Shown: piece by piece, positions 1 through 64,000 of the stretch
Layout of the letters: every line of letters begins with the position of its first letter
How positions within the stretch are numbered: the stretch's first letter is position 1
Origin: Natrarchaeobius oligotrophus
GTDB taxonomy: Archaea > Halobacteriota > Halobacteria > Halobacteriales > Natrialbaceae
Length of the DNA: 64,000 nucleotides
Reading direction: 5' to 3'
NCBI RefSeq assembly: GCF_003841465.1
Contig: NZ_REFZ01000004.1
Span: 248,001-312,000 of the forward strand
Program-made: the position numbers and the translations under genes
The notes under the pieces: generated by a model
Seen by the model: the letters and a program-made list of their open reading frames with translations, nothing else
Databases searched by the model: none
What the model was told of the DNA's origin: nothing

Positions 1-1
1 C

Positions 2-1870
2 GGCACGTACGTCGTTATCGAATCGCTTTATACCGAGGCCGACGCAGAAGTGATAATTTTCCATGCAGAGGGAGACAGAGAGGTCTACAGACGGTTGATT
101 CTCGAGGGTGGGGTTGAACTTTCCAACGAACGGATCGAACTCGACGAGCCGATTCCGGAAACGCAGCTAATTTCGATCTCCGTTCAACCCCCGGAAGGTG
201 GAGGGACGTACGGTGGAAGCCGGGCTACGGTAACTGTCGACGGGTCGCGGGAGACCCCTCCTTCAGAAAATACAGTTCGAATCGATCACCAGGAAACAAT
301 TGGCACGGCGATAGTCGTCCAGGAACTGTCCACCGTCGAATCCGGTCAGCTGGAGATCAGTTCTGCGAGCTTTACTCCAACAGACCACTATACCGAGATC
401 GAGCTAGCGGGAGGAGAAACCTGGACGGACGAGCTAGTCGAACTGTCCCAGCCGCTCAGAGATCACGATTACCTCTACGTGACGCTCCGGATCGATGGCC
501 AAGCGAGATCACAAGACCGGGCACTGGTTACGGCGGGCGTGCCACCAGTTGAAGTCGATCCGAACGACGTGCTTCCGGAGGGGTACGAACACGTCCCAGC
601 GGATGTCGAAGCGGGCTTTCACTATCCCTACGTTCTCTATCGACCAGCGGTCGAAATGGAGACAGAACGCCCGTTATTCGTGGGTGGCCTGAATTCCCCC
701 ACGACCGCCGACCGGCTGGACTTGTTGGTGGCGCTCCATACGCACGCAGCATCGTTTGTCCGAGACGTCGAGTCCCTGAACGTACCGGTTATGATAGCCG
801 GATTCCCCCGCACACCGGAGGATGGAAGCGACCTCGTTCAGAGTCTGGCGTACGAAGCAGTCGCCCCAAATCGGGATATAGACGAGATTGCGACCGACGC
901 GTTCCCCGCGGACTCGTTACAACAGATCGACGAACAGACTGTGGCAATGATTGACGATGCTAGACGGCGCTTGGCCGACGAACGGTATGACGTGACCGAG
1001 CGCGTTCACATGGACGGATTCTCGTCAGGGGCCAACTTTGCCGACCGGATGGCGCTTCTCCATCCGGACTACGTGAGTACAATTTCGATAGGTGGAAATG
1101 GAGCGTTCGTGTTACCGCTCGAGCAGTGGGAAGGACACGAACTACGCTATCCGATCGGTGTCGCCGATTACGAGACGCTAACTGGACGGGAGTTCGATAT
1201 CGATAGCTGGCGCGATATTAATCGATTTATCTACCTAGGTCGAGAGGACCAACCCGAGCCGGGGGACCGGGGATACCACGGAATCGCACCCTGGGGAGAA
1301 AACGGAAGGATCGCCATAGAGATATTCGGGAAAAACCGTGTCACGGAACGGTTTCCAACGACGAAAGAACTGTACGAAGATGCCGGAGCGTCGGCCGAAT
1401 TCAAACTCTACGAGGGCGTCGGTCATCGGACGTCCGGGGAAATGAGAACGGATGTGAGGGCGTTCCATCGAAACCATATGGATGCACAACACGCGACGTT
1501 CGATTTTGCGTTTGATCGGTCCCACGATCGGATCGCTATCGGAAAACCGATCACAGTAACCGGTAGCGTCGAGAATCTCGTCGAAAGAACGGCGACTGCA
1601 ACCCTGACGTTGCGCATCGATGGCGAATCCGTGGAAACAACTGAGACGGAAGTCGCTGCCGGTGAGACCGCAGACACCGAATTCACTCATACGTTCGACA
1701 GCCAAGGAGAGTACACCCTGCGTGTAAATGGAACTGCGATCGGTGACACTCCGGTAGAAGTAGTCGAGCGGTCTGAGGCCAGTCCCGGGTTCGGGGCTGT
1801 GGCTACACTCGGCGGGATCGCGGGAGCCAGTTATTTGGCTTGGCGACGAACTGGAGAGAGCGATACGTAA
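2..1870 (+). CDS. Surface-anchored alpha/beta hydrolase with PGF-CTERM tail (5' partial)
   Basis: The reading frame is open to the window edge, so the true start lies outside; an internal GTG at 50 is not a convincing start. The N-terminal part holds two similar beta-rich segments resembling haloarchaeal DUF7282-type surface domains. The middle is an alpha/beta hydrolase of the esterase/depolymerase kind: the nucleophile motif G-F-S-S-G lies at about 1016-1030 and a late histidine (GVGHR) near 1412-1426. A CARDB-like beta domain follows. The C-terminus has PGFG, a short hydrophobic helix and RR, the pattern of archaeosortase-processed PGF-CTERM proteins. The protein is therefore probably exported and lipid-anchored on the cell surface. 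The substrate cannot be told from sequence. Confidence 0.75.
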   Translation, partial: GTYVVIESLYTEADAEVIIFHAEGDREVYRRLILEGGVELSNERIELDEPIPETQLISISVQPPEGGGTYGGSRATVTVDGSRETPPSENTVRIDHQETIGTAIVVQELSTVESGQLEISSASFTPTDHYTEIELAGGETWTDELVELSQPLRDHDYLYVTLRIDGQARSQDRALVTAGVPPVEVDPNDVLPEGYEHVPADVEAGFHYPYVLYRPAVEMETERPLFVGGLNSPTTADRLDLLVALHTHAASFVRDVESLNVPVMIAGFPRTPEDGSDLVQSLAYEAVAPNRDIDEIATDAFPADSLQQIDEQTVAMIDDARRRLADERYDVTERVHMDGFSSGANFADRMALLHPDYVSTISIGGNGAFVLPLEQWEGHELRYPIGVADYETLTGREFDIDSWRDINRFIYLGREDQPEPGDRGYHGIAPWGENGRIAIEIFGKNRVTERFPTTKELYEDAGASAEFKLYEGVGHRTSGEMRTDVRAFHRNHMDAQHATFDFAFDRSHDRIAIGKPITVTGSVENLVERTATATLTLRIDGESVETTETEVAAGETADTEFTHTFDSQGEYTLRVNGTAIGDTPVEVVERSEASPGFGAVATLGGIAGASYLAWRRTGESDT

Positions 1871-2085
1871 CCGACCGATTCGCCGCCTCGGACTCGAGAA
1901 CGCTCGTATCCGTCGTGTAATTCAGGTTGGCCCGGAACTGGAACCTGATCGTCAAACCGGGTCTGATGGACGCGAAACTCGCGTCGGTTTCGACGCCAGT
2001 GAACTCAACACACACCGTCGAAGCAGGAAGCCGCCGCCCTCGAGACGCAAGCGGCGAGAGCCGGGAGTGATCACCTGGGTTTGGG

Positions 2086-3378
2086 CTACTGACATTCGAG
2101 GACGGTGATCTCCTCGACCGGCCACTGGCTCAGAATCTCGACGCCGTCTTCGCGGACGACGACCATCTCCTCGAGACGGACGCCCTGTCTGCCGGCCGGC
2201 TCCTGGGTCTCGACGGCCATGGCCATCCCCTCCTCGATCTCGATCGGGTGCTCGAGCGAGAGGCCGCGCCAGATCAGCGGTACCTCGTAGAGTTGCAGGC
2301 CGAGCCCGTGGGCCCAGTGGTTCGTCGTCAGCTGCCAGTGTTCGTCCGCGCCGTAGTAGTCGGCGCGCTCGCCCGCCATGTCGGGGAACGCGCGGGCGAT
2401 CTCGTCGGTCGTCGCGCCGGGTTCGATCCGCTCGAGGACGTCGTAGAGGCGGTTGCGGGCGGTCCGGTACGCCTCGCGCTGTTCCGCCGTCGGCTCGCCC
2501 ACGGAGAAGGTGCGGTAGTAACACGACCGATAACCGAGGTAGCCCACGTTGTAAAAGTCGGCGTAGACGAGGTCGCCCGGCCGAATCACCCGGTCCGTCG
2601 CGTTCGCCTGGTGTTTGGGCCACGTGTTCGGTCCGGAGGTCAGGTAGCCGCCGCCGACGAACGCCCCGTGGCGCCACAGCTCCGAGACAGCCTCCCCCCA
2701 CACCTCGGTCTCCCGGCGACCCGGTTTCGTCTCCTCGACGATCCGCTGGAAGCCCGCCTCGCAGATCGCCGCGACCGTGCGGAGACACTCGATCTCGTCG
2801 TCGGTCTTGATCGCGCGCGCCTCCGCCATCGCCTCCCTGGCGCTCGAGACGTCGACGTCGATTCCCCGGCCTTCGAGCGCGGCGACGAGCGCCGGACTGT
2901 CGACGTCGAGGCCGAGTGGCTCGTCGTCGACGCCGTACTCCGCCATCGCTTCGTGTACGGTCTCGGCCATCGTCGATCGGAGGAACTCCCGGGCGGACGC
3001 GCTGCCCGACGCGCGCGGGACGTTCCCGAGTCCGGGGCAGGCGTACCGGACGTCCTCGAGCCACGGGCAGTTCGCGCGCTGGGTGGTCGCGTGGTCCGCG
3101 GTGTCCCAGTGGACGACGTCGCCGTCCTCGGTCACCAGCGTGTAGTGGTCCGCGCCGCTGCCGCCGGTCATCGCAAGCCCGGTCACGTATCGGACGTTCG
3201 GATCCGAAAGCAACAACGCTGCGCCGAGGTCCGTCTCGCGCAGCCGTTCGAGCGCTCGTTCCTTGCGCTCTCGACGGAGTCGCCGGGTGTCGATGCGTTG
3301 CTCCCAGTCGACCGCCTGGGTGCCCCGGGTTCCCTCCATCGGCCGTCGGTCGTAGAACGTCATGGTCTGGCGTGCCAC
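2086..3378 (-). CDS. M24 (pita-bread fold) metallopeptidase-family protein with altered metal site
   Basis: The 430-aa protein has the two-domain M24 layout: a creatinase-type N-terminal domain (about 40-180) and a catalytic domain (190-430). Ligands expected from PepP-type enzymes are D274 (VYADFY), H357 (WAHGLG), E390 and E403 (RLEEMVV). The second aspartate, normally three residues before R-T-F, is a cysteine (C286 in RSCYYRTF), and the second His of the HGxGLxxHE motif is Tyr. M24 members with changed ligands include non-peptidases such as creatinase, ectoine hydrolase and DddP, so peptidase activity should not be assumed. It lies just upstream of the epimerase gene on the same strand. 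Confidence 0.8.
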   Translation of the reverse strand: MARQTMTFYDRRPMEGTRGTQAVDWEQRIDTRRLRRERKERALERLRETDLGAALLLSDPNVRYVTGLAMTGGSGADHYTLVTEDGDVVHWDTADHATTQRANCPWLEDVRYACPGLGNVPRASGSASAREFLRSTMAETVHEAMAEYGVDDEPLGLDVDSPALVAALEGRGIDVDVSSAREAMAEARAIKTDDEIECLRTVAAICEAGFQRIVEETKPGRRETEVWGEAVSELWRHGAFVGGGYLTSGPNTWPKHQANATDRVIRPGDLVYADFYNVGYLGYRSCYYRTFSVGEPTAEQREAYRTARNRLYDVLERIEPGATTDEIARAFPDMAGERADYYGADEHWQLTTNHWAHGLGLQLYEVPLIWRGLSLEHPIEIEEGMAMAVETQEPAGRQGVRLEEMVVVREDGVEILSQWPVEEITVLECQ

Positions 3379-3471
3379 ACCCGGCTACAAAATCGTACCG
3401 TCGATTCGGGACCCTCTCCCCCGATTTTCCGGTCGCGCCGCCGTCATACCTGACGGCCGCCGCCCCGGCGC

Positions 3472-4440
3472 TCACACCGGCTCGAGACCCGCTTCCTCCC
3501 GTAACACGTCGATATACTGTCGAAAGCCCGACTCGAGGTCGTACGCGGGTTCGTAGCCGAGGTCGGCGCGAGCCGCCGTCGTGTCGAGGTTCTGGGTCCA
3601 GGGGAGTTCGCCCTCGTCGGAGACCTCGAGGTCGGCGTCGGGAACGATCGATTCGACGGTCTCGGCGGCTTCGCGGATCGTCGCGAGCGTCCCGCGGACG
3701 TTGTAGACGCGCCTGCTCAGTTCGTCTTCGGGTGCGAACAGCGCCCGACGGAACGCCTGCGCGACGTCCTCGACGTGTTGCCAGTCGATCACCTGGTCGC
3801 CGTAGGCGACGCTGTGGGGCTCGCCGCGGGCGGGCTTTTCGACGACGTCCGCGAGAAACGCCGAACCGCCGGTCTCGCGGTAGGGGCCGTACGCGACGGT
3901 CGGACGCAACGCGACGTCGTCGAGTCCGCGGTCCTCGCGGTAGACCCGGGCCTGGTGTTCGTTGTACTCTTTGGTCGCGCCGTAGAGCGTCTCCGGGTAG
4001 ACGAGTTCGTCCTCGCCGACCCGATCGACCTCGTAGTTCGTCGGCGGGGCGTACACCGCCGCGGAGGAGGCCCACGCGACGCGCTCGATCCGGTCTTCGA
4101 GGATGCAGGCCGCCTCGAAGACGGTGTTCGTCCCCAGCACGTTCACCTCGGCCGCCGCGCGCGGATTCTCGCGGACTCCGGTCGTCAACAGCGCGGCGAG
4201 GTGGACGACGTGGGTCGCGTCCGTCTCCCGGAGCGCCCGGATCACGTCCGTCGGCTCGGTGACGTCCCCGCGGCGAACGGCGACCTCGGACTCGACGCCG
4301 AGCTTCTCGAGGATCCGCGTCTCCGTCGAGCGGTCGAACGCCACCACGTCGTGGCCGCGATCGAGAAGGTCCCGTACCACGTAAGAACCGACGAACCCGG
4401 TTCCGCCGGTTACCAGTACGGTCGCGTCGGCGTCGGTCAT
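3472..4440 (-). CDS. NAD-dependent epimerase/dehydratase (extended SDR)
   Basis: This 322-aa protein is an extended short-chain dehydrogenase. The NAD-binding motif TGGTGFVGS sits at about residues 11-19, an aspartate after the second strand (FDRS) suggests NAD(H), and the active-site Y-x3-K is in LYGATKEYNE. Family members act on nucleotide sugars or related carbohydrates; the sequence does not reveal which. It ends 93 bases before the M24 gene begins, so the two may share a transcript read leftwards. Confidence 0.85.
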   Translation of the reverse strand: MTDADATVLVTGGTGFVGSYVVRDLLDRGHDVVAFDRSTETRILEKLGVESEVAVRRGDVTEPTDVIRALRETDATHVVHLAALLTTGVRENPRAAAEVNVLGTNTVFEAACILEDRIERVAWASSAAVYAPPTNYEVDRVGEDELVYPETLYGATKEYNEHQARVYREDRGLDDVALRPTVAYGPYRETGGSAFLADVVEKPARGEPHSVAYGDQVIDWQHVEDVAQAFRRALFAPEDELSRRVYNVRGTLATIREAAETVESIVPDADLEVSDEGELPWTQNLDTTAARADLGYEPAYDLESGFRQYIDVLREEAGLEPV

Positions 4441-4775
4441 GGCTCACCCTCCGGCGGCCGGTCCGGCGTCGACTTCCGGTACGTCTTCCGGGAAGAGGAC
4501 CGATCGATCGCAGTCGTCGACCCGCTCATGTCGCAGTAGCGCAACGTCCGAAACCTTCGTCCTTCCGGTGGATCCACCTCGCTCGAGACCTCACTCCCCG
4601 CCGCTCGCGCTCGGAACCGGGTGCGAGCCGTCGGACGACGGTCGGTCGGACGCCCGAAGTGAGCGCCATTCCGCCGGAAACAACGGGTTACCGATCGGTA
4701 GGCGTTGCGTTCTCGAGTGCACTTCGTGTGCACGACTGCCACGATTTATTGGGCTTCCTCGAGCAGCCATCCGCA
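4441..4775. promoter_or_regulatory. Divergent intergenic region with GTGCAC dyad and TATA element
   Basis: This 335-base gap separates the leftward epimerase gene from the rightward EthD gene. A TATA-like ATTTATT at 4743-4749 is correctly placed for a leaderless start at 4776. Just before it, two GTGCAC hexamers separated by TTCGT (4717-4733) form a dyad that could be an operator. No gene is seen. Confidence 0.5.
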
Positions 4776-5447
4776 ATGTACGAACGGATTTCCCTCCTGG
4801 TTCGTCGACCGGAACTCTCCCACGCCGAGTTCGTCGACGCCTGGCGGGCCGGCTCCGCGGCGGTCGGCGCGGATGACGACGGCGTCGTCCGCTACCGGCA
4901 GGTGCTTCCGACGGAGCCGGAGGCCGCCGAGTTCGACGGTCTCGCCGAGGTGTCCGTCGAGCGCCTCGAGGACCTCCCGGACGGTGACGATCGCCGGGAC
5001 CGCCGCGAGTTCCTCGCGCTCGAGGAGTGCGCCGAGTTCGTGGGCGAGCGCACCGTCCAGACGGACGAGGTCGACGGCGACACGGACGGCCTCTACAAGC
5101 ACTCCGCGTTTCTCGTCCGCAAGGACGGGTTGAGCCACGAGGAGTTCCTCGAGTACTGGCAGACGAACCACACGCCGATCGCCCGCGAGATCGAAGGCGT
5201 CGTAAAGTACGACACGCTCGTGCCACCCGACCCCGAGTCCGCGACGTTCGACGGCGTCGCGGAGCTGTACTTCGAGGACCTCGAGTCGCTGTACGACGCC
5301 CTCGGAAGCGAGGGGTCGCGGGATTACGATCCCGAGCGAGGGGCGGCGCGGAAAGCCCGCGAGGACGTCGACGAGTTCCTCGCGATCGAGGACCGACCCC
5401 GCTTCATCGGACGCGAGCGAGTCGTCCGAGACGACCGGTCGAACTGA
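4776..5447 (+). CDS. Protein with two tandem EthD-type domains
   Basis: I chose ATG 4776 because a TATA-like ATTTATT lies about 30 bases upstream; an upstream extension of the frame has no homologous look. The 223-aa protein is two copies of a dimeric alpha/beta-barrel (EthD-type) domain. Both start with a strand ending in LVR, then LSHxEF and a Trp (WRAG, WQTN), then GVVxY, then an aspartate/glutamate-rich strand (FDGLAEV, FDGVAEL). The second copy keeps the TNH-P-I motif of EthD proteins while the first has lost it. The fold is shared by EthD, ABM and muconolactone isomerase-like proteins; the function is unknown. Confidence 0.75.
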   Translation: MYERISLLVRRPELSHAEFVDAWRAGSAAVGADDDGVVRYRQVLPTEPEAAEFDGLAEVSVERLEDLPDGDDRRDRREFLALEECAEFVGERTVQTDEVDGDTDGLYKHSAFLVRKDGLSHEEFLEYWQTNHTPIAREIEGVVKYDTLVPPDPESATFDGVAELYFEDLESLYDALGSEGSRDYDPERGAARKAREDVDEFLAIEDRPRFIGRERVVRDDRSN

Positions 5448-6040
5448 TCGCGGCCGACCGAAGATCGGCCGGTCGCCCGTCCGTCCCCGGAACCGACACC
5501 GCCACCGATACCGATACCGCCATCGAGTCCGATTCATCCCGAATATCTTTCGGATATTATGGTATCATTCGAAGAAGGTAGTTCTCCAACGGCACTTCGA
5601 CGGCACCCGCCGCCCCCTCGAGTCACAGTCGTCGACCGTCTCCGGGCGTCCGAGCAGCGAATTCGACCGGTCTCGTCCTGTATTCGGTCGATCCACCTGC
5701 TCGATCGGCGTTTCGCCACACCGCGCGATGTGCGTTCCCACCGGGTGCTCGCGTCACGTCCGTTCCGGATGCTGGCGTCCATTCCGAACGGTCGGGAATC
5801 GTTTCGGACGCTCCGGGTGTTTCCGGCGCGTACTCGAGTCACCGCCGGATCGGCCGAAGGCGGCCCACGACGCTCGGAGAGCGAGTCTCGAGCGATCGAC
5901 GGTCGGATCTCGCCGACGGGACTCGTGGCGGGTGCCGTGTTGTTCGAATACCGCTCAATAGTCTTGAAGCTGATGTGTATTGTTACATCTCTGTATTCGT
6001 ATGGGATCTTCGACGGCGGGATCGAACCGATATCCGAAAT
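5448..6040. other. Non-coding gap between convergent genes
   Basis: No acidic, haloarchaeal-looking protein is encoded here; the open frames are Arg/Ser-rich shadows. Two dyads are visible: AATATC-TTTCG-GATATT at 5542-5558 and GATGT-N8-ACATC at 5973-5990. Both lie between converging genes, so they may be terminator or RNA structures, or chance. Confidence 0.45.
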
Positions 6041-7243
6041 TCAGTTTCCGAACGCGCCGCGTTCCTCCAGGTCGTCGAGTTCAGATTCGTCGTAGCCGAG
6101 TTCCGCGAAGACGCTTCGGGTGTGCTCGCCGAGACGCGGCGGCGGGGACTCGAAGCCGCTGTCGGCCCGGTCGTAGTTCAGCGGGTGTTCGACGACCGGA
6201 ATCGCTCCGCGCTCGGGGTCGTCGATCGTCGTCACGGCGTCGCGCGCCTCGGTCTGTTCGTTGTACAGGGCGTCGTCGACCTCGTAAACCGGACCCGCGG
6301 GGATGCCGGCGTCGTCGACGAGGACGTCCATCCACTCGTCCGTCGTGCGCTCGCGGAACGTCCCCTCGAGTTCGGCTTCGAGTTCCGCCATGTGTTCGAC
6401 CCGGTCGCCGTTGGTCTCGAAGCGCTCGTCGTCGGCGAGCTCGGACCGATCGATCGCGTCACAGAGGCCCCGCCAGAGCTTCTGGTTCAGGCAGGCGACG
6501 TTGAGGTAGCCGTCGGCGGTTTCGAACGTCTGGTAGGGCGCGAGAACCGGATCCTTCGTCCCCATACGGGACGGCGAGTCGCCCGCGAACACCTTTCCGG
6601 CTTGCTTGGTGAGCCACGGGAGGGCGGCGTCGAGCATCCCGAGGTCGATGTACTCGCCTTCGCCGGTCAGCTCGCGCCGGTAGAGCGCGTTCGAGATGCC
6701 GAAGGCGGCCCACATCGCCGTGATGAGATCGGTCATCGGCAGTCCGACCTTGACCGGTCGCCCGTCCGGTTCGCCGGTGACGCTCATGATGCCGCTCATC
6801 CCCTGGATCAGCAGGTCGTAGCCGGGCCGCTGGCTCCAGGGTCCCGTCTGACCGAACGCCGAAATCGCACAGTACACGATCTCCTCGTTGTGCGATCTGA
6901 TCGTCTCCTCGTCCACGTCGAGCCGTTCGGCGGTGCCGGGACGGTAGTTCTGGAGGAAGACGTCCGCCTCGCTCGCGAGGGCGTACAGCGCCTCGCGGCC
7001 GGCCTCGGTCTTCAGATCGAGTTCGACGCTCCGTTTACCGTAGTTGACCGTCCAGAAGTACGGCGACTCGCCGTCGATAAACGGCGGCCCCGAGTGGCGG
7101 TTGTCGTCGCCGACACCCGGTCGCTCGACTTTCACCACGTCGGCCCCCTGGTTCGCGAGCATCAGCGAGCAGAACCCGCCGGTGACGAACGTCGTCAGGT
7201 CGACGACGCGGACCCCCTCGAGAATTCGATCGTGAGAACTCAT
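6041..7243 (-). CDS. CaiB/BaiF family (class III) CoA-transferase
   Basis: The ATG at 7243 is preferred over a GTG four codons upstream. The 400-aa protein matches class III CoA-transferases: the N-terminal segment LEGVRVVDLTTFVTGG, the core stretch NYGKRSVELDL, and the catalytic aspartate in GYDLLIQGMSG. These enzymes move CoA between organic acids such as oxalate, carnitine or succinate esters; racemases of 2-methylacyl-CoA share the fold. The acceptor here is not predictable. It lies between an EthD-domain gene and a permease gene without a shared operon. Confidence 0.88.
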   Translation of the reverse strand: MSSHDRILEGVRVVDLTTFVTGGFCSLMLANQGADVVKVERPGVGDDNRHSGPPFIDGESPYFWTVNYGKRSVELDLKTEAGREALYALASEADVFLQNYRPGTAERLDVDEETIRSHNEEIVYCAISAFGQTGPWSQRPGYDLLIQGMSGIMSVTGEPDGRPVKVGLPMTDLITAMWAAFGISNALYRRELTGEGEYIDLGMLDAALPWLTKQAGKVFAGDSPSRMGTKDPVLAPYQTFETADGYLNVACLNQKLWRGLCDAIDRSELADDERFETNGDRVEHMAELEAELEGTFRERTTDEWMDVLVDDAGIPAGPVYEVDDALYNEQTEARDAVTTIDDPERGAIPVVEHPLNYDRADSGFESPPPRLGEHTRSVFAELGYDESELDDLEERGAFGN

Positions 7244-7326
7244 GTCGTATCGCACCGATTGGCGCGGTGGGGGAAAAATCTTCGTGCCCGACGACTCCGG
7301 ATACCCCGGTACGGGAGAGTGAAGCG

Positions 7327-7806
7327 TCAGTTCGCCGGGCCGGGGCCGCCCGTCCCGTCACTCGGATTCGAGGACGTTCGCTCCCGCTCGGCTCTCGCCG
7401 ACTCGATCGCCGGCTCGAGTTCGTCGAAGAGCGCGTCGGCGTCCGCCGGGAAGACCTCGACCGGCTTTGGCTGGCTGTGGGTGTGGATCCGGACCCGATC
7501 GCGGTGGCGGTAGGTGCGGTAGACGCTCCAGAGACCGAACGCGGCGAAGACGGTCCCGAGCAGGGCGTTTTCGGGAATCGAGTAGAGACCGAACAACAGG
7601 AGAGCGCCGCTCAAAATCGCCAGGAACCAGTTGAACGATTCGTTCGCGACCTCGCTGACGTTCGTGTACGGCACGCTCGTCAGTTCGTCGTCCGATCGGA
7701 CCAGAACCCGCCGTTCAGTCACCGCGATTTCGCCGCCGCGCCGGAGGTCACCACGAAAGTAGAGCTGTTCGCCCCGGTCGAGCTCGAGGCCGCGTCTGCT
7801 CGGCAT
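7327..7806 (-). CDS. Small membrane protein with PH-like domain
   Basis: The 159-aa protein begins with a region resembling bacterial PH domains (GEIAVTERRVLVR, typical of membrane-linked PH-like proteins), followed by two adjacent hydrophobic segments (about residues 65-100), a basic hinge (YRTYRHRDRVRI) and an acidic tail rich in Ser and Gly. An ATG three codons further upstream (7815) is also possible. The gene ends 83 bases from the CoA-transferase start and begins 67 bases after the permease stop. No specific role can be assigned. Confidence 0.65.
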   Translation of the reverse strand: MPSRRGLELDRGEQLYFRGDLRRGGEIAVTERRVLVRSDDELTSVPYTNVSEVANESFNWFLAILSGALLLFGLYSIPENALLGTVFAAFGLWSVYRTYRHRDRVRIHTHSQPKPVEVFPADADALFDELEPAIESARAERERTSSNPSDGTGGPGPAN

Positions 7807-7872
7807 TGGTGGCACTGCGTGCGGGGATTCCTTGAACGTTTCCCCGACGGCGAAAAGACGGTTCGGCGTCGA

Positions 7873-9444
7873 TCAGTCCGCTCGATCGACCGCCGCGGGC
7901 TCGTCCGAACGCATCCGTTCGAACACCGTCTGGAACTCCGATTCGTCCTCGGAGAGCTGTTCCCACTGGGCGAGGCCGCGCTCTTCGCGCGTCCCGCTGA
8001 CCGTATTGTCGAGGATGAACGCGATCAGTCCGCCGACGGCCATCGTCGTCGAGCCGATGACGAAGATCGTATCGGAGACGACCTGCTGGCCGAGAACCGG
8101 ACCGATGACGGCCGCGCCTTCGGCGATCGCCTGGAAGTCGCCGGGGCTCTCGAAGTTCGCGAAGTAGTTCGGCAACGCGAGTCCGAGGAACAGCGCGATA
8201 CCGATGATGAAGACGTTTCGCGAGGCGTCGAGGTCGACGAACTTCAGGTTCGACAGCCCGACCGCGGCGATCTGTCCGAACATGGCGATGTACAGCGCGC
8301 CGACGATCGGACTCGGTATCGAGACGATGAGCGCGCCGAACGGACCGAGGAAGCCGACGATGAGCATCACGATCGCGCCGATCTGGACGACGTACCGCGA
8401 AGCGACGCCGGTGATCCCGATCGCGCCGATGTTCTCACCGTAGGAGGTCGATCCGTTGCCGGTTCCCATGATCCCCGCGAAGATGTTGCCGAGTCCTTCC
8501 ATTCCGATTCCGTGGTTGATTCGCTTTTCGCTCGGCGCACCGAGTCCGGAGATCCGGGCGACGGCGTAGTAGTCCCCGATGCTCTCGACCATCGAGGCGA
8601 CGACGCCGGCGAAGATACCGATCGCGAACGCGAGCGTGAACTCCGGTATTCCCCACTGGAACGGCACGATCGGCTGGACGATCGGTGCTTCGGTGACCAG
8701 CGCCGTATCGACGTAACCGGTCTCCGCGTGGCTCGCCTCGGTGTAGACGCCGAGTGCGGTCATGATACCGGCGACGATCCACGCGGTGGCGATGCCCAAA
8801 AGCACGGGGAACAGCTTCGCGTACCGACTGTACTGGTCGAGGTACTGCGAGAACAGGATGATCAACAGTAACGTCAGTCCGAGCAACCACCAGTTCTGGT
8901 CGACCCGCGTCACGTCACCGACGTCGATCAGCGAGAGGCCGATCAGGACGATCACCGGCGCGATCACGACCGGCGACAGGTAGTACTTCAGCTTCCCAAG
9001 CAGGCCGGAGTAGCCGAGAACCACCTGTATCGCCGCGGCCGCGATGATCGCGCCCTGCAATTGGAGGATCGTCGCCTCCCAGGGGCCGCCGTGTGCGACG
9101 ATGATCGCGATCGCCGGGGCGAGCAGCGCGAACGTTCCGCCCTGAACGATCGGATATCGGTTTCCGATCGTCGTCTGTGCGAGCGTCGCGACGCCCGAGA
9201 CGACGAAGAACGTCCCGACGAGTCGGGCGGTCTCCGCGGGCGGCATCTCCATGAGCCCCGCGAGGATCAGCGGGATCGCGACGGTCGCGCCGATCATCGT
9301 CAGGTAGTGCTGTATGCCGAGGAAGATCGACTCCCCGATCGGTGGCTTGTCTTCGATGCCGTACTCGACGAACGAGGCCTCCTCGCGGGAGACCTCCCCG
9401 CCGTCCGTCCTGGGTTCGTCCGTGGGTTCGTGTGTATCGGTCAT
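7873..9444 (-). CDS. NCS2 (NAT/UraA-type) uracil-xanthine permease family transporter
   Basis: The 523-aa protein has 12-14 hydrophobic segments and NCS2/NAT family signatures: the Q-H pair in helix 1 (GIQHYLTMIG), a substrate-site glutamate in SMVESIGDYY, and ENIGAIGITG matching the NAT motif near helix 10. The family imports uracil, xanthine, uric acid or related bases with protons or cations. Nearby molybdenum hydroxylase and cyclic-amide hydrolase genes suggest a purine or hydantoin-type substrate (inference). A perfect dyad lies between the likely TATA element (about 9485-9492, GTATAC) and the start codon. Confidence 0.88.
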   Translation of the reverse strand: MTDTHEPTDEPRTDGGEVSREEASFVEYGIEDKPPIGESIFLGIQHYLTMIGATVAIPLILAGLMEMPPAETARLVGTFFVVSGVATLAQTTIGNRYPIVQGGTFALLAPAIAIIVAHGGPWEATILQLQGAIIAAAAIQVVLGYSGLLGKLKYYLSPVVIAPVIVLIGLSLIDVGDVTRVDQNWWLLGLTLLLIILFSQYLDQYSRYAKLFPVLLGIATAWIVAGIMTALGVYTEASHAETGYVDTALVTEAPIVQPIVPFQWGIPEFTLAFAIGIFAGVVASMVESIGDYYAVARISGLGAPSEKRINHGIGMEGLGNIFAGIMGTGNGSTSYGENIGAIGITGVASRYVVQIGAIVMLIVGFLGPFGALIVSIPSPIVGALYIAMFGQIAAVGLSNLKFVDLDASRNVFIIGIALFLGLALPNYFANFESPGDFQAIAEGAAVIGPVLGQQVVSDTIFVIGSTTMAVGGLIAFILDNTVSGTREERGLAQWEQLSEDESEFQTVFERMRSDEPAAVDRAD

Positions 9445-9465
9445 GTGTCCCTCTCCTACCGTGTC

Positions 9466-9479
9466 GGGTGTTCACACCC
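9466..9479. promoter_or_regulatory. Perfect inverted repeat GGGTGT-TC-ACACCC upstream of permease
   Basis: Six-base arms with a two-base centre, 22-35 bases upstream of the permease ATG and just downstream of a TATA-like GTATAC. The position would allow repressor binding at the transcription start. The binding protein is unknown. Confidence 0.4.
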
Positions 9480-9732
9480 ACACAGGTATACGAACAAAAC
9501 CCAAGCGCGCACACATAAAGATACCGCCGCTGGCGGGCATCGAATCCGGGGTCCAGGCCGCGATCCGTCCGCGGACGCGGATAGTCGTGTTTCCGCCACG
9601 GATTCGCTCGCCGGCCGGGGCCCGTTCCGTCGTCGTGCGCTCGAGCGCCCGCCGAAACCGACGCCGCTTCGGGCCGCTCGAGCGTTCACCCGGGGAATAC
9701 ACTCTTGGGGTTCGACTCCATGTGTAGGCGTA

Positions 9733-11625
9733 ATGGTCTCTCAGCCCCAGTACGCAGTCGCGGCTGAACTGAACGTCGCGGTCGAAACTCGCGACGGCGT
9801 CGAACTCGCGACCGACGTCTACCGCCCGGCCGATCTGGACACCGGCGAACCGATCGACGACCCGAAACCCGCGCTTTTGGACCGAACGCCGTACGGCAAG
9901 CGCGGGCGGATGGAGCGCCACGGCGAGTGGTACGCGAAACGCGGTTACGTCGTCGCGATCCAGGACTGTCGCGGACGATTCGACAGCGGCGGCGACTACT
10001 ACATCTTCGTCGACGAACCCGAGGACGGCTACGACACCGTCGAGTGGCTCGCCGACCGCGAGTACTGCGACGGTCGGGTCGGAACGTTCGGCACCTCCTA
10101 CGGCGCGTGGGTCCAGACGGCGCTCGCGACGCAGGACCCGCCCCACCTCGAGGCGATGTTCGTCAACCAGGGCGCGGCGAACGGTCGGAAGGCGACGTTC
10201 CGACACAACGGCGCGTTCGAACTCCGCTGGCTCTGCTGGGCGTACACCCTCGGCGGCGGCTTCGCGAAGCGAGCGCTCGAGGACCCGGAGATTCAACAGC
10301 GACTGGCGAACGTCGACGTTCGGGACGTCCTCGCGAACGGGCCCGTCCAGCGGGGGCAGTCACCCCTTCGACACGTGCCCGACTACGAGGAGTGGGCGTT
10401 CGACATCATGACGCAGGGTGCGGCGAGCGACGAACTGTGGCGAGAGCCCGGAGTTAACTTCGAGGCCTACTACGACGAGATGGCGGACGTGCCGACGGTC
10501 TACGCCGGCGCGTGGTACGACTCCTACACGAAAGCGACCTGTGACAACTTCGTCGCCCTCGCCGAACGCTCGGAGAGCGACCACTATCTGCTGATGGGGC
10601 CGTGGACCCACGGCTGGAACAGCTATCCGCTTCCCTCGTGGAACAAGTCCTACTCGGGCGAACTCGAGTTCGGCGAGGCGGCGCTTCGGGACTACCAGGA
10701 GACGCGGCTGCGCTTTTTCGATCACTATCTGAAGGGGAAAGATACCTGGAGCGATCAGCCGACGGTCCAGTACTTCCAGATGGGGACCGGCGACGGCTCA
10801 CAGACCCGCGACGGCCGACTTTTCCACGGCGGCGAGTGGCGCGCGGCCGAGGCGTGGCCGCTTCCCGACACCGAGTACAGAACCTACTACGCACACGGTG
10901 ACGGCAGGCTCTCGACGGACGCGCCGACCGTCGAGGAGGACTCGACCAGCTACGCGTTCGATCCTCGAGATCCGGTTCCGACGATCGGCGGCAACTGCTC
11001 GTCGTACATCACCTACGAGCCCAGGGACGAGTCCATCCTCGAGTATCCCCTGAGCGAGCGCAAGATGCAGGACATCACCGGCCGAGGCGGCTTCGACCAG
11101 CGGACGCGCCCCGACACGTTCGGCGCCGACGAGCCGTACGGTCCGCTCGAGGAACGAACCGACGTTCTCGTCTTCCGAACGGAACCGCTCGAAGAGGACC
11201 TGGAGATCGCCGGTCCGATCCGGGTTCGGGTGTACGGCTCGACCGACGGTCCCGACACCGACTTCACGGCGAAGCTGATCGACGAACACCCGCCGAGCGA
11301 AGCACACCCCGACGGCGCGGCGATCAATCTCTGTGACTCGATCTGTCGCGGGCGCTTCCGCGGCTACCGCGACGAACCCGACCTCCTCGAACCGGGAGAG
11401 GTGTACGAATTTTACATGGAGCCCTACCCCACCGCGAACGTGTTCGAGGCGGGTCATCGAATCCGCCTCGACGTCTCCTCGTCGAACTACCCGCGCTACG
11501 ACGTCAACCCCAATACCGGCGGACCGCTGTACGGCGATCGCGAGTTTCGGACTGCGACCAACGTCGTCCACCACGACGCCGAGTACGCGACCCACGTCGA
11601 ACTACCGGTTCAGCCGACGAGCTGA
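9733..11625 (+). CDS. CocE/NonD family (peptidase S15-type) hydrolase
   Basis: ATG 9733 is chosen because homologous-looking sequence (ETRDGVELATDVYRP) begins 19 residues later and a TATA-like GAATAC lies about 35 bases upstream. The 630-aa protein has the serine nucleophile in GTFGTSYGAW, the oxyanion-region tyrosine-rich loop of the family, and a C-terminal jelly-roll domain (residues 430-625) ending with the typical Y-P-R-Y-D-V-N-P-N-T segment. CocE hydrolyses cocaine ester and relatives act on X-prolyl dipeptides, acyl amides and esters, so the substrate is open. It stands alone on the plus strand, divergent from the permease. Confidence 0.85.
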   Translation: MVSQPQYAVAAELNVAVETRDGVELATDVYRPADLDTGEPIDDPKPALLDRTPYGKRGRMERHGEWYAKRGYVVAIQDCRGRFDSGGDYYIFVDEPEDGYDTVEWLADREYCDGRVGTFGTSYGAWVQTALATQDPPHLEAMFVNQGAANGRKATFRHNGAFELRWLCWAYTLGGGFAKRALEDPEIQQRLANVDVRDVLANGPVQRGQSPLRHVPDYEEWAFDIMTQGAASDELWREPGVNFEAYYDEMADVPTVYAGAWYDSYTKATCDNFVALAERSESDHYLLMGPWTHGWNSYPLPSWNKSYSGELEFGEAALRDYQETRLRFFDHYLKGKDTWSDQPTVQYFQMGTGDGSQTRDGRLFHGGEWRAAEAWPLPDTEYRTYYAHGDGRLSTDAPTVEEDSTSYAFDPRDPVPTIGGNCSSYITYEPRDESILEYPLSERKMQDITGRGGFDQRTRPDTFGADEPYGPLEERTDVLVFRTEPLEEDLEIAGPIRVRVYGSTDGPDTDFTAKLIDEHPPSEAHPDGAAINLCDSICRGRFRGYRDEPDLLEPGEVYEFYMEPYPTANVFEAGHRIRLDVSSSNYPRYDVNPNTGGPLYGDREFRTATNVVHHDAEYATHVELPVQPTS

Positions 11626-11938
11626 GACGGATTACTGCACCGACGTACCGGCACACCCGCCGCCCGCGTCGCGGGTGCGCCGGAACTGACGGACAGGAAA
11701 CCGTATGAGTCGATCACTCGAAGCGATCGGTTTCGGACCCCTCGAGCCCGTGGAAGTCGCTGCTCGACGTTTCGACCGCGGACCGAAGGCGTGGGGAGCC
11801 GTCTCCGGGCGCTCGAGGGACGACGAACGTGAGCGCCCGGGGATCGACCCACGAGAGCGCTCAGGTAACGGCCGCCGACGGTCTCGATTTCCTGGACGTC
11901 GACCAAACGCTAAGGGTATAGAGAGTCAACTGGGAGAC
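11626..11938. other. Upstream region of the UspA gene
   Basis: No gene is seen. The only clear element is the TATA-like GGGTATAG at about 11913-11921, which fits a transcript starting at or near the GTG at 11939. An open frame running through this gap in front of the UspA domain is Arg-rich and unlikely to be translated. Confidence 0.4.
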
Positions 11939-12364
11939 GTGCCCGACAGTATCCTGGTTCCGGTCGACGGCTCCGAACGATCCGCGGAGGCACTCGAGTA
12001 CGCGATCGAGACGTTTCCCGACGCACGGATTACGGCGTTTCACGCGATCGAAGCGGGACAGGGCGACCTCGGGACGTTCTCCGGTATGACCGGCGACGTC
12101 CCCGACGACGAACCCGAACTCGAGCGCTCCGAGGAGATCCTCGAGGCGGCCCGTCGACGCGCCGACGAACGCGGCGCGACGATCGACACCGAACGCGGAC
12201 GGGGCCGTCCCGACCGGCTGATCGTCAAACGCGCCGAAGAGGGGGATTACGACGTCGTCGCTATCGGTAGCCACGGTCGAGATGGCGTCGCACGGGTGCT
12301 TCTCGGAAGCGTCGCAGAAAAGGTTGCGCGTCGGTCGCCGATTCCAGTGCTCGTCGTGCGCTAA
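11939..12364 (+). CDS. Universal stress protein (UspA) family
   Basis: The 141-aa protein starts at GTG 11939, where the UspA strand 1 begins (SILVPVDGSERS). The ATP-binding signature G-S-H-G-R-x(6)-G-S-x-A-E-K is present (IGSHGRDG...LLGSVAEKV), so it belongs to the nucleotide-binding branch. A TATA element sits about 25 bases upstream. It is monocistronic, between the CocE hydrolase and a convergent cyclase gene. Stress role is family knowledge only. Confidence 0.85.
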   Translation: MPDSILVPVDGSERSAEALEYAIETFPDARITAFHAIEAGQGDLGTFSGMTGDVPDDEPELERSEEILEAARRRADERGATIDTERGRGRPDRLIVKRAEEGDYDVVAIGSHGRDGVARVLLGSVAEKVARRSPIPVLVVR

Positions 12365-12407
12365 CTCCCGGTGGGATGTCCGCCGTACGCCGACAACCGA
12401 GACTCGA

Positions 12408-13178
12408 TCATCGTTCTTTGAACGCGACGCACCGACAGACGCTGGATTCGCCGCCGCGGAACCGCCACGGGAAGGTGCCGATCTGGACGCGTTCGTTGAG
12501 CAGCTCTTCGGGAACCTGGGCGTTCTCGACGTGGATGATTCCCTCCGGAAAGAGTTCAGTGTGCATCAACTGGTACCCCTCGGGCGGGAAGATCTCGTCT
12601 AAGTCGTCGACGCCGAGGTGGTCCCTGGCTTCGGCAGCCAGTTCGGGGCGGACGTCCCGGATGACGGTGTTCATCGGGTGGTCTGCGCTCCCGCAGTCGA
12701 GCAGCAGGTAGTTGAGGTCCATCTCCAGACACCACTCCGCGAACTCGGCGTTCGGGCCGGGATGTTTGCAGAAGTAGCGGTGGGGGTCCGCGTCCTCCTG
12801 GTGCCAGGCGTGCTGCTGGTAGCCGGTGTGGATGAACAGGATGTCCCCCTCGCGGACGTCACAGACCTCCTCGATCATCTCGCTGGTGTAGACGTCGTAG
12901 TCGCCCACCTGGTCGGAGACGTCTGCGACGACGCCGTCGCCGACGAGTTCGTCCAGACCGACGGATTCGATGTCCCGTCCGCTGGCGACGAAGTGTTTCT
13001 CGCCGTCGAGGTGGGTGCCGGTGTGGTTCATGAACTCGATTTTCTGTCCGTTTACTTTCTCGGTGTCGAGGCTCTTTTCGTACCACACCTTCGGGTTGTC
13101 GTAGGTCGGCCACGCCGGCGTATCCTGCGACCACGGCTGTGTCAGCTCGTACATCTCGTAGCCATCGAGCATACCCAC
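12408..13178 (-). CDS. Cyclase family protein (kynurenine formamidase-like metal hydrolase)
   Basis: The 256-aa protein carries the H-x-G-T-H-x-D signature of the cyclase/kynurenine formamidase family (NHTGTHLDGEKHF), with later metal-site and active-site residues in HTGYQQHAW and DCGSADHP. Known relatives hydrolyse N-formylkynurenine, isatin or cyclic amides. A TTTAAG box at about 13194-13202 suits a leaderless start at 13178 (an in-frame ATG at 13172 is also possible). It is divergent from the molybdenum hydroxylase FAD gene, which points to ring-opening or amide hydrolysis in the same pathway (inference). Confidence 0.82.
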   Translation of the reverse strand: MGMLDGYEMYELTQPWSQDTPAWPTYDNPKVWYEKSLDTEKVNGQKIEFMNHTGTHLDGEKHFVASGRDIESVGLDELVGDGVVADVSDQVGDYDVYTSEMIEEVCDVREGDILFIHTGYQQHAWHQEDADPHRYFCKHPGPNAEFAEWCLEMDLNYLLLDCGSADHPMNTVIRDVRPELAAEARDHLGVDDLDEIFPPEGYQLMHTELFPEGIIHVENAQVPEELLNERVQIGTFPWRFRGGESSVCRCVAFKER

Positions 13179-13274
13179 GTAATTCTTGGCCGCTCACTTA
13201 AACCTACGTGGCCGCCCGCCGCGTCCGTCACCACGGGCGTCCGCCGACCGCCACGTTCGCGATTGAATCATCAC

Positions 13275-13290
13275 GTTCGTGATATTGAAC
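13275..13290. promoter_or_regulatory. Putative IclR-type operator, variant copy (GTTC-N8-GAAC)
   Basis: GTTC-GTGATATT-GAAC lies in the divergent promoter between the cyclase and FAD-subunit genes. It resembles the three 17-base GTYC-N9-GAAC sites around the iclR gene (20107, 20275, 21092) but its spacer is one base shorter. It also overlaps a dyad ATCACG-TT-CGTGAT (13270-13283). A TATA-like CTTAATA follows at about 13295-13301. Confidence 0.4.
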
Positions 13291-13431
13291 AACACTTAAT
13301 AGGACGGTTGGGAAAGACACACGATGTCTGCGTGAACGACCCATGACTACCAGTACCAATCACCGGCACCGGTTCCGGCTCACGCGGCGGCCGGCTCCGG
13401 CCGAACTCGCGTGCGCTCACGCTCCGAGGCC

Positions 13432-14325
13432 ATGAAGCCCGCGCCGTTCACCCACCACCGGCCGGAGTCGGTCGAGGAGGCCCTCGAGCTGCTCGCGGAG
13501 CTCGAGGAGGCCGAACTCCTCGCCGGCAACCAGTCGCTCGGGATCGTGATGGCGAACCGGCTGGCGACGCCCGACCACCTCGTCGACCTGAACGGCGTCG
13601 ACGACCTCGCGTACGTCGAGGAGACCGACGACGGCGTTCGGATCGGCGCGATGGCCCGCCACCGGACGCTCGAGCGCTCGGCCCTGCTCGAAGAGCGCCT
13701 TCCGATGCTCCCCGAAGCGGCGGCCCAGATCGCCGGTCCCGCGGTTCGAAACCGGGGGACGATCGGCGGGAGCATCGGCGAGGCGGATCCGGCCGGCAAC
13801 TATCCCGCGGCGCTGGTCGCGCTCGAGGGAACCCTCCACCTGCGCTCGCTCGAGGGCAGTCGAGACGTCCCCGCTGACGAGTACTTCGTCGCCTACATGT
13901 TCACGGACCTCCGCGAGGACGAACTGATCGAGTCCGTCTCGGTGCCGACCGACCCGTTTCCGCCCGCCCGGACGGGGATGACGTTTCTCGAGCTCAAGCG
14001 CGCGGCCCAGACCTGGCCGACCGTCAGCGCGGCGACCGCGGTCCGGATCGACGATCCGGACGCCGAGGATCCCGTCGTCGAAGACGCACGGATCGCGCTG
14101 GCCAACGCCGCCGACGTTCCCCTCCGCGTTCCGGACGCCGAGGAAGTCGTGGTCGGCGAACCCCTCTCCGAGGCCGGCCTGGCGGAAGCCGCCGAACGGG
14201 TCACGGCGGCGGTCGAGCCGGAAGGCGAGATGCACGCGGACCGGGAGTACAAGGAGGCAGTGGCCGGCGAGTACGCGAAACGCTCGCTCGAGACGTCGTA
14301 CGAACGCGCGATCGAATCATGTTAG
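13432..14325 (+). CDS. Molybdopterin dehydrogenase FAD-binding subunit (CoxM-type)
   Basis: ATG 13432 gives a 297-aa protein starting MKPAPFTHHRP, the usual start of this family; a GTG seven codons upstream is less likely. The FAD-binding motifs are AGNQSLG (usually AGGQSL) and TIGGSIGEADPAGN (usually TIGGSIAHADPA). This medium subunit passes electrons from the 2Fe-2S subunit to FAD. Its partner subunits are on the opposite strand about 0.6 kb downstream, an unusual split. It overlaps the CoxG gene by seven bases, so the two are translationally coupled. A 30-codon frame (13343-13435) ends exactly over its start codon. Confidence 0.9.
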   Translation: MKPAPFTHHRPESVEEALELLAELEEAELLAGNQSLGIVMANRLATPDHLVDLNGVDDLAYVEETDDGVRIGAMARHRTLERSALLEERLPMLPEAAAQIAGPAVRNRGTIGGSIGEADPAGNYPAALVALEGTLHLRSLEGSRDVPADEYFVAYMFTDLREDELIESVSVPTDPFPPARTGMTFLELKRAAQTWPTVSAATAVRIDDPDAEDPVVEDARIALANAADVPLRVPDAEEVVVGEPLSEAGLAEAAERVTAAVEPEGEMHADREYKEAVAGEYAKRSLETSYERAIESC

Positions 14326-14822
14326 AATTCACCGGCGAAAACGAGATGGAACAGTCGCCCGACGAACTCTGGCCGTACTTTACGGACACGGACGTCCTCG
14401 CGGCGTGTGCGCCGGGCTGCAAGGAGATGACCCTCGTCTCACCACACGAGATCGAGGCGGTGCTCGCGGTCGGCGTCGGAAGCGTCAAACCCGAGTTCGA
14501 CGTCGACGTCGTCGTCACCCGAGCCGAACGGCCCGAATCCCTCGAGATGACTGCGGTCGGTCACGCGCCCCGGAACGAGTTCGAGACGACCGCGAAGATG
14601 GAGTTGCGCGAGACCGACGACGGCACGACCGTCGTCTGGTCGGCGACCGCCGACGTCTCGGGGACGATCGCGAGCCTCGGCGGCCGCGCGCTCAAAAGCG
14701 TAACGAACAGACTCGTAACGAAGTTCTTCGCGGATCTGCAGGAGACGGCGGACGAGGGCGTCGAGGCGACCGCAGAACTCGAGGCCGCGCCCGAGGACGT
14801 CACGCTCGAGACGGACGGCTGA
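14319..14822 (+). CDS. CoxG-like SRPBCC protein (carbon monoxide dehydrogenase subunit G family)
   Basis: The 167-aa protein has the CoxG-type SRPBCC start (MEQSPDELWPYFTDTDVLAACAPGCKEM) shortened here to the key features: W-P-Y, D-x-D-V-L, C-A-P-G-C. In CO dehydrogenase clusters CoxG helps recruit the enzyme to the membrane; relatives also occur with other molybdenum hydroxylases. The ATG lies inside the end of the FAD-subunit gene (overlap 14319-14325). The tail after residue 140 is acidic rather than hydrophobic. Confidence 0.85.
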   Translation: MLEFTGENEMEQSPDELWPYFTDTDVLAACAPGCKEMTLVSPHEIEAVLAVGVGSVKPEFDVDVVVTRAERPESLEMTAVGHAPRNEFETTAKMELRETDDGTTVVWSATADVSGTIASLGGRALKSVTNRLVTKFFADLQETADEGVEATAELEAAPEDVTLETDG

Positions 14823-14944
14823 ACGTCAGGCGCTCAATCGACAGCGAAACGGCACGCTCGAGAACGACGCCGAATTTTCTCGCGGATTCGTTTCCATCGT
14901 GCCTCTCCGATCGAGATCGCCGATAGCGGACGTTCGACGCCGGG

Positions 14945-17455
14945 CTACTCCTCGGCCTCGCGGATCTTCGAGAGGAGGTGGTCCGGCGCGACCGGGATGC
15001 GGTCGGCGGGTTCGTCGACCGACAGCGGCTCGAGCGCGGCGTTGATCGAGGTGGCGATGCTCGCCGGCGCGTCGATCATCCCACCCTCACCGACGCCTTT
15101 CGCTCCCGTCTCGGTGTACGGCGACGGCGTCTCTGTGTGTTCCATCTCGATCTCGGGAACCGTCTCGATCGAGGGTAAGAGGTAGTCGAACAGCGTGATC
15201 GCCTGGGGCTGTCCGTCTTCCTCGTAGCCGAACTCCTCGAGCAGGGCGGCGCCGACCCCCTGTGCGATGCCGCCGTGGGCCTGTCCCTCGACGATGGTCG
15301 GGTTGAGCATGGTTCCACAGTCCCGGACCGTGTGGAATTTGAGAATTTCGACCTCGCCGGTTTCGACGTCCACCTCGACGATGGGCGCGTTCGCGCCGAA
15401 CGCGGCCGTGGGGTAGACGGGCAGTTTGCGCCGCAGGGCGTCGTCGAACTCCTCGCGCTCGAGCGCCGGGTGGTCGTAGTCGTAGCTCGCGACGGTCAGT
15501 CGCTCGTCGCGGTCTGCGTCGAGTTCCGCGAGGTCGGCCAGCGAGAGCGTCTCGCCGGTGTCGATGCGCTCGACGCCGCCGTCGCGGTAGGCGACGTCGT
15601 CGATCGAGACGCCCCAACCGTCGGCCGCGAGTTCCTCGGCGTTCTCGACGAGACGCTCCGCGAGGCCGACCGTCGCGCCCGAGAGCATGACCGCCATCCG
15701 CGAGGCGGCGCTGCCGTACTCCGTCGGCGCGTCGACGCTGTCGAGGTAGTCGACCTCGATCTCGCTGGGCAGAATCTCGAGTTCGTCCGCGAGCAACTGT
15801 GAGACGAGGGTCTGGTGGCCCTGGCCGGAGGAGTCGGTCGCGAGATACGCGCGGACGGTGCCGTCTTCGCGGAGTTCGGCCCGCAGGTGTTCGGGCAGTT
15901 CGTCGACCTCCTCACGCGACCTGCTGTCGAGCGCCTCGCGGTTGGACCGCTGGCGGTCGGTCCAGTCGGAGCCGCTGACGCCGGGTTCGATGATGACGCT
16001 CGGCTGGACGCCGCGGTACTTCCCCTCCTCGCGCTTTTCGGCGACGACGTCGGGATCGAGCAGTCCGCCGTCGCGTTCGTCCGCGACGATCTCCTGGATC
16101 CGATCGAGCGTCGCGGGGTAGTCCCCGGAGTCGTAGACGTTCTTCGAGGGGAGGGTGTAGGGCATCTGGTCCGGCGTGATCAGGTTCCGGCGGCGGAACT
16201 CCGTCGGATCCATCCCGATCTCCCGGGCGGCCTCGTCGACGATCATCTCGAGGGCGTAGATGTGCGGATCGACGCCGAAGCCGCGGTAGGCGGTCTGGGA
16301 GGTCTTGTTGGTCAACACCAGATCGTACTCGTATCCGACGTGGTCGATCCGATAGGAGTTGGTCACCACGGACAGCGGTTTCAGGACCTGGTTGATCGGG
16401 TACCGCGGGAACGCGCCGAAGTCGTCGACGAACCAGACGTCCAGCCCCCGCATCGTCCCGTCGTCGTCGACGGCCATTTGGATCTCGTACTCGCGGTCCG
16501 ATGAGTGTACGTCGCCACCCTGGAGGTTCTCGATGCGATCCTCCTCGAACTTGACCGGTCGCTCCAACTGCTGGCTCGCCATCGCGGCCAGACAGCAATA
16601 GCGGTGGATCGCGATCTTCGTCCCGTAGCTTCCGCCGACGTCCGCCGGCACGTTCACCCGGACGTCGTCCGCGTCGTAGCCAAGCGTCTCGTAGATCGTG
16701 TCGTCGACGAGCGTGTGCAACTGGATGTTGCAGTCGACGTCGAAGCTGTCGGTCTCGTCGTCGTACGTCGCGACGACGCCGGCCGTCTCGAGCGGGACGC
16801 CGGAGATGCGCCCCCACGAGTACTCGCCGGAGACGACGTGGTCTGCGTCCTCGAACGCCGTCTGGAGATCGCCGAACTCGATGCGTTCGTGGTCGACGAC
16901 GTTCGTCCCGATCGACTCGTGGACGACCACCTCGTCTTCGCGGGCGGCCATTCCGTCCGCGACGGCCTCGAGGGTGTCGTACTCGACGGTCACGAGGTCG
17001 GCGACGTCCTCGGCCGCGTACCGATTCGACGCCACGACGAGCGCGACCGGTTCGCCGACGAACCGCACCTTTTCGTCCGCCAGCGACCACTCGGGGAGTT
17101 CGACGGCTTCGCCGCTCGCGCCGGTCGCGATCCGTCCGACGCCGGTCGGCATCGGATTGTACTCCGCTTTGAGATCCTCGGCGGTCATCACCAGTTCACA
17201 CTCCGGGTGCGTTTCGGCCTCGCTCGTCTCGATATCGACGATCTCGGCGTGAGCGTGCATGCTGCGTACGAGCGCCATGTGTAGACAGTCCTCGGGCGTG
17301 ACGTCGTGGATGTACTCGGCCTCGCCGGTCAGAATTCGGTGGTCCTCGACCCGCGGGAGACTCGTCCCGGTAAACGATTCCTCGCCAGCTTCGGTCGCGG
17401 CGGGCGCGTCCGCTTCGGCCTCTCCGGCCACCTCGGTCGGTTGGGAGCCGGACAT
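14945..17455 (-). CDS. Molybdenum hydroxylase large subunit (xanthine dehydrogenase-type, molybdopterin-binding)
   Basis: The start ATG (17455) lies two bases after the stop of the 2Fe-2S gene, so the two are tightly coupled. The 836-aa protein has the aldehyde oxidase/xanthine dehydrogenase hammerhead domain (about 30-150) and the molybdopterin domains. Key motifs are GGSYGTK (274-280, usually GGGFGxK), AYRGFG (389-394; the Arg corresponds to the substrate Arg of xanthine dehydrogenase) and the C-terminal GVGEGG with the catalytic Glu. The CO dehydrogenase loop AYRCSFR is absent, so this is a hydroxylase of a ring or aldehyde, not a CO dehydrogenase. Neighbours suggest a purine or related heterocycle. 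Confidence 0.9.
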   Translation of the reverse strand: MSGSQPTEVAGEAEADAPAATEAGEESFTGTSLPRVEDHRILTGEAEYIHDVTPEDCLHMALVRSMHAHAEIVDIETSEAETHPECELVMTAEDLKAEYNPMPTGVGRIATGASGEAVELPEWSLADEKVRFVGEPVALVVASNRYAAEDVADLVTVEYDTLEAVADGMAAREDEVVVHESIGTNVVDHERIEFGDLQTAFEDADHVVSGEYSWGRISGVPLETAGVVATYDDETDSFDVDCNIQLHTLVDDTIYETLGYDADDVRVNVPADVGGSYGTKIAIHRYCCLAAMASQQLERPVKFEEDRIENLQGGDVHSSDREYEIQMAVDDDGTMRGLDVWFVDDFGAFPRYPINQVLKPLSVVTNSYRIDHVGYEYDLVLTNKTSQTAYRGFGVDPHIYALEMIVDEAAREIGMDPTEFRRRNLITPDQMPYTLPSKNVYDSGDYPATLDRIQEIVADERDGGLLDPDVVAEKREEGKYRGVQPSVIIEPGVSGSDWTDRQRSNREALDSRSREEVDELPEHLRAELREDGTVRAYLATDSSGQGHQTLVSQLLADELEILPSEIEVDYLDSVDAPTEYGSAASRMAVMLSGATVGLAERLVENAEELAADGWGVSIDDVAYRDGGVERIDTGETLSLADLAELDADRDERLTVASYDYDHPALEREEFDDALRRKLPVYPTAAFGANAPIVEVDVETGEVEILKFHTVRDCGTMLNPTIVEGQAHGGIAQGVGAALLEEFGYEEDGQPQAITLFDYLLPSIETVPEIEMEHTETPSPYTETGAKGVGEGGMIDAPASIATSINAALEPLSVDEPADRIPVAPDHLLSKIREAEE

Positions 17456-17457
17456 CG

Positions 17458-17967
17458 TCACTCCCTCATCTTCGCCGCCGCGCGTTCGACGGCCTCGTAG
17501 ATGTTCTGGTAGCCGGTACACCGACAGATGTTGTCCGCGAGTCCGCGCTCGATCTCCTCGCGCGACGGATCGGGGTTCTCCTCGAGCAGTTCTTTCGTCG
17601 CGACGACGAAGCCGCTCGTACAGAACCCACACTGGAGCGCGTGGGTCTCGTGAAAGGCCTCCTGAATGGGGTGAAGCGAGCCGTCTTCGTCGGCCAGCCC
17701 CTCGACCGTCTCGACTTCCGCACCGTCGGCCTGGACCGCGTACGAGAGGCAACTCTTTATCGCCCGTCCGTCCTGCTGGACGGTACAGGCACCACAGACG
17801 CCGTGCTCGCAGCCGACGCGAACGCCGGTGAGACCGCACTCGCTCCGGAGGAAATCGGAGAGCTTCACCCGGGGTTCGACCGCGGCGGTCACGGCCTCAC
17901 CGTTGACGGTGACGGTGATCTCCCTGCGTTCGGGAGCGTCGTACTCTCCTGTGCTATCTGTACGCAT
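17458..17967 (-). CDS. Molybdenum hydroxylase 2Fe-2S subunit
   Basis: The 169-aa small subunit has the plant-type ferredoxin cluster (GCEHGVCGACT, then KSC) and the second, hydroxylase-specific cluster (QCGFCTSG and CRCTGY). It transfers electrons from the molybdenum site to FAD. A GTTTATGC box at about 17995-18003 fits a leaderless start at 17967. It is transcribed together with the large-subunit gene and divergently from the cyclic-amide hydrolase gene. Confidence 0.93.
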   Translation of the reverse strand: MRTDSTGEYDAPERREITVTVNGEAVTAAVEPRVKLSDFLRSECGLTGVRVGCEHGVCGACTVQQDGRAIKSCLSYAVQADGAEVETVEGLADEDGSLHPIQEAFHETHALQCGFCTSGFVVATKELLEENPDPSREEIERGLADNICRCTGYQNIYEAVERAAAKMRE

Positions 17968-18057
17968 GGATACGTACTACGTCTCTCGAGCAGGGCATAA
18001 ACGTTGTGCCGACCGGGGACGGGCTAGACTCAAGTAGATCGCCGAGAGAAGGGAGAT

Positions 18058-19494
18058 ATGGTCGAATCGACCGTAGACCTTCGGGTAGTCAACGCACGGG
18101 TTGTCACGCCGGAGGGCACGATCAGCGGCGGCGTCGCGGCGGACGACGGCATCGTCGTCGGCGTCGGGACCGAATCGAACCTCCCCGACGCGGCGCACGA
18201 GATCGATGCTGACGGGAACTACCTGATCCCCGGCTTCGTCGATCCCCACGTCCACTGGGGGCTCTCCCGGTACGAGTACGACTACCACGAAGGACTCGAG
18301 CACGACTTCGAGACCGAGACGCGGGGGGCGATCCACGGCGGCGTGACGACCGTCGTCAACTTCCTCCTCCAGCAGGAGCCGTACCTCCCCGACATGGACT
18401 TTTTCGAACGGGCGGGAGAGCAAAACTCCTACATCGACTTCGCGTACCACGCGATCGTCCACCAGGACCACCACGTCGAGGAGATCCCGGAGCTGGCCGA
18501 GGCGGGGATCCGATCGTACAAGGTGTTTTTCAACTGGTACAAACACGCCTCGCCCGAACTCGGCATCGACCACTCCGACGCGGGGCGGGTCTACCGAGTG
18601 CTCGACGAGGTCGCCGACGTCCCGGGCGGCGTCGTGATGTTTCACGCCGAAAACGAAGACCTCGCGATCGAACGCCGCGAGGAGCTACAGGCGGAGGGTC
18701 GTAACGACCTGCCGGCCTGGAGCGAGTCAGCCCCCAACATCTGCGAGGCGATGCAGATCGAACAGATCGGCCAACTCACCGAGTACACCGACTCTCGAGC
18801 GTATATCGTCCACATGAGCACGGGCGAGGGCGTCGACATCTGCGAACGGTACCAGCGAAAGGGGGTCAACCTCCACGCCGAGACGCTGCCGGCGTTTCTC
18901 TCGCACACCTCCGACCAGGAAGACCTCGGCGTCTGGGGGAAGATTTCGCCGCCGCTTCGCGGCGAGGCGAGCAGGACTCGCCTCTGGGAGGGGCTTCGAA
19001 CCGGTGTCGTCGACTACCTCGGCACCGACCACTGCCCGCACAAAATCGAGTTCAAGGAGAAAGGCGAGGGCAAACACGGCGACATCTGGGAGGCGATTCC
19101 GGGCGACAACAACGGCATCGAGTACTTCCTGCCCGTCATGATGAGCGAGGGCGTCAACGAGAACCGAATCAGCATGGAGCGACTCGTGGAGGTCTGTGCG
19201 GCGAACAACGCCAAGCGCTGGGGGCTGTACCCGCGAAAGGGAGCGATCGCCGAAGGGTCGGACGCCGACATGGTGATCGTCGACCTCGAGAAGAGCGCGG
19301 TCGTCGACGACGACTTCTACCACACGATGGAGCCTCGCTACTCGACGTTCCACGGCGAGGAGCTGACCGGCCTGCCCACCCACACCATCGTCGGCGGCGA
19401 GGTGGCCGTCGAGGACGGTGAACTGCTCGCCGAACCCGGCGACCGAACGTATCTCTCCCGCGGTCCGGAGGGCGTCACGCTCGAGCGACGATGA
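18058..19494 (+). CDS. Dihydropyrimidinase/allantoinase-like cyclic amidohydrolase
   Basis: The 478-aa protein is an amidohydrolase of the hydantoinase/dihydropyrimidinase/allantoinase group. It has DPHVHW (metal His pair), the lysine that becomes carbamylated (SYKVFFNW), FHAEN, a further metal His in YIVHMSTG, and the metal Asp in GTDHCPH. Members open cyclic amides such as hydantoins, dihydropyrimidines and allantoin. A purine-rich AAGGGAG lies just before the ATG. The stop overlaps the start of the MocA-like gene by four bases (ATGA), coupling them. Confidence 0.9.
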   Translation: MVESTVDLRVVNARVVTPEGTISGGVAADDGIVVGVGTESNLPDAAHEIDADGNYLIPGFVDPHVHWGLSRYEYDYHEGLEHDFETETRGAIHGGVTTVVNFLLQQEPYLPDMDFFERAGEQNSYIDFAYHAIVHQDHHVEEIPELAEAGIRSYKVFFNWYKHASPELGIDHSDAGRVYRVLDEVADVPGGVVMFHAENEDLAIERREELQAEGRNDLPAWSESAPNICEAMQIEQIGQLTEYTDSRAYIVHMSTGEGVDICERYQRKGVNLHAETLPAFLSHTSDQEDLGVWGKISPPLRGEASRTRLWEGLRTGVVDYLGTDHCPHKIEFKEKGEGKHGDIWEAIPGDNNGIEYFLPVMMSEGVNENRISMERLVEVCAANNAKRWGLYPRKGAIAEGSDADMVIVDLEKSAVVDDDFYHTMEPRYSTFHGEELTGLPTHTIVGGEVAVEDGELLAEPGDRTYLSRGPEGVTLERR

Positions 19495-20087
19495 GCGAGA
19501 TCGTCGGCGTCGTCCTCGCCGGAGGCCTCGGCACCCGATACGAGGGCGGCAACAAGCTGCTCGCGACGCTTCCGGGGGACGACGAGCCCCTCGTTCGTCG
19601 CGCCGCCCTGTCGCTCGCGCCGGCCGTCGACTACACCGTCGCGGTGCTCGGTCACGAGTCCGACGCGGTCGGGGCCGCCGTCGAGCCGGCGGTCGACGAG
19701 ACGGCGTACAACCCGGAGTACGAGCGGGGACAGAGCGCGTCCGTCCGCGTCGGTACGCGGACGGCCCGCGAGCGCCGGGCCGCAGCGGCGGTGTTCCTGC
19801 CGGGCGACATGCCCCGGGTCGATCCGCGGACGGTCGAGCGAATCGTCGACGCGCACCGCGACGGCGACGCCGACGCCGTCGTTCCGACGACCGACGGCCG
19901 CCGGGGGAATCCGGTGCTGTTCGACGCGGGACTGTTCGACGCGCTGCTCGAGCTGTCCGGTGATACCGGCGGTCGTGCGCTGTTCGACGACGCCGACGTT
20001 CGCCGGATCGACGTCGCCGATCCCGGCATCCACGCCGACGTGGATACGGTCGCGGATCGCGACCGACTCGACGACGGTGGCGGGTAG
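19491..20087 (+). CDS. MocA-like molybdenum cofactor nucleotidyltransferase
   Basis: The 198-aa protein has the MobA/MocA-type Rossmann fold: VVLAGGLGTRYEGGNKLL (the loop and Lys that bind CTP/GTP), GQSASVRVG, LPGDMP (metal Asp), and GNPVLF. MocA makes molybdopterin cytosine dinucleotide, the cofactor form of many xanthine-dehydrogenase-type enzymes, which fits the hydroxylase genes nearby. CTP specificity is inferred from context. It is translationally coupled to the amidohydrolase gene. Confidence 0.85.
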   Translation: MSEIVGVVLAGGLGTRYEGGNKLLATLPGDDEPLVRRAALSLAPAVDYTVAVLGHESDAVGAAVEPAVDETAYNPEYERGQSASVRVGTRTARERRAAAAVFLPGDMPRVDPRTVERIVDAHRDGDADAVVPTTDGRRGNPVLFDAGLFDALLELSGDTGGRALFDDADVRRIDVADPGIHADVDTVADRDRLDDGGG

Positions 20088-20106
20088 CCGGGCTCGCCAT
20101 CGCCGC

Positions 20107-20123
20107 GTCCCACGATACTGAAC
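20107..20123. promoter_or_regulatory. Putative IclR operator, copy 1 (GTCC-N9-GAAC)
   Basis: GTCC-CACGATACT-GAAC, about 200 bases upstream of the iclR start and just after the MocA-like gene. Same architecture as the copies at 20275 and 21092. Confidence 0.45.
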
Positions 20124-20274
20124 ACACTCGGAGAGCCGGGCTCGTCGGCTTCTTTCGATCCACGTTCGTTCGCCGCCTTCGCCGACCGATTTTCACCACG
20201 CCGATCGTCCGCTGAACTATCCGCACGTTTCGCGGCCGGACTCGAGATCCGGTACGCTCGCGTCCAATCGAAGC

Positions 20275-20291
20275 GTTCCACGATGCTGAAC
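20275..20291. promoter_or_regulatory. Putative IclR operator, copy 2, abutting the iclR TATA box
   Basis: GTTC-CACGATGCT-GAAC runs directly into the TATA element CATTTATG (20291-20298) of the iclR gene. A bound protein would cover the BRE/TATA position, which suggests autoregulation. Confidence 0.55.
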
Positions 20292-20322
20292 ATTTATGTT
20301 GGGGGAAAACCATTGTCATGGT

Positions 20323-21087
20323 ATGACAACGCAGGAGGCGGCCGGAATACAGGCGGTCGATCGAGCGTTCGACATCGTGGAAACGCTGACCGAGCTCGAC
20401 GGCGCGGGCGTCTCCGAACTGGGGAGACACCTCGAGTTGCCAAAGAGTACGGTACACAACCACCTGCAGACGCTCGAACGAAACGAGTACGTCGTTCGCC
20501 AGGACGGGGAGTACCGGGCCGGGCTGAAGTTCCTGCGGGTCAGCGAGACCGCCCGCAACCAGCACGAGCTGTACCAGATCGCTCGCTCCGAGGTCGATCA
20601 CCTGGCCGAAAAGACCGGCGAGATCTCCGCGCTCATGATCGAAGAACACGGCCGTGGCGTCTTCGTCTACCGGAGTCGCGGCTCGGAAGCCGCCCGAATC
20701 GACACGTGCGTCGGCGACCGCGTCCCCATTCACTGTACCGCCCTGGGAAAGGCTATTCTGGCCTTTCTCCCGCCGGAGCGACGCGACGAGATCGTCGATC
20801 GTCACGGGCTCGAGGCGGTCAGCCCCAACACCATCACCGACCGCGAGGTTCTCGCCGAGGAGCTCGAGGCGATCCGGGATCGGAAAATCGCCTCCGACGA
20901 CGAGGAACGCCTGAGCGGGCTGCGAAGCGTCGCCGCCCCCATCCTCGACGGCTCGAACGCGGTGATCGGATCGATAAGCGTCGCCGGACCCACCCATCGG
21001 ATGCGGGGCGAACGGTTCGAGACGGAACTCCCCGAGATGGTGCTCGGCATCGCCAACGTGATCGAACTCAACATTCAGCACACGTGA
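20323..21087 (+). CDS. IclR family transcriptional regulator (purine/hydantoin-type locus)
   Basis: ATG 20323 is chosen because TTTATG at about 20292-20297 is correctly spaced for a leaderless transcript and the HTH begins a few residues later (QAVDRAFDIVETL). The 254-aa protein has an N-terminal winged HTH (recognition region LPKSTVHNHLQTLE) and an effector domain with the usual C-T-A-L-G-K-A motif and SISVAGP. The 17-base dyad GTYC-N9-GAAC occurs before, next to and after this gene and, as a variant, at the FAD-subunit promoter. It probably controls the surrounding catabolic genes and itself. Confidence 0.9.
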   Translation: MTTQEAAGIQAVDRAFDIVETLTELDGAGVSELGRHLELPKSTVHNHLQTLERNEYVVRQDGEYRAGLKFLRVSETARNQHELYQIARSEVDHLAEKTGEISALMIEEHGRGVFVYRSRGSEAARIDTCVGDRVPIHCTALGKAILAFLPPERRDEIVDRHGLEAVSPNTITDREVLAEELEAIRDRKIASDDEERLSGLRSVAAPILDGSNAVIGSISVAGPTHRMRGERFETELPEMVLGIANVIELNIQHT

Positions 21088-21523
21088 CGGCGTTCGACGA
21101 TACTGAACGCCGGCGAGAACCGAGACGGATGAGCCCGGAGACGCCGGTCGGCGTACGGACGTATGCGCGCCGGTACGATCCCGTTTACGGATGTATGAGT
21201 GTAACGCATGCGGTCGTCGCTCGAGGGGCGTGTGTCGGATCGCTCGCACGCGACCCCCGCGGTCGGTTCGGGAGCCGGGAGTCGTCCCTGGAGACCAATA
21301 GTATCTTAATTCTGCCATTGATAGATAACATATAAAAATCGGGAAATGATTTGACTCTGCTATATTGGGGAGGGAGCGTTCCGTCGGGTCCGAACCGGTG
21401 ACTCGAGCGACGGATTCGACGGCGGGGATGCGGGCCAGTCGGGACGGACGTCTTCCCCCGCCGCGAGGACGGCGCTCGACAAGCGAGCGGGTAAAGTGCG
21501 TGGACGCCCTACCGCTGTCAACC
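21088..21523. other. Gap between iclR and uvrB with an operator copy and an AT-rich patch
   Basis: A third operator-like dyad GTTC-GACGATACT-GAAC lies at 21092-21108, just after the iclR stop. An AT-rich stretch follows at about 21297-21365. No gene is seen. A weak TATA-like GTAAAGT (about 21491-21497) precedes the chosen uvrB GTG. Confidence 0.5.
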
Positions 21524-23584
21524 GTGACCGATACTCGAGGCCCGCTCCAACCGGATCGCCCCGACGTCGACTATCCGTTCGAGGTCGACGCGCCGTTCGA
21601 CCCGGCCGGCGACCAGCCCGACGCGATCGACGAACTCGCGTCGGGCTTTCGGTCGGGGATGAACAAACAGACACTGCTCGGCGTCACCGGCTCGGGCAAG
21701 ACGAACACCGTCTCGTGGGTGATCGAGGAGATCCAGAAGCCGACGCTCGTCATCGCCCACAACAAGACGCTCGCGGCCCAGCTGTACGAGGAGTTTCGAA
21801 ATCTCTTTCCCGAAAACGCCGTCGAGTACTTCGTCTCGTACTACGACTACTACCAGCCCGAAGCCTACGTCGAGCAGACCGACACCTACATCGACAAGGA
21901 CGCCTCGATCAACGACGAGATCGACCGATTGCGTCACTCCGCCACGCGCTCGCTGCTGACCCGCGAGGACGTCATCGTCGTGGCGTCGGTGTCGGCGATC
22001 TACGGCCTCGGCGACCCGCGCAACTACGTCGACATGTCGCTTCGACTCGAGGTCGGCGAGGAGGTCGGTCGCGACGACCTGCTCAAACGGCTGGTCGACC
22101 TGAACTACGAGCGAAACGACGTCGACTTCACGCAGGGGACGTTCCGCGTCCGCGGGGACACGATCGAGATCTACCCGATGTACGGCCGCTACGCCGTCCG
22201 CGTCGAACTCTGGGGTGACGAGATCGATCGCATGGTCAAGGTCGACCCGCTCGAGGGCGAAACGAAAGGCGAACAGCGCGCCGTTCTGATTCACCCCGCG
22301 GAGCACTACTCGATTCCGGAGTCGAAACTCGAGCGAGCGATGGACGAAATTCGCGACGATCTCGACTCGCGCATCAGCTACTTCGAACGCCAGGGCGATC
22401 TGATCGCCGCCCAGCGCATCGAAGAGCGCACGACGTTCGACCTCGAGATGATGGCCGAGACGGGCTACTGTTCGGGGATCGAGAACTACTCGGTCTACCT
22501 CTCCGACCGCGAGTCGGGCGACGCCCCCTACACGCTGTTGGATTACTTCCCGGACGACTTCCTGACCGTCGTCGACGAGTCACACCAGACGCTCCCACAG
22601 ATCCGGGGCCAGTACGAGGGCGACAAGTCCCGCAAGGACTCGCTGGTCGAAAACGGCTTTCGGCTGCCGACGAGCTACGACAACCGGCCCCTGACGTTCG
22701 AGGAGTTCGAAGCGAAGACCGATCAGACGCTGTACGTCAGCGCGACGCCGGCCGACCACGAACGCGAACACTCGGATCAGATCGTCGAGCAGATCGTCCG
22801 CCCGACCCACCTGGTCGACCCGAAAGTCGAGGTCTCGCCCGCGAGCGGGCAGGTCGACGACCTACTCGATCGGATCGACGGGCGCGTCGAGCGCGACGAG
22901 CGCGTGCTCGTCACGACGCTGACCAAGCGCATGGCGGAGGACCTGACAGAGTACCTCGAGGAGTCCGGCGTCGCCGTCGAGTACATGCACGACGAAACCG
23001 ACACGCTGGAACGTCACGAACTCGTCCGCGGGCTCCGTCTCGGCGAGTTCGACGTCCTCGTCGGGATCAATCTCCTGCGGGAGGGCCTGGACATCCCCGA
23101 AGTCTCGCTCGTCGCGATTCTCGACGCCGACCAGGAGGGCTTTCTCCGAAGCGAGACCACGCTCGTCCAGACGATGGGGCGAGCCGCCCGGAACGTCCAC
23201 GGCGAGGTCGTCCTCTACGCCGACGAGATCTCGAACGCGATGGAGTCGGCGATCGAGGAGACCCAGCGCCGCCGCGAGATCCAGCGCGAGTACAACGAGG
23301 AACACGGCTTCGAGCCGACGACGATCGAAAAGGACGTCAGCGAGGCCAACCTCCCGGGTTCGAAGACCGACACCTCGAGCGTCTCGGGTCGATCGCTCGA
23401 GGACGACGACGAGGCCGCCCGCTACGTCGCGGAGCTCGAAACCCGGATGGAAGAGGCCGCCAGCAACCTCGAGTTCGAACTGGCCGCCGACATTCGAGAC
23501 CGCATCCGGGAGGTCCGCGAGGAGTTCGACCTCGGCCGCGGAGACGAGGACGAGGGGATCGCCCCGCCGACCGAGGAGTTCTGA
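21524..23584 (+). CDS. uvrB: Excinuclease ABC subunit B
   Basis: GTG 21524 gives 686 aa starting [15 protein letters not shown], the usual haloarchaeal start; upstream frame is low-complexity. The protein shows Walker A GVTGSGKT, the beta-hairpin [11 protein letters not shown] that inserts into DNA, the DESH box, helicase motif V/VI region ([15 protein letters not shown] and QTMGRAARN), and the C-terminal UVR domain ([13 protein letters not shown]). It works with UvrA and UvrC in nucleotide excision repair. It is monocistronic here. Confidence 0.97.
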
Positions 23585-24092
23585 ACCCCGGCCAGCTTCG
23601 TCACGAGCCGAGTGCGTCTCGCCCTCGACGAGTGTCGTCAGATCTGAGCGCGTTTCTCCCTCGACAAGTGTCGTCACGAGCCGAGTACGTCCACTCGGAC
23701 CTCCTCGACGGAGGTAGTGACCGTTCGTCGCTCACGTCGATCGGTGCCGACCGAACGGTCGCTCGAGTCCCATCTCTGGGGGCTCAATTACTCAATGAGA
23801 ATGTATTGTTACTGTGGTTTCCATTCATCGATATTGTCTGAACGTTTACTAGTATACAAAGATCGATCCCAACTCCCGCGGCGTTCGCTCGTTTCGCGAC
23901 AGATCGACCCGAGGTGGCGCTCCGCTCTCGTCGCGAAGACGGACTGGCGTCACCGGTTACGTCTGCGGCCGCGATCGGTGTGCGATTGCACCGGACCTGA
24001 CGGCCAACAGTCCGTACGCTGCGATCGCGACGGTCGAGGAAGGGCGTCCGCACGGTGCTGGGTCCGGACGGACGACGCGACCGACTGGCGGC
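23585..24092. repeat. Gap after uvrB with interleaved direct repeats
   Basis: A 20-base unit starting CGTCACGAGCCGAGT occurs at 23599-23618 and 23672-23691 with one mismatch. A 19-base unit CCCTCGAC(G/A)AGTGTCGTCA occurs at 23622-23640 and 23658-23676, also with one mismatch. Further right is an AT-richer stretch (about 23786-23870). No protein gene is seen; frames here are Arg/Ser-rich shadows. Confidence 0.5.
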
Positions 24093-25247
24093 CTACGAGA
24101 TGCGGTATCGCTCGAGTTTCTCCTCGTCGACCGTGACGCCGAGTCCCGGCTGCTGGGGAACGTCGATCGCGCCGTCTTCGACGACGAACGGATCTTCGAT
24201 GACGTCGTCCTCCCAGGCGTAGTAGACGGAATCCGGCGGAAGCGAGAATCCGGGGATGCCACTGACCGCGTGGAGGATCGCCGCGGTTCGAATTCCCAGG
24301 TCGAACGCACAGTGGTGGGCCAGCGGGATCCCCGCGTCCTCCGCGATGGCCGCGAGCTGACGGATCCCGGTGATGCCGCCGGCCGGCGTCATGTCGACGA
24401 CGGCGACGTCGAGCGCTCCGTCTTCGATCAGTCGTCGGAGGTTGTGCGCGACGTACGTGTCCTCGTTCGGTCCGATCGGCTGGCACGTCCGCTCTCGAAG
24501 CCGCGCGAGCGATTCGTGAGAGTCGACCCTGATCGGCTGTTCCATGTACTGGAGGTAGATCCCCGCGTCGGCGAGGCTCGCACCGACGCGGACCGCCTCG
24601 TCGAGTCGCCACCCCTGGTTGGGGTCGAGTCGGAAGTCGAGCCGACCGTCGACCTCGTCGTGCATCGCGACGATTCGCTCGACGTCCGATCGCCAGTCAC
24701 GGCCGGCTTTGGTCTTCAACACGCCGTATCCGTTCTCGAGGGCACGTCGGGCGTGGACCCGCGATTCCTCGGGCGACAGGATACCCACGCAGTAGGCGAC
24801 GTCGACGGCCCGATCGTACTCGTAGTCCTGTTCGATTCGACGGGAGGTCGTCCCGGGAGCCGTCCAGCCCCCGAGCAGTTCGTAGACCGGCTTCTCGAGC
24901 GCTTTCCCGACGATGTCCCAGCAGGCGACCTCCACCGCCGAAAAGAACATGTCGACGTTGGTGTACTCGACGAACAGGAGCCGTCTGAGGCTTTCGACTT
25001 CGAACGGCGATCGTCCCGTCACGATCGGTGCGATCCCCTTTTCGATCGTCGTGATCGTCACCTCCGGCGAGAGGAACACGCGCATCTCTCCCCAGCCCGA
25101 GATCCCCTCGTCGGTGTCGACCCGTACGAGAATTCGGTCCATATCTTCGACCGCGCCGTGGTTCGTCACGTACGGCGCGATTCCGCCGTCTTCGACGTCG
25201 ACGACGTCGACGTTGACCGCGTAGGCTTCTACGTCCGTAATCTCCAT
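24093..25247 (-). CDS. Mandelate racemase/muconate lactonizing enzyme family (sugar acid dehydratase-like)
   Basis: The 384-aa protein is in the enolase superfamily. The barrel has the K-x-K pair (VLKTKAG), metal ligands D (LDPNQGW), E (YMEQPI) and E (GPNEDT), an Asp in VVDMTPAGG and a His in LAHHCAFD, all expected of the mandelate racemase subgroup. Members are mostly acid-sugar dehydratases or racemases. Neighbouring sugar-type importer genes support an acid sugar substrate (inference). A TTTATTA box at 25272-25278 gives a leaderless start at 25247. Confidence 0.85.
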   Translation of the reverse strand: MEITDVEAYAVNVDVVDVEDGGIAPYVTNHGAVEDMDRILVRVDTDEGISGWGEMRVFLSPEVTITTIEKGIAPIVTGRSPFEVESLRRLLFVEYTNVDMFFSAVEVACWDIVGKALEKPVYELLGGWTAPGTTSRRIEQDYEYDRAVDVAYCVGILSPEESRVHARRALENGYGVLKTKAGRDWRSDVERIVAMHDEVDGRLDFRLDPNQGWRLDEAVRVGASLADAGIYLQYMEQPIRVDSHESLARLRERTCQPIGPNEDTYVAHNLRRLIEDGALDVAVVDMTPAGGITGIRQLAAIAEDAGIPLAHHCAFDLGIRTAAILHAVSGIPGFSLPPDSVYYAWEDDVIEDPFVVEDGAIDVPQQPGLGVTVDEEKLERYRIS

Positions 25248-25356
25248 CGTTCGTTACTGTCTCAGCGAGCTAATAAAAGCTCTGGTGATCGAGCTTCGAT
25301 CGTCGCGCAGTCCTCGAGTGACGTCCGCACTCGGGGAAGCGACGAGAGCGAAGCGC

Positions 25357-26229
25357 CTACTCCTTGACGCTCCCCGACGTCAGCCCGTCGACGATCGGCT
25401 TCTGGAAGAGGACGAAGATCGCTATCAGCGGGATGGTCGCGACGGTCGAGGCTGCCATCATCTGTCCCCAGTACGTCTGGGTCTGGGTTTCGAACCGCTG
25501 GATGCCGATCGCAAACGGCGTGACGTCGCTCGAGGCCAGGACGGACGCGAACAGCACCTCGTTGAACGCCGTGAGAAACACGAACATCCCGGTTGCGGCG
25601 ATGCCCGGTGCTGCCAGCGGCAGGACGATTCGAATCAACGCCTGGAACCGCGTACAGCCGTCGACGCGGGCCGCGTCCTCGAGCGACGCGGGAATGTTCG
25701 CGAAGTAGCCGCGTAACATCCAGATCGCGAAGGGGATGGCGAACGTGGTGTAGACGAAGATTACGCCATGGTACGTGTTGACCATCGGCAGTCCGACGTT
25801 CGTCTGGATGTTGATGAACAGCAGATACATCGGCAACAGGATGAGTACGCCCGGAATCATCTGCGTTCCCAGAATCGCGCCACCGAACTTCCCCTTTCCC
25901 GCGAACGAAAAGCGAGTGAACGAGTACGCCGCGAGACTGGCGACGAACAGCGCGAGGGCGGTCGTGGCGAACGCGATGATCAGGCTGTTGATGAAGTAAT
26001 CCACGAGCGGGAACCGCTGCCACATCAGGACGTAGTTCTCGACGTAGAACGAATCGAGCAACAGACTCGGATTCGTCGAAACTGCCTCCTCGCGCGGCCG
26101 GAGGCTGACGACGAACATCCAGTAAACCGGAAACAACGCGAAGATGAGGATCAGCGCCATGGCGAACCGTTTGGCCAGTCCGACCAGCACGTCCTCGAGA
26201 TCGCGATCGGTCGTCGTCCAGTCACTCAT
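25357..26229 (-). CDS. ABC transporter permease (MalG-type, CUT1)
   Basis: The 290-aa protein has six hydrophobic segments and the EAA loop EDAARVDGCTRFQALIRIVLP shortened to its core E-x-A-x-V-D-G, with a C-terminal KPIVDGLTSGSVKE typical of MalG-like permeases. It overlaps the upstream permease gene by four bases. It would form the membrane channel with the MalF-type partner. Confidence 0.93.
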   Translation of the reverse strand: MSDWTTTDRDLEDVLVGLAKRFAMALILIFALFPVYWMFVVSLRPREEAVSTNPSLLLDSFYVENYVLMWQRFPLVDYFINSLIIAFATTALALFVASLAAYSFTRFSFAGKGKFGGAILGTQMIPGVLILLPMYLLFINIQTNVGLPMVNTYHGVIFVYTTFAIPFAIWMLRGYFANIPASLEDAARVDGCTRFQALIRIVLPLAAPGIAATGMFVFLTAFNEVLFASVLASSDVTPFAIGIQRFETQTQTYWGQMMAASTVATIPLIAIFVLFQKPIVDGLTSGSVKE

Positions 26230-27209
26230 CGTCCCTCCCCCTCGAAGCTTCCGCTGACCGCGTACTTGTAGTAGACCAGAGCGATCCCCATCGCGAACAG
26301 AAAGAGGACCACGCTCATGGCGGCCCCCAGCCCGAACGCGTAGTTGTGGAAGGCGTAGTTGTAGATGAACAGCATCGACACCTCACCGGACCGGGTCGGG
26401 CTCTGGCCCAGCAGGACGTACGGGACAGTGAAGTTGATGAACGACCACAGCACCAAAAGCAGCGAGATCACGACGCTGATCGGTTTGAGCTGTGGGAGCG
26501 TGATGTGTCGGAACTGTCCCCACCGTCCCGCGCCGTCGATTCGCGCCGCCTCGTAGAGGTGACCCGGGATCGATTTGAGCGCCGCGTACAGCATGATCGT
26601 CGCCCAGGGGAAGTTGATCCAGACGTTCACCAGGATCATCGAGTAGATCGAGTTCGCCCCGATCAGCCAGACGATCGGCTCGCCGATGATCCCCGCCGAC
26701 AGGAGCACGTTGTTGACGACGCCGGTGTCCGACAGCAACATCATCCGCCAGACGAGCAACACGACGACGGCCGGCGAGATCCACGGCAGCAACACGAGAA
26801 TCCGGGCGACGTTGCTTCCCCGGAAGTCGCTGTCGAGGATGACCGCGCTGGCGAGTCCGAGCGAGTAGCTCCCGACGACGGTTCCGATCGCGAAGATGGT
26901 CGTCTGGCGCAGCGAGAACCAGAACCGCGAGCCGACCGTCGAATCGAAATCGAGCAACCGCGCGTAGTTCTCGAGACCGACGAACGGGGCGCTGTACCAC
27001 CGCGAGACGAACGTCGCGTCGATCTGCATGATGCTGATGATCATCCCCCAGAGGATCGGCAGGAAGTGAACGATCGCCATCATCACCGCCGCCGGCAACA
27101 GTAGCTTGTACGCGTACCGCGTCTTTTCGTCGGCCGGCATCCGTCGCGAGAGTCGCCGAGCGAACAGTCGCGTTCGATCTCTCACCGTCGTGTCTGAATC
27201 CATGCCCAT
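26226..27209 (-). CDS. ABC transporter permease (MalF-type, CUT1)
   Basis: I use ATG 27209 (MGMDSD); ATG 27203 and GTG 27227 are alternatives. The protein has six hydrophobic segments and the EAA motif YEAARIDGAGRW facing the ATPase. It lies between the binding-protein gene (stop at 27244) and the MalG-type gene (4-base overlap), so all three form one operon. No ATPase gene is present in this cluster. Confidence 0.92.
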   Translation of the reverse strand: MGMDSDTTVRDRTRLFARRLSRRMPADEKTRYAYKLLLPAAVMMAIVHFLPILWGMIISIMQIDATFVSRWYSAPFVGLENYARLLDFDSTVGSRFWFSLRQTTIFAIGTVVGSYSLGLASAVILDSDFRGSNVARILVLLPWISPAVVVLLVWRMMLLSDTGVVNNVLLSAGIIGEPIVWLIGANSIYSMILVNVWINFPWATIMLYAALKSIPGHLYEAARIDGAGRWGQFRHITLPQLKPISVVISLLLVLWSFINFTVPYVLLGQSPTRSGEVSMLFIYNYAFHNYAFGLGAAMSVVLFLFAMGIALVYYKYAVSGSFEGEGR

Positions 27210-27243
27210 GAGTGTTCGTGTGCGCACGCGGCGTGTCTCGTCA

Positions 27244-28569
27244 TTACTCCGCTTCGAGTTCGGGGTCCGCCGCGTCGATGATGGTCTGTACCTGGTCTGC
27301 CGCCTCCTGGAGTTGCGCTTCGGTGTCGCCGGGCTCCCAGTTGTCGGTCGCCGCGTCGGTGATGATCTGTTGCATCGTCGTGTTCAACACGTCCTCGATC
27401 TCGCCCCAGCCGTAGAACTGCGGGAACGTCCGGCCGGTTGGCAGAATTTCGTTGCGAAACGACTGGAAGATCGGATTCTGGAAGGTGTCGTGTTCGAACG
27501 ACTCCTCGACCGCGGGCAGCATCGACACCGTCTCCGCGAGCTCGGCGTTGACTTCCGGTCGTGCGAGGTAGTTGACCCACTCTGCGGACTCTTCCGGGTG
27601 ATCCGTCCACGGGTGGATGCCGACCAGTTCCAGCCCGTAGAAGACCGCCGATTCGCCGCGGGGACCGGCCGGTAGCTGGTTGGCCGTGAAATCCTCCGTC
27701 GAGACGCCGTCCTGGTCGGCGTACTCGAAGATGAACTGCAACGTTCCCCAGGTGCTGGCCATCCGCTGGTTGATGAACGCGCTCTGGGCCTCGTCCGTTC
27801 CCCACTCCGACGTGCTCGATTCCATCACGTCGTGTTCGTAGAACAGATCCTTCCAGAAGTTGGCCGCTTCGACTCCTTCGTCGTGGTGAAACAGCGGCTC
27901 GGAGTAGTCCTCCGAGAGCAGGTCCCCACCGTTCTGCCAGAGCATCGTCGAGAAGAACTGGCTGCCGGCGTTCTGGAGCGTCGAGAGCCCGAAGAAGTAC
28001 TGATCGTCGTCGTCGTTTTCCTCGTTGAACTGCTCGCCCATCTCGATCAGTTCGTCCCACGTCTCGGGACTGCCGCTCAGTCCCGCCTCCTCCATCATCG
28101 GCTCGTACTGGATGTGCGCTCGCGGTCCCCAGTACCACGGCGAACCGACGATCATTCCGTCGTACTCCGCAATATCGACCGGCGGCTCGAAGTACGTGTC
28201 CGTGCTGACGTCGATGTTGTCGATCTCCTGGAAGTCCATCCAGCCGTTCGCCTCGACCTGCTGTGGCAGCCAGCTCGAGGCGATCTCCTCGACGTCTGGT
28301 CCCGTCTGGCTCGTGATGCTGGTGAGCTGCTGTGAGAACGCGTCACTCCATCCCATCAGCTCGACCTCCACTTCGACGCCGGTCTCTTCTTCGAACGCCT
28401 GGGTGTGTTCCTCGAAGAACTCCTCGAATCCGGGTGCGTCCATAAAACGCGCCGAAATCGTCACGTCGTCGTCAGTCCCACCCAGACACCCCGCGAGGCC
28501 GACTGCGGCGGCGCCGCCGCCGGTCGCTTTCAGAAACCCTCGTCTCCGTACCGTGGTGTACTCTCTCAT
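27244..28569 (-). CDS. ABC transporter extracellular solute-binding lipoprotein (CUT1 family)
   Basis: ATG 28569 puts a Tat signal right at the N-terminus (RRRGFLKATGG) followed by the lipobox LAGC; an upstream ATG at 28584 is less likely. The 441-aa protein is a family 1 sugar-binding protein (GVEVEVELMGW, then long alpha/beta lobes, late GRTFPQFYGWGEIED). TTTAAATA at about 28598-28605 is correctly placed for a leaderless transcript. It is the first gene of the importer operon. The ligand is not known; acid sugars or oligosaccharides are plausible. Confidence 0.92.
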   Translation of the reverse strand: MREYTTVRRRGFLKATGGGAAAVGLAGCLGGTDDDVTISARFMDAPGFEEFFEEHTQAFEEETGVEVEVELMGWSDAFSQQLTSITSQTGPDVEEIASSWLPQQVEANGWMDFQEIDNIDVSTDTYFEPPVDIAEYDGMIVGSPWYWGPRAHIQYEPMMEEAGLSGSPETWDELIEMGEQFNEENDDDDQYFFGLSTLQNAGSQFFSTMLWQNGGDLLSEDYSEPLFHHDEGVEAANFWKDLFYEHDVMESSTSEWGTDEAQSAFINQRMASTWGTLQFIFEYADQDGVSTEDFTANQLPAGPRGESAVFYGLELVGIHPWTDHPEESAEWVNYLARPEVNAELAETVSMLPAVEESFEHDTFQNPIFQSFRNEILPTGRTFPQFYGWGEIEDVLNTTMQQIITDAATDNWEPGDTEAQLQEAADQVQTIIDAADPELEAE

Positions 28570-28614
28570 GTTCCAGACTACCATTTATGGACTCACTATT
28601 TAAAAATTTCGCCG

Positions 28615-28633
28615 GATGATGTTCAAGATCATC
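28615..28633. promoter_or_regulatory. Dyad GATGAT-N7-ATCATC upstream of binding-protein promoter
   Basis: Six-base arms around GTTCAAG, ending about 10 bases upstream of the TATA element (28598-28605, read leftwards) of the importer operon. The position suits an activator or repressor. The rest of the gap to 28786 is AT-rich and has no gene. Confidence 0.35.
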
Positions 28634-28786
28634 CCACTAATTGTAATACTAGTTGATCTAACTCGGACAATTTTAGCCCATTCGTGCAGAACACTCGATA
28701 ATTGCTGGAAATTGAATGGCTCGATGGCGCTTGCGCCCGTGCAGGCGACGACGCCCCGCGACAGCGTTCCCGGATACTCCCCGCCG

Positions 28787-29956
28787 TCAGTCGGAGTCGA
28801 TACCCGACCGAGTGGTGATCCCGGGATCGGACGCACTCGAGGAGAGACACAGCGAGACGAGCGCGACGACGACTCCGAGAACCGCGAGGGCGCCGTACAT
28901 CTCCTGGGGCCCGATCAGGTCGACGAGACGGCCGGTGAGCAGTTCACCGACGGCGGTTCCTGAACTGACGCCGCCGACCAACAGCAGGCTCTGTGCGGTC
29001 GATTTCAGTTCGGACGGTGAGAGCGCGTACGCGAGGTTCACCGAGGCGAGGTTGAACAGGGCGTAACCGGCACCCAGCAACAGCTGGGCGAGGACGATCA
29101 CCGCGACGCTTCCGGTACTCCAGAGGAGGAGGTAGGTGCTCGTATAGAGCGCGCCTGCAACCACCATCAACCGGCGGTAGGATCCGCCGCGGCGAGCGAT
29201 GTAGACGAACGCGGTCGCCTCCGCGATCGTCTTGATCAACCACGCGACCCCCGTGATCGAGTCGGGGTGACCGACGGCTCGAACGTACACCGAAAAGAAC
29301 GCCGAGCTGGCCGGCGTCATCAGCCCGAGCGCGAACGCCGCCGCGAGCAACAGGAGAAACTGCCGGTTCAACAGCGGCAGAACCGTCTCGAGCGAGAGGT
29401 CGCGCTCGAGCGCGTCCGGATCGTCGATCGGCACCACGAAGAGGAGACAGACCACCAGTCCCATCCCGGCGGCGTACGCAAAAAAGATGAGTTCGGTCTC
29501 GAAGACGCCGATGAGATAGCCGATCGCGAGTCCGACGACGCCGAACGCGATCGATCCGTACGCGCGCACGCCCTCGTAGGACGTTCCGGTCGAGAGTACC
29601 AGCGCGTTCGCGATCGGCATGACGGGGGCACGGAAGGCGGCGAACGTCACCGTGGCGACGACGACGACGGCGAACGTCGCCGAGACGTGCGGAGCGAGCG
29701 GATACAGGAGTACGGCGGCTCCCGCGACGATCGAAGAGACGTACAGGATGAGCTTGCTGACGCCCTTCCAGTCGGCCACGAAACTCCAGATCGGCTGTGC
29801 CAGTATCGTACACAGCGGGAAGAGAAAGCCGACGATGCCCATCTGCGTCCCCGTCATGCCGATCTCGTCGAAGAAGACGTTTCGAAACATGACGTACCCG
29901 CTGTAGGACGCAAACAGCACGAAAAACAACAGTTTGAATCCGCGCCGTTCGTTCAT
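28787..29956 (-). CDS. MFS transporter (MFS_1-like family)
   Basis: The 389-aa protein has about 12 hydrophobic segments and begins like the MFS_1-like/nucleoside-symporter group (FVLFASYSGYVMFRNVFFDEIG). It follows the creatininase gene on the same strand and precedes the importer operon. The substrate is unknown; it may provide a second uptake route for the locus. Confidence 0.85.
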   Translation of the reverse strand: MNERRGFKLLFFVLFASYSGYVMFRNVFFDEIGMTGTQMGIVGFLFPLCTILAQPIWSFVADWKGVSKLILYVSSIVAGAAVLLYPLAPHVSATFAVVVVATVTFAAFRAPVMPIANALVLSTGTSYEGVRAYGSIAFGVVGLAIGYLIGVFETELIFFAYAAGMGLVVCLLFVVPIDDPDALERDLSLETVLPLLNRQFLLLLAAAFALGLMTPASSAFFSVYVRAVGHPDSITGVAWLIKTIAEATAFVYIARRGGSYRRLMVVAGALYTSTYLLLWSTGSVAVIVLAQLLLGAGYALFNLASVNLAYALSPSELKSTAQSLLLVGGVSSGTAVGELLTGRLVDLIGPQEMYGALAVLGVVVALVSLCLSSSASDPGITTRSGIDSD

Positions 29957-30191
29957 GCTTCCCGCTCGAGTTCCGTTCGATTACCGCCGAATCGCCGCCC
30001 GAACCCCGATCGACTCATCAGTTCGAGTACCGGTCGATCATCCGGGCGATTAAACATTCCCATTTGAGCAAGCGTTGGCCGTCCACCGAGTCGGCGGACT
30101 CCCGCGGTCGAATCGATGGCTCGTGGGACGTCGGGGGCGACGACCTCCGAGCGTGTACCACCGTGTTCGGCCCGTACCCGCCGGTCCGGAT

Positions 30192-30995
30192 TCAGGCGTT
30201 TCGCTCGTGGATCTGATTCATCAGCGCCTCGAGTTCGTCTCCCAGTCGCTCGTAGATTTCCGCGCCCTTCTCGGCGGTCGCGAGCTCCGGCCGTCCGATC
30301 GCACCGGAGTGAGAGTACTCCTCGAACTCGCGGTAGACGGAAAGCGGTCCGCTCTCGAGGAGGTCCGTCGTTCCCAGATCGTAGGGCTCCTCGAGCGGCG
30401 TCGCCTCGATCGCGTCCTCGTCGACGAGGCCGGGACGCAGGTGCAGCAGTAGCGACGTCTCGAACTCGCCGCCGTGGGCCATGCCGCCGACGTCGCTGTC
30501 TCTGATCTCGTCGACGAATCCGGCAGCGAGTTCGAAGTAGGTCAGCCCCAGCACCTCCACGTCGGGATGTTCGACACCGATGGTGCTGACGGCTGCCGAG
30601 ATCAACGCGCCGTTGCCGCCGTGGCCGTTGAGGAGCACCAGCGCGTCGAAGCCGTTCTCGAGGGCGCTGTTCGCAACGCTCTCGAGGACGTCCATCGCGA
30701 CGTCGAACTCGAGCGTGATCGTCCCGCCGAACGACGTGTGGTGGGGGGAGAACCCGGACCAGATCGGGGGCGTCGTCAGGATCGGAATCTCGTCCTCGAC
30801 GCGCTCGACGGCGAGGTTCGCCGCGGCGTCGACGAGGATCGTGTCGGTCGCTACCGGGAGGTGGTGGCCGTGTTGTTCGACGCTTCCGACGGGAACGACG
30901 AGGATCGAACCGTCGCGTTCGCCGATTTCGCGAACCTCGCCGCAGGTTTTCCCGGCCCAGTCGCCGCTTCTCGAGCCGATACCTTCGTACACCAT
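30192..30995 (-). CDS. Creatininase family metal-dependent amidohydrolase
   Basis: ATG 30995 is chosen because the TATA-like TTATAT at 31019-31025 lies about 27 bases upstream and would be inside a longer version. The 267-aa protein has the family metal motifs: GSVEQHGHHLPVATD (Glu, His, Asp), NGHGGN (His) and MAHGGEFETS (Glu). The family includes creatinine amidohydrolase, mycofactocin MftE and the ArfB/ FAPy deformylases, so the name does not fix the substrate. Its location in a carbohydrate-type locus, next to an unassigned TIM-barrel-like gene, suggests hydrolysis of an amide or lactam intermediate (inference). Confidence 0.87.
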   Translation of the reverse strand: MVYEGIGSRSGDWAGKTCGEVREIGERDGSILVVPVGSVEQHGHHLPVATDTILVDAAANLAVERVEDEIPILTTPPIWSGFSPHHTSFGGTITLEFDVAMDVLESVANSALENGFDALVLLNGHGGNGALISAAVSTIGVEHPDVEVLGLTYFELAAGFVDEIRDSDVGGMAHGGEFETSLLLHLRPGLVDEDAIEATPLEEPYDLGTTDLLESGPLSVYREFEEYSHSGAIGRPELATAEKGAEIYERLGDELEALMNQIHERNA

Positions 30996-31028
30996 ACCGA
31001 CCCTTTCGCCCTCCGACACTTATATCCG

Positions 31029-31043
31029 CTGGAAGGAATCCAG
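31029..31043. promoter_or_regulatory. Dyad CTGGA-AGGAA-TCCAG in divergent promoter
   Basis: Perfect five-base arms lie between the creatininase TATA element (31019-31025) and the start of the rightward gene (31077). It could be an operator for the IclR regulator encoded at 32533. No second identical copy was found. Confidence 0.35.
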
Positions 31044-31076
31044 TACCGATATGGCGGTTCGATCCGATCGACTGCT

Positions 31077-32231
31077 ATGGACGTTGCAATCTGGGCGTAC
31101 CCCTGGGACTTCGTCGACGGGGGAGTCGAGTCGTCCGTCGACGAACTGGCCGCGATTGGCGTCGACGAGATCAATCTCGCGACGAACTATCACGCGGTTC
31201 GGTCGTTCGCTCCCGACAATCCGAACCGTCGGTCGTACTTCGCCCGCGCGAGCGCGTACTTCCAGCCGAACGAACCGTACGGAACGCTCGAGCCGGTTCC
31301 GGCCGAGGCGATGGGCGACGACGACTGGGTCGACGACGTCGCGGCGACGGTCGCCGAGACGGATCTGTCGGTGAACGCCTGGACGGTCGGCTGTCACAAC
31401 TCGCGGCTGGGACTCGCCAATCCGACGCTGACGATCACCTCACCGTACGGCGATTCGTTACCGTTCGGCCTCTGTCCCTCCCAGCCCGCCGTACAGTCGT
31501 ATCTGACGACGCTCGTCGAAGAACTCGACGGACGCGACGCGTTCGACCGGATCGAACTCGAGGCGTTCGATTACGTCCACGGCAGCGGTTTCGGCTGGCA
31601 CCACGAGAAGGTCTTCGTCGAACGGGGTGCGCTCGGCGAGTTCCTCCTCGGTCTCTGTTTCTGCGAGGCGTGTCGGGAGAACGCGGCCGCGGCGGGCGTC
31701 GACGTCGACCGTGCGCGTGCGGCCTGTGTCACCGCGCTCGACGCCATCTCGGCCCGTCGACTGCCGCCGTCGCTCGAGCCACGCGAGTGGGTCCGCGCTC
31801 ATCCGGCGGCCGAGGCGTACCTGCGGTGTCGAGAGGAGACGTTGACCGACCTCTTCGCGACGATCCGCGCCCGGACGGATTCGGCTCTCGGCTACTACGT
31901 CGGATTGCTTGAGGTCGGCGACGAGTGGCTGTTCGGCGCGGATCTCGACGCGCTCGCGGAACACGTGGACTACTACACCGCGATCGCGTACGAGTCGTCT
32001 CCCGAAGCGGCCGCAGACCGGATTCGGATCGCGACGGAACTGACGCCGGGGACGCCGATTCACGCTGGCGTCCACCCCGGCCCGTCGGTCGCCGGCGACG
32101 GCGAAACCGTCCGAGAGATCGTCGACGCCGTCGTCGACGCCGGCGCGGAACGCGTCTCGTTTTACAACTACGGCCCGCTTCCGAAACGGAGCCTCGAGTG
32201 GATCGAGTCGGCGATCGACACCCACCGCTGA
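31077..32231 (+). CDS. Unassigned TIM-barrel-like protein in a catabolic locus
   Basis: ATG 31077 starts a clean alpha/beta-barrel-like sequence (MDVAIWAYPWDF), with a weak GATATG box about 28 bases upstream; upstream frame is shadow of the creatininase gene. The 384-aa protein alternates strands and helices in a way typical of glycoside-hydrolase-like TIM barrels: INLATNYHAV, VNAWTVGCHNS, IELEAFDYVHGSGFGWHHEK, a cysteine pair LCFCEAC as in several sugar-active barrels, then a YYVGLLEVGDEWLFG strand and a late HAGVHPG. Acidic residues in ELEAFDY and GLLEVGDEW are candidates for catalysis. I do not recognise a named family. It is divergent from the creatininase gene. Confidence 0.65.
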   Translation: MDVAIWAYPWDFVDGGVESSVDELAAIGVDEINLATNYHAVRSFAPDNPNRRSYFARASAYFQPNEPYGTLEPVPAEAMGDDDWVDDVAATVAETDLSVNAWTVGCHNSRLGLANPTLTITSPYGDSLPFGLCPSQPAVQSYLTTLVEELDGRDAFDRIELEAFDYVHGSGFGWHHEKVFVERGALGEFLLGLCFCEACRENAAAAGVDVDRARAACVTALDAISARRLPPSLEPREWVRAHPAAEAYLRCREETLTDLFATIRARTDSALGYYVGLLEVGDEWLFGADLDALAEHVDYYTAIAYESSPEAAADRIRIATELTPGTPIHAGVHPGPSVAGDGETVREIVDAVVDAGAERVSFYNYGPLPKRSLEWIESAIDTHR

Positions 32232-32532
32232 CGGTCGCCGTCGCGGTCGGCTTTTCGCCGCCGGTCGGATTCGGTGCTCGATCGTTCGGCGTTTCGTTCG
32301 ACTGTTTCAACAATGGTGTATCATATGATAGAAGTACAATAGCGTTGAAGCTCAACTCGGAACGTCCGTACGACGAGGCAGATGCGTCGACGCACGTCGA
32401 TCGATTCTGACGTCCGGTCGACGTGTCGGTCGTCGGTCCCCGGTCGCTGAAACGAATCCTCCACGCTACGGTATCGTTGGAATACTGCCCGAGCAGGACA
32501 ACTATTATAATACGGTGTGGATAGCTAGTCGT
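32232..32532. promoter_or_regulatory. Promoter region of second iclR gene
   Basis: A strong TTATAATA box (32505-32512) lies about 25 bases before ATG 32533. Upstream is the perfect 12-base palindrome TATCATATGATA (32319-32330) in an AT-rich patch. No gene is seen. Confidence 0.5.
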
Positions 32533-33297
32533 ATGTCACGGCAGGCGGACGCGGACCACTCGATCAACGCGGTTCGACGAGCGTTCGAGATCGTCGACGC
32601 CCTGCGAACCCACGACTCGCTCACGCTCACCGAACTCGCCGAGACGCTGTCACTACCGACGTCGACCGCGCACGTCTACCTGCAAACGCTCGAGCGCGAG
32701 GGGATGGTCGTCCGCGACGGACGCCGGTACCGAAACAGCCTCAAGTTTCTGCTGTACGGCGGCGAGGCTCGCCAGCAGGTGGATCTCTTCGACGCCTCCA
32801 GGCAGGCGATCACCGAACTCGCGGTGGAAACGGGCGAACGCGCGGCGGTGGGCGTCGAGGAGAACGGAAACCGGGTGTTGCTCTCGCTCGTCGACGGACC
32901 GAACGCCGTCAGCGACAACATCCCGGCCGGCGAGTTCACCGAGATGCACTGGACCAGCCTCGGAAAGTGCATCCTGGCGTACCTGCCCGAACCCCGGCGG
33001 GCGGAGATCATCGCGGAGAGCGATCTCCCGCGGGCGACGCCGAATACGATCACCGACGCCGACCTGCTCGAACGAGAGTGCGAAACCATCCGCCAGCGAG
33101 GGTACGCGATCGAGGACGAAGAACGCCGAGAGGGGATGCGAAGCATTTCGGTGCCGATCCTCGATCCGGACGAGAACGTCCTCGGCGCGATCGGCGTGAC
33201 CGGCCCGACGAACCGGTTCGACCCTGAGTCGATGTACACCTACAGCAGGCTACTCGAGCGAAAGGCGAACGTCGTCAAACTCCGGATCGTCTACTGA
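32533..33297 (+). CDS. IclR family transcriptional regulator (second locus)
   Basis: ATG 32533 is supported by TTATAATA about 25 bases upstream. The 254-aa protein has the winged HTH (NAVRRAFEIVDAL, recognition region LPTSTAHVYLQTLE) and an effector domain with LGKCILAYLPEP and AIGVTGPTN. It is closely similar in layout to the IclR at 20323 and probably controls the 24-34 kb transport and catabolic genes (inference from location). Confidence 0.9.
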   Translation: MSRQADADHSINAVRRAFEIVDALRTHDSLTLTELAETLSLPTSTAHVYLQTLEREGMVVRDGRRYRNSLKFLLYGGEARQQVDLFDASRQAITELAVETGERAAVGVEENGNRVLLSLVDGPNAVSDNIPAGEFTEMHWTSLGKCILAYLPEPRRAEIIAESDLPRATPNTITDADLLERECETIRQRGYAIEDEERREGMRSISVPILDPDENVLGAIGVTGPTNRFDPESMYTYSRLLERKANVVKLRIVY

Positions 33298-33381
33298 TCT
33301 GGACGCTGACACTGTGTCCCGGGGCAGCCGAGAACGGTACGCGGTTGCACCGAAACCGACGGCCTGCAGTCCGTGCGGGGG

Positions 33382-34161
33382 TCAGACGCCCCGGTGTGCG
33401 GTCCACCCGCCGTCGACGAACAACGTCTCGCCGGTGATCCACGACGCGTCCGCCGACGCGAGAAACGACACCGCCTTCGCGACGTCCTCGGGCTCTCCCA
33501 GCCGGGAAAGCACCGTCTGTTCGCGCGAACGCTCGACGTCCTCGTCGCTCAGATAATCCTGTCGCGGCGTTTTGACGAAGCCCGGACAGACCGCGTTCAC
33601 CCGCACGTCGTCCGTACCCAGTTCCGCCGCGAGATCGCGCGTCAGATTCGCCAGTCCCGCTTTCGACGACGCGTACGCCGGTCCCGCTCCGCCCTCGATC
33701 GCGTGGACCGACGCGACGTTGACGATGCTTCCGGCGCGCTCTCTGAGAAACGGGGCCGCGAACTTCGAACAGTAGAAACTCCCCGAGAGGTTGACGTCGA
33801 TAACCCGACGCCACCTCTCGGGCTCGAGCTCCTCGAGGCCGCCTTCGACGTGGATTCCGGCGTTGTTCACCAGGACGTCGAGTCGGCCGTCGCTGTCGAC
33901 GGCGCGTTCGATCAGGGTCCGACATCCACCGACCGTCCCGACGTCGGCTCGGACGAACGAGGCGGTTCCGCCGCGCGCTTCGATCTCGCGGTGGGTCGGT
34001 CTCTCGCTCTCCGGTCCGTACCGCGATCCCGTCTTCGGCTGTTCGCGAACGTCGCCGACGACGACCCTGGTATCGTCGTCCGCCAGCTCGAGCGCGATGG
34101 CTCGACCGATACCGGTGCTCGCCCCCGTGACGATCGCCACCCTCTCGTCGGACGAACTCAT
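33382..34161 (-). CDS. SDR family NAD(P)-dependent oxidoreductase
   Basis: The 259-aa classical short-chain dehydrogenase has TGASTGIGRA, the Asp in VVVGDVRE (favours NAD), NNAG, a catalytic Ser in NVASVHA and Y-x3-K in YASSKAG, plus GETLFVDGGW. A TATA-like ACTATGGG lies about 27 bases upstream. It is convergent with the iclR gene and probably oxidises an intermediate of the same catabolic route. Confidence 0.9.
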   Translation of the reverse strand: MSSSDERVAIVTGASTGIGRAIALELADDDTRVVVGDVREQPKTGSRYGPESERPTHREIEARGGTASFVRADVGTVGGCRTLIERAVDSDGRLDVLVNNAGIHVEGGLEELEPERWRRVIDVNLSGSFYCSKFAAPFLRERAGSIVNVASVHAIEGGAGPAYASSKAGLANLTRDLAAELGTDDVRVNAVCPGFVKTPRQDYLSDEDVERSREQTVLSRLGEPEDVAKAVSFLASADASWITGETLFVDGGWTAHRGV

Positions 34162-35051
34162 ACCCGCCGTTCGTCGGGGCCTCCCATAGTTCTTCCCGTC
34201 CCCGCGAGAGCGAGCGTCGGTCGGACTGACCGTCGCCGGCGAGTCCGGTTCCCGTCACGGTCCGGTCCGACGCCGCTCGCTGATACGCGTCCGTTGAATT
34301 CGTGTAGGGGATTCCATGATAGTTGGAACAACGGTCGGATCATCGCGGCCGCTCGGATTACGACCGTATGGCTGTAATCTCCAGTCGGCGACGTCGGTCG
34401 ACCGTGGCGCGGTCGCGATCCGCGTCACCGCCTTCACTGCGGGTATTGTCCCGACAGTATTGTCCCGGACACATCGACCAACTATCTAAATTATACAATA
34501 CTAATATATATTATGTATCGGACAATTCGATCGAGCGAGTCCGATCGTCGGCGGTTCCAGCGGCGTGGCGCACGTGGCGGCGAATCGTCGACGCTGTACG
34601 GGCCGTTGCGGCGATGTGCCGGAGCGACCGGGACGCTCGGGTCGCTTCCGGGACCGCGGACGGCGGGCCGTGGAAACGGCGATGCTGTCGACTGCAACGG
34701 CGACGCTGTCGACTGCTGTCGTTTCCCGCCTCGAGCGCAATTGCCGTCGCTTTCACCGTTTGCGGGCGGGCCGTCTCCCGTTGCCGACGGATTCAGTTCG
34801 ACACTGTACTCCGGGCGCGTGATCGGTTCGGACCGGTTCTCCCGCGTTTTCTGTTCGACCCGCCGTGTGCGCCCGCCGGTCGAACGCGACGCCAGGCCTC
34901 CGGCCGGATCGAATCCGCCGAAAATTCGGAGTACAGCGGCCTGCGGGCGATTTTCGATCTCTCTCGAATCGGTGGCGGCGTTCGTCCACCGATTCGCGTA
35001 GATACTATCAAATATCCAATCGAATCGGAATATACTATTAATATTGAAATG
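34162..35051. other. Large gap with AT-rich core and tandem TATTGTCCCG repeat
   Basis: This is the longest stretch without a convincing gene. TATTGTCCCG occurs twice (34444-34453 and 34458-34467), followed by an AT-rich core (34482-34518) with overlapping TATA-like boxes and a related inverted CGGACAAT at 34519-34526. A frame at 34513-35001 follows but its product is Arg- and Cys-rich with few acidic residues, unlike real proteins here. A second AT-rich patch sits at about 35000-35050. A non-coding RNA or regulatory region is possible. Confidence 0.5.
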
Positions 35052-35942
35052 CTACTCCCGATCGCTCGTCCACCTCGTTCCCGAGCGAACTGCCGTGGTC
35101 ATTGTTCGCACGTCGTATCGGTCGGTGCTGAGCAGTCCGAGACAGAACAACCCCGAAATGGCGGCGGCCAGCCAGTTTCCGTAGAGGACGTTGATCGTCC
35201 CCCACAGCAAGACGAAGCTCACCAGGTCGTCGAGGACGAACTCGCATCGACGGACGCGCTCGAGTAACGCACGCCGGTCGAAAGCGTGGTCGACGAGCAC
35301 GACGGCGACCGTCCCCGAGAGGATCCAGCCGAGGTAGTTCGAGACGGGGACGCCGTAGTACGGCCCCGGCGGCGTAAACTCCCAGAACCCGACGGCGACC
35401 GCCGCCGGATCGAGCACGAGGTCGATCGCGACCACGGCGGCGATCGCGGTCGGAAGCCTGTACAGCGGGGAGTCCGCACGTCCCTCGAGCACCAACAGCG
35501 TGAGCAGGTAGGCGTTCAGCACGAGCGGGATGAAAAACAGCGGAAGCGCGAGGGGCACCGCTCCAAGCAGCATCGGACCGAGCTGGATCGCGTACTCGAA
35601 CGCGCCGTAGGGCCAGTCGGTTCGAACGCCGACGATCTCGATGGCGTACGTGTAGGCGGTGAGCACCCCCAGAAAGCCGACTACCCGCCAGTCGACTCGC
35701 GGAAGAAGACCGACGATCAGCGGCGAGCGCATCACGGCGGTTCCGAACAGGATCAACAGCGGATTGTACGCGAGCGGGTCGGGGAGTAGCCCCTCCGCGC
35801 TGGCGACCAGCGTGATCGCGCCGACGACCGGGAAGACGACGGCGATCGTGAACCGATTGTCGCGGACGACGTCCTCCAGCCTGCCCTGGATGGCCTCGCG
35901 GGTGGATTCGTCCTCGAGCGTCGATCGTCCCGACCTATCCAT
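35052..35942 (-). CDS. cruF: Bisanhydrobacterioruberin hydratase CruF (carotenoid biosynthesis protein)
   Basis: The 296-aa membrane protein has about seven to eight hydrophobic helices and the family motifs GPYYGVPVSNYLGW, DPAAVAVGFWEF and EIVGVRTDWPYGAFEY. In haloarchaea CruF adds water to the end C50 isopentenyl groups of bisanhydrobacterioruberin, the last step to bacterioruberin. It overlaps the lyeJ gene by eight bases and is the last gene of the crtD-lyeJ-cruF operon. Confidence 0.9.
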   Translation of the reverse strand: MDRSGRSTLEDESTREAIQGRLEDVVRDNRFTIAVVFPVVGAITLVASAEGLLPDPLAYNPLLILFGTAVMRSPLIVGLLPRVDWRVVGFLGVLTAYTYAIEIVGVRTDWPYGAFEYAIQLGPMLLGAVPLALPLFFIPLVLNAYLLTLLVLEGRADSPLYRLPTAIAAVVAIDLVLDPAAVAVGFWEFTPPGPYYGVPVSNYLGWILSGTVAVVLVDHAFDRRALLERVRRCEFVLDDLVSFVLLWGTINVLYGNWLAAAISGLFCLGLLSTDRYDVRTMTTAVRSGTRWTSDRE

Positions 35943-36825
35943 GGACGACCCTCCACAGTCCCCCCACCGTCAGCGCGGCCCCGACGGCGGTGTTGATCGC
36001 GGGGAACCACCAGTACGCCCGCTCGATCGCGACGCTCGAGGCGGCGATCGCCGCGACGAGGGCGGGATACGCGAGCATGACGCCACCGAGCCTGTAATCG
36101 ACGCCGGCGAAGGCGGCGGCGCTCGCGAGCCAGCACGCGCCGCAGTACGCGATCGTTCGCCGTTCGCCGAGGACGGTCGCGGTCGTTCGAATCCCCGCCT
36201 CACGATCTGGTTCGACGTCGGGAATCGCGGAGAACGTGTGCATTCCCATCGCCCACAGCCAGCCGCCGACGACGGCGAGCGCCGGTGGCTGGGTTCCCGC
36301 CACCGCGGCGTAGGCTGCCGCCCCGGGAACGACGTACAGCCCGTTCGAAACCGAATCGAGTACCGGGGTCGTCTTGAACCGAGCCGGCGGGGCGCTGTAG
36401 GCCGCGCCGAGGACGAGAAACGCCAGCAGCCACGGCCACGCGATCGACGGAAGCACCGCCAGCAAGAACACGCCTGCGGCCGCACAGAGGCCGACGGCGA
36501 GCGGAACGTACCGCTGTCCGCGGTAGCGAGCTTCCCGACTCCCCTTTTTCGGATTTTCCGCGTCGATCTCCCGGTCGTAGACGTCGTTTATTCCGTAGAG
36601 AAAGACGTTCGCCGGGACGAGAAAGTACGCGAAGAGTCCGAACGTCACTGGCGTGACCAACTCGCCGGGAGCGCTCGCCGCGTAGGCGACGCCGACGAGA
36701 ACCGGGCCCGCGAGATAGAGCCAGAACCGCGGCCGCGACAGCCGCAGGAGGTACGCCAGTTCCTCCCGAACCGTCCCGTCGCCGGCTTCGCCGTCCCGCA
36801 GTAGCTGGCCGATCACGCTCGTCAC
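35935..36825 (-). CDS. lyeJ: Lycopene elongase LyeJ (UbiA-type prenyltransferase)
   Basis: The 296-aa protein is a UbiA-superfamily prenyltransferase with about eight to nine helices. The first Asp-rich motif is NDVYDREIDAENPKKGSR and the second is VEPDREAGI. In haloarchaea LyeJ adds C5 prenyl groups and hydroxyls to lycopene, producing C45 and C50 intermediates of bacterioruberin. It is coupled to crtD (4-base overlap) and cruF (8-base overlap). Confidence 0.92.
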   Translation of the reverse strand: MTSVIGQLLRDGEAGDGTVREELAYLLRLSRPRFWLYLAGPVLVGVAYAASAPGELVTPVTFGLFAYFLVPANVFLYGINDVYDREIDAENPKKGSREARYRGQRYVPLAVGLCAAAGVFLLAVLPSIAWPWLLAFLVLGAAYSAPPARFKTTPVLDSVSNGLYVVPGAAAYAAVAGTQPPALAVVGGWLWAMGMHTFSAIPDVEPDREAGIRTTATVLGERRTIAYCGACWLASAAAFAGVDYRLGGVMLAYPALVAAIAASSVAIERAYWWFPAINTAVGAALTVGGLWRVVHG

Positions 36826-38363
36826 CTCGGCTCCGGTCCGCCGCGGTCCTCGAGCACCGCTTCGGCCGTCAGTTCACCGCTGATCAGGCACATCGGCATC
36901 CCGATCCCGGGCGTGGTGTCGCCGCCGACGAAGTAGAGCCCGTCGACCGCTTTCGAGCGGTGCGGCGGCCGAAACAGCGCGGTCTGGCGGAGCGTGTGTG
37001 CGAGTCCGAGCGCCGTCCCCCGGTAGCTGTTGTACCGATTCGCGAAGTCCTCGACGCAAAAGCGCTCCTCGAGGACGATTCGATCGCGGAGCTCGACGCC
37101 GGTGTGTCGCGCCACGTCGTCGAGGATCCTTTCGCGGTAGGACTCCCGCCGTTCCGGCGTGTCCTCCAGACCGGGTGCGATCGGAACGAGGACGAACAGC
37201 GCGCTGTGTCCGTCGGGGGCGACGGTGTCGTCCGTCTCGGAGGGAACGCAGAGGTAGTAGGCCGGGTCGTCGGGCCACTGGGGGTCCTCGAAGATCTGAT
37301 CGAAGTGCGACTGCCACTCCGGCGGGAGGACGAGCGTGTGGTGGGCGAGTTCGTCGACGTCGCCCTCGACGCCGAGATAGAGCAGAAACGCCGAGGGTGC
37401 GTACGTTCGCGATTCCCAGTACTCCTCGTCGTAGCCGCGTCGGTCGGGCGCGAGCAGCTCCAGTTCCGTGTGGGCGTAGTCGGCGTTGCTGACGACAAGG
37501 TCCGGCCGAAGCGGTCCCTCCGGCGTCTCGAGCAGAAACGCTCCCGCCCTTCCCTTAATCGCCGTCACCGGCCGTCCGGTGTCGTACTCGACGCCGAGTT
37601 CCGCGCCGAGATCCGCGATCGCGTCGATTACGGCCCCGATGCCACCGTCGGGGTACCAGACGCCGAGGTTGAAGTCGACGTGGCTCATGAGGTTGTACAG
37701 CGCCGGCGTGTTCGTCGGCGAGCCGCCGAGAAACACCAGCGTGTACTGCATGATCTGCTGGAGCCTCGGATGGTCGAAGTAGTTCTCGACGTGGCCCTGC
37801 ATCGATCCGAGCAGGGACAATCCGCGCGCCTGGCGGGCGACGTTCAGGTCGACGAAATCCCGCAGCCGCGAGCGATCCTCGTAGACGAAGTGCGTCATTC
37901 CGACCTCGTAGTTTTCGCGGGACTTCTCGAGATAGCGCTCCAGAGCGTCGCCGGCACCCTCTTCGTACTCCTCGAACAGCTCTTTCGTTCGCTCCCTGTC
38001 CGGCGTGATGTCGATCCGGTCGGCTCGCGGTCCCTCGCCGGTACCGTCGGTGGGCGTTGCGTCCTCGCCGTCTTTGAAGAACAGCCTGTAGTGAGGATCG
38101 AGTCGCGTCAGCTCGTAGTAGTCGCTCGGCGTCCGATCGAAGTCGCCGAAGAACCGCTCGAAGACGTCCGGCATCAGGTACCACGACGGACCCATGTCGA
38201 AGCGAAACCCCTCGGCCTCGAGTCGGCTCGCACGACCGCCGAGTTGCTCGTTTTTCTCGACGACCCGTACGTCGGCACCCGCGTCCGCGAGATAACACGC
38301 CGTCGAGAGCCCGCCGACGCCCGCGCCGATCACGACCACGGACGTTCCGGCTAGCGATTGCAT
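36822..38363 (-). CDS. crtD: Carotenoid 3,4-desaturase CrtD (phytoene desaturase family)
   Basis: The 513-aa flavoprotein starts with the dinucleotide fold VVIGAGVGGLSTACYLADAG and VVEKNEQLGGRAS, and ends with the carotenoid desaturase signature VGGDTTPGIGMPMC. In haloarchaea it introduces the 3,4 double bonds on the way to bacterioruberin. ATTTATCA at about 38388-38395 (read leftwards) fits a leaderless start at 38363. It heads the carotenoid operon. Phytoene desaturase is an alternative, but the neighbouring lyeJ and cruF favour CrtD. Confidence 0.9.
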   Translation of the reverse strand: MQSLAGTSVVVIGAGVGGLSTACYLADAGADVRVVEKNEQLGGRASRLEAEGFRFDMGPSWYLMPDVFERFFGDFDRTPSDYYELTRLDPHYRLFFKDGEDATPTDGTGEGPRADRIDITPDRERTKELFEEYEEGAGDALERYLEKSRENYEVGMTHFVYEDRSRLRDFVDLNVARQARGLSLLGSMQGHVENYFDHPRLQQIMQYTLVFLGGSPTNTPALYNLMSHVDFNLGVWYPDGGIGAVIDAIADLGAELGVEYDTGRPVTAIKGRAGAFLLETPEGPLRPDLVVSNADYAHTELELLAPDRRGYDEEYWESRTYAPSAFLLYLGVEGDVDELAHHTLVLPPEWQSHFDQIFEDPQWPDDPAYYLCVPSETDDTVAPDGHSALFVLVPIAPGLEDTPERRESYRERILDDVARHTGVELRDRIVLEERFCVEDFANRYNSYRGTALGLAHTLRQTALFRPPHRSKAVDGLYFVGGDTTPGIGMPMCLISGELTAEAVLEDRGGPEPR

Positions 38364-38477
38364 ACACGAACGGACTGTTGGAGCGGTGATAAATGTACGT
38401 CACAACAGTGTTGGGGTCGGGGTGATCGAGCGACTCGAACGGTGCCGGCAGAATCCCGAGCCCGCCGTCCGGCGTCG

Positions 38478-40298
38478 CTATCGATCGATGCGATCCGACA
38501 GGCCGAGTCCCTCGCTCGATCCCGTTCGTAACCGCGCGTAGCAGTACGACGCGACCAGCAACGCGACACCGAGGACGAGAAACGACGCCGTCCGGGCGAC
38601 CGCCTCGAGGTCGCGCGTGTCGAACAGGAACACCTTGGCGGTGGCGAGCGCGAGCACGCCGACGCCGAGCAGCCGGAGGCCCCGAACGCCGCCCCCGAGA
38701 CCGATTCCCAGGAGCGCCAGCCCGAACAGCACCCAGGCGATTGAGATGCCGACTCCCGACAGTTCGAGCCCGAGGATCAACACGCCGAGTCCCGTCGCGG
38801 CCGCGGCGTAGCCCGCCGGAACCGTCGCCTCTTTACCGCGAACGTCGGCCGCGGGATCGGCGCGCGAGAACCACCAGGCCAACCCGTAGAAGGTCGCGAC
38901 CGCGAGCGCGAACGCAACGGGACGGCCGGTCAACGTCGCCGCCGGATCGGCCGCATCGAACGCGGGAAGATCCGTCGCGTCGACCGCCAGCAGCTTCACC
39001 ACGAGCGCGCCGGCGACGACGTGTGCGCCCACCTCGAGTGCGGGCGTGGCTCCGATCCGCGCGAGGGTGACGGCCGCACAGACCACCGCAAGGGTGCCGA
39101 CGGTCGCCGCGAACGTGCCGGCGGCCAGCACGATCCCCGCCGCGAGGAACGCGACCGCGCTCGCACCCGCCGGTCCGTCCCGCCGGATCGGCCGCCGGTC
39201 CGTGAGCAGGTACGTTCCCGCAAGCGCGGCGGCGACGGCGACGGCTCCGAGTCCCTCGACCGCGGACGTCGCGACCGCACTCCTGATAGCGATCTCGAGA
39301 AAGAGCGTCGCGAAGCCGGCGTTTGCGACGGTCAGGACGGCGGCCTGGGTGCGGAACGATCGATCGAACGTCGCGTCCGACTCACCGGTGCTCGCAGCCG
39401 CCCGGAGAACGTAGCCGCCGACCAGGTACGTCGCGAACGCCGCCGCGCCGGCCCCGCCGATCGCCACCGCTGACGGCTCGAGATCGACGAGCCACAGAAA
39501 CAGGACGCCGTAGGTGGCAAACGCACTCGAGACGACCAGGCGGCTCCACGGGCGGATCGTCGCGATGGCCGCGATCCCGCCGGCGAGCAACAGGACGTAG
39601 ACGGGTGTCACCGCGACCGTCGCCGCGTCGGTGCTCAGCGTCGCGGTGACGTACCCGAGCAAGAACGCCTCGCCGGCGACCAGCGGCGCGCCGTCGCGGA
39701 TCGACGCGCCCGCGGTGACCGTAACGAGCAGCGTCAGCGCGAGGAGGACGGCCCACAGCGGCGTTCCGATCGCTTCCCGGTAGCTTTCGAATCCGTAGGC
39801 GGCGTACGTGCTGAAGTACGCGATCGCCAGGCCCGCGCCGGCGGCGATGCGTCCCCACCGGACGCGTCCACGTCGGACCGCGGCGTACCGCCCGCCACCG
39901 AACAGCGCCAGCCCCGCGAGCGCGCCGACGGCGACGCGGCCGGCCGGTCCGAGCAATCCGATCTCGATCGCGAGCCGGACGAAAAAGACCGCGCCGACGA
40001 CGAGCGCGAGCGCACCCACGAGCCCGAGCCACCGAACCCCGAGTACGGACTCCAGGTCGCGGTCGGCGGCCGACGCCTCCGGGGGTTCCTGGGATTCCGC
40101 GGCTCCCGCCTCGTCCGTCGGCGACGGTTCCGCGTCCGCGTCGATTCCGTCGGTCGCGGACGCGCCTTCCGTCGGCTCGTCCGCCGGTACCGAATCGTCC
40201 TCGGTGAGCCTCTCTTCGATCGTCTCGAGTCGACGGTGGAGGGCGTCGACCTCCGTGCGAAGCCGTTCGACCTCGCGCTGGAGATCCTCGTCGTTCAT
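38478..40298 (-). CDS. DUF2339 family multi-pass membrane protein
   Basis: I favour ATG 40298 because TTATGA at about 40325-40331 is well placed; an ATG at 40328 is possible. The roughly 606-aa protein begins with a coiled-coil (EDLQREVERLRTEVDALHRRLETIEERL), then an acidic Ser/Glu/Ala linker (about 45-90), then around 16 hydrophobic helices. The segment LGVRWLGLVGALALVVGAVFFVRLAIE is the DUF2339 start in shortened form W-L-x-x-x-G. The family is widespread and uncharacterised. Confidence 0.82.
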   Translation of the reverse strand: MNDEDLQREVERLRTEVDALHRRLETIEERLTEDDSVPADEPTEGASATDGIDADAEPSPTDEAGAAESQEPPEASAADRDLESVLGVRWLGLVGALALVVGAVFFVRLAIEIGLLGPAGRVAVGALAGLALFGGGRYAAVRRGRVRWGRIAAGAGLAIAYFSTYAAYGFESYREAIGTPLWAVLLALTLLVTVTAGASIRDGAPLVAGEAFLLGYVTATLSTDAATVAVTPVYVLLLAGGIAAIATIRPWSRLVVSSAFATYGVLFLWLVDLEPSAVAIGGAGAAAFATYLVGGYVLRAAASTGESDATFDRSFRTQAAVLTVANAGFATLFLEIAIRSAVATSAVEGLGAVAVAAALAGTYLLTDRRPIRRDGPAGASAVAFLAAGIVLAAGTFAATVGTLAVVCAAVTLARIGATPALEVGAHVVAGALVVKLLAVDATDLPAFDAADPAATLTGRPVAFALAVATFYGLAWWFSRADPAADVRGKEATVPAGYAAAATGLGVLILGLELSGVGISIAWVLFGLALLGIGLGGGVRGLRLLGVGVLALATAKVFLFDTRDLEAVARTASFLVLGVALLVASYCYARLRTGSSEGLGLSDRIDR

Positions 40299-40589
40299 CT
40301 CGTCTAACACGTTCGACCGCCTCCTCATAAGTCACGGGGTGGGGAATCGTCCCATCCGGACGCGGCGTCGACGGTAACCGATTCGGTCGGCGCGGGGTGA
40401 CGACGTTCGCCCGGTTTCGCCCACCTGTCCTACCGCAAACGCGTTGTTTCCGGATCGACTCGCGTCGTCGGCCGGCTTCCTAATTTAGTATAGCAATTAT
40501 TGATTTATGAACTGTCGTCGGAGCGCGTTCCACGAATCGAACGGAGAGTGCAGCCGCTACGAGCGCGGTTCTCGAGAGAAGTCAGAATT

Positions 40590-40874
40590 TTAGTCGATGT
40601 GGCCTTCGCGCCGGAGCTGATCCGCGTCCTGGCCGGTGTAGCGCCACTCGATGGTGGCTTTTTCGTCCTGCCAGTCCCAGGGTTCCGCGACGACGACGTC
40701 GTCCTGTTCGATCCAGGTGCGGTATTTCATCCGGCCGGGAATGCGGCCGAGACGCTCCTCGCCGTCCTCACAGCGGAGGCGAACGTGGTTGCCTCCGAGG
40801 TGTTCGGTTACGACGGCGAATACTTCATCGCTGTTGGGCATACGGAGATTCCGTCGCCCGGATTCTTCTGTCAC
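40590..40874 (-). CDS. eif1A: Translation initiation factor aIF1A
   Basis: The 94-aa protein is an S1-like OB-fold factor. [19 protein letters not shown] and [12 protein letters not shown] are typical of archaeal and eukaryotic eIF1A. It binds the 30S A site and supports start selection. GTTTAAAT at about 40897-40904 gives a leaderless start at 40874. Confidence 0.96.
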
Positions 40875-41059
40875 ACCCTCACTACGCGCGGCGGACGTTT
40901 AAATCATCGGAGAGATGCGGTAGCGTTTGACGTGACTCCCACTCGGAACTCCCGAAAAACGCTGGAGATGGCTCGAAACCGCCAAATACGCCGATCTCTC
41001 GAGCGGTCCGCCAACCTCGTCACGGCGGAACTGCCGTTCGACGCCGCGCGATGGGGGCC

Positions 41060-41572
41060 CTACAGCCGGCGATCCGAATCGGGGTTTTCGAGTTCCCAGA
41101 GGAGTTCGGGGAGGAACGCCTCGAGGTTGTCGATCACCCGCCGCTCGCTGACGTTCAGGCCGTCGCAGTGGTCGTGGGCCGACTCCCGCACGTCGACGTG
41201 GAGGTCGCCGCCCTCGAGCCAGACGCCGAGGGGGAACACGGAACACCGGGTGGGCTTCCAGTCCTCCTCGAGGTGAAGCGTACACAGGCCGTCCTCGCGG
41301 AGAAAGGCGCAGGCGTGACCGTCGTCGCCGACGTGATCGTCCCGCGCTTTCTCCTCGCGCGTGACGAACTTCTCGCCTCGGAAGTCGGTCGTCGTCTCCG
41401 CGAGGTTCGCCCGCCGGGCGAGTTCGAGGAGATCCCGATCGTAGAGCAACACGCCGTGGTGACAGCACCAGGTGCAGTCGTCGACGCACTCGAACGTGAG
41501 GTCGGGATCGAACTCGACGACGGCCTCGCGACCGGGATGTACCTCGACCCGCCGCGTCGCATCTGCGCTCAC
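41060..41572 (-). CDS. YkgJ family cysteine cluster protein
   Basis: The 170-aa protein has the cysteine-cluster pattern CVDDCTWCC, CAFLREDGLC, KPTRCSVFPLG and HDHC, which in this family is thought to bind a metal or iron-sulfur cluster. The function is unknown. It is monocistronic between aIF1A and the halocyanin gene. Confidence 0.85.
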   Translation of the reverse strand: MSADATRRVEVHPGREAVVEFDPDLTFECVDDCTWCCHHGVLLYDRDLLELARRANLAETTTDFRGEKFVTREEKARDDHVGDDGHACAFLREDGLCTLHLEEDWKPTRCSVFPLGVWLEGGDLHVDVRESAHDHCDGLNVSERRVIDNLEAFLPELLWELENPDSDRRL

Positions 41573-41669
41573 GGCCGTCCGAACGGCGCGCGCCGGGAAG
41601 TGCCTTTCTGCTCGAAGCGGCGGATCGATCCGCTCGAGGTGGAAGGCCGAAGACGACGGGTCAGGGCGA

Positions 41670-42218
41670 CTACACGACCTCGAGTTCGCCGTACATGAAC
41701 CCGGCGTGGGGCGAGCAGTAGTACGGTTGCGTGCCGACGTCCTCTGCGGTCCACTCGAACGTCTCTCCCTCGCTGGCGATCGTCTCGTCGAAGGTCTCCC
41801 CGCCGCCGCTTCTGTCGTCGATCGAGTCCGTCGACGTCACCGTGTGGAAGACGCCGTCGGCGTTGACCCACCGGACGGTCGTCCCCGCGTCGATCCGGAC
41901 GTACTGCGGATCGAAGACGAATGCCGGCTCGTCGTCCTCGCCCTCCCGCGTTTCGATCTCGACGACGTCCTCGCCGGTCAGGTCGACGAACTCCTCGTCG
42001 GCGTCGTCGTCCACCCCCTGGTCGGTCTCGTCGTCGCCCGAGGCGTCGGTCGTTTCGTCGCCGTCGGTTCCGTCCCCATCGCTCTCGACGTCCTCGGCCG
42101 CTTCGTCGTTTCGGTCGTCGTCCTCGCCGAGACAGCCGGCGAGCGTCGAAAGCGCGGCGACGCTCGCCGCCCCCGCGCCGGCGAGCACGCGACGTCGACT
42201 CGATCGTCGTTGCGACAT
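41670..42218 (-). CDS. Halocyanin/plastocyanin-like type 1 copper lipoprotein
   Basis: ATG 42218 starts a Tat signal (SRRRVLAGAGAAS) with lipobox LAGC. A long Asp/Glu-rich linker (about residues 35-90) leads to a cupredoxin domain whose copper ligands are visible: His in VFHTVTS, then C-S-P-H-A-G-F-M (Cys, His, Met). It would carry single electrons on the outer face of the membrane. The start codon lies two bases after the stop of the His-rich lipoprotein gene, so the two are co-expressed and may interact. Confidence 0.9.
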   Translation of the reverse strand: MSQRRSSRRRVLAGAGAASVAALSTLAGCLGEDDDRNDEAAEDVESDGDGTDGDETTDASGDDETDQGVDDDADEEFVDLTGEDVVEIETREGEDDEPAFVFDPQYVRIDAGTTVRWVNADGVFHTVTSTDSIDDRSGGGETFDETIASEGETFEWTAEDVGTQPYYCSPHAGFMYGELEVV

Positions 42219-42220
42219 CG

Positions 42221-43339
42221 CTACTCCGGCGGCGTCGGCATGAACTCGCGATCGACGCCGACCTCGACGTCCCCCCACGGCATCTCGAGGGGGCGAACGG
42301 CGTGGTGGACGAGCCAGAAGCCGTGCTGGTCCGGATCCTGGCCGCCGTGGCCGGCTTCCCAGCCGTCGGCCTCCCAGAGGTGGAAGTGGGTGAAGTCGTC
42401 GTGTTGTCCCGCGGGGACGTCGTCAGCGTCGAACTGACCGCGGACGCCGATCCCGAAGTAGATCAGTTCGTTGGCCTCCTCGGGATTTGGCTCGTCCCAG
42501 TGCAGGAACATCAGTACGTCCTCGGTGACGAACTTCCAGACGTGGGAGGGCGTGTACCCGTTTGCCTCCTGCTGATCCTCGTTCGTCCACTCGTCGTCGA
42601 AGATCTCGAGGAGTTCGTCGCGGTCGTCGTCAGAGAGGTCTCCTTCCCCGCCGTCGGGGGCGTTCCAGCCGGCGTCGTGGCCGTCGCTTCCCTCCTCCGG
42701 CGGCGTCGGCATGAACTCGTAGTCGACCCTGGCGTCGATCGACTCGTCGTGGAACGGGTACTGGATCTCGCGGACCGCGATGTGGGTCAGCCAGTACCCC
42801 TCGTCTCCGGTTTCGCCGCCGTGTCCGCCCTCCCAGCTGTCGGCCGTGTGCTGGTGGAAGTGCGTGAACTCCTCGTCCGGCTGGCTCTCTTCGGTGAACA
42901 GTCCCTTCCGACCGATCGTGATGTAATCGAGCGCGGTCGCTTCTTCGGGGTTCGGCTCGTCGAAGTGCAACCCGATCAGCGTCTCGTCGCTGACCCACTT
43001 CCAGACGTGACGCGGCGTGTAACTTCCGTTTTCGCCGTCGATTTCGTGTTGCGCTTCGTTCATCGGCTGATCGTCGAACGCGGCGACGAGCGCCCCGATG
43101 TCGTCGGCCGAGAGCGACTCGCCGGCCGGTCCGGGCTCGAGGCTCGACAGCTCTTCTGTGCTATCGTCCTCGTCTCCGTCCGTCGTTTCGTCGGCGTCGT
43201 CGCCGTTCTCGTCGTCCGTCCCGTCGTCTGCCGCGGCCTCGTCGTCTCCGAGACAGCCGGCGACCGCGAGCGCTCCGCTCGCGCCGAGGACCTGTATCAC
43301 TCGCCTGCGATCTACCGTTCGCGATGGATCGATGGTCAT
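42221..43339 (-). CDS. Tat lipoprotein with two tandem His-rich domains
   Basis: The 372-aa protein has a Tat signal (DRRRVIQVLGASG), lipobox VAGC and an acidic linker. It then has two copies of a roughly 125-residue domain (about 105-235 and 245-372). Both copies keep Y-T-P-x-H-V-W-K, LHxDEPNPEEA, FTHFH, GHGG and end in FMPTPPE. The conserved histidines (HVWK, LH, THFH, GHGG, H-x-AVR) suggest metal or haem binding. The domain is not one I can name. It is upstream of and coupled to the halocyanin gene. Confidence 0.75.
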   Translation of the reverse strand: MTIDPSRTVDRRRVIQVLGASGALAVAGCLGDDEAAADDGTDDENGDDADETTDGDEDDSTEELSSLEPGPAGESLSADDIGALVAAFDDQPMNEAQHEIDGENGSYTPRHVWKWVSDETLIGLHFDEPNPEEATALDYITIGRKGLFTEESQPDEEFTHFHQHTADSWEGGHGGETGDEGYWLTHIAVREIQYPFHDESIDARVDYEFMPTPPEEGSDGHDAGWNAPDGGEGDLSDDDRDELLEIFDDEWTNEDQQEANGYTPSHVWKFVTEDVLMFLHWDEPNPEEANELIYFGIGVRGQFDADDVPAGQHDDFTHFHLWEADGWEAGHGGQDPDQHGFWLVHHAVRPLEMPWGDVEVGVDREFMPTPPE

Positions 43340-43457
43340 ACACGCGAACGGACGTTCGAGTACCGGTTGGCCCTATGGTGGTCGTGTGTCACTCGCGCCA
43401 GAGCCCGATGTACTTTTGTACTGCGTTCGTCCGACCGCACGGTGTCGGCAGTTCGAC

Positions 43458-45029
43458 TCAACGCCAGGGTCGCCGAATCGACGTCGTAGACGTCCGATCG
43501 AACCGGTCGGCGAGTACAGTGTACAGCCCGCCCAGAACTCCTCCCCAGAGGACGTGCGACACGAGCCCCGGTCCGGTGAGGTTGGGGACCACCGCCTGGA
43601 CGCCGACCGCGGTGAGCCAGGCCGGCATGACGACTCCGGCCGCGACGAGCCAGAGGACGACTCCCCACGCGATTCCGAGTCCGGTTCGAGCGGCCACGCC
43701 GTGATACCGCCTCGCCGCCGGGCGGACGGTACCGGCGGCAAAGACCAGACCGAAGACGACGCTGTGGAACAGGTGGGTGATCCATCCGACCACCGCATTG
43801 TCGACGCCGTAGAGCGCACCGATAACCGGAAGCAGACCCTGTGCATACTGGAGGTACAACCCCATCGCCAGACCGGCGACGATCGACGCGACAGCTGCGG
43901 CTCCGAGTCGATTCCCGTCGATTCCAAGCGCCGATCCCGATTCGGTAGTCTCCGGGGCACGAGGGAGGGTGATGGTTATCGTCGTTCCGCCTTCGGTTTC
44001 GACCGCGATCGATCCCTCGTACCGTTCGACGAGGAGACGAACGCGCTGGAGGCCGAATCCCGCCGTCGGATCGTCGTACTCGGGGAGACGTCCCGACTCG
44101 AGCAAGTCGTGCTGGCGCGCTGGAAGCCCCGCGCCGGCGTCGGAGATGCGAAGTTCGGCGACGGAACCGGCGGCTCCGACGGTCACCGAGACGGACGATC
44201 GGTCCCCGGTCGGCGAGTCCGCTCCGGAAGCAACGACAGCCCGTTCGCGTCCGTGGACCAGGGCGTTCTCGAGTAGCTCTCGAACGACGATCGCGATCCG
44301 TTCGTCCGCGAGCACGTCGACGGACTCGAGGTCGCTCTCGACGGAGGAATCGTCGTACTCGGAGAGGACCGCTTTCGTGGCGGTGGTAAGATCGACGCGA
44401 CCCAGCGGCGATTCGTCCGCCGCCGCGAGGTCGCCGACATCTTCGACGGTCGTCTCGATTCGGTCGGCGGCTTCCCGGATTGCGTCGACGCTTTCGGAGC
44501 TCGTGTGCGTTACGAGCAGGTCCGAGTAGCCTCGAACGACCGTCGCACTGTTCAACACCTCGTGGCGAAGGATGCGGTTGATCAGTACCGCGCGGTCGGC
44601 CTGTCGTTCGATCTCCTCCCGTCGTCGGCGACTCGCAGCCGAGCGGTCGCCGATCACTGCTCCGCCGACCGCACCGCCGAGCAGGACGTTCGCCACGAGC
44701 ACGTTCGACTCGAGAACCGTCGTTGGCGAGCCGCTGCGAAACACCGCTTCTGCGGCGGTCAGTCCGAGAACGACCGCCATCGCGGCCGTCCCGAGGTAGG
44801 TCCACGTCGCGACGGTTCGAACGTACGTCCGGCGAAAGCTGCCTATGGCGAGTGCAACGCCGAAGACGGTGATTCCGAGTCCGATCACCAGCGACACTGC
44901 CCCGGCGACGAGAAACGGAACCACCGCGTCCGCGTCGACGGTTTCGGCGACGATCAGTCGCGTCAACCCGAATCCCAGCGCCGCGACGAGAATCCCCGCG
45001 AGTTCGATCTCGCTGCTCCGGCGAACCAT
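43458..45029 (-). CDS. Histidine kinase with N- and C-terminal membrane domains
   Basis: The 523-aa protein has four N-terminal helices (about 8-125), a HisKA region with the phospho-acceptor in ILRHEVLN, a HATPase domain (N box ELLENALVHG, G1 DAGAGLP, G2 GFGLQRVRLLVE, about 240-355) and then an additional four-helix membrane domain (about 375-510). The C-terminal part resembles small haloarchaeal membrane proteins of the DUF6789 type. CTTTTTGTAG about 27 bases upstream fits a leaderless start at 45029. No response regulator is adjacent; the HTH protein at 45108 is a possible partner. Confidence 0.85.
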   Translation of the reverse strand: MVRRSSEIELAGILVAALGFGLTRLIVAETVDADAVVPFLVAGAVSLVIGLGITVFGVALAIGSFRRTYVRTVATWTYLGTAAMAVVLGLTAAEAVFRSGSPTTVLESNVLVANVLLGGAVGGAVIGDRSAASRRRREEIERQADRAVLINRILRHEVLNSATVVRGYSDLLVTHTSSESVDAIREAADRIETTVEDVGDLAAADESPLGRVDLTTATKAVLSEYDDSSVESDLESVDVLADERIAIVVRELLENALVHGRERAVVASGADSPTGDRSSVSVTVGAAGSVAELRISDAGAGLPARQHDLLESGRLPEYDDPTAGFGLQRVRLLVERYEGSIAVETEGGTTITITLPRAPETTESGSALGIDGNRLGAAAVASIVAGLAMGLYLQYAQGLLPVIGALYGVDNAVVGWITHLFHSVVFGLVFAAGTVRPAARRYHGVAARTGLGIAWGVVLWLVAAGVVMPAWLTAVGVQAVVPNLTGPGLVSHVLWGGVLGGLYTVLADRFDRTSTTSIRRPWR

Positions 45030-45107
45030 ATCACTCCGTTAAAACCGTACTACAAAAAGTTGCCTCTCGATACGGTTCCCGTTTCGAGCGCTTTCGGGAC
45101 GCGATGC

Positions 45108-45479
45108 CTACGGCTGGAACTCGTCGATCCGTTCGTGAACCGTCTCCGCCCATTCGTCGACCGCCTCGTGCATCAACTCGTGTACGTCGGCCACTGGAAC
45201 CGCGAAGTACTGATAGACGTATCCGCCTCCCTCGAGCAGTCGACGCTCTCGCGTCACCAGTTCCTTCTCACACAGCGTCGACAGCGATCGGTTTACGGTA
45301 CTCCGGTCGCGTTCCAGGTCGGCGGCGAGTTCCGATACCGTACTTCCCTGGAGTTCGTATAATCGGAGGAACGTTCTGGTTTCGTGGGACTGTATTCCGA
45401 AGACGCACTCCATGATCCGTTCGAACGCCGGATCGTCGACGAGCATGAGTGCTTCCATGGCGTGCTCGCGTTCGACCAT
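45108..45479 (-). CDS. Small winged-HTH transcriptional regulator
   Basis: The 123-aa protein has a MarR/TrmB-like winged helix (SELAADLERDRSTVNRSLSTLCEKELVTRE) and a C-terminal helix rich in Glu. A TAGCTAAG box (read leftwards) near 45505-45512 is compatible with a start at 45479. It is upstream of and on the same strand as the histidine kinase gene. Confidence 0.8.
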   Translation of the reverse strand: MVEREHAMEALMLVDDPAFERIMECVFGIQSHETRTFLRLYELQGSTVSELAADLERDRSTVNRSLSTLCEKELVTRERRLLEGGGYVYQYFAVPVADVHELMHEAVDEWAETVHERIDEFQP

Positions 45480-45548
45480 GCGGAATCGTTCGGCTGCCGT
45501 CCTCTTAGCTATGGGTCACGTCGCACTCGCGCCGGATCGACCTCGTCG

Positions 45549-45842
45549 TCACCCACCGGTCGACTGCGCCGCCTCCCGTTCGAGTTCGTCGCCGGTCGGC
45601 CTTGCCAGGCGATACCGCTCGAGACGCGTTCGCATCTCCCCGTCGCTTTCGTCTCTCAGCAGCTTCAGCGCGGTATCACAGTAATACGTTCCACCTCGAC
45701 GCCTGATCGCCACGTTCATCGTCCGCCCGAGGATGTCGACGTCGACGATCACGCGATTTCCTCGCTCGAGCTCGCGAAGAATCTCGTCGGCGGTGAGTTC
45801 CTTTCGATCGACGCGAATCGTCTCGACCAGTGGGTGAGACAA
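45549..45842 (-). CDS. Small conserved haloarchaeal protein
   Basis: The 97-aa product looks genuine (acidic, beta-rich: NRVIVDVDILGRTMNVAIRR, TYYCDTALKLL). I recognise no family with certainty. It begins 70 bases before the HTH gene on the same strand. Confidence 0.55.
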   Translation of the reverse strand: MSHPLVETIRVDRKELTADEILRELERGNRVIVDVDILGRTMNVAIRRRGGTYYCDTALKLLRDESDGEMRTRLERYRLARPTGDELEREAAQSTGG

Positions 45843-45911
45843 CGGAGTACGCGCCCGTGAATCTACGTGCCGTCGCCGATCGGACCGCAGAGTTTCGGAA
45901 AACGCCGACGA

Positions 45912-46121
45912 TCACCGCTCGTCGAGGACGAGGTAGGTTCGCGCGCCCCGATTCTCGAGCGAGACCGCGTCGGTGTCGACGCTCGAGCGGACGAACTCTT
46001 CGACTCCGGCCGCGTGGAGGTCGGTCACGTCGATACGTTTGCGCTCGGGAGTCTCCGCAGCGTTCGGTCCGTCCTCGCCGGTTCGGTCGTGATCGGCGCT
46101 CCGGTCGACGATCAGTGTCAT
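45912..46121 (-). CDS. Small hypothetical protein
   Basis: The 69-aa product is acidic and halophile-like (DLHAAGVEEFVRSSVDTDAVSLEN). No TATA box or named domain is visible. Its independent reality is uncertain. Confidence 0.45.
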   Translation of the reverse strand: MTLIVDRSADHDRTGEDGPNAAETPERKRIDVTDLHAAGVEEFVRSSVDTDAVSLENRGARTYLVLDER

Positions 46122-46236
46122 ACGTCTCGATTGGACCGACAGTACGTCAATCCGATCCGTCCGAGGTGAAAGTGAAAGTGGTCTCGAGAATCGCTGTGTC
46201 GAAGGATTTCACCGACCGACCGCTCGTCGACCGCGG

Positions 46237-46647
46237 TCACTCGAGTCGGTTGACCTCCACGACGTGGTCGCCGTCGACGGTCTCGAGGGTGACGCGGTCG
46301 ACGATCGCCTCGCGTGCGCGCGATCGCCACTCCCCGACGGCCTCGGCGTGGCGTTTTCGGACCCGCTCTGTGTCCGTCGGCCCCGAGTCGAACTCGCCCT
46401 CGAGCGTCGGATACGCCTCGAGGACGTCGTCGTCGATGACGTCTCCGGGCGGGACGTGGATCGCGCCTGTCGCGGCCGCGTCGTCGGTTCGACAGACGTG
46501 GAGGCGCGCCCGCATCCGGCCGTGAAACGGCGGGGTGATCCGCAGGACGGCTGTCCCGGGATTCTCCCGGCCGTAGGCGTACGCGTCGACGGCGTCTTCG
46601 GCCGTGATCGCGAGCGAACGGATCGCTGACGGGTCGTCCCCTCCCAT
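46237..46647 (-). CDS. Conserved hypothetical protein
   Basis: ATG 46647 gives a 136-aa acidic protein (ITAEDAVDAYAYGRENPGTAVLRITPPFHGRMRARLHVC and on). It has no transmembrane part or named motif that I recognise; upstream frame is shadow of cbiZ. It is just downstream of cbiZ on the same strand (27-base gap), so it may be read with the cobalamin genes. Confidence 0.6.
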   Translation of the reverse strand: MGGDDPSAIRSLAITAEDAVDAYAYGRENPGTAVLRITPPFHGRMRARLHVCRTDDAAATGAIHVPPGDVIDDDVLEAYPTLEGEFDSGPTDTERVRKRHAEAVGEWRSRAREAIVDRVTLETVDGDHVVEVNRLE

Positions 46648-46673
46648 CGTTCCCGCGTTGGACGCCGATCCCG

Positions 46674-47453
46674 TTAACTGTCGCGCTCGATCGGCGGGCG
46701 GAAGACGCGCGCTTCGACGTCGGTCGAGACGCCGTACGTCGCCTCCGCGACCGACGCCGGGTACCCGTCGGCGTCCTCGTATCGGGATCGAAGCGACGCG
46801 GTGACGGCGTCGCGAACGCAGGCCCGCGTCGCCGCGCCGACGGGCGTTGCGCTCCCGGAGAAGGTACTCGCGCGTCCGTCGGGAGCGTGTCCGACGGCGA
46901 TCGCGTCGGTCGTCGTGCCCGGAAATCCGGTCGTCGAGAGCAGCGTCGCCGCCTTGGCCTCGGCCGCGACCGCGAGCAGGTTCGCCAGCGCGCCGGAAGC
47001 GAGCGCTCGCGTCGTCCCGACGACGAGGTTCACCGTCCCCAGCGGATCCGGGCTCGGCTCGTCCGCCGGGCCGTCGTCGGTGACGCTGTCGGGGAGAGTC
47101 CCACCGTCGGGATCCATCGGCAACGCGGCGGGATTCGACAATCCGGCGGTCGCGTACGCCGTCACCGAGCCACACCGCGAGCCGCGCGCGTGCTCGAGGT
47201 CGACCCCGGTGAGCAGGACCGGTGCGTCGCGTTCGTCGCCGTTCGACCCGAAGCCCGCGCGCTCGAGGCGAGCGGCGACGTAAGCCGACAGATCCGTTCG
47301 ATCCCAGCCGTCAGGAACCGAGACGTTGTACGCGACGTCGGCGGTTCGTCTGCCGCCGTTCCAGCCGCTCGAGAGCCACTCGGTTCCGCGCCGAGCGACG
47401 CGGAGCACTCCGTCCCGTCGGACGGCGCGATACTCCGGGTCGCCGTTGGCCAT
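46674..47453 (-). CDS. cbiZ: Adenosylcobinamide amidohydrolase CbiZ
   Basis: The 259-aa protein matches CbiZ: SSGWNGG, AYNVSVPDGWDR, VLLTGVDLEHA, NLVVGTTRAL, GTTTDAIAVGHAP and SGSATPVGAATRACV. CbiZ cleaves adenosylcobinamide to adenosylcobyric acid, allowing salvage through CbiB. The start overlaps the cobD stop (TGATG). It is the last clear cobalamin gene of this operon. Confidence 0.9.
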   Translation of the reverse strand: MANGDPEYRAVRRDGVLRVARRGTEWLSSGWNGGRRTADVAYNVSVPDGWDRTDLSAYVAARLERAGFGSNGDERDAPVLLTGVDLEHARGSRCGSVTAYATAGLSNPAALPMDPDGGTLPDSVTDDGPADEPSPDPLGTVNLVVGTTRALASGALANLLAVAAEAKAATLLSTTGFPGTTTDAIAVGHAPDGRASTFSGSATPVGAATRACVRDAVTASLRSRYEDADGYPASVAEATYGVSTDVEARVFRPPIERDS

Positions 47454-48499
47454 CACTCGCCCTCCTCGGACGCCTTCGAGTCGGAGACGTTCAACGCCGC
47501 GAGCAGCCGGTCGTTCGCTTCCCGATCTTTCACGGCGACGCGAATGTGGGAGTCGAGGCCACGAAACGTCCTCGCGTCCCGGACGACGATCCCCTCCCGG
47601 CTGGCCTCCTCGAGGACGCTCTCGACGGTCCGATCGTCGTCTTCGCCGACGCCACACAGCAGGTACGGCGCGTCGGCGGAGTGGACGTCGAACCGACGCT
47701 CGAGCGCCTCGCGAAGCCGGTCGCGCTCCCGGGCGGTTCGCTCTCTCGTCTCGCGCACGAACTCGTCCCGTCGGAGACAGTAGGCTCCGACGCGTGCGGC
47801 GGGGACGCCGAGCGACCACGATCTGCGTGCCGTCTCGAGCGCCTCCCGTTGCTCGCCGCAGGCCACCGCGAACCCGGCTCGGAGCCCGGGCAGTCCGAAC
47901 AGCTTCGTGAGCGAGCGAGCGACGATCACGTTCTCGCGTTCGAGGCCGACCGCCGACGGGAGATCCGTGAACCCGAGAAACGCCTCGTCGACGAGCAGCG
48001 TCGTCCCCGCCGTTGCACACCGGTCTGCGAGTCCCTCGAGGTCGTCGAGAGCGACCGCGTCGCCGGTCGGGTTGTTCGGCGTACAGACGATCGCGAGCGA
48101 CGCGGCCTCGAGCACGGACGGACCGAGGTCACAGACGTCGTCGTACCTGACGAACCGCGGCTTCGCGCCCTGGAGCCGAACCTCCCGGGCGTACTCCCCG
48201 AAGCTCGGGTACGGAACGACGGCCTCGTCTCCCGGCTCGAGAGAGAACTCCGTGGCGAGTCTGATCGCGGCCAGCCCACCCGGCGCGGGGATCACCGACG
48301 CGCGGTCGCAGCCGACGAACTCGGCGGCGGCGGCCCGAAACGCCGGGTACTCGTCGTCGGGGTACCGACGGGACTCCTCGAGCGCGCGCTCGTACACCGC
48401 CTCGACGCCGGCCGGTGCGTCCGGATTCGTGTTCGCCGAAAAGTCGAGGACGGTCGGATCGGGGTCGCCGCCGTGGGGAACCCGCACCCCGGTTCGCAT
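47453..48499 (-). CDS. cobD: Threonine-phosphate decarboxylase CobD (PLP-dependent)
   Basis: ATG 48499 (348 aa) is preferred over a GTG five codons upstream. The fold-type I aminotransferase has VCTPNNPTG, LLVDEAFLGFTD and the PLP lysine in SLTKLFGLPGLRAGF. It makes (R)-1-amino-2-propanol phosphate, the aminopropanol arm of cobalamin used by CbiB. A histidinol-phosphate aminotransferase is the main alternative; context decides. Confidence 0.88.
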   Translation of the reverse strand: MRTGVRVPHGGDPDPTVLDFSANTNPDAPAGVEAVYERALEESRRYPDDEYPAFRAAAAEFVGCDRASVIPAPGGLAAIRLATEFSLEPGDEAVVPYPSFGEYAREVRLQGAKPRFVRYDDVCDLGPSVLEAASLAIVCTPNNPTGDAVALDDLEGLADRCATAGTTLLVDEAFLGFTDLPSAVGLERENVIVARSLTKLFGLPGLRAGFAVACGEQREALETARRSWSLGVPAARVGAYCLRRDEFVRETRERTARERDRLREALERRFDVHSADAPYLLCGVGEDDDRTVESVLEEASREGIVVRDARTFRGLDSHIRVAVKDREANDRLLAALNVSDSKASEEGE

Positions 48500-48503
48500 C
48501 GAG

Positions 48504-49562
48504 TCAGGATCCACGCCGCTTCCCCCCGTCCGAACTCGCCTCTCCGTTCCCGTCCGTCGCCGTCTCTCCCGGGCCGTCAGATCCGATGCCGAGCCGATCG
48601 CAGATGGTTTCGAAGCGCTCTCTGACCGCTTGCAGTTCGTCGTCGGAAACGAGCGAGAGGGCACCGCCCATCGCGACGCCCTCTTTCGCCTCGCCGGCAC
48701 AGTAGCGTTCCATCGCGACGTGACCGCGGCGATCGAAGCCCGGATCGGTGACGACGAGGTCGCACTCGAGTCGCTCGCAGGCGCGCTCGAGTCGCTCGCC
48801 CTGCTCGTCGGCGACGAACGACGTGGTTGCGATCGAGAGCCGATCCTCGACGCCGGCGTGGCGCAGTACGGCCGCGACGGCGACCATCTGCGTTCCGCCG
48901 GCGAGGGTCACGTCGATTCCCGCCTCGAGCGCGCCCGCCGCGATTCCGGCGACGGTCGGCTGGACCGGATCGCCAACCGCACGGATCGCGGCCATCGGTT
49001 CGGTCGCGCACGCTCCGGGCTCCAGATCGCTCGCGTCGAGCCCCTGATCGACCGTGCGGCGCTTTCGCTCGAGCGGGTTCTCCGGCAGCGACGACGAGAC
49101 GGTCGCCGGCTCGCCCAGGGCGGTGAGCACGCCGAGTGCGGTCGTCGTCCCGCCGGGGACGGTCTCGCCGATCAGCACCTCGTCGTCCGGCAGGCTCGAG
49201 CCGAAGTCGTGCGCTCGGTCGAAGATCGCTTCGGAATCCTCGACGGCGACGGCGTCGCGGACGGTGGCGCCGGGGTCGACGCCGAGGTCGACCGTCGGTG
49301 CGGCCGTCGGTCGTGCGAGTCCGGCGTCGACGACCGCGAGGTCGAATCCGACCACCTCGCGGACGGCCCGCGTCACCGCGGCCGGCGTCGGACAGCCGGT
49401 CGGACTCACCGGCGTCACGGGCGCACCGGTCGGCTCGCCGTAGGCGAGGATCTCGACGTCGGCCGACGGCGTGTGGGCCATCAGTTCCGGGGCGGCACCC
49501 GCGGCGCTGATGCCGTCGATCAGCGCCGTTTCGGTCGTCCCCGCGGGCAGGATCACGCGCAT
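48504..49562 (-). CDS. cobT: CobT family protein (nicotinate-nucleotide-dimethylbenzimidazole phosphoribosyltransferase-like)
   Basis: ATG 49562 gives 352 aa starting MRVILPAGTTET. Motifs GETVPGGTTTALGVL, AGGTQMVAVAAVLRHAG and GFDRRGHVAMERYCAGEAKEG are those of the archaeal CobT-like family. It would activate the lower-ligand base as its riboside phosphate. It overlaps the cobY gene by ten bases and ends four bases before cobD. Confidence 0.87.
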   Translation of the reverse strand: MRVILPAGTTETALIDGISAAGAAPELMAHTPSADVEILAYGEPTGAPVTPVSPTGCPTPAAVTRAVREVVGFDLAVVDAGLARPTAAPTVDLGVDPGATVRDAVAVEDSEAIFDRAHDFGSSLPDDEVLIGETVPGGTTTALGVLTALGEPATVSSSLPENPLERKRRTVDQGLDASDLEPGACATEPMAAIRAVGDPVQPTVAGIAAGALEAGIDVTLAGGTQMVAVAAVLRHAGVEDRLSIATTSFVADEQGERLERACERLECDLVVTDPGFDRRGHVAMERYCAGEAKEGVAMGGALSLVSDDELQAVRERFETICDRLGIGSDGPGETATDGNGEASSDGGKRRGS

Positions 49563-50179
49563 CGGTCGGCACCTCCGCTTCTGGCGTCGGACCCGTCGCT
49601 CTCCAGTAGCGCGGCCGCGATACGGGCGTCTTCGAGTCTGTTCACGTTGACAGCGAGTCGGTAGTCGTAGCGTACGTCCGTCATTTCGTGTGATTCCTCC
49701 GGATCGCCGACGACGTTGACCCCGGTCGGCACGAGGTGATCGTTCGGCTGGAGTCGCGTCTCGTCGCTCACGCCGAGTCGGCGCTTGAACGCCGCCGGCA
49801 CGCACACCGTTCGCGAGGCGTTCAGGTCGCCGTGATCGGCGCACACCCGGTCGATCGTCGGCGCCTCGAGTAACGGCAGGTCGGCCGGCACCGTCAACAG
49901 TGGCGTCGACACGTCCGGCCGATCGAGGGCGGCCAGCAGATCGTCGACGTAGCCGTCACCGGGCGTCTCGACGAGGTCGACGCGATCGTCGTCCGCGAGT
50001 AAACGCCGCGTCTCGGGTGCGTTTGGCGACGTGGCGGCGGAGATCGACTCTACGTCGCTGGCCTCGAGCGCGTCGACCACGCGCTCGACCATCGTCGTCC
50101 CTCGAATCCGATGGAGCGGCTTCTCGCGGTCGCTCTCGAGGCGCGTCCCGCGGCCGCCGCACATCACGAGAGCGTCCAC
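49553..50179 (-). CDS. cobY: Adenosylcobinamide-phosphate guanylyltransferase CobY
   Basis: GTG 50179 is chosen because the archaeal family begins M-D-A-L-I-M-A-G-G, matching V-D-A-L-V-M-C-G-G here; a later ATG (50164) would cut the first strand. The 208-aa protein has GGRGTRLESDREKPLH, the nucleotidyltransferase loop, and VPADLPLLEAPTI. CobY replaces bacterial CobU and makes AdoCbi-GDP. Its start overlaps the end of cobS. Confidence 0.9.
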   Translation of the reverse strand: MDALVMCGGRGTRLESDREKPLHRIRGTTMVERVVDALEASDVESISAATSPNAPETRRLLADDDRVDLVETPGDGYVDDLLAALDRPDVSTPLLTVPADLPLLEAPTIDRVCADHGDLNASRTVCVPAAFKRRLGVSDETRLQPNDHLVPTGVNVVGDPEESHEMTDVRYDYRLAVNVNRLEDARIAAALLESDGSDARSGGADRCA

Positions 50180-50922
50180 GCGATCACCCCCGCGTGGACG
50201 CCGACGACGCGCGCGATCTCGTTCGCCGCGCCGAAGACGTCGCCGCTGACGCCGTCGAGATACCGGTTCGCCCAGTACCACGGCAGCGAGACGGCGACGA
50301 CCGCACCGCAGAGCGCGACCGCGGCCGGGTGCGGCCAGACGATCGTCGTTCCGGCGAGGACGACGACCGCCGGCGGGAGTACCCCTCTGAGAGTAGCGTT
50401 CTCGACGAATTGCTTTCCCATCCCGTCCCGACTCGCGCGTCCGAAACACGCCATGCCTGCCAGCCCCAGCTTCGCGCCGATCTCGGCGGCGACCGCGACT
50501 GCGACCGCCGCGAGCGCCGGAAGTCCGGCCAGTCCGAGCCCGCCGAGTGCGAGCCCGCTCACGACGAGCGCCACCGAGAGCACCGCGCCGACGCCGGTCG
50601 TCGTGTCTTTCATCGCGTCCCGGCGGCGCTCGACGTCACCGTGGACGACGACCGCGTCGCCCAGATCGGCGACGCCGTCGAGGTGGTGGATCCCCGTCAC
50701 GGCGTACACCGCCAGAACGTAGCCGAACGCGACCGTCACGGCCGGCAGCGTCCCGGTCCCCAGGAGGGGAATCGCGGCCAACGAGCCGGCGACGAGCCCC
50801 ACGATCGGCAGCGCTGCCGGCGTCGACCGGAACGCCTCCCAGTCGCCGTCTTCGTACCCGACCGGTAGCCGCGTCAGAAACCCGAGCCCGCCGCGAACCG
50901 CGCCGATCCATCGGCCGATCAT
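50164..50922 (-). CDS. cobS: Adenosylcobinamide-GDP ribazoletransferase CobS
   Basis: The 252-aa membrane protein has GGLGFLTRLPVGY, HHLDGVADLGDAVVVHG and the MKDTTTGVGAV segment of the family, with about seven helices. It joins AdoCbi-GDP to alpha-ribazole phosphate in the membrane. Its ATG overlaps the cbiB stop (ATGA). Confidence 0.94.
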   Translation of the reverse strand: MIGRWIGAVRGGLGFLTRLPVGYEDGDWEAFRSTPAALPIVGLVAGSLAAIPLLGTGTLPAVTVAFGYVLAVYAVTGIHHLDGVADLGDAVVVHGDVERRRDAMKDTTTGVGAVLSVALVVSGLALGGLGLAGLPALAAVAVAVAAEIGAKLGLAGMACFGRASRDGMGKQFVENATLRGVLPPAVVVLAGTTIVWPHPAAVALCGAVVAVSLPWYWANRYLDGVSGDVFGAANEIARVVGVHAGVIAWTLS

Positions 50923-51941
50923 CGACGCACCACCTCCGCCGGATCGACCCGCGGACGCGTCGATCCGATCGCCGCACCGATCGGTGAGAGCGCCCCGCTC
51001 GTCTCGAGTTCGGTGACGGTCGCCGCACTCGCGGCCGCGAGGACGGCCGCGATCAGGACCGAGACGACCGCCGCCAGGCCGACGAGCGTTACGGCTCGTT
51101 CGCCGTCGGCGACCGTCGGCCAGTCGGCCCCGGGATTCAACGCGTACGCGCCCGGTTTTGTCAGCCGAACCGAGAGCACGTGTGCGAGGGTCGCCATCGG
51201 CCAGCCGGAGTTCGGTGAAGAGGGGGTTCGAGCGCATTCGCGCGCGCGAAATAGCGACCGGACGTCGACGACGGCGACGGCAATCGCGACCGCGGTCACT
51301 CGTGCCGGAATCCACATGACCGCGTCGTCGAGCCGTGCGCTCGCGGTCCCCAGCGGCTTCGACGGATAGCCGAGCATCGAATCCAGCGTGTTGACGGCCT
51401 TGATCCACGCGGCGACGGCGGCGGCAAGCGGCAGCGAAATCGGCGCGAGCACGGCGAACGGTAGCAATACCGCGACCAACCCGTCGGAGAGATTCTCGGC
51501 CGCGCTCTCGATCGCTGCGCTTCGCACCTCCGCGGGCGAGAGCGCCGAGGCGTCGCGGCCGACCAACCCGCGCACCCGCTCGCGCGCGGTCTCGACGTCG
51601 GCGTCCGTGGCCCGAACGACCTCGTCGGTCAGCTCGAGCAGCGATCGCAGGCTGATCGTCAGAAACAACACGACGCCGGCGAGGACCGCGCCGACGAGCT
51701 GGCTCCAGTTCGACGCGAGCAGGACCAACCCGCCGGCGGCGACGGCGGCTACGAGCGGGAGACCGGCCGCGATTGCGACGCCCGCCAGTTGCTGTCGCCG
51801 CTCGTCCGCACTCCACTCTCGGTCGGTTGCACTCACGAGGCGACCGAACCAGGCGACCGGGTGAAACGCGTTACGGGGCTCGCCGACGAGCAGATCCAGG
51901 CTGAACGCGAGCGCGATCAGCGCGAGCGTCGTCAGCGCCAC
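50919..51941 (-). CDS. cbiB: Adenosylcobinamide-phosphate synthase CbiB
   Basis: The 340-aa membrane protein starts FSLDLLVGEPRNAFHPVAWFGR and contains ESAAENLSDGLVAVLLPF and YPSKPLGTASARLDDAVMWIPARVTA, all CbiB hallmarks. It attaches aminopropanol phosphate to adenosylcobyric acid. It is the first of the chain cbiB-cobS-cobY-cobT-cobD-cbiZ, all overlapping or nearly so. Confidence 0.94.
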   Translation of the reverse strand: MALTTLALIALAFSLDLLVGEPRNAFHPVAWFGRLVSATDREWSADERRQQLAGVAIAAGLPLVAAVAAGGLVLLASNWSQLVGAVLAGVVLFLTISLRSLLELTDEVVRATDADVETARERVRGLVGRDASALSPAEVRSAAIESAAENLSDGLVAVLLPFAVLAPISLPLAAAVAAWIKAVNTLDSMLGYPSKPLGTASARLDDAVMWIPARVTAVAIAVAVVDVRSLFRARECARTPSSPNSGWPMATLAHVLSVRLTKPGAYALNPGADWPTVADGERAVTLVGLAAVVSVLIAAVLAAASAATVTELETSGALSPIGAAIGSTRPRVDPAEVVRR

Positions 51942-51979
51942 GGTCGCCCCTGCGTCTCTCGCTCACGCGGTCGGGTTCG

Positions 51980-52051
51980 TTCCACCGGTTTTCGTTCGCC
52001 CCGTCTCACCGGCGTTCGTTCACGCTGTCTCACCGGAGTTCGTTCTCCGTT
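51980..52051. repeat. Three tandem copies of a 24-base unit
   Basis: Units at 51980-52003, 52004-52027 and 52028-52051 share the pattern T-C-ACCGG-N-GTTCGTTC. They lie in the short gap between cbiB and the HAD gene. No gene uses them. Confidence 0.5.
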
Positions 52052-52089
52052 CCGTCTCCGTCCGCTCCCGTCGCGTACGCTCGAGGCGA

Positions 52090-52728
52090 TCACGGCTCAC
52101 CACCCCCCGTCTCGGTCGAGAGTTCCGTCGCGATCGATCGAAGCGGGCGCTCCTCGAGCAGCATCGCCGTTCCGCCGACGCGCTCGATTCCGCCGTCCGT
52201 CCGCGGATCGTCGCCGACGTGGACGAGGTCGACCGGTTCGACGCCGAGTTCGGCCGCCGTCAGTTCGAAGATGTCGGGTGCGGGTTTGCGCCAGCCACAG
52301 CCGATGCTCGTGACGATCGCGTCGAATCTGCGGCGATCGAACTCTGCTCGCACGAGCGTTCGCGCGACGAGTTCCGGGACGCTGCAGTTCGAACAGATCG
52401 CGATCGGACCGGCCGCGTCGGCCGCCTCGATCGCTTCGAGCGCTCCGGGATTCGTCTCGACGTCGGAATCGAACGCAGCCACGACCGCCCGTCTGACGGC
52501 GTTTTCTTCCCAGTCGACTCCGCGGCTCGCGAGTGCGTGTGCGACGTGCGCCGGCAGCGGAACCTCGGCGTTCTCGGGCGCGTCGACGTGACGCTCGACG
52601 TAGGCGTCCCCCCAGTCGTCGGGGACGGAAACGCCGCGGCCCTCGAGTTCCGCGGCGATCGCTGCGGCCGGATCCGCCGGCCTGTCTGCGGTCACGAGCG
52701 TTCCGAAGAGATCGAACGAGACGGCCAC
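52090..52728 (-). CDS. HAD family hydrolase next to cobalamin genes
   Basis: The 212-aa protein has the HAD motifs: nucleophile Asp in SFDLFGTLV, motif II Ser in ICSNCSV, motif III Lys in GWRKPAPDIF and motif IV HVGDDPRTDGG. The motif I second Asp is Phe, unlike phosphatases of the DxDGT type. Position ahead of cbiB suggests a link to cobalamin, perhaps dephosphorylation of alpha-ribazole or adenosylcobalamin phosphate, for which no CobC/CobZ is seen here (inference). Confidence 0.8.
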   Translation of the reverse strand: MAVSFDLFGTLVTADRPADPAAAIAAELEGRGVSVPDDWGDAYVERHVDAPENAEVPLPAHVAHALASRGVDWEENAVRRAVVAAFDSDVETNPGALEAIEAADAAGPIAICSNCSVPELVARTLVRAEFDRRRFDAIVTSIGCGWRKPAPDIFELTAAELGVEPVDLVHVGDDPRTDGGIERVGGTAMLLEERPLRSIATELSTETGGGEP

Positions 52729-52891
52729 GATCGTGTAACTAGCACAAGCTGACTTTAGTTTCGCGGTCCACGCGGTAGGGGATGGCCGGCGCGTGCCGTC
52801 GGAATCGACTCGTCCGGATTGCGGTACCGATGTCCCGGTGCAACCACAGACGCTTCGTGGCTATCCCGGAGACGACCGACAGCAGTCCGTC

Positions 52892-53503
52892 TCAGGCGAG
52901 GCGCGCGAACGCGAGGTTGCCCGAGATGTTCTTGATGTAGATTTCGACCACGTCGCCCTCGTTCGCGCCCGGAACGAAGATCGTGTACTTGCCCTTCTCC
53001 GCGACGCCGTCACCTTTCCGGCCGGTGCCGGTGATCTCGACGGTGTAGGTCTTGCCCTCCTCGACGGCTTCGGTCTGTTGCTGTTGCTGGCTGCTCGTCG
53101 AGCGCTTGGTGACCGGACGGAACGCACCGCAGGCGTCACAGCGAAGCATCGGCGTCCGATCCTCGCGGACGAGTCGCGTGTCCGGCAGCCCACACTCCGA
53201 ACAGAGCACGTACTCGTCGACGTAGGCGTCGATCGCCGCGTCGAAGTCCTGCTCGGAGAACGTCCCGTTGTACCGGCCGCGTCCGCTCTCGAGTTTGCCG
53301 CTCGTTCCCATCTCGCGCTGGACGAACCGGTGGAGGTGTTCGTCCTCGCGCGAGAGCACGTCGGCGATCTCGCCGAGGTTCGTAAACCGCGTAAACGCGC
53401 CGTCCTTTTGCGCTTGGGCGTCGGGAATCTGGAGTCGCTCCTCGTCGCCGCCGATGTCCGGAACGTCGTCCATCGCTCGGTCGAGACTCGATTCGTAATC
53501 CAT
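52892..53503 (-). CDS. eif2b: Translation initiation factor aIF2-beta with C-terminal TRAM domain
   Basis: The 203-aa protein has the aIF2-beta core (TRFTNLGEIADVLSREDEHLHRFV), a C-x2-C...C-x2-C zinc ribbon (LCSECG, RCDACG), a Gln-rich linker and a TRAM domain (GKTYTVEITGTGRKGDGVA). TRAM is an RNA-binding beta-barrel; this fusion is known in haloarchaea. ATTTACG about 28 bases upstream (53529-53535) fits a leaderless start. Confidence 0.95.
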   Translation of the reverse strand: MDYESSLDRAMDDVPDIGGDEERLQIPDAQAQKDGAFTRFTNLGEIADVLSREDEHLHRFVQREMGTSGKLESGRGRYNGTFSEQDFDAAIDAYVDEYVLCSECGLPDTRLVREDRTPMLRCDACGAFRPVTKRSTSSQQQQQTEAVEEGKTYTVEITGTGRKGDGVAEKGKYTIFVPGANEGDVVEIYIKNISGNLAFARLA

Positions 53504-53617
53504 ACGCGGGAACAGACGACGCTGACGTAAATCCGTTCTGCTCTCACAGTCGAATCGACGGATCGCCCTCGGGCCGCAGCCAGCAGGATCCGGGCCGTGA
53601 CCGTACCGAATTCGACC

Positions 53618-54004
53618 TCAGAGCGTATCGCCCGCGCTCTCGCCGATCGACCCCTGTTTTTCCTCGTCCAGCCGCTCGAGGTCGCGCTCCGGGTTCGCCT
53701 CGCGTGCGTCGCCGGCTTCGCCCGTGATCTCGCCGTAGACTGCTTCGCGGACCTCCTCAGGATCGTCGAACTGCTCGCCGGCAAGTCGGTCGAAGACGCT
53801 CCCGAGTGACTCCGTCTCGTTCGGCATGTCGATCGGCTCGTTGCCGTACTCCGTGGCGATCTCCTCGCTCGTCACCGGATACTCGAGCTCACCGAGGTCG
53901 CGCTCTACGTCGTCGAGAACGGACTCGACGCGATCCGCCCGGCTTGATTTCCGGCGTTCGGCGCGATCCTGTGCGCGGTTTCGGTCGGGTTCGTTCTCGT
54001 CCAT
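53618..54004 (-). CDS. DUF5789 family acidic protein
   Basis: ATG 54004 gives 128 aa. The first 30 residues are Arg/Asp-rich and charged; the rest contains LDDVERDLGELEYPVTSEEIATEYG in shortened form, and FDDPEEVREAVYGEITG, resembling haloarchaeal DUF5789. CCTTTTCAC at about 54029-54037 (read leftwards) may be its TATA region. Function is unknown. Confidence 0.72.
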   Translation of the reverse strand: MDENEPDRNRAQDRAERRKSSRADRVESVLDDVERDLGELEYPVTSEEIATEYGNEPIDMPNETESLGSVFDRLAGEQFDDPEEVREAVYGEITGEAGDAREANPERDLERLDEEKQGSIGESAGDTL

Positions 54005-54467
54005 ACCGCACACTTTCCGCACTCGAGTGAAAAGGGGTCTGCCGGCGTCTGCGAGCCGTCGGCACGCGACGACACTCCCGGGTCGCCCGCGCCGACTTCG
54101 GTTTCGAAGCGTCACCACCGTCGCTTGCCAGTTCAGGGGTACTTATGAGCCACCGTTCTCGTTGTTCGACTGCCCGTGCGGTAGTTTCCAACCCACCACA
54201 CCACCTACCGCTACCCCACGGGTTGCCGGCGACGTCTCCTTTGGATTCGACGGACGGCCGTCCATCGTCACCGGTAGCACCGCCGACGGTTCGCGGCCTC
54301 ACCGACGAGATCGAGTGGTCGCGTCGAACCGCCGGGCGGGAACGAACGGCACCGGCCGACCCAATCGCGAACGCGATCGCCTCGATCCGTCGAGACGTCG
54401 TCTCTTTCGCTTCGTGCAACGAACTTACCGTGGGCGTTATCGCCGTTTTCCCGGTACGTGACGGTTT
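54005..54467. other. Gap between divergent genes
   Basis: Open frames here are Pro/Arg/Ser-rich and not convincing. A GTTTATG element lies at about 54462-54468, at the very start of the next gene, which bears on its true start. Nothing else is seen. Confidence 0.4.
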
Positions 54468-56450
54468 ATGATTCCGATAGCAATGTGGCGAGGGTGCGAT
54501 CGGCCACTGATGTCATTGCGAAACGAAGCCGTCGGATCGCTCCCCACCCGGATGGCGGTCGCTCGACGATCGCTGTCCTCGGCGATCACCAAGTACGCAC
54601 CCGTGATCGGTCTCCTCGGGGCTCTCGTCCTCCTCGGAATCGCTTTCAGAACCCATCTCGATTTCTCCCAGCAGCCCCTCGAGCCGTACCGGATGTTCTT
54701 TGAACTGCTCGTCGCGGGACTGGTCATTTCGCTGTTGCGAAGCAAGGTGGGGCTCGTCACCTACGGGATGTTCGGTCCGATCGTCATCTCGTTCATCCTG
54801 ATCGAGAGCGGACTGCTCTGGGGACTCGTGTTGTTCGTTAACGTCTTCCTGATCGCCCTGGGAACGTACCTGGTCATCCGGCCGTTCCGTCTCGGTACCG
54901 CCCACCGAATCTGTGCGCTCGTGATGACCGTCGCCATCGCGATCACCACGTTTCACATCATGAGCGACAGCGGAACGCTGCCCCAGGAGGTAAACGCGCT
55001 GCAGGCCTTCTTCCCGGCGATCATCACCGCGTGGTACGCCGATCGGTTCGCCCGCGAACTCACGGAACGCGGCTGGCGAGCGCCCGCGGTCCGGTTCAGC
55101 TGGACGATGGTCGCGATCGTCGCCGCCTACGCCGTCGTCGCGAACGGGACGATCGTCACGTGGTTCATGCAGACGCCCGAATCCTGGGCGTTCGTCTTCG
55201 CCGCGAACGTCTACCTGGGTGCACAGTCGTCGACTCGCCTCAAGGAGTACCTCCGCTTTTCGAACGTCTACGGACAGTCGCGACTCTCCGTGCTCAGGGC
55301 ATCGGTGCGGGCGCGACTTCACAACGCGAGTGCCCGTCTCCGCGGACTCTTCGGAGCGGAAACGTCGCGCGTCGAAGCCACGTCGGTCATGGCGATGAAC
55401 CGCCGAAACCGGCTGATCAAGCAGTACAATCCCCAGCACCTCTATCCGGAACTCGACAAGGCGTCGATGAAACGCGCGTTTCACGGAACCGGCGTCCCGA
55501 CGCCGGAAACGTACGCCCTCGTCGGATCGTTGAACGACCTCACGACGGCAGAAGAGATCATCCACACTCGAGACGAGTTCGTGATCAAACCCGACAGCGG
55601 TTACGGCGGCGAAGGGATCGTCGTCGTCACCGGCCGCACCGAGAACGGCGACTTCGAGACGTCGAAGGGGCGGAAGACGCCCGAACAACTGCTCGCGCAC
55701 ACGCGCTCGATCGTGGAGGGGCAGTACGATCCAATGGGTCTCGAGGGCGTCGCGGTCATCGAGGGGCTGGTCCACCCCGACGATCACCTGCTGTCGATCG
55801 CCGGCCAGGGCGTTCCGGACGTTCGCGTGATCGTCTTCAAGGGATTCCCGATCATGGCGATGACGCGACTGCCGACCGAGGAGTCCAACGGCGCGGCGAA
55901 TCTCCACATGGGTGCCGTCGGCGTCGGTCTCAGCATCGCGGACGGCAAGGCCCTGGGTGGCTACCAGAGTACGAACAAGTGGTTCGACGAACACCCCGAT
56001 ACGGGGGTCGATCTCGAGTCGTTTTACGTGTACAACTGGAGGGAAATCCTCGACACGGCGGTTATGGCGGCCGAAGTCTCCCGGCTGGGCTACACCGGCG
56101 TCGACATCGTGATCGACGAAACGGAGGGCCCGATGGTCCTCGAGATCAACGCCCGACCCGGCCTCGGAATTCAAAACTCGACGTTCGCCGGCCTCCTCGA
56201 GCGAACGGAGTTCATCGAACAGCTCCCCGACTCGTTCGGACTGAAGTCACCACGCGAGAAGATCGAACTCGCCAGAGTGTGGGATCGCGTGAACTGGACC
56301 GAAGACGCGATCGAACTCGAAGCACAGTGGGAGCGGACCGACGGCGACGAATTCGATCGATCCGGAGATGCCGGGGTTCGCGATCCCGACGGTGAGTGCA
56401 CGCGGACCGATTCCGACGCGAACGGCCGAGAGGAGGTGACTGCCCGATGA
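54468..56450 (+). CDS. Membrane/ATP-grasp fusion (7TM plus ATPgrasp_ST-like ligase)
   Basis: The 660-aa frame has five to seven hydrophobic helices in residues 45-255 and a cytoplasmic ATP-grasp domain (about 320-600). ATP-grasp features are ASMKRAFHGTGVPTPETYAL, the ATP-binding lysine and loop FVIKPDSGYGGEGIVVV, VPDVRVIVFKGFPIMAM, and the metal-binding VLEINARPGLGIQN. This ATP-grasp type and the 7TM domain are usually separate genes in bacterial amidoligase-type neighbourhoods. The start is uncertain: a GTTTATG overlapping ATG 54468 could be the TATA box of a start at 54483 or 54510. The C-terminal 60 residues are acidic. It is coupled to a small membrane protein gene (ATGA overlap). Confidence 0.8.
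   Translation: MIPIAMWRGCDRPLMSLRNEAVGSLPTRMAVARRSLSSAITKYAPVIGLLGALVLLGIAFRTHLDFSQQPLEPYRMFFELLVAGLVISLLRSKVGLVTYGMFGPIVISFILIESGLLWGLVLFVNVFLIALGTYLVIRPFRLGTAHRICALVMTVAIAITTFHIMSDSGTLPQEVNALQAFFPAIITAWYADRFARELTERGWRAPAVRFSWTMVAIVAAYAVVANGTIVTWFMQTPESWAFVFAANVYLGAQSSTRLKEYLRFSNVYGQSRLSVLRASVRARLHNASARLRGLFGAETSRVEATSVMAMNRRNRLIKQYNPQHLYPELDKASMKRAFHGTGVPTPETYALVGSLNDLTTAEEIIHTRDEFVIKPDSGYGGEGIVVVTGRTENGDFETSKGRKTPEQLLAHTRSIVEGQYDPMGLEGVAVIEGLVHPDDHLLSIAGQGVPDVRVIVFKGFPIMAMTRLPTEESNGAANLHMGAVGVGLSIADGKALGGYQSTNKWFDEHPDTGVDLESFYVYNWREILDTAVMAAEVSRLGYTGVDIVIDETEGPMVLEINARPGLGIQNSTFAGLLERTEFIEQLPDSFGLKSPREKIELARVWDRVNWTEDAIELEAQWERTDGDEFDRSGDAGVRDPDGECTRTDSDANGREEVTAR
56429..56439 (+). promoter_or_regulatory. 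Strong Shine-Dalgarno sequence inside the ATP-grasp gene
   Basis: AGGAGGTGAC lies eight bases before ATG 56447. It stands out in a genome of mostly leaderless genes and supports translation of the small downstream protein. Confidence 0.7.
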
Positions 56451-56683
56451 GACGAGCCACCTTCGGTGCGGTGTTCGTCTTCGCAGGTCTGCTGCCGGGG
56501 GTGTTGCTCACCGACGGACTGGCGGTCTCGGTCGACGTTCCTGGCGCCGTTCCGTATCTCGCCGGCGGACCGGTCGTCCTCGACATTCCGGTGGCCATCT
56601 TCGTCGGCATTCCGGCGCTGTTTACCCTGTTCATCCTCGTCGAAGCGACGGGACACGTCCGCGAGCGGAAACCGCCGAGTTGA
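56447..56683 (+). CDS. Small two-helix membrane protein coupled to the ATP-grasp fusion
   Basis: The 78-aa protein has two hydrophobic segments (about 5-25 and 48-68), separated by a short loop, and a basic tail (HVRERKPPS). ATG overlaps the stop of the ATP-grasp gene and is preceded by a strong ribosome binding site. No family is recognised; it is probably a partner of the membrane ligase. Confidence 0.72.
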   Translation: MRRATFGAVFVFAGLLPGVLLTDGLAVSVDVPGAVPYLAGGPVVLDIPVAIFVGIPALFTLFILVEATGHVRERKPPS

Positions 56684-57074
56684 TCGACGCGGGATGGTCT
56701 CCGCCCCCTGTGTCCACGCCGGAGGTGTTCCTCGAGTGTCACCCCGGTCACCACGTCTCGGTGGCAGCCTTCTCGGCTCGACTACAGCAGCTGTCCGACG
56801 GCGCGCACCCGGAACTTGGCACAAGCTCCGTTCCGGATTCATCCTCGATTTTCGAACTCGTGAGCCGAGGGAACAGGCCCTGATGGCTGCGTAAACGCAG
56901 TTATCACTGTCTATCACGAAACAGCGGGAAGGAAGATCCGCCCTCCCCGATTTGAACGGAGTGAGACGTTCCGGGCGTGCGGCGCTACGCGCCGTTCCGG
57001 GGCTGCGACTCACAGGCTCAAATCGTGTCGGAAAGACGTGCTTTCCGCTCACGAAGTTGTTCGCGGAAAAGCAG
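56684..57074. other. Gap holding a duplicated tRNA-Tyr 3' end and a stable hairpin
   Basis: Positions 56937-56959 repeat exactly the last 23 bases of the tRNA-Tyr gene (57075-57097). A hairpin CGGCGC-TAC-GCGCCG lies at 56980-56994. No protein gene is convincing. The arrangement resembles a relic of integration at a tRNA gene. Confidence 0.6.
56937..56959 (-). repeat. Partial tRNA-Tyr 3' end (possible att site remnant)
   Basis: These 23 bases are identical to 57075-57097, covering the T-loop, 3' T-stem, 3' acceptor strand and discriminator of tRNA-Tyr in the same orientation. The copy lies on the 3' side of the tRNA, where integrated elements leave their second att site. Confidence 0.65.
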
Positions 57075-57148
57075 TCCGCCCTCCCCGATTTGAACGGGGG
57101 ACAAGTCGATCTACAGTCGACTGCTCTACCAGTCTGAGCTAAGGGCGG
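57075..57148 (-). tRNA. tRNA-Tyr(GTA)
   Basis: The 74-base gene folds as a complete cloverleaf: acceptor CCGCCCT/AGGGCGG with discriminator A, D stem GCTC/GAGC, anticodon stem GTCGA/TCGAC with loop CTGTAGA (anticodon GTA) and T stem CCCCG/CGGGG with loop TTCAAAT. C1-G72 is the archaeal tRNA-Tyr identity pair. No intron is present and CCA is not encoded. An AT-rich AATAATAACC box lies about 30-45 bases upstream. Confidence 0.96.
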
Positions 57149-57275
57149 TTGCAACCGAACGTAGACTCCGTAGGGGACATAAGGGTTATTATTCTCACCG
57201 CTTGGCGTATGACGATCGGTGAACAGAAGAATGATTGATATAGGATGACTGTTAACACGATACCTGTACGAGCCC

Positions 57276-57839
57276 ATGAGCAAGATCACGTTCCGGGCCG
57301 ACGACGAACTCATCGACGAACTCGAGTCGCTCGAGGTCTCGAAGAGCGAAGCGCTCCGCGAGGCGCTTCGGTCGTACCTCGACGAGCCGACCGGTGGCAC
57401 CGGGTCGGAACGTGACGCCAGCGAGACGGCGATCGACGACGTCGTCCGCGAACGGGTCGACGAACTGTTGACCGACCGACTGGCGTCCCGCGAGTTCGGG
57501 CGGCGGGCCTCGCCGCCCGCGACCGAACCGCAAGACGTGAACGTCACCATCTCCCTCGAGGGGATCGAGGGCGAACCGGTCGATCGGTCGGACGCCTCCT
57601 CGCGCGCACGTGAAACCGGGTCCTCGCCGGTCGAATCTCGCGACCGAGGTCGGTCGCAGACGACGTGTGGTCAGTGCGGCGAACGGGTGGACGACGACCA
57701 CGTGTACTGTCCCAACTGCGGCGAGAAGGCCTCCCACCGGCTGTTCTGTGAGTGCGGCGACGAACTCCGGTCCGACTGGTCGTTCTGTCCGAGCTGCGGA
57801 CGTCGGACGCCCGCGGCGGACGTCCTCGAGTCGAGCTGA
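57276..57839 (+). CDS. cdrL: CdrL: ribbon-helix-helix protein with zinc ribbons
   Basis: The 187-aa protein has an N-terminal RHH domain (ITFRADDELIDELESL, SKSEALREALRSYL), a linker (about 55-125), and a C-terminal double zinc ribbon (CGQCG, CPNCG, CECG, CPSCG). Position before cdrS-ftsZ2 matches the long cell division regulator CdrL known from haloarchaea. It likely binds DNA in this region. The intergenic stretch to cdrS holds several GTAAGAC dyads. Confidence 0.85.
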   Translation: MSKITFRADDELIDELESLEVSKSEALREALRSYLDEPTGGTGSERDASETAIDDVVRERVDELLTDRLASREFGRRASPPATEPQDVNVTISLEGIEGEPVDRSDASSRARETGSSPVESRDRGRSQTTCGQCGERVDDDHVYCPNCGEKASHRLFCECGDELRSDWSFCPSCGRRTPAADVLESS

Positions 57840-57856
57840 CGCTCGACCACACTGTC

Positions 57857-57882
57857 GTAAGACACGAACAGTCGTGTCTGAC
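57857..57882. promoter_or_regulatory. GTAAGAC dyad, site 1 (upstream of cdrS TATA)
   Basis: GTAAGACACG-AACAGT-CGTGTCTGAC, near-perfect inverted repeat, six bases before the TATA element TTTTATTA (57888-57895). Confidence 0.6.
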
Positions 57883-57887
57883 GATAG

Positions 57888-57895
57888 TTTTATTA
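57888..57895 (+). promoter_or_regulatory. TATA element for cdrS-ftsZ2
   Basis: TTTTATTA between operator sites 1 and 2. Transcription would start near 57915-57922, giving a leader of about 125 bases that contains sites 2 and 3, unusual for a genome with mostly leaderless messages. Confidence 0.5.
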
Positions 57896-57921
57896 CCCTT
57901 GCTGGTATTCCGTTTACTCGC

Positions 57922-57939
57922 GTAAGACGGTCGTCTTAC
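57922..57939. promoter_or_regulatory. GTAAGAC dyad, site 2 (perfect palindrome at transcription start)
   Basis: GTAAGAC-GGTC-GTCTTAC, seven-base perfect arms, at or just after the predicted transcription start. Binding here would repress cdrS-ftsZ2. RHH proteins typically bind such dyads as dimers. Confidence 0.65.
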
Positions 57940-57985
57940 AACGGTCGGCAAACGCCGAAAACGTCCGAATCACGGGCGCTCCGGT

Positions 57986-58026
57986 GTAAGACACGTCGCG
58001 TCTGACAGGGGCGCGCGCCGTCTTAC
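57986..58026. promoter_or_regulatory. GTAAGAC dyad, site 3 and extra half-site before cdrS
   Basis: GTAAGACACG-TCG-CGTCTGAC (57986-58006), then a GTCTTAC half-site at 58020-58026, 18 bases before the cdrS ATG. Confidence 0.5.
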
Positions 58027-58044
58027 CCCAAGGGGAATACAACA

Positions 58045-58224
58045 ATGGAGCGTGTGACACTGCGAATTCCGAAACAGCAGATCGAGGAGGTCGAACAACT
58101 GGTCGACTCGGGCGAGTTCCCGAACCGGAGCGAAGCGATCCGGTCGGCCGTCCGCGAGATGATCAACGAACAGTACGAGGGACAGACCGAGCAGACCAGC
58201 AAACGCAGCTGGGCCAAGGTGTAA
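58045..58224 (+). CDS. cdrS: CdrS: short ribbon-helix-helix cell division regulator
   Basis: The 59-aa protein is a CopG-type RHH domain only: [20 protein letters not shown], then [15 protein letters not shown], ending KRSWAKV. CdrS is a known haloarchaeal transcription factor that controls ftsZ2 and cell division. The stop is two bases before the ftsZ2 ATG, so the two are one transcript. Confidence 0.93.
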
Positions 58225-58226
58225 CG

Positions 58227-59411
58227 ATGCAGGATATCGTACAGGACGCCCTCGAGAACGCAGAGCAGGAGGCCCGCGAGATGAACGCCGACATGGACGA
58301 CGACGAGTTCGGCGATCCACGGATCGTCATCGTCGGCTGTGGCGGTGCCGGCAACAACACGATCAACCGACTGTACAACATCGGCGTCGACGGTGCCGAC
58401 ACAGTCGCGGTCAACACCGACAAACAGCACCTGAAGATGATCGAGGCCGACACGAAGATCCTCGTCGGCAAGTCGCTGACGAACGGCCTCGGCGCGGGCG
58501 GCGACCCGTCGATGGGCGAGCGCGCGACCGAGATGGCCCAGAGCACCGTCAAAGAGGTCCTCGGGGATGCGGATCTCGTCTTCGTGACGGCGGGCATGGG
58601 CGGCGGGACCGGCACCGGTGCCGCACCCGTCGTCTCGAAAATCGCCAAAGAACAGGGCGCGATCGTCGTCGGCATGGTGTCGACGCCGTTCAACGTCGAG
58701 CGCGCCCGTACGGTCAAGGCCGAGGAAGGACTCGAGAAGCTCCGCGATCAGGCCGACTCGATTATCGTCCTCGACAACAACCGGCTGCTCGACTACGTTC
58801 CGAACCTCCCGATCGGCAAGGCGTTCTCGGTGATGGACCAGATCATCGCCGAGACCGTCAAGGGAATCTCGGAGACGATCACCCAGCCCTCGCTCATCAA
58901 CCTGGACTACGCGGACATGTCCACGATCATGAACCAGGGCGGCGTCGCGGTGATGCTCGTCGGAGAGACACAGGACAAGAACAAGACCAACGAGGTCGTC
59001 AAGGACGCGATGAATCACCCGCTGTTGGACGTCGACTATCGCGGCGCCTCGGGCGGACTCGTCCACATCACCGGCGGCCCCGACCTCACGCTGAAGGAGG
59101 CCGAAGGAATCGCCGACAACATCACCGAACGGCTCGAGGCCTCTGCGAACGTCATCTGGGGCGCGCGCATCCAGGAGAACTACAAGGGTAAGGTCCGCGT
59201 GATGGCCATCATGACCGGCGTCCAGAGCGCGCAGGTACTCGGCCCGACGACGCAAAAGCAGGCCGACAAGTCCCGCGCGAGCATCGAGGGGCTGAACGAG
59301 GCCGACTTCGACGCGAGCAACAACGTCGACACCGGGAGCGGATTCGGCGCCCAGAGCGACGGCGGGCGCGAGGAACTCGAGAAACAGAACGGCGTCGACG
59401 TGATCCGGTAA
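58227..59411 (+). CDS. ftsZ2: Cell division protein FtsZ2
   Basis: The 394-aa tubulin homologue has the GTP-binding loop [32 protein letters not shown] and the N-terminal extension typical of haloarchaeal FtsZ2 ([19 protein letters not shown]). FtsZ2 polymerises at mid-cell and drives constriction. The cdrS-ftsZ2 coupling supports paralogue assignment as FtsZ2 rather than FtsZ1. Confidence 0.96.
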
Positions 59412-59529
59412 CCTCCCGTTCCTGCCGATCCGCGATCGTTTTCCACTCGTCCGACGTTCGAGCGGACGCGCCCGTCCGACCCTCGAGCGAATACGCTTTT
59501 TACGAGTGCCGTCCCACCTACCGGCCGAC

Positions 59530-60384
59530 ATGCACGCGCTCGTATTCGCCGCCGGCCGCGGCAGCCGGCTGCGCCCGTACACCGACGAGATGCCGAAACC
59601 GTTGCTCGAGGTCGGCGACGAACCGATACTCGGTCGATGTCTCCGGACCGTCGCCGCTGCGGGCGTCGACGAGATCGTCGTCGTGGTCGGCTACCGGCGC
59701 GAGGAGGTCGTCGACGCGATGGGCGAGTCCGTCGACGGCGTGTCGATTACGTACGCTGTTCAGCGCGATCGGAAGGGGCTCGCACACGCGATCTGCAAGG
59801 CGGCGGAAGACGGGTTCGGAATCTCGCTCCCGACCGACGACCGGTCCGCGACGCTCTCGAGCGAATCGTCCTCGCAACCGTCGAACTCGCTCCACCCGTT
59901 CGAGGCGTTTCCGGACGACGTGATGACGGTAAACGGCGACAACGTCTTCGACGACTGCGACCTCTCGAAGCTTCGAGCGCGTCACGACGAATCCGGCGTC
60001 GACGGGACGTTGCTGCTCGATCGCGTCTCGAGAAACGACGCCGAAGCGACCGCTCACCTCGATCTCGCCGACGACGGAACCGTTCGATCGGTCGCGGCCT
60101 CGATCGACGACAGCGGAGCGCCACCGATGGGATCCGAGCCGGCCGACGCGTCGGACGAGCGGTACATCGCCGCCGGCGTTCAGACGCACCACGGCCCATC
60201 CCTGCTCGAGGCGTGTCACCGCGTCGACCGCGCGGAAAGCGGCGAGTACGAACTCGCGGACGCGCTCGAGTTCCTCGTCGACGAAAAGCGGTACGTCGGC
60301 GTCGAACTCGCGGGCTGGCACCGAAACGTCAACACGCCCGCCGACCTCGAGACGGCCCGTCGCAGGCTCGACGGCTCGACGTAA
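59530..60384 (+). CDS. Sugar-phosphate nucleotidyltransferase
   Basis: ATG 59530 is favoured: GCTTTTTACG at about 59494-59503 gives a leaderless start. The 284-aa protein has the NTP-transferase start (LVFAAGRGSRLRPYTDEMPKPLLEV), the metal-region Asp in VNGDNVFDDCD, and AGWHRNVNTPADLETA at the end. It makes an NDP-sugar; glucose-1-phosphate thymidylyl- or uridylyltransferase is likely, but the base and sugar are not fixed. Confidence 0.87.
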   Translation: MHALVFAAGRGSRLRPYTDEMPKPLLEVGDEPILGRCLRTVAAAGVDEIVVVVGYRREEVVDAMGESVDGVSITYAVQRDRKGLAHAICKAAEDGFGISLPTDDRSATLSSESSSQPSNSLHPFEAFPDDVMTVNGDNVFDDCDLSKLRARHDESGVDGTLLLDRVSRNDAEATAHLDLADDGTVRSVAASIDDSGAPPMGSEPADASDERYIAAGVQTHHGPSLLEACHRVDRAESGEYELADALEFLVDEKRYVGVELAGWHRNVNTPADLETARRRLDGST

Positions 60385-60559
60385 ACGGTGGGCCAGCGGT
60401 ACCTGCACGAACGGTTTTACGGCTCGTTTGTCCGGACCACGCCGGTGCGCCTGTCGCCGCCGGGCACTCGAGTCGGTTACGAACGGGTCGACTCGGTCAC
60501 CGAGTTTTGGCCGTCTACACCGTCACGCACACGCCGGTGGACGACTCGAATACTCGATG

Positions 60560-60577
60560 TAAGACGTGTCGTACACG
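60560..60577. promoter_or_regulatory. Isolated GTAAGAC-like dyad downstream of ncsA
   Basis: GTAAGACGTGTCGTACAC resembles the cdr dyads, but lies between converging genes. It could be chance. Confidence 0.25.
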
Positions 60578-60602
60578 GGGGAATCGGCGACGGTCACCCG
60601 GG

Positions 60603-61562
60603 TCAGACGAGCGACTCGAGCAGCGAGCACTTCCGACAGATCTCCCTGGTCGTGGTCGATCCGCACTCGTCGCACTCGCGCAGATCCGCACCGTCGTCGC
60701 CACTGTACTCGTCGGCGACGATCCCGGCGAGTTCTTCGTACCCCGAGAGGATCGAGTGACGCGTTCCAGGGTGGTTCTCCTCGAGACCGTAGAGCAACTG
60801 CTGGATCTCGCCGCGGTAGGCCTCGCTGGCGTGTGGACACTCGGTGATGTGTGCCGGGAGGTCGTCGACGTGGGCGTAGAGTGCAACTTCCTTCTCGGGA
60901 ACGTCCCGGAGCGGCTTCGCCCGCGGAACGAACTCCTCCTGCTCCTCGCGCTCCGAGAGTGGACCGAGGCTCGCGTCGAAGTGTTTGGCGATCTGGGCGA
61001 CGTCGCCCTCGAGGACGTTCATCAGTGCGGTCTGAGCTTCGTCGTCCAGATTGTGGCCGGTCAACAGGAGGTCCGCCTCGAGCGCCTCGGCGTACCGCGA
61101 GAGGACGTCCCGCCTGAACACCCCGCAGTAGGCGCAGGCCGCCATGTTTTCGGGATCGTCTTCGACGACGTCGTCCATCCGGATGCCGAACTCCTCTTCG
61201 TAACTGACGACCTCGTGGCGAATCTCGAGGGCGTCGGCGAGTTCGACGCAGGCCTCGAGGCTCTCGTCGCGGTAGCCCTCGATCCCCTCGTGGACCGTGA
61301 GTCCGACGAGTTCGATCCGGGGATCGTCGGCGAACGTATCGTGGAGGATCCGCGTGAGAACGACGCTGTCTTTTCCGCCGGAGAGGCCGACGACCCAGAT
61401 CTGGGGATCGTCGGGCGAGGCGTCTCGCGGGACGAGGTCGTCGCGTCGGATCCGTCGACGGACCCGTTTTTCGACCGACTCGCGGAAGTGATCCGCACAG
61501 AGGTGGGCCCCGGAGTAGGCGGCGTGCATGATCGCCGGCTCGTCACACCGGTTGCAGTCCAT
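60603..61562 (-). CDS. ncsA: tRNA 2-thiolation protein NcsA (Ncs6/TtuA family)
   Basis: ATG 61562 gives 319 aa. It has two CxxC-type zinc fingers (N-terminal CNRCDEPA with LCADHF; C-terminal ECDECG and CRKCSLLESL), the PP-loop GLSGGKDS and the iron-sulfur/persulfide cysteines in ACAYCGVFRR. This is the Ncs6/TtuA-type 2-thiouridine synthetase, which with the ubiquitin-like SAMP2 thiolates wobble uridine in haloarchaea. Confidence 0.93.
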   Translation of the reverse strand: MDCNRCDEPAIMHAAYSGAHLCADHFRESVEKRVRRRIRRDDLVPRDASPDDPQIWVVGLSGGKDSVVLTRILHDTFADDPRIELVGLTVHEGIEGYRDESLEACVELADALEIRHEVVSYEEEFGIRMDDVVEDDPENMAACAYCGVFRRDVLSRYAEALEADLLLTGHNLDDEAQTALMNVLEGDVAQIAKHFDASLGPLSEREEQEEFVPRAKPLRDVPEKEVALYAHVDDLPAHITECPHASEAYRGEIQQLLYGLEENHPGTRHSILSGYEELAGIVADEYSGDDGADLRECDECGSTTTREICRKCSLLESLV

Positions 61563-61692
61563 CGACGGACTGTTGTGGACGGGCACGCATCACGGTTTCG
61601 TCTGTGTGGAGAGACGTGTCAAACCGACAGGTTCACAATCCTGGTGAGTACGTATGGATTTTCAATCTAATAATTGTATATGTTATTGGTTA

Positions 61693-62465
61693 TCATGGCT
61701 GTTCCGTTGAAGTCGGCACTGCCTGTTTTCTGCGTTTATCGTAGAATTTCCTCCCCCATGTCTGAAATTGATCGTGGGATCCAACGATTATTCCGTATAT
61801 TGAACCGCTTTGATCATAACTGATAACTGCAATCTCGTCGGTGGTACAAACGATCCCAACTGGTTCTGTGGGTTGGTTGTATACCAACAGCGATCCCTTG
61901 AGATCAGATGACATCTTGGATTGTGACACGGACTTTATTCCTTTGAGACCAATTGGTCCAACTACTATTTCAACTGAGTTTCCTTGTGAAGAGAAGATCC
62001 ATGAGCGTCCACGAGTTGTCGTGTTACAGTTGGAAGGAAAGTATACACTTGCGTTGATGCTTGGATTAGATCCACAGTCTGCTCGATTGGTGCACCTGGA
62101 CAACTGGGCTTTCGAACAATGACATCGCATTCCAGGAGTGTCTTAGATTCGACATCTATAGTGTCAACAGGCATGTTTTCAAGTACGCAATTTAGGTTTC
62201 GAACGTGGTCTGCTCGCTCAAATAAATCAAGAAGTCTTTCAATTAATTCACCTGAAGTGTTCCTCACATAATATCGACCGTCTGTCTGGTGAATCCACCC
62301 CTCTGTTTCAAGTTGATTTAAATTACGGATGATAGTCCTTCTTGTCGCATTAACTCGACTTTCCAGTTCGGATATGTTCTTTTGGGAGCGTACGAGCTCT
62401 CGTAGCACCCGAACCCGTATCGGTGATCCAACCAATGTCGTTAGAGCAGTGTTCTGCTCGTCCAT
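61693..62465 (-). pseudogene. Frameshifted HTH transcriptional regulator
   Basis: The first part (62465 to about 61970) encodes a winged HTH (ISELESRVNATRRTIIRNLNQLETEGWI) and the start of a haloarchaeal effector domain (RNLNCVLENMPVDTID). It stops early (TAG at 61965). The rest (VEIVVGPIGLKGIKSV to about 61693) continues in another frame over the same span, with the expected domain end (FYDKRRK). Together they make about 260 aa, the normal length of this regulator family. One frame break near 61965-61995 explains both. A TATAAATT box fits a start at 62465. It may be a decayed gene, programmed shift or sequencing error. Confidence 0.7.
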
Positions 62466-62559
62466 GTATAATTCTAACACCTCTATCTATAAATTATATT
62501 TGGACGAGAGCATTTATTATTAAAAATCGATCTCTTCCGTTATAATTGGCTCGGGTTAA

Positions 62560-62898
62560 TCACTGTATTTGTGTTTTTGATAGTGTACTAACCCAATAAA
62601 TACCGTGACTAGCTGTGAAGGCAAGGTGTGCGCTCACTAAGTCTGAGAACGCGAATTTCATTGCAGCCATCCATACTACTAGTAATGATATAATGACTAA
62701 TATTCCAGAAATGAATAATATCTTTCTTTCCATTACAGTCCATATGTTGGCTTCGATGAGCCACACCGTAAGCACGCCGAGTACTATACCTGCAGCAAAT
62801 CCGACGGGCCCGAAGTGAATATTCGTATCAAGCAATAATACTACTGGGCTTGAAATTCCGATATAAACTACAAAGCCGATGGATTCGCTCCAGTTCAT
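62560..62898 (-). CDS. Small four-helix membrane protein
   Basis: The 112-aa protein has three to four hydrophobic segments (IGFVVYIGISSPVVLLL, VGFAAGIVLGVLTVWLI, ILFISGILVIISLLVVW and a short last one). TATTTATATC at about 62918-62928 gives a leaderless start. Codons are AT-richer than elsewhere. It is followed on the same strand by the frameshifted regulator and preceded by the glycine-zipper protein; a partner or immunity role is only a guess. Confidence 0.65.
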   Translation of the reverse strand: MNWSESIGFVVYIGISSPVVLLLDTNIHFGPVGFAAGIVLGVLTVWLIEANIWTVMERKILFISGILVIISLLVVWMAAMKFAFSDLVSAHLAFTASHGIYWVSTLSKTQIQ

Positions 62899-62978
62899 GA
62901 CATGAAATTCACGACTGATGATATAAATATCACTTCAGAGTATGCATTTGTAGTTGCGATTACTATTGAATCATACGA

Positions 62979-63779
62979 TCACAATGGTGCTTCTAGGTGG
63001 CCATCTATTGATGCCCCGCGGACTTTGGTAGCGTAGTGAGGATCTGGTTCCCACCTAGCTGCAACAACAGGCCAGTGATTTGGTCCGCCCATTAGGCCAC
63101 AATCGTCTTCTACCCCAACAGTGTAGTTGCTCGAATCGGTAGCTAGTGAAAAGAGGGCTCCAGCTGCAGCCCCAGCACCCCCTCCAATAATAGTCCCAGC
63201 ACCAGGCTTCAGGGCTGAACCGATAGCTCCGCCGACCGCCGCACTGATCATTCCAGCTATTGTCGCTTGCCCAACTGCATTTAAATTCTCATTCAATTCG
63301 ACGGAGAACCCTGTGTAGTACTTGTCAACCCCAAGATCAGGGATACAGGAAGTTGGGCCTTTGTTTTCTGTGAACGTTGAAGTCCGTTCAACGACCCAAT
63401 CGTAATCAGGGATTCGATGGTCTTCTGGTGTAATTGTTTCTGCACTCATACGACTCTCTGGCTCTGCTACGGCAATTTTGTAGCTCCCGCTCCTCTGCTC
63501 TTCGAATTTGAATATCTTTTGCTCTACGTCGCCATTAGCTGTTCGAACACTGGTTGAAATCACTTCACTACCGTCTTTCATTGCTCCGATTTCTACGGAT
63601 TGTTCTACCGTTGGTACATGCGCTCTATCAACAGTGACCTTATTTTGATTAGTGGAGGGATCAGCTGCTGTCGTTCCAGCAAGTAATCCCGATCCGATGC
63701 AAACACCGATTCCCGATTTCAGTACTTTTCGTCGATTGGTTCTATTCTCTCCCGCCAATGATATTCTGTCACGCACCAC
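62979..63779 (-). CDS. Tat-exported protein with glycine-zipper segment
   Basis: GTG 63779 gives 266 aa with a Tat signal (NRRKVLKSG, hydrophobic stretch about 22-36, then TTAAD). The mature part has beta-rich sequence with no named domain, then an unusually long Gly/Ala-rich hydrophobic segment (169-212) with repeated G-x3-G spacing (VGGAIGSALKPGAG, GGGAGAAAGALF) that may insert in a membrane. Two cysteines flank it (GPTSCIPD, EDDCGLM). Weak codon similarity to neighbours and AT-rich DNA suggest acquisition. Pore-forming or bacteriocin-like (halocin-type) activity is possible but unproven. Confidence 0.65.
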   Translation of the reverse strand: MVRDRISLAGENRTNRRKVLKSGIGVCIGSGLLAGTTAADPSTNQNKVTVDRAHVPTVEQSVEIGAMKDGSEVISTSVRTANGDVEQKIFKFEEQRSGSYKIAVAEPESRMSAETITPEDHRIPDYDWVVERTSTFTENKGPTSCIPDLGVDKYYTGFSVELNENLNAVGQATIAGMISAAVGGAIGSALKPGAGTIIGGGAGAAAGALFSLATDSSNYTVGVEDDCGLMGGPNHWPVVAARWEPDPHYATKVRGASIDGHLEAPL

Positions 63780-64000
63780 ATTGTTCTATACTATCCTTTA
63801 ATTAAATGTTATCTGCTGTCTCATGATAGTGGTCGTCCTAAGGGATCCCCCCATTCCATTGGCTGTAATTCACACGTAGTGATATTTAGAAGGAACAAGG
63901 GCCAGGTAATTCATCAGTTTCTCACTTGAACAAAGAGTCAGATCTATTCATGGACAATTATAGCGGACTTATGGTAAGTTTTCGACGACTTCTGCACCCC
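63780..64000. other. AT-rich end of window with possible start of a cut-off gene
   Basis: TTTAATTA at about 63797-63804 is the likely TATA element of the glycine-zipper gene. At 63950 an ATG opens a frame (MDNYSGLMVSFRRLLHP) that runs off the window end; too short to judge. Nothing else is seen. Confidence 0.35.

Follow-up and report, generated by a model that had tools for sequence, protein, structure and literature searches.

A fused 7TM/ATP-grasp ligase and a coupled two-TM protein in haloarchaea: a possible compact form of the bacterial Rlo system

The 64,000-nucleotide stretch of Natrarchaeobius oligotrophus DNA analysed here (the window) carries a cassette in which a single chain joins a 7TM domain to a RimK-like ATP-grasp ligase, and an overlapping gene encodes a small two-TM hairpin protein. 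The chain is related by sequence to the bacterial proteins RloB and RloC. Our working proposal, to which we give slightly less than an even chance, is that the cassette is a compact archaeal Rlo form that makes a glutamate-like chain at the inner face of the membrane and passes it outside by means of the 7TM domain and the hairpin. The domains and the bacterial Rlo system are already known. In the literature searched, which leaves aside the 2009 amidoligase survey, we found no description of the archaeal fusion, of the hairpin that accompanies it at all haloarchaeal loci examined, or of an alternative partner in which a transglutaminase core lies between two TM segments (TM-TG-TM).

Results and Discussion

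The fused ligase chain

The ligase ORF is listed among the window's ORFs at 54468-56450 (+ strand, 660 aa). Its true start is probably 54510 (MSLRN...), giving a chain of 646 aa (54510..56450, +), because relatives align from MSLRN and a TATA-like TTTATG lies at the listed start. The N. chitinivorans ligase begins in the same way. An earlier sequence-only reading placed the ligase and its partner at 54468-56683; both genes are real, but alignment with relatives makes the first coordinate of that span likely to be too early. The TATA-box-like GGTTTATGAT (54463..54472, +), about 40 nt 5' of the 54510 start, is by its pattern a possible promoter.

The PF14402 (7TM_transglut) domain is located at 54666..55265 (+; residues 67-266, E 2e-23, 82-84 bits against a cut-off of 25) and covers profile positions 51-246 of 248. 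The RimK-like PF14397 (ATPgrasp_ST) domain follows at 55401..56219 (+; residues 312-584, E 1e-60, 205.8 bits against a cut-off of 31.4). Both exceed the Pfam cut-offs, which bears out the earlier claim of a membrane domain fused to an ATP-grasp domain, and the two motifs quoted for it, FVIKPDSGYGGEGI and VLEINARPG, are found in the ORF. The helices match PF14402 and not a known transporter family, and Pfam detects no transglutaminase domain in the chain. A first TM helix outside PF14402 (residues 30-48 of the 646-aa form; 54597..54653, +) is predicted from the structural model, hydropathy and charge. The top NCBIfam match is TIGR02291, alpha-L-glutamate ligase-like (E 7.6e-77), but its 258 bits fall below the cut-off of 314. 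The ligase scores 40.5 bits with TIGR00768 (RimK family), far under the curated cut-off of 143.4, and the chain scores 36.7 bits with the RloB model NF052267, whose cut-off is 900.

Residues D532, E545 and N547 (646-aa numbering) align with the metal-binding GVDI...EVN positions of RimK structures, and the metal ligands and ATP-grasp residues are invariant across 15-20 relatives. The AF2 model of the ligase has a mean pLDDT of 75.8. Its best matches in the PDB are RimK structures (including 5zct, 4iwx and 7qys), headed by the RimK poly-alpha-glutamate synthetase 5zct (E 5e-9), and these are followed by ArgX, cyanophycin synthetase and D-Ala ligases. The sequence-only reading allowed either an amino acid or a sugar-linked group as substrate. 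The closest structural neighbours, RimK poly-alpha-glutamate synthetases, make an amino acid the likelier choice, with glutamate as the leading candidate; the sugar-linked option has its sole source in the name of the Pfam family. The envelope or lipid target that the same reading proposed is a candidate. The helices and charges fit a predicted topology with the N-terminus inside, eight spans and the C-terminus inside, which would make the ATP-grasp domain cytosolic.

The small hairpin partner

The second gene (56447..56683, +) encodes a 78-aa two-TM protein; the 4-nt sequence ATGA holds both its start codon and the stop codon of the ligase. A Shine-Dalgarno-like GGAGGTGA, read from the sequence, lies at 56432..56439 (+), 7 nt 5' of the ATG. 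The overlap, the Shine-Dalgarno and the 78-aa two-helix protein had all been noted earlier and are all seen at 56432-56683. Motifs resembling GAGGTGA or GGAGGTGA occur again at many relatives' ligase/small-gene junctions. The protein is a predicted hairpin with both termini inside, a topology that its charges fit.

A two-TM partner occupies the same slot at all 23 haloarchaeal ligase loci examined, as expected for the dedicated partner proposed earlier, which is thus kept beside every intact haloarchaeal copy. At 21 of the 23 it is a separate overlapping or adjacent gene (59-250 aa), and at two, L050 and L132, it is fused to the ligase C-terminus. An automatic rule (a start between -60 and +20 relative to the ligase stop, plus two TM segments) finds a partner after 17 of 23 ligases and after 4 of 429 control long ORFs (Fisher p = 2e-22, a value that counts close relatives separately although they are not independent); the four remaining separate partners were identified by eye. 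The fused C-terminus of L050 aligns with the separate hairpin of L134 over 22 residues (E 0.007, direct BLASTP), and its assignment as a hairpin is argued mainly from synteny. In the AF2 model of the natural Salinigranum ligase-hairpin fusion the hairpin part has a pLDDT under 60, which does not give its position. Locus L132 also has a degenerate-looking second ATP-grasp copy at 6692-7618 (-), just 5' of its intact fusion.

The small protein is poorly conserved, with only two invariant columns in the alignment. Its conserved residues, Phe 52, a Pro four residues later and Phe 59, are all in the second helix. The cytosolic tail RERKPPS is conserved within one clade and not outside it. The Haloarcula hairpins (L053 9704-10456, L089 3210-3962) carry two C-terminal HVO_2922-family domains or repeats. 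Apart from the small gene, and an HExxH protein in one clade, no other neighbour gene is conserved across haloarchaea.

Distribution and mobility

Of 391 haloarchaeal genomes searched with a profile, 22 have a full-length or frameshifted ligase copy and three more have remnants. A scan of named genomes adds Natrarchaeobius, Natronolimnohabitans, Halostagnicola, Halegenticoccus, Haloarcula, Halovenus, Haloferax, Salinigranum and Halorubrum. Judged from these sequences, the ligase ORF is real and recurrent in haloarchaea, chance being excluded. PF14402 has no match in 14 named control genomes, among them that of Haloferax volcanii, which appears to be without the cassette. Phylogenetic reconstruction places the ligases in two haloarchaeal clades, both of which include Haloarcula species, and a separate Thermoplasmatota clade.

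The cassette is patchy, and decay is common among its copies. In one of these (L033, genome G120) the ligase frame is interrupted by an in-gene tandem duplication around the point where the TM part meets the ATP-grasp part, and the hairpin gene is intact. The ligase gene is split in G644, and only fragments of it are found in G013, G689 and G607.

Comparison of genomic sites shows the cassette to be mobile. Between positions 40001 and 64000 of the window, the 2.3-kb cassette (54388..56687, +) is the only part that matches N. chitinivorans locus L043 (89% DNA identity), and it lies there at a different site. The congener G624 and N. chitinivorans encode identical hairpin proteins, and in G624 the cassette and ftsZ2 are on different contigs. 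In the congeners G624 and G160 the site that the cassette occupies in the window, bounded by the cobalamin-gene flank on one side and tRNA-Tyr-cdrL-ftsZ2 on the other, is filled by 7-8 kb of different DNA. Positions 56937-56959, 138 nt from the tRNA-Tyr (57074-57148), repeat 23 nt of its 3' end exactly and resemble the trace left by integrating elements. The tRNA-Tyr upstream of cdrL-ftsZ2 thus looks like an integration hot spot. In Halobacterium sp. DL1 the ligase is on a 316-kb plasmid beside transposases. A phage origin found no support among 50,697 phage records, which gave 0 matches to the cassette.

Transglutaminase and protease partners in relatives

Relatives outside the haloarchaea (INTERMEDIATES) include a fused ligase in three Thermoplasmatota genomes. 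The one-chain fusion reported earlier is therefore present at the locus without being unique to it; it is common to the haloarchaeal family and some Thermoplasmatota. The Thermoplasmatota operon consists of overlapping genes for a surface protein with prenyltransferase-type toroid repeats (L120 863-3619, L121 34-1728), the fused ligase, and a TM-TG-TM protein (L120 5217-6317, L052 9578-10675). The transglutaminase cores of this last protein in L052 and L120 (E 4e-20 and 6e-19), as read by eye, have the catalytic Cys replaced by Ser. Several Thermoplasmatota (L125, L126, L128-L131) also have a separate cytosolic ATP-grasp paralogue of about 365 aa directly 3' of a thymidine/AMP-phosphorylase-like gene, the latter named from sequence, and these two form a different conserved pair.

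The TM-TG-TM gene occupies the operon slot of the haloarchaeal hairpin. In a search of 7,267 ORFs with the hairpin HMM, the L120 transglutaminase protein (seen as L107) is the top match below the true members (E 0.21), with two pieces aligned, in order, at both TMs. The same HMM has no match to the L052 protein, and the link is suggestive only. By position, the haloarchaeal hairpin may correspond to the TM-TG-TM subunit, possibly as a reduced form of it, and the inactive transglutaminase partner could serve as an exchangeable outer module. Alternatively, the small protein could be an assembly or stability factor only, outside any catalytic or export path and unrelated to the transglutaminase-like subunit. 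Its high divergence and the non-significant sequence link to the transglutaminase proteins are what this explanation predicts, but the small protein is present at every locus, is twice fused to the ligase and shares the slot of the TM-TG-TM gene. We regard it as a serious possibility, though we lean against it.

Other relatives have the two domains on separate chains. A MAG from the window's phylum (L065 835-2202) has a signal or TM helix and an outer domain without a Pfam match preceding 7TM_transglut; its ligase is separate from the 7TM, and the unrecognised outer domain takes the transglutaminase's place. At CPR-type bacterial loci L056-L058 the 7TM and the ligase are adjacent genes, not one chain. 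The ATPgrasp_ST chain of L058 (8576-9967; also in L056, L057 and L059) has a C-terminal extension of about 150 aa that in L058 weakly matches aspartyl protease families.

In the Salinigranum clade a gene directly 3' of the ligase and hairpin (L050 10193-11665; L132 2816-4216, -; L134 7586-9136) encodes a protein with a HEYVH...E motif and a signal-like N-terminus. The protein is apparently secreted, C-terminally anchored and metallopeptidase-like; the L050 copy has no match in Pfam or NCBIfam. Most haloarchaeal ligase copies have no linked protease. The scanned ORFs of the window include no protease, and there is no conserved one beside the ligase. The absence of a transglutaminase or protease gene, remarked on in the sequence-only reading, consequently holds for this locus and not for its relatives, in which both kinds occur (Thermoplasmatota TM-TG-TM, the Salinigranum HExxH protein and L058).

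Partners encoded elsewhere in the genome were considered and rejected. The sole PF05618 match of the genome is at another place (C8) and is present also in congeners without the cassette. For a cytosolic retropepsin there is no co-occurrence signal, since PF05618 matches occur in 14 of 14 genomes with or without the cassette. Candidate transglutaminase-like partners are weak matches in ORFs of 750-990 aa that are seen also without the cassette.

Relation to Rlo and proposed function

Residues 58-258 of the chain match Legionella RloB 310-507 (BLASTP, E 1.6e-14), and residues 287-571 match Legionella RloC 7-292 (38% identity, E 2.6e-64). The gene order in Legionella adelaidensis is a RimK/LysX-family gene, RloB (an inactive transglutaminase) and RloC, with a 4-nt overlap of rloB and rloC. 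Because the RloB match is followed by the RloC match, the archaeal chain looks like the 7TM part of RloB joined to RloC in Rlo gene order, without the transglutaminase-like domain. Among six TM segments compared, the first TM of the chain scores best against the N-terminal TM of Legionella RloB; the resemblance is weak, and the two are possibly equivalent.

The RloA proteases of P. aeruginosa can cut polyglutamate in vitro, and the effect of losing them is relieved when rloB or rloC is lost as well (PMC12239564). Together these results fit RloB and RloC making the substrate of RloA. No published activity for RloC was found in the literature searched. The compact Rlo form proposed above rests on the RimK fold, the polyglutamate-cleaving Rlo protease and the secreted peptidase-like gene in one clade. 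The RloB-type 7TM and the RloC-like ligase would act as one chain with the small hairpin as an obligate membrane subunit. The ATP-grasp domain, held at the inner membrane face, would spend ATP on linking glutamate, or a different acidic amino acid, either into a short chain or to an acceptor. The 7TM and hairpin part would bind the product at the membrane and pass or present it outside, where it would modify the cell surface. Several results weigh against this proposal: the TIGR02291 and NF052267 scores lie under their cut-offs, the hairpin HMM reaches one transglutaminase protein at E 0.21 and misses the other, the fusion model leaves the hairpin unplaced, kinship with PgsC has no statistical support, and a linked protease is absent from most haloarchaeal copies. 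A bolder version, which we consider improbable, makes the cassette a self-sufficient synthase and exporter of a poly-amino acid (poly-alpha-glutamate or similar) that has its own 7TM and hairpin pore and is unrelated to PgsBCA, with Rlo as the bacterial, transglutaminase-capped version.

Two further explanations concern the acceptor. The ligase could glutamylate a protein of the membrane or the cell surface, or else the small partner itself, with the 7TM and hairpin recruiting the target. RimK modifies a protein tail (RpsF), polyglutamate is cut by RloA in vitro, and the small protein is translationally coupled and has the RERKPPS cytosolic tail. However, this tail is unconserved beyond its one clade, no conserved target gene is nearby, and the study in Pseudomonas did not find a candidate polyglutamate encoded in the genome (PMC12239564). 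Taken together, protein glutamylation seems to us a poor fit, about as improbable as the poly-amino-acid exporter. The ligase could instead attach an amino acid to the head group of a lipid or glycolipid in the inner leaflet; no polymer would form, and the 7TM would be a platform that binds or flips the substrate. Membrane tethering in an enzyme class that is usually cytosolic is in keeping with this, as are the hypo-osmotic, morphology and antibiotic phenotypes of Rlo in bacteria, all envelope-related (PMC12239564), and the increased output of membrane vesicles upon loss of the Shewanella homologue (PMC12096838). Against it, the nearest folds are RimK peptide and polyglutamate ligases, and the recurrence of proteases with the ligase family suggests a peptide product. 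Lipid modification is therefore unlikely, if a little less so than protein glutamylation.

RloB and RloC are important in Pseudomonas for biofilm, antibiotic response and envelope integrity. The cassette reduces Rlo to one fused enzyme and one hairpin protein and is naturally portable. Haloarchaea have a single membrane and lack peptidoglycan. In a tractable haloarchaeon such a portable cassette makes the product and the membrane side of a 7TM-coupled ATP-grasp ligase directly testable.

Comparison with known systems

PgsBCAE/CapBCAE combines an ATP-dependent amide ligase with a multi-TM subunit and a small accessory protein. Its general logic is that proposed for the cassette, but its ligase is of another class and homology between the 7TM and PgsC is unsupported. 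The 7TM and PgsC/CapC (PF14102) are alike by eye; hhalign gives E 0.03, against 0.02-0.04 for reversed controls, and neither hmmsearch with decoys nor pairwise shuffles supports PgsC/CapC as the origin of the 7TM. The B. subtilis PgsC sequence used as query matches PF14102 (E 2.3e-39); the PDB has no PgsC structure for comparison.

RimK (30S ribosomal protein S6--L-glutamate ligase) has the same ATP-grasp fold and metal ligands. It is soluble, whereas the archaeal ligase is predicted to be membrane-tethered and scores under the cut-off of the RimK family model. The Thermoplasmatota operons of L052 and L120 have the same fused ligase and, overlapping it on the downstream side, a gene for a membrane protein with a TM at either end; they differ in having a transglutaminase-like core of about 110 aa (Cys to Ser) where the hairpin has a short loop. 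The closest system is RloABC of P. aeruginosa and other Gammaproteobacteria (mBio 2025, PMC12239564), which shares the RloB 7TM (PF14402), the RloC ATP-grasp domain and their order. In the archaeal locus, by contrast, the RloB 7TM and RloC form a single chain, there is neither an inactive transglutaminase domain nor an RloA retropepsin, a two-TM partner is added, and the host is an archaeon.
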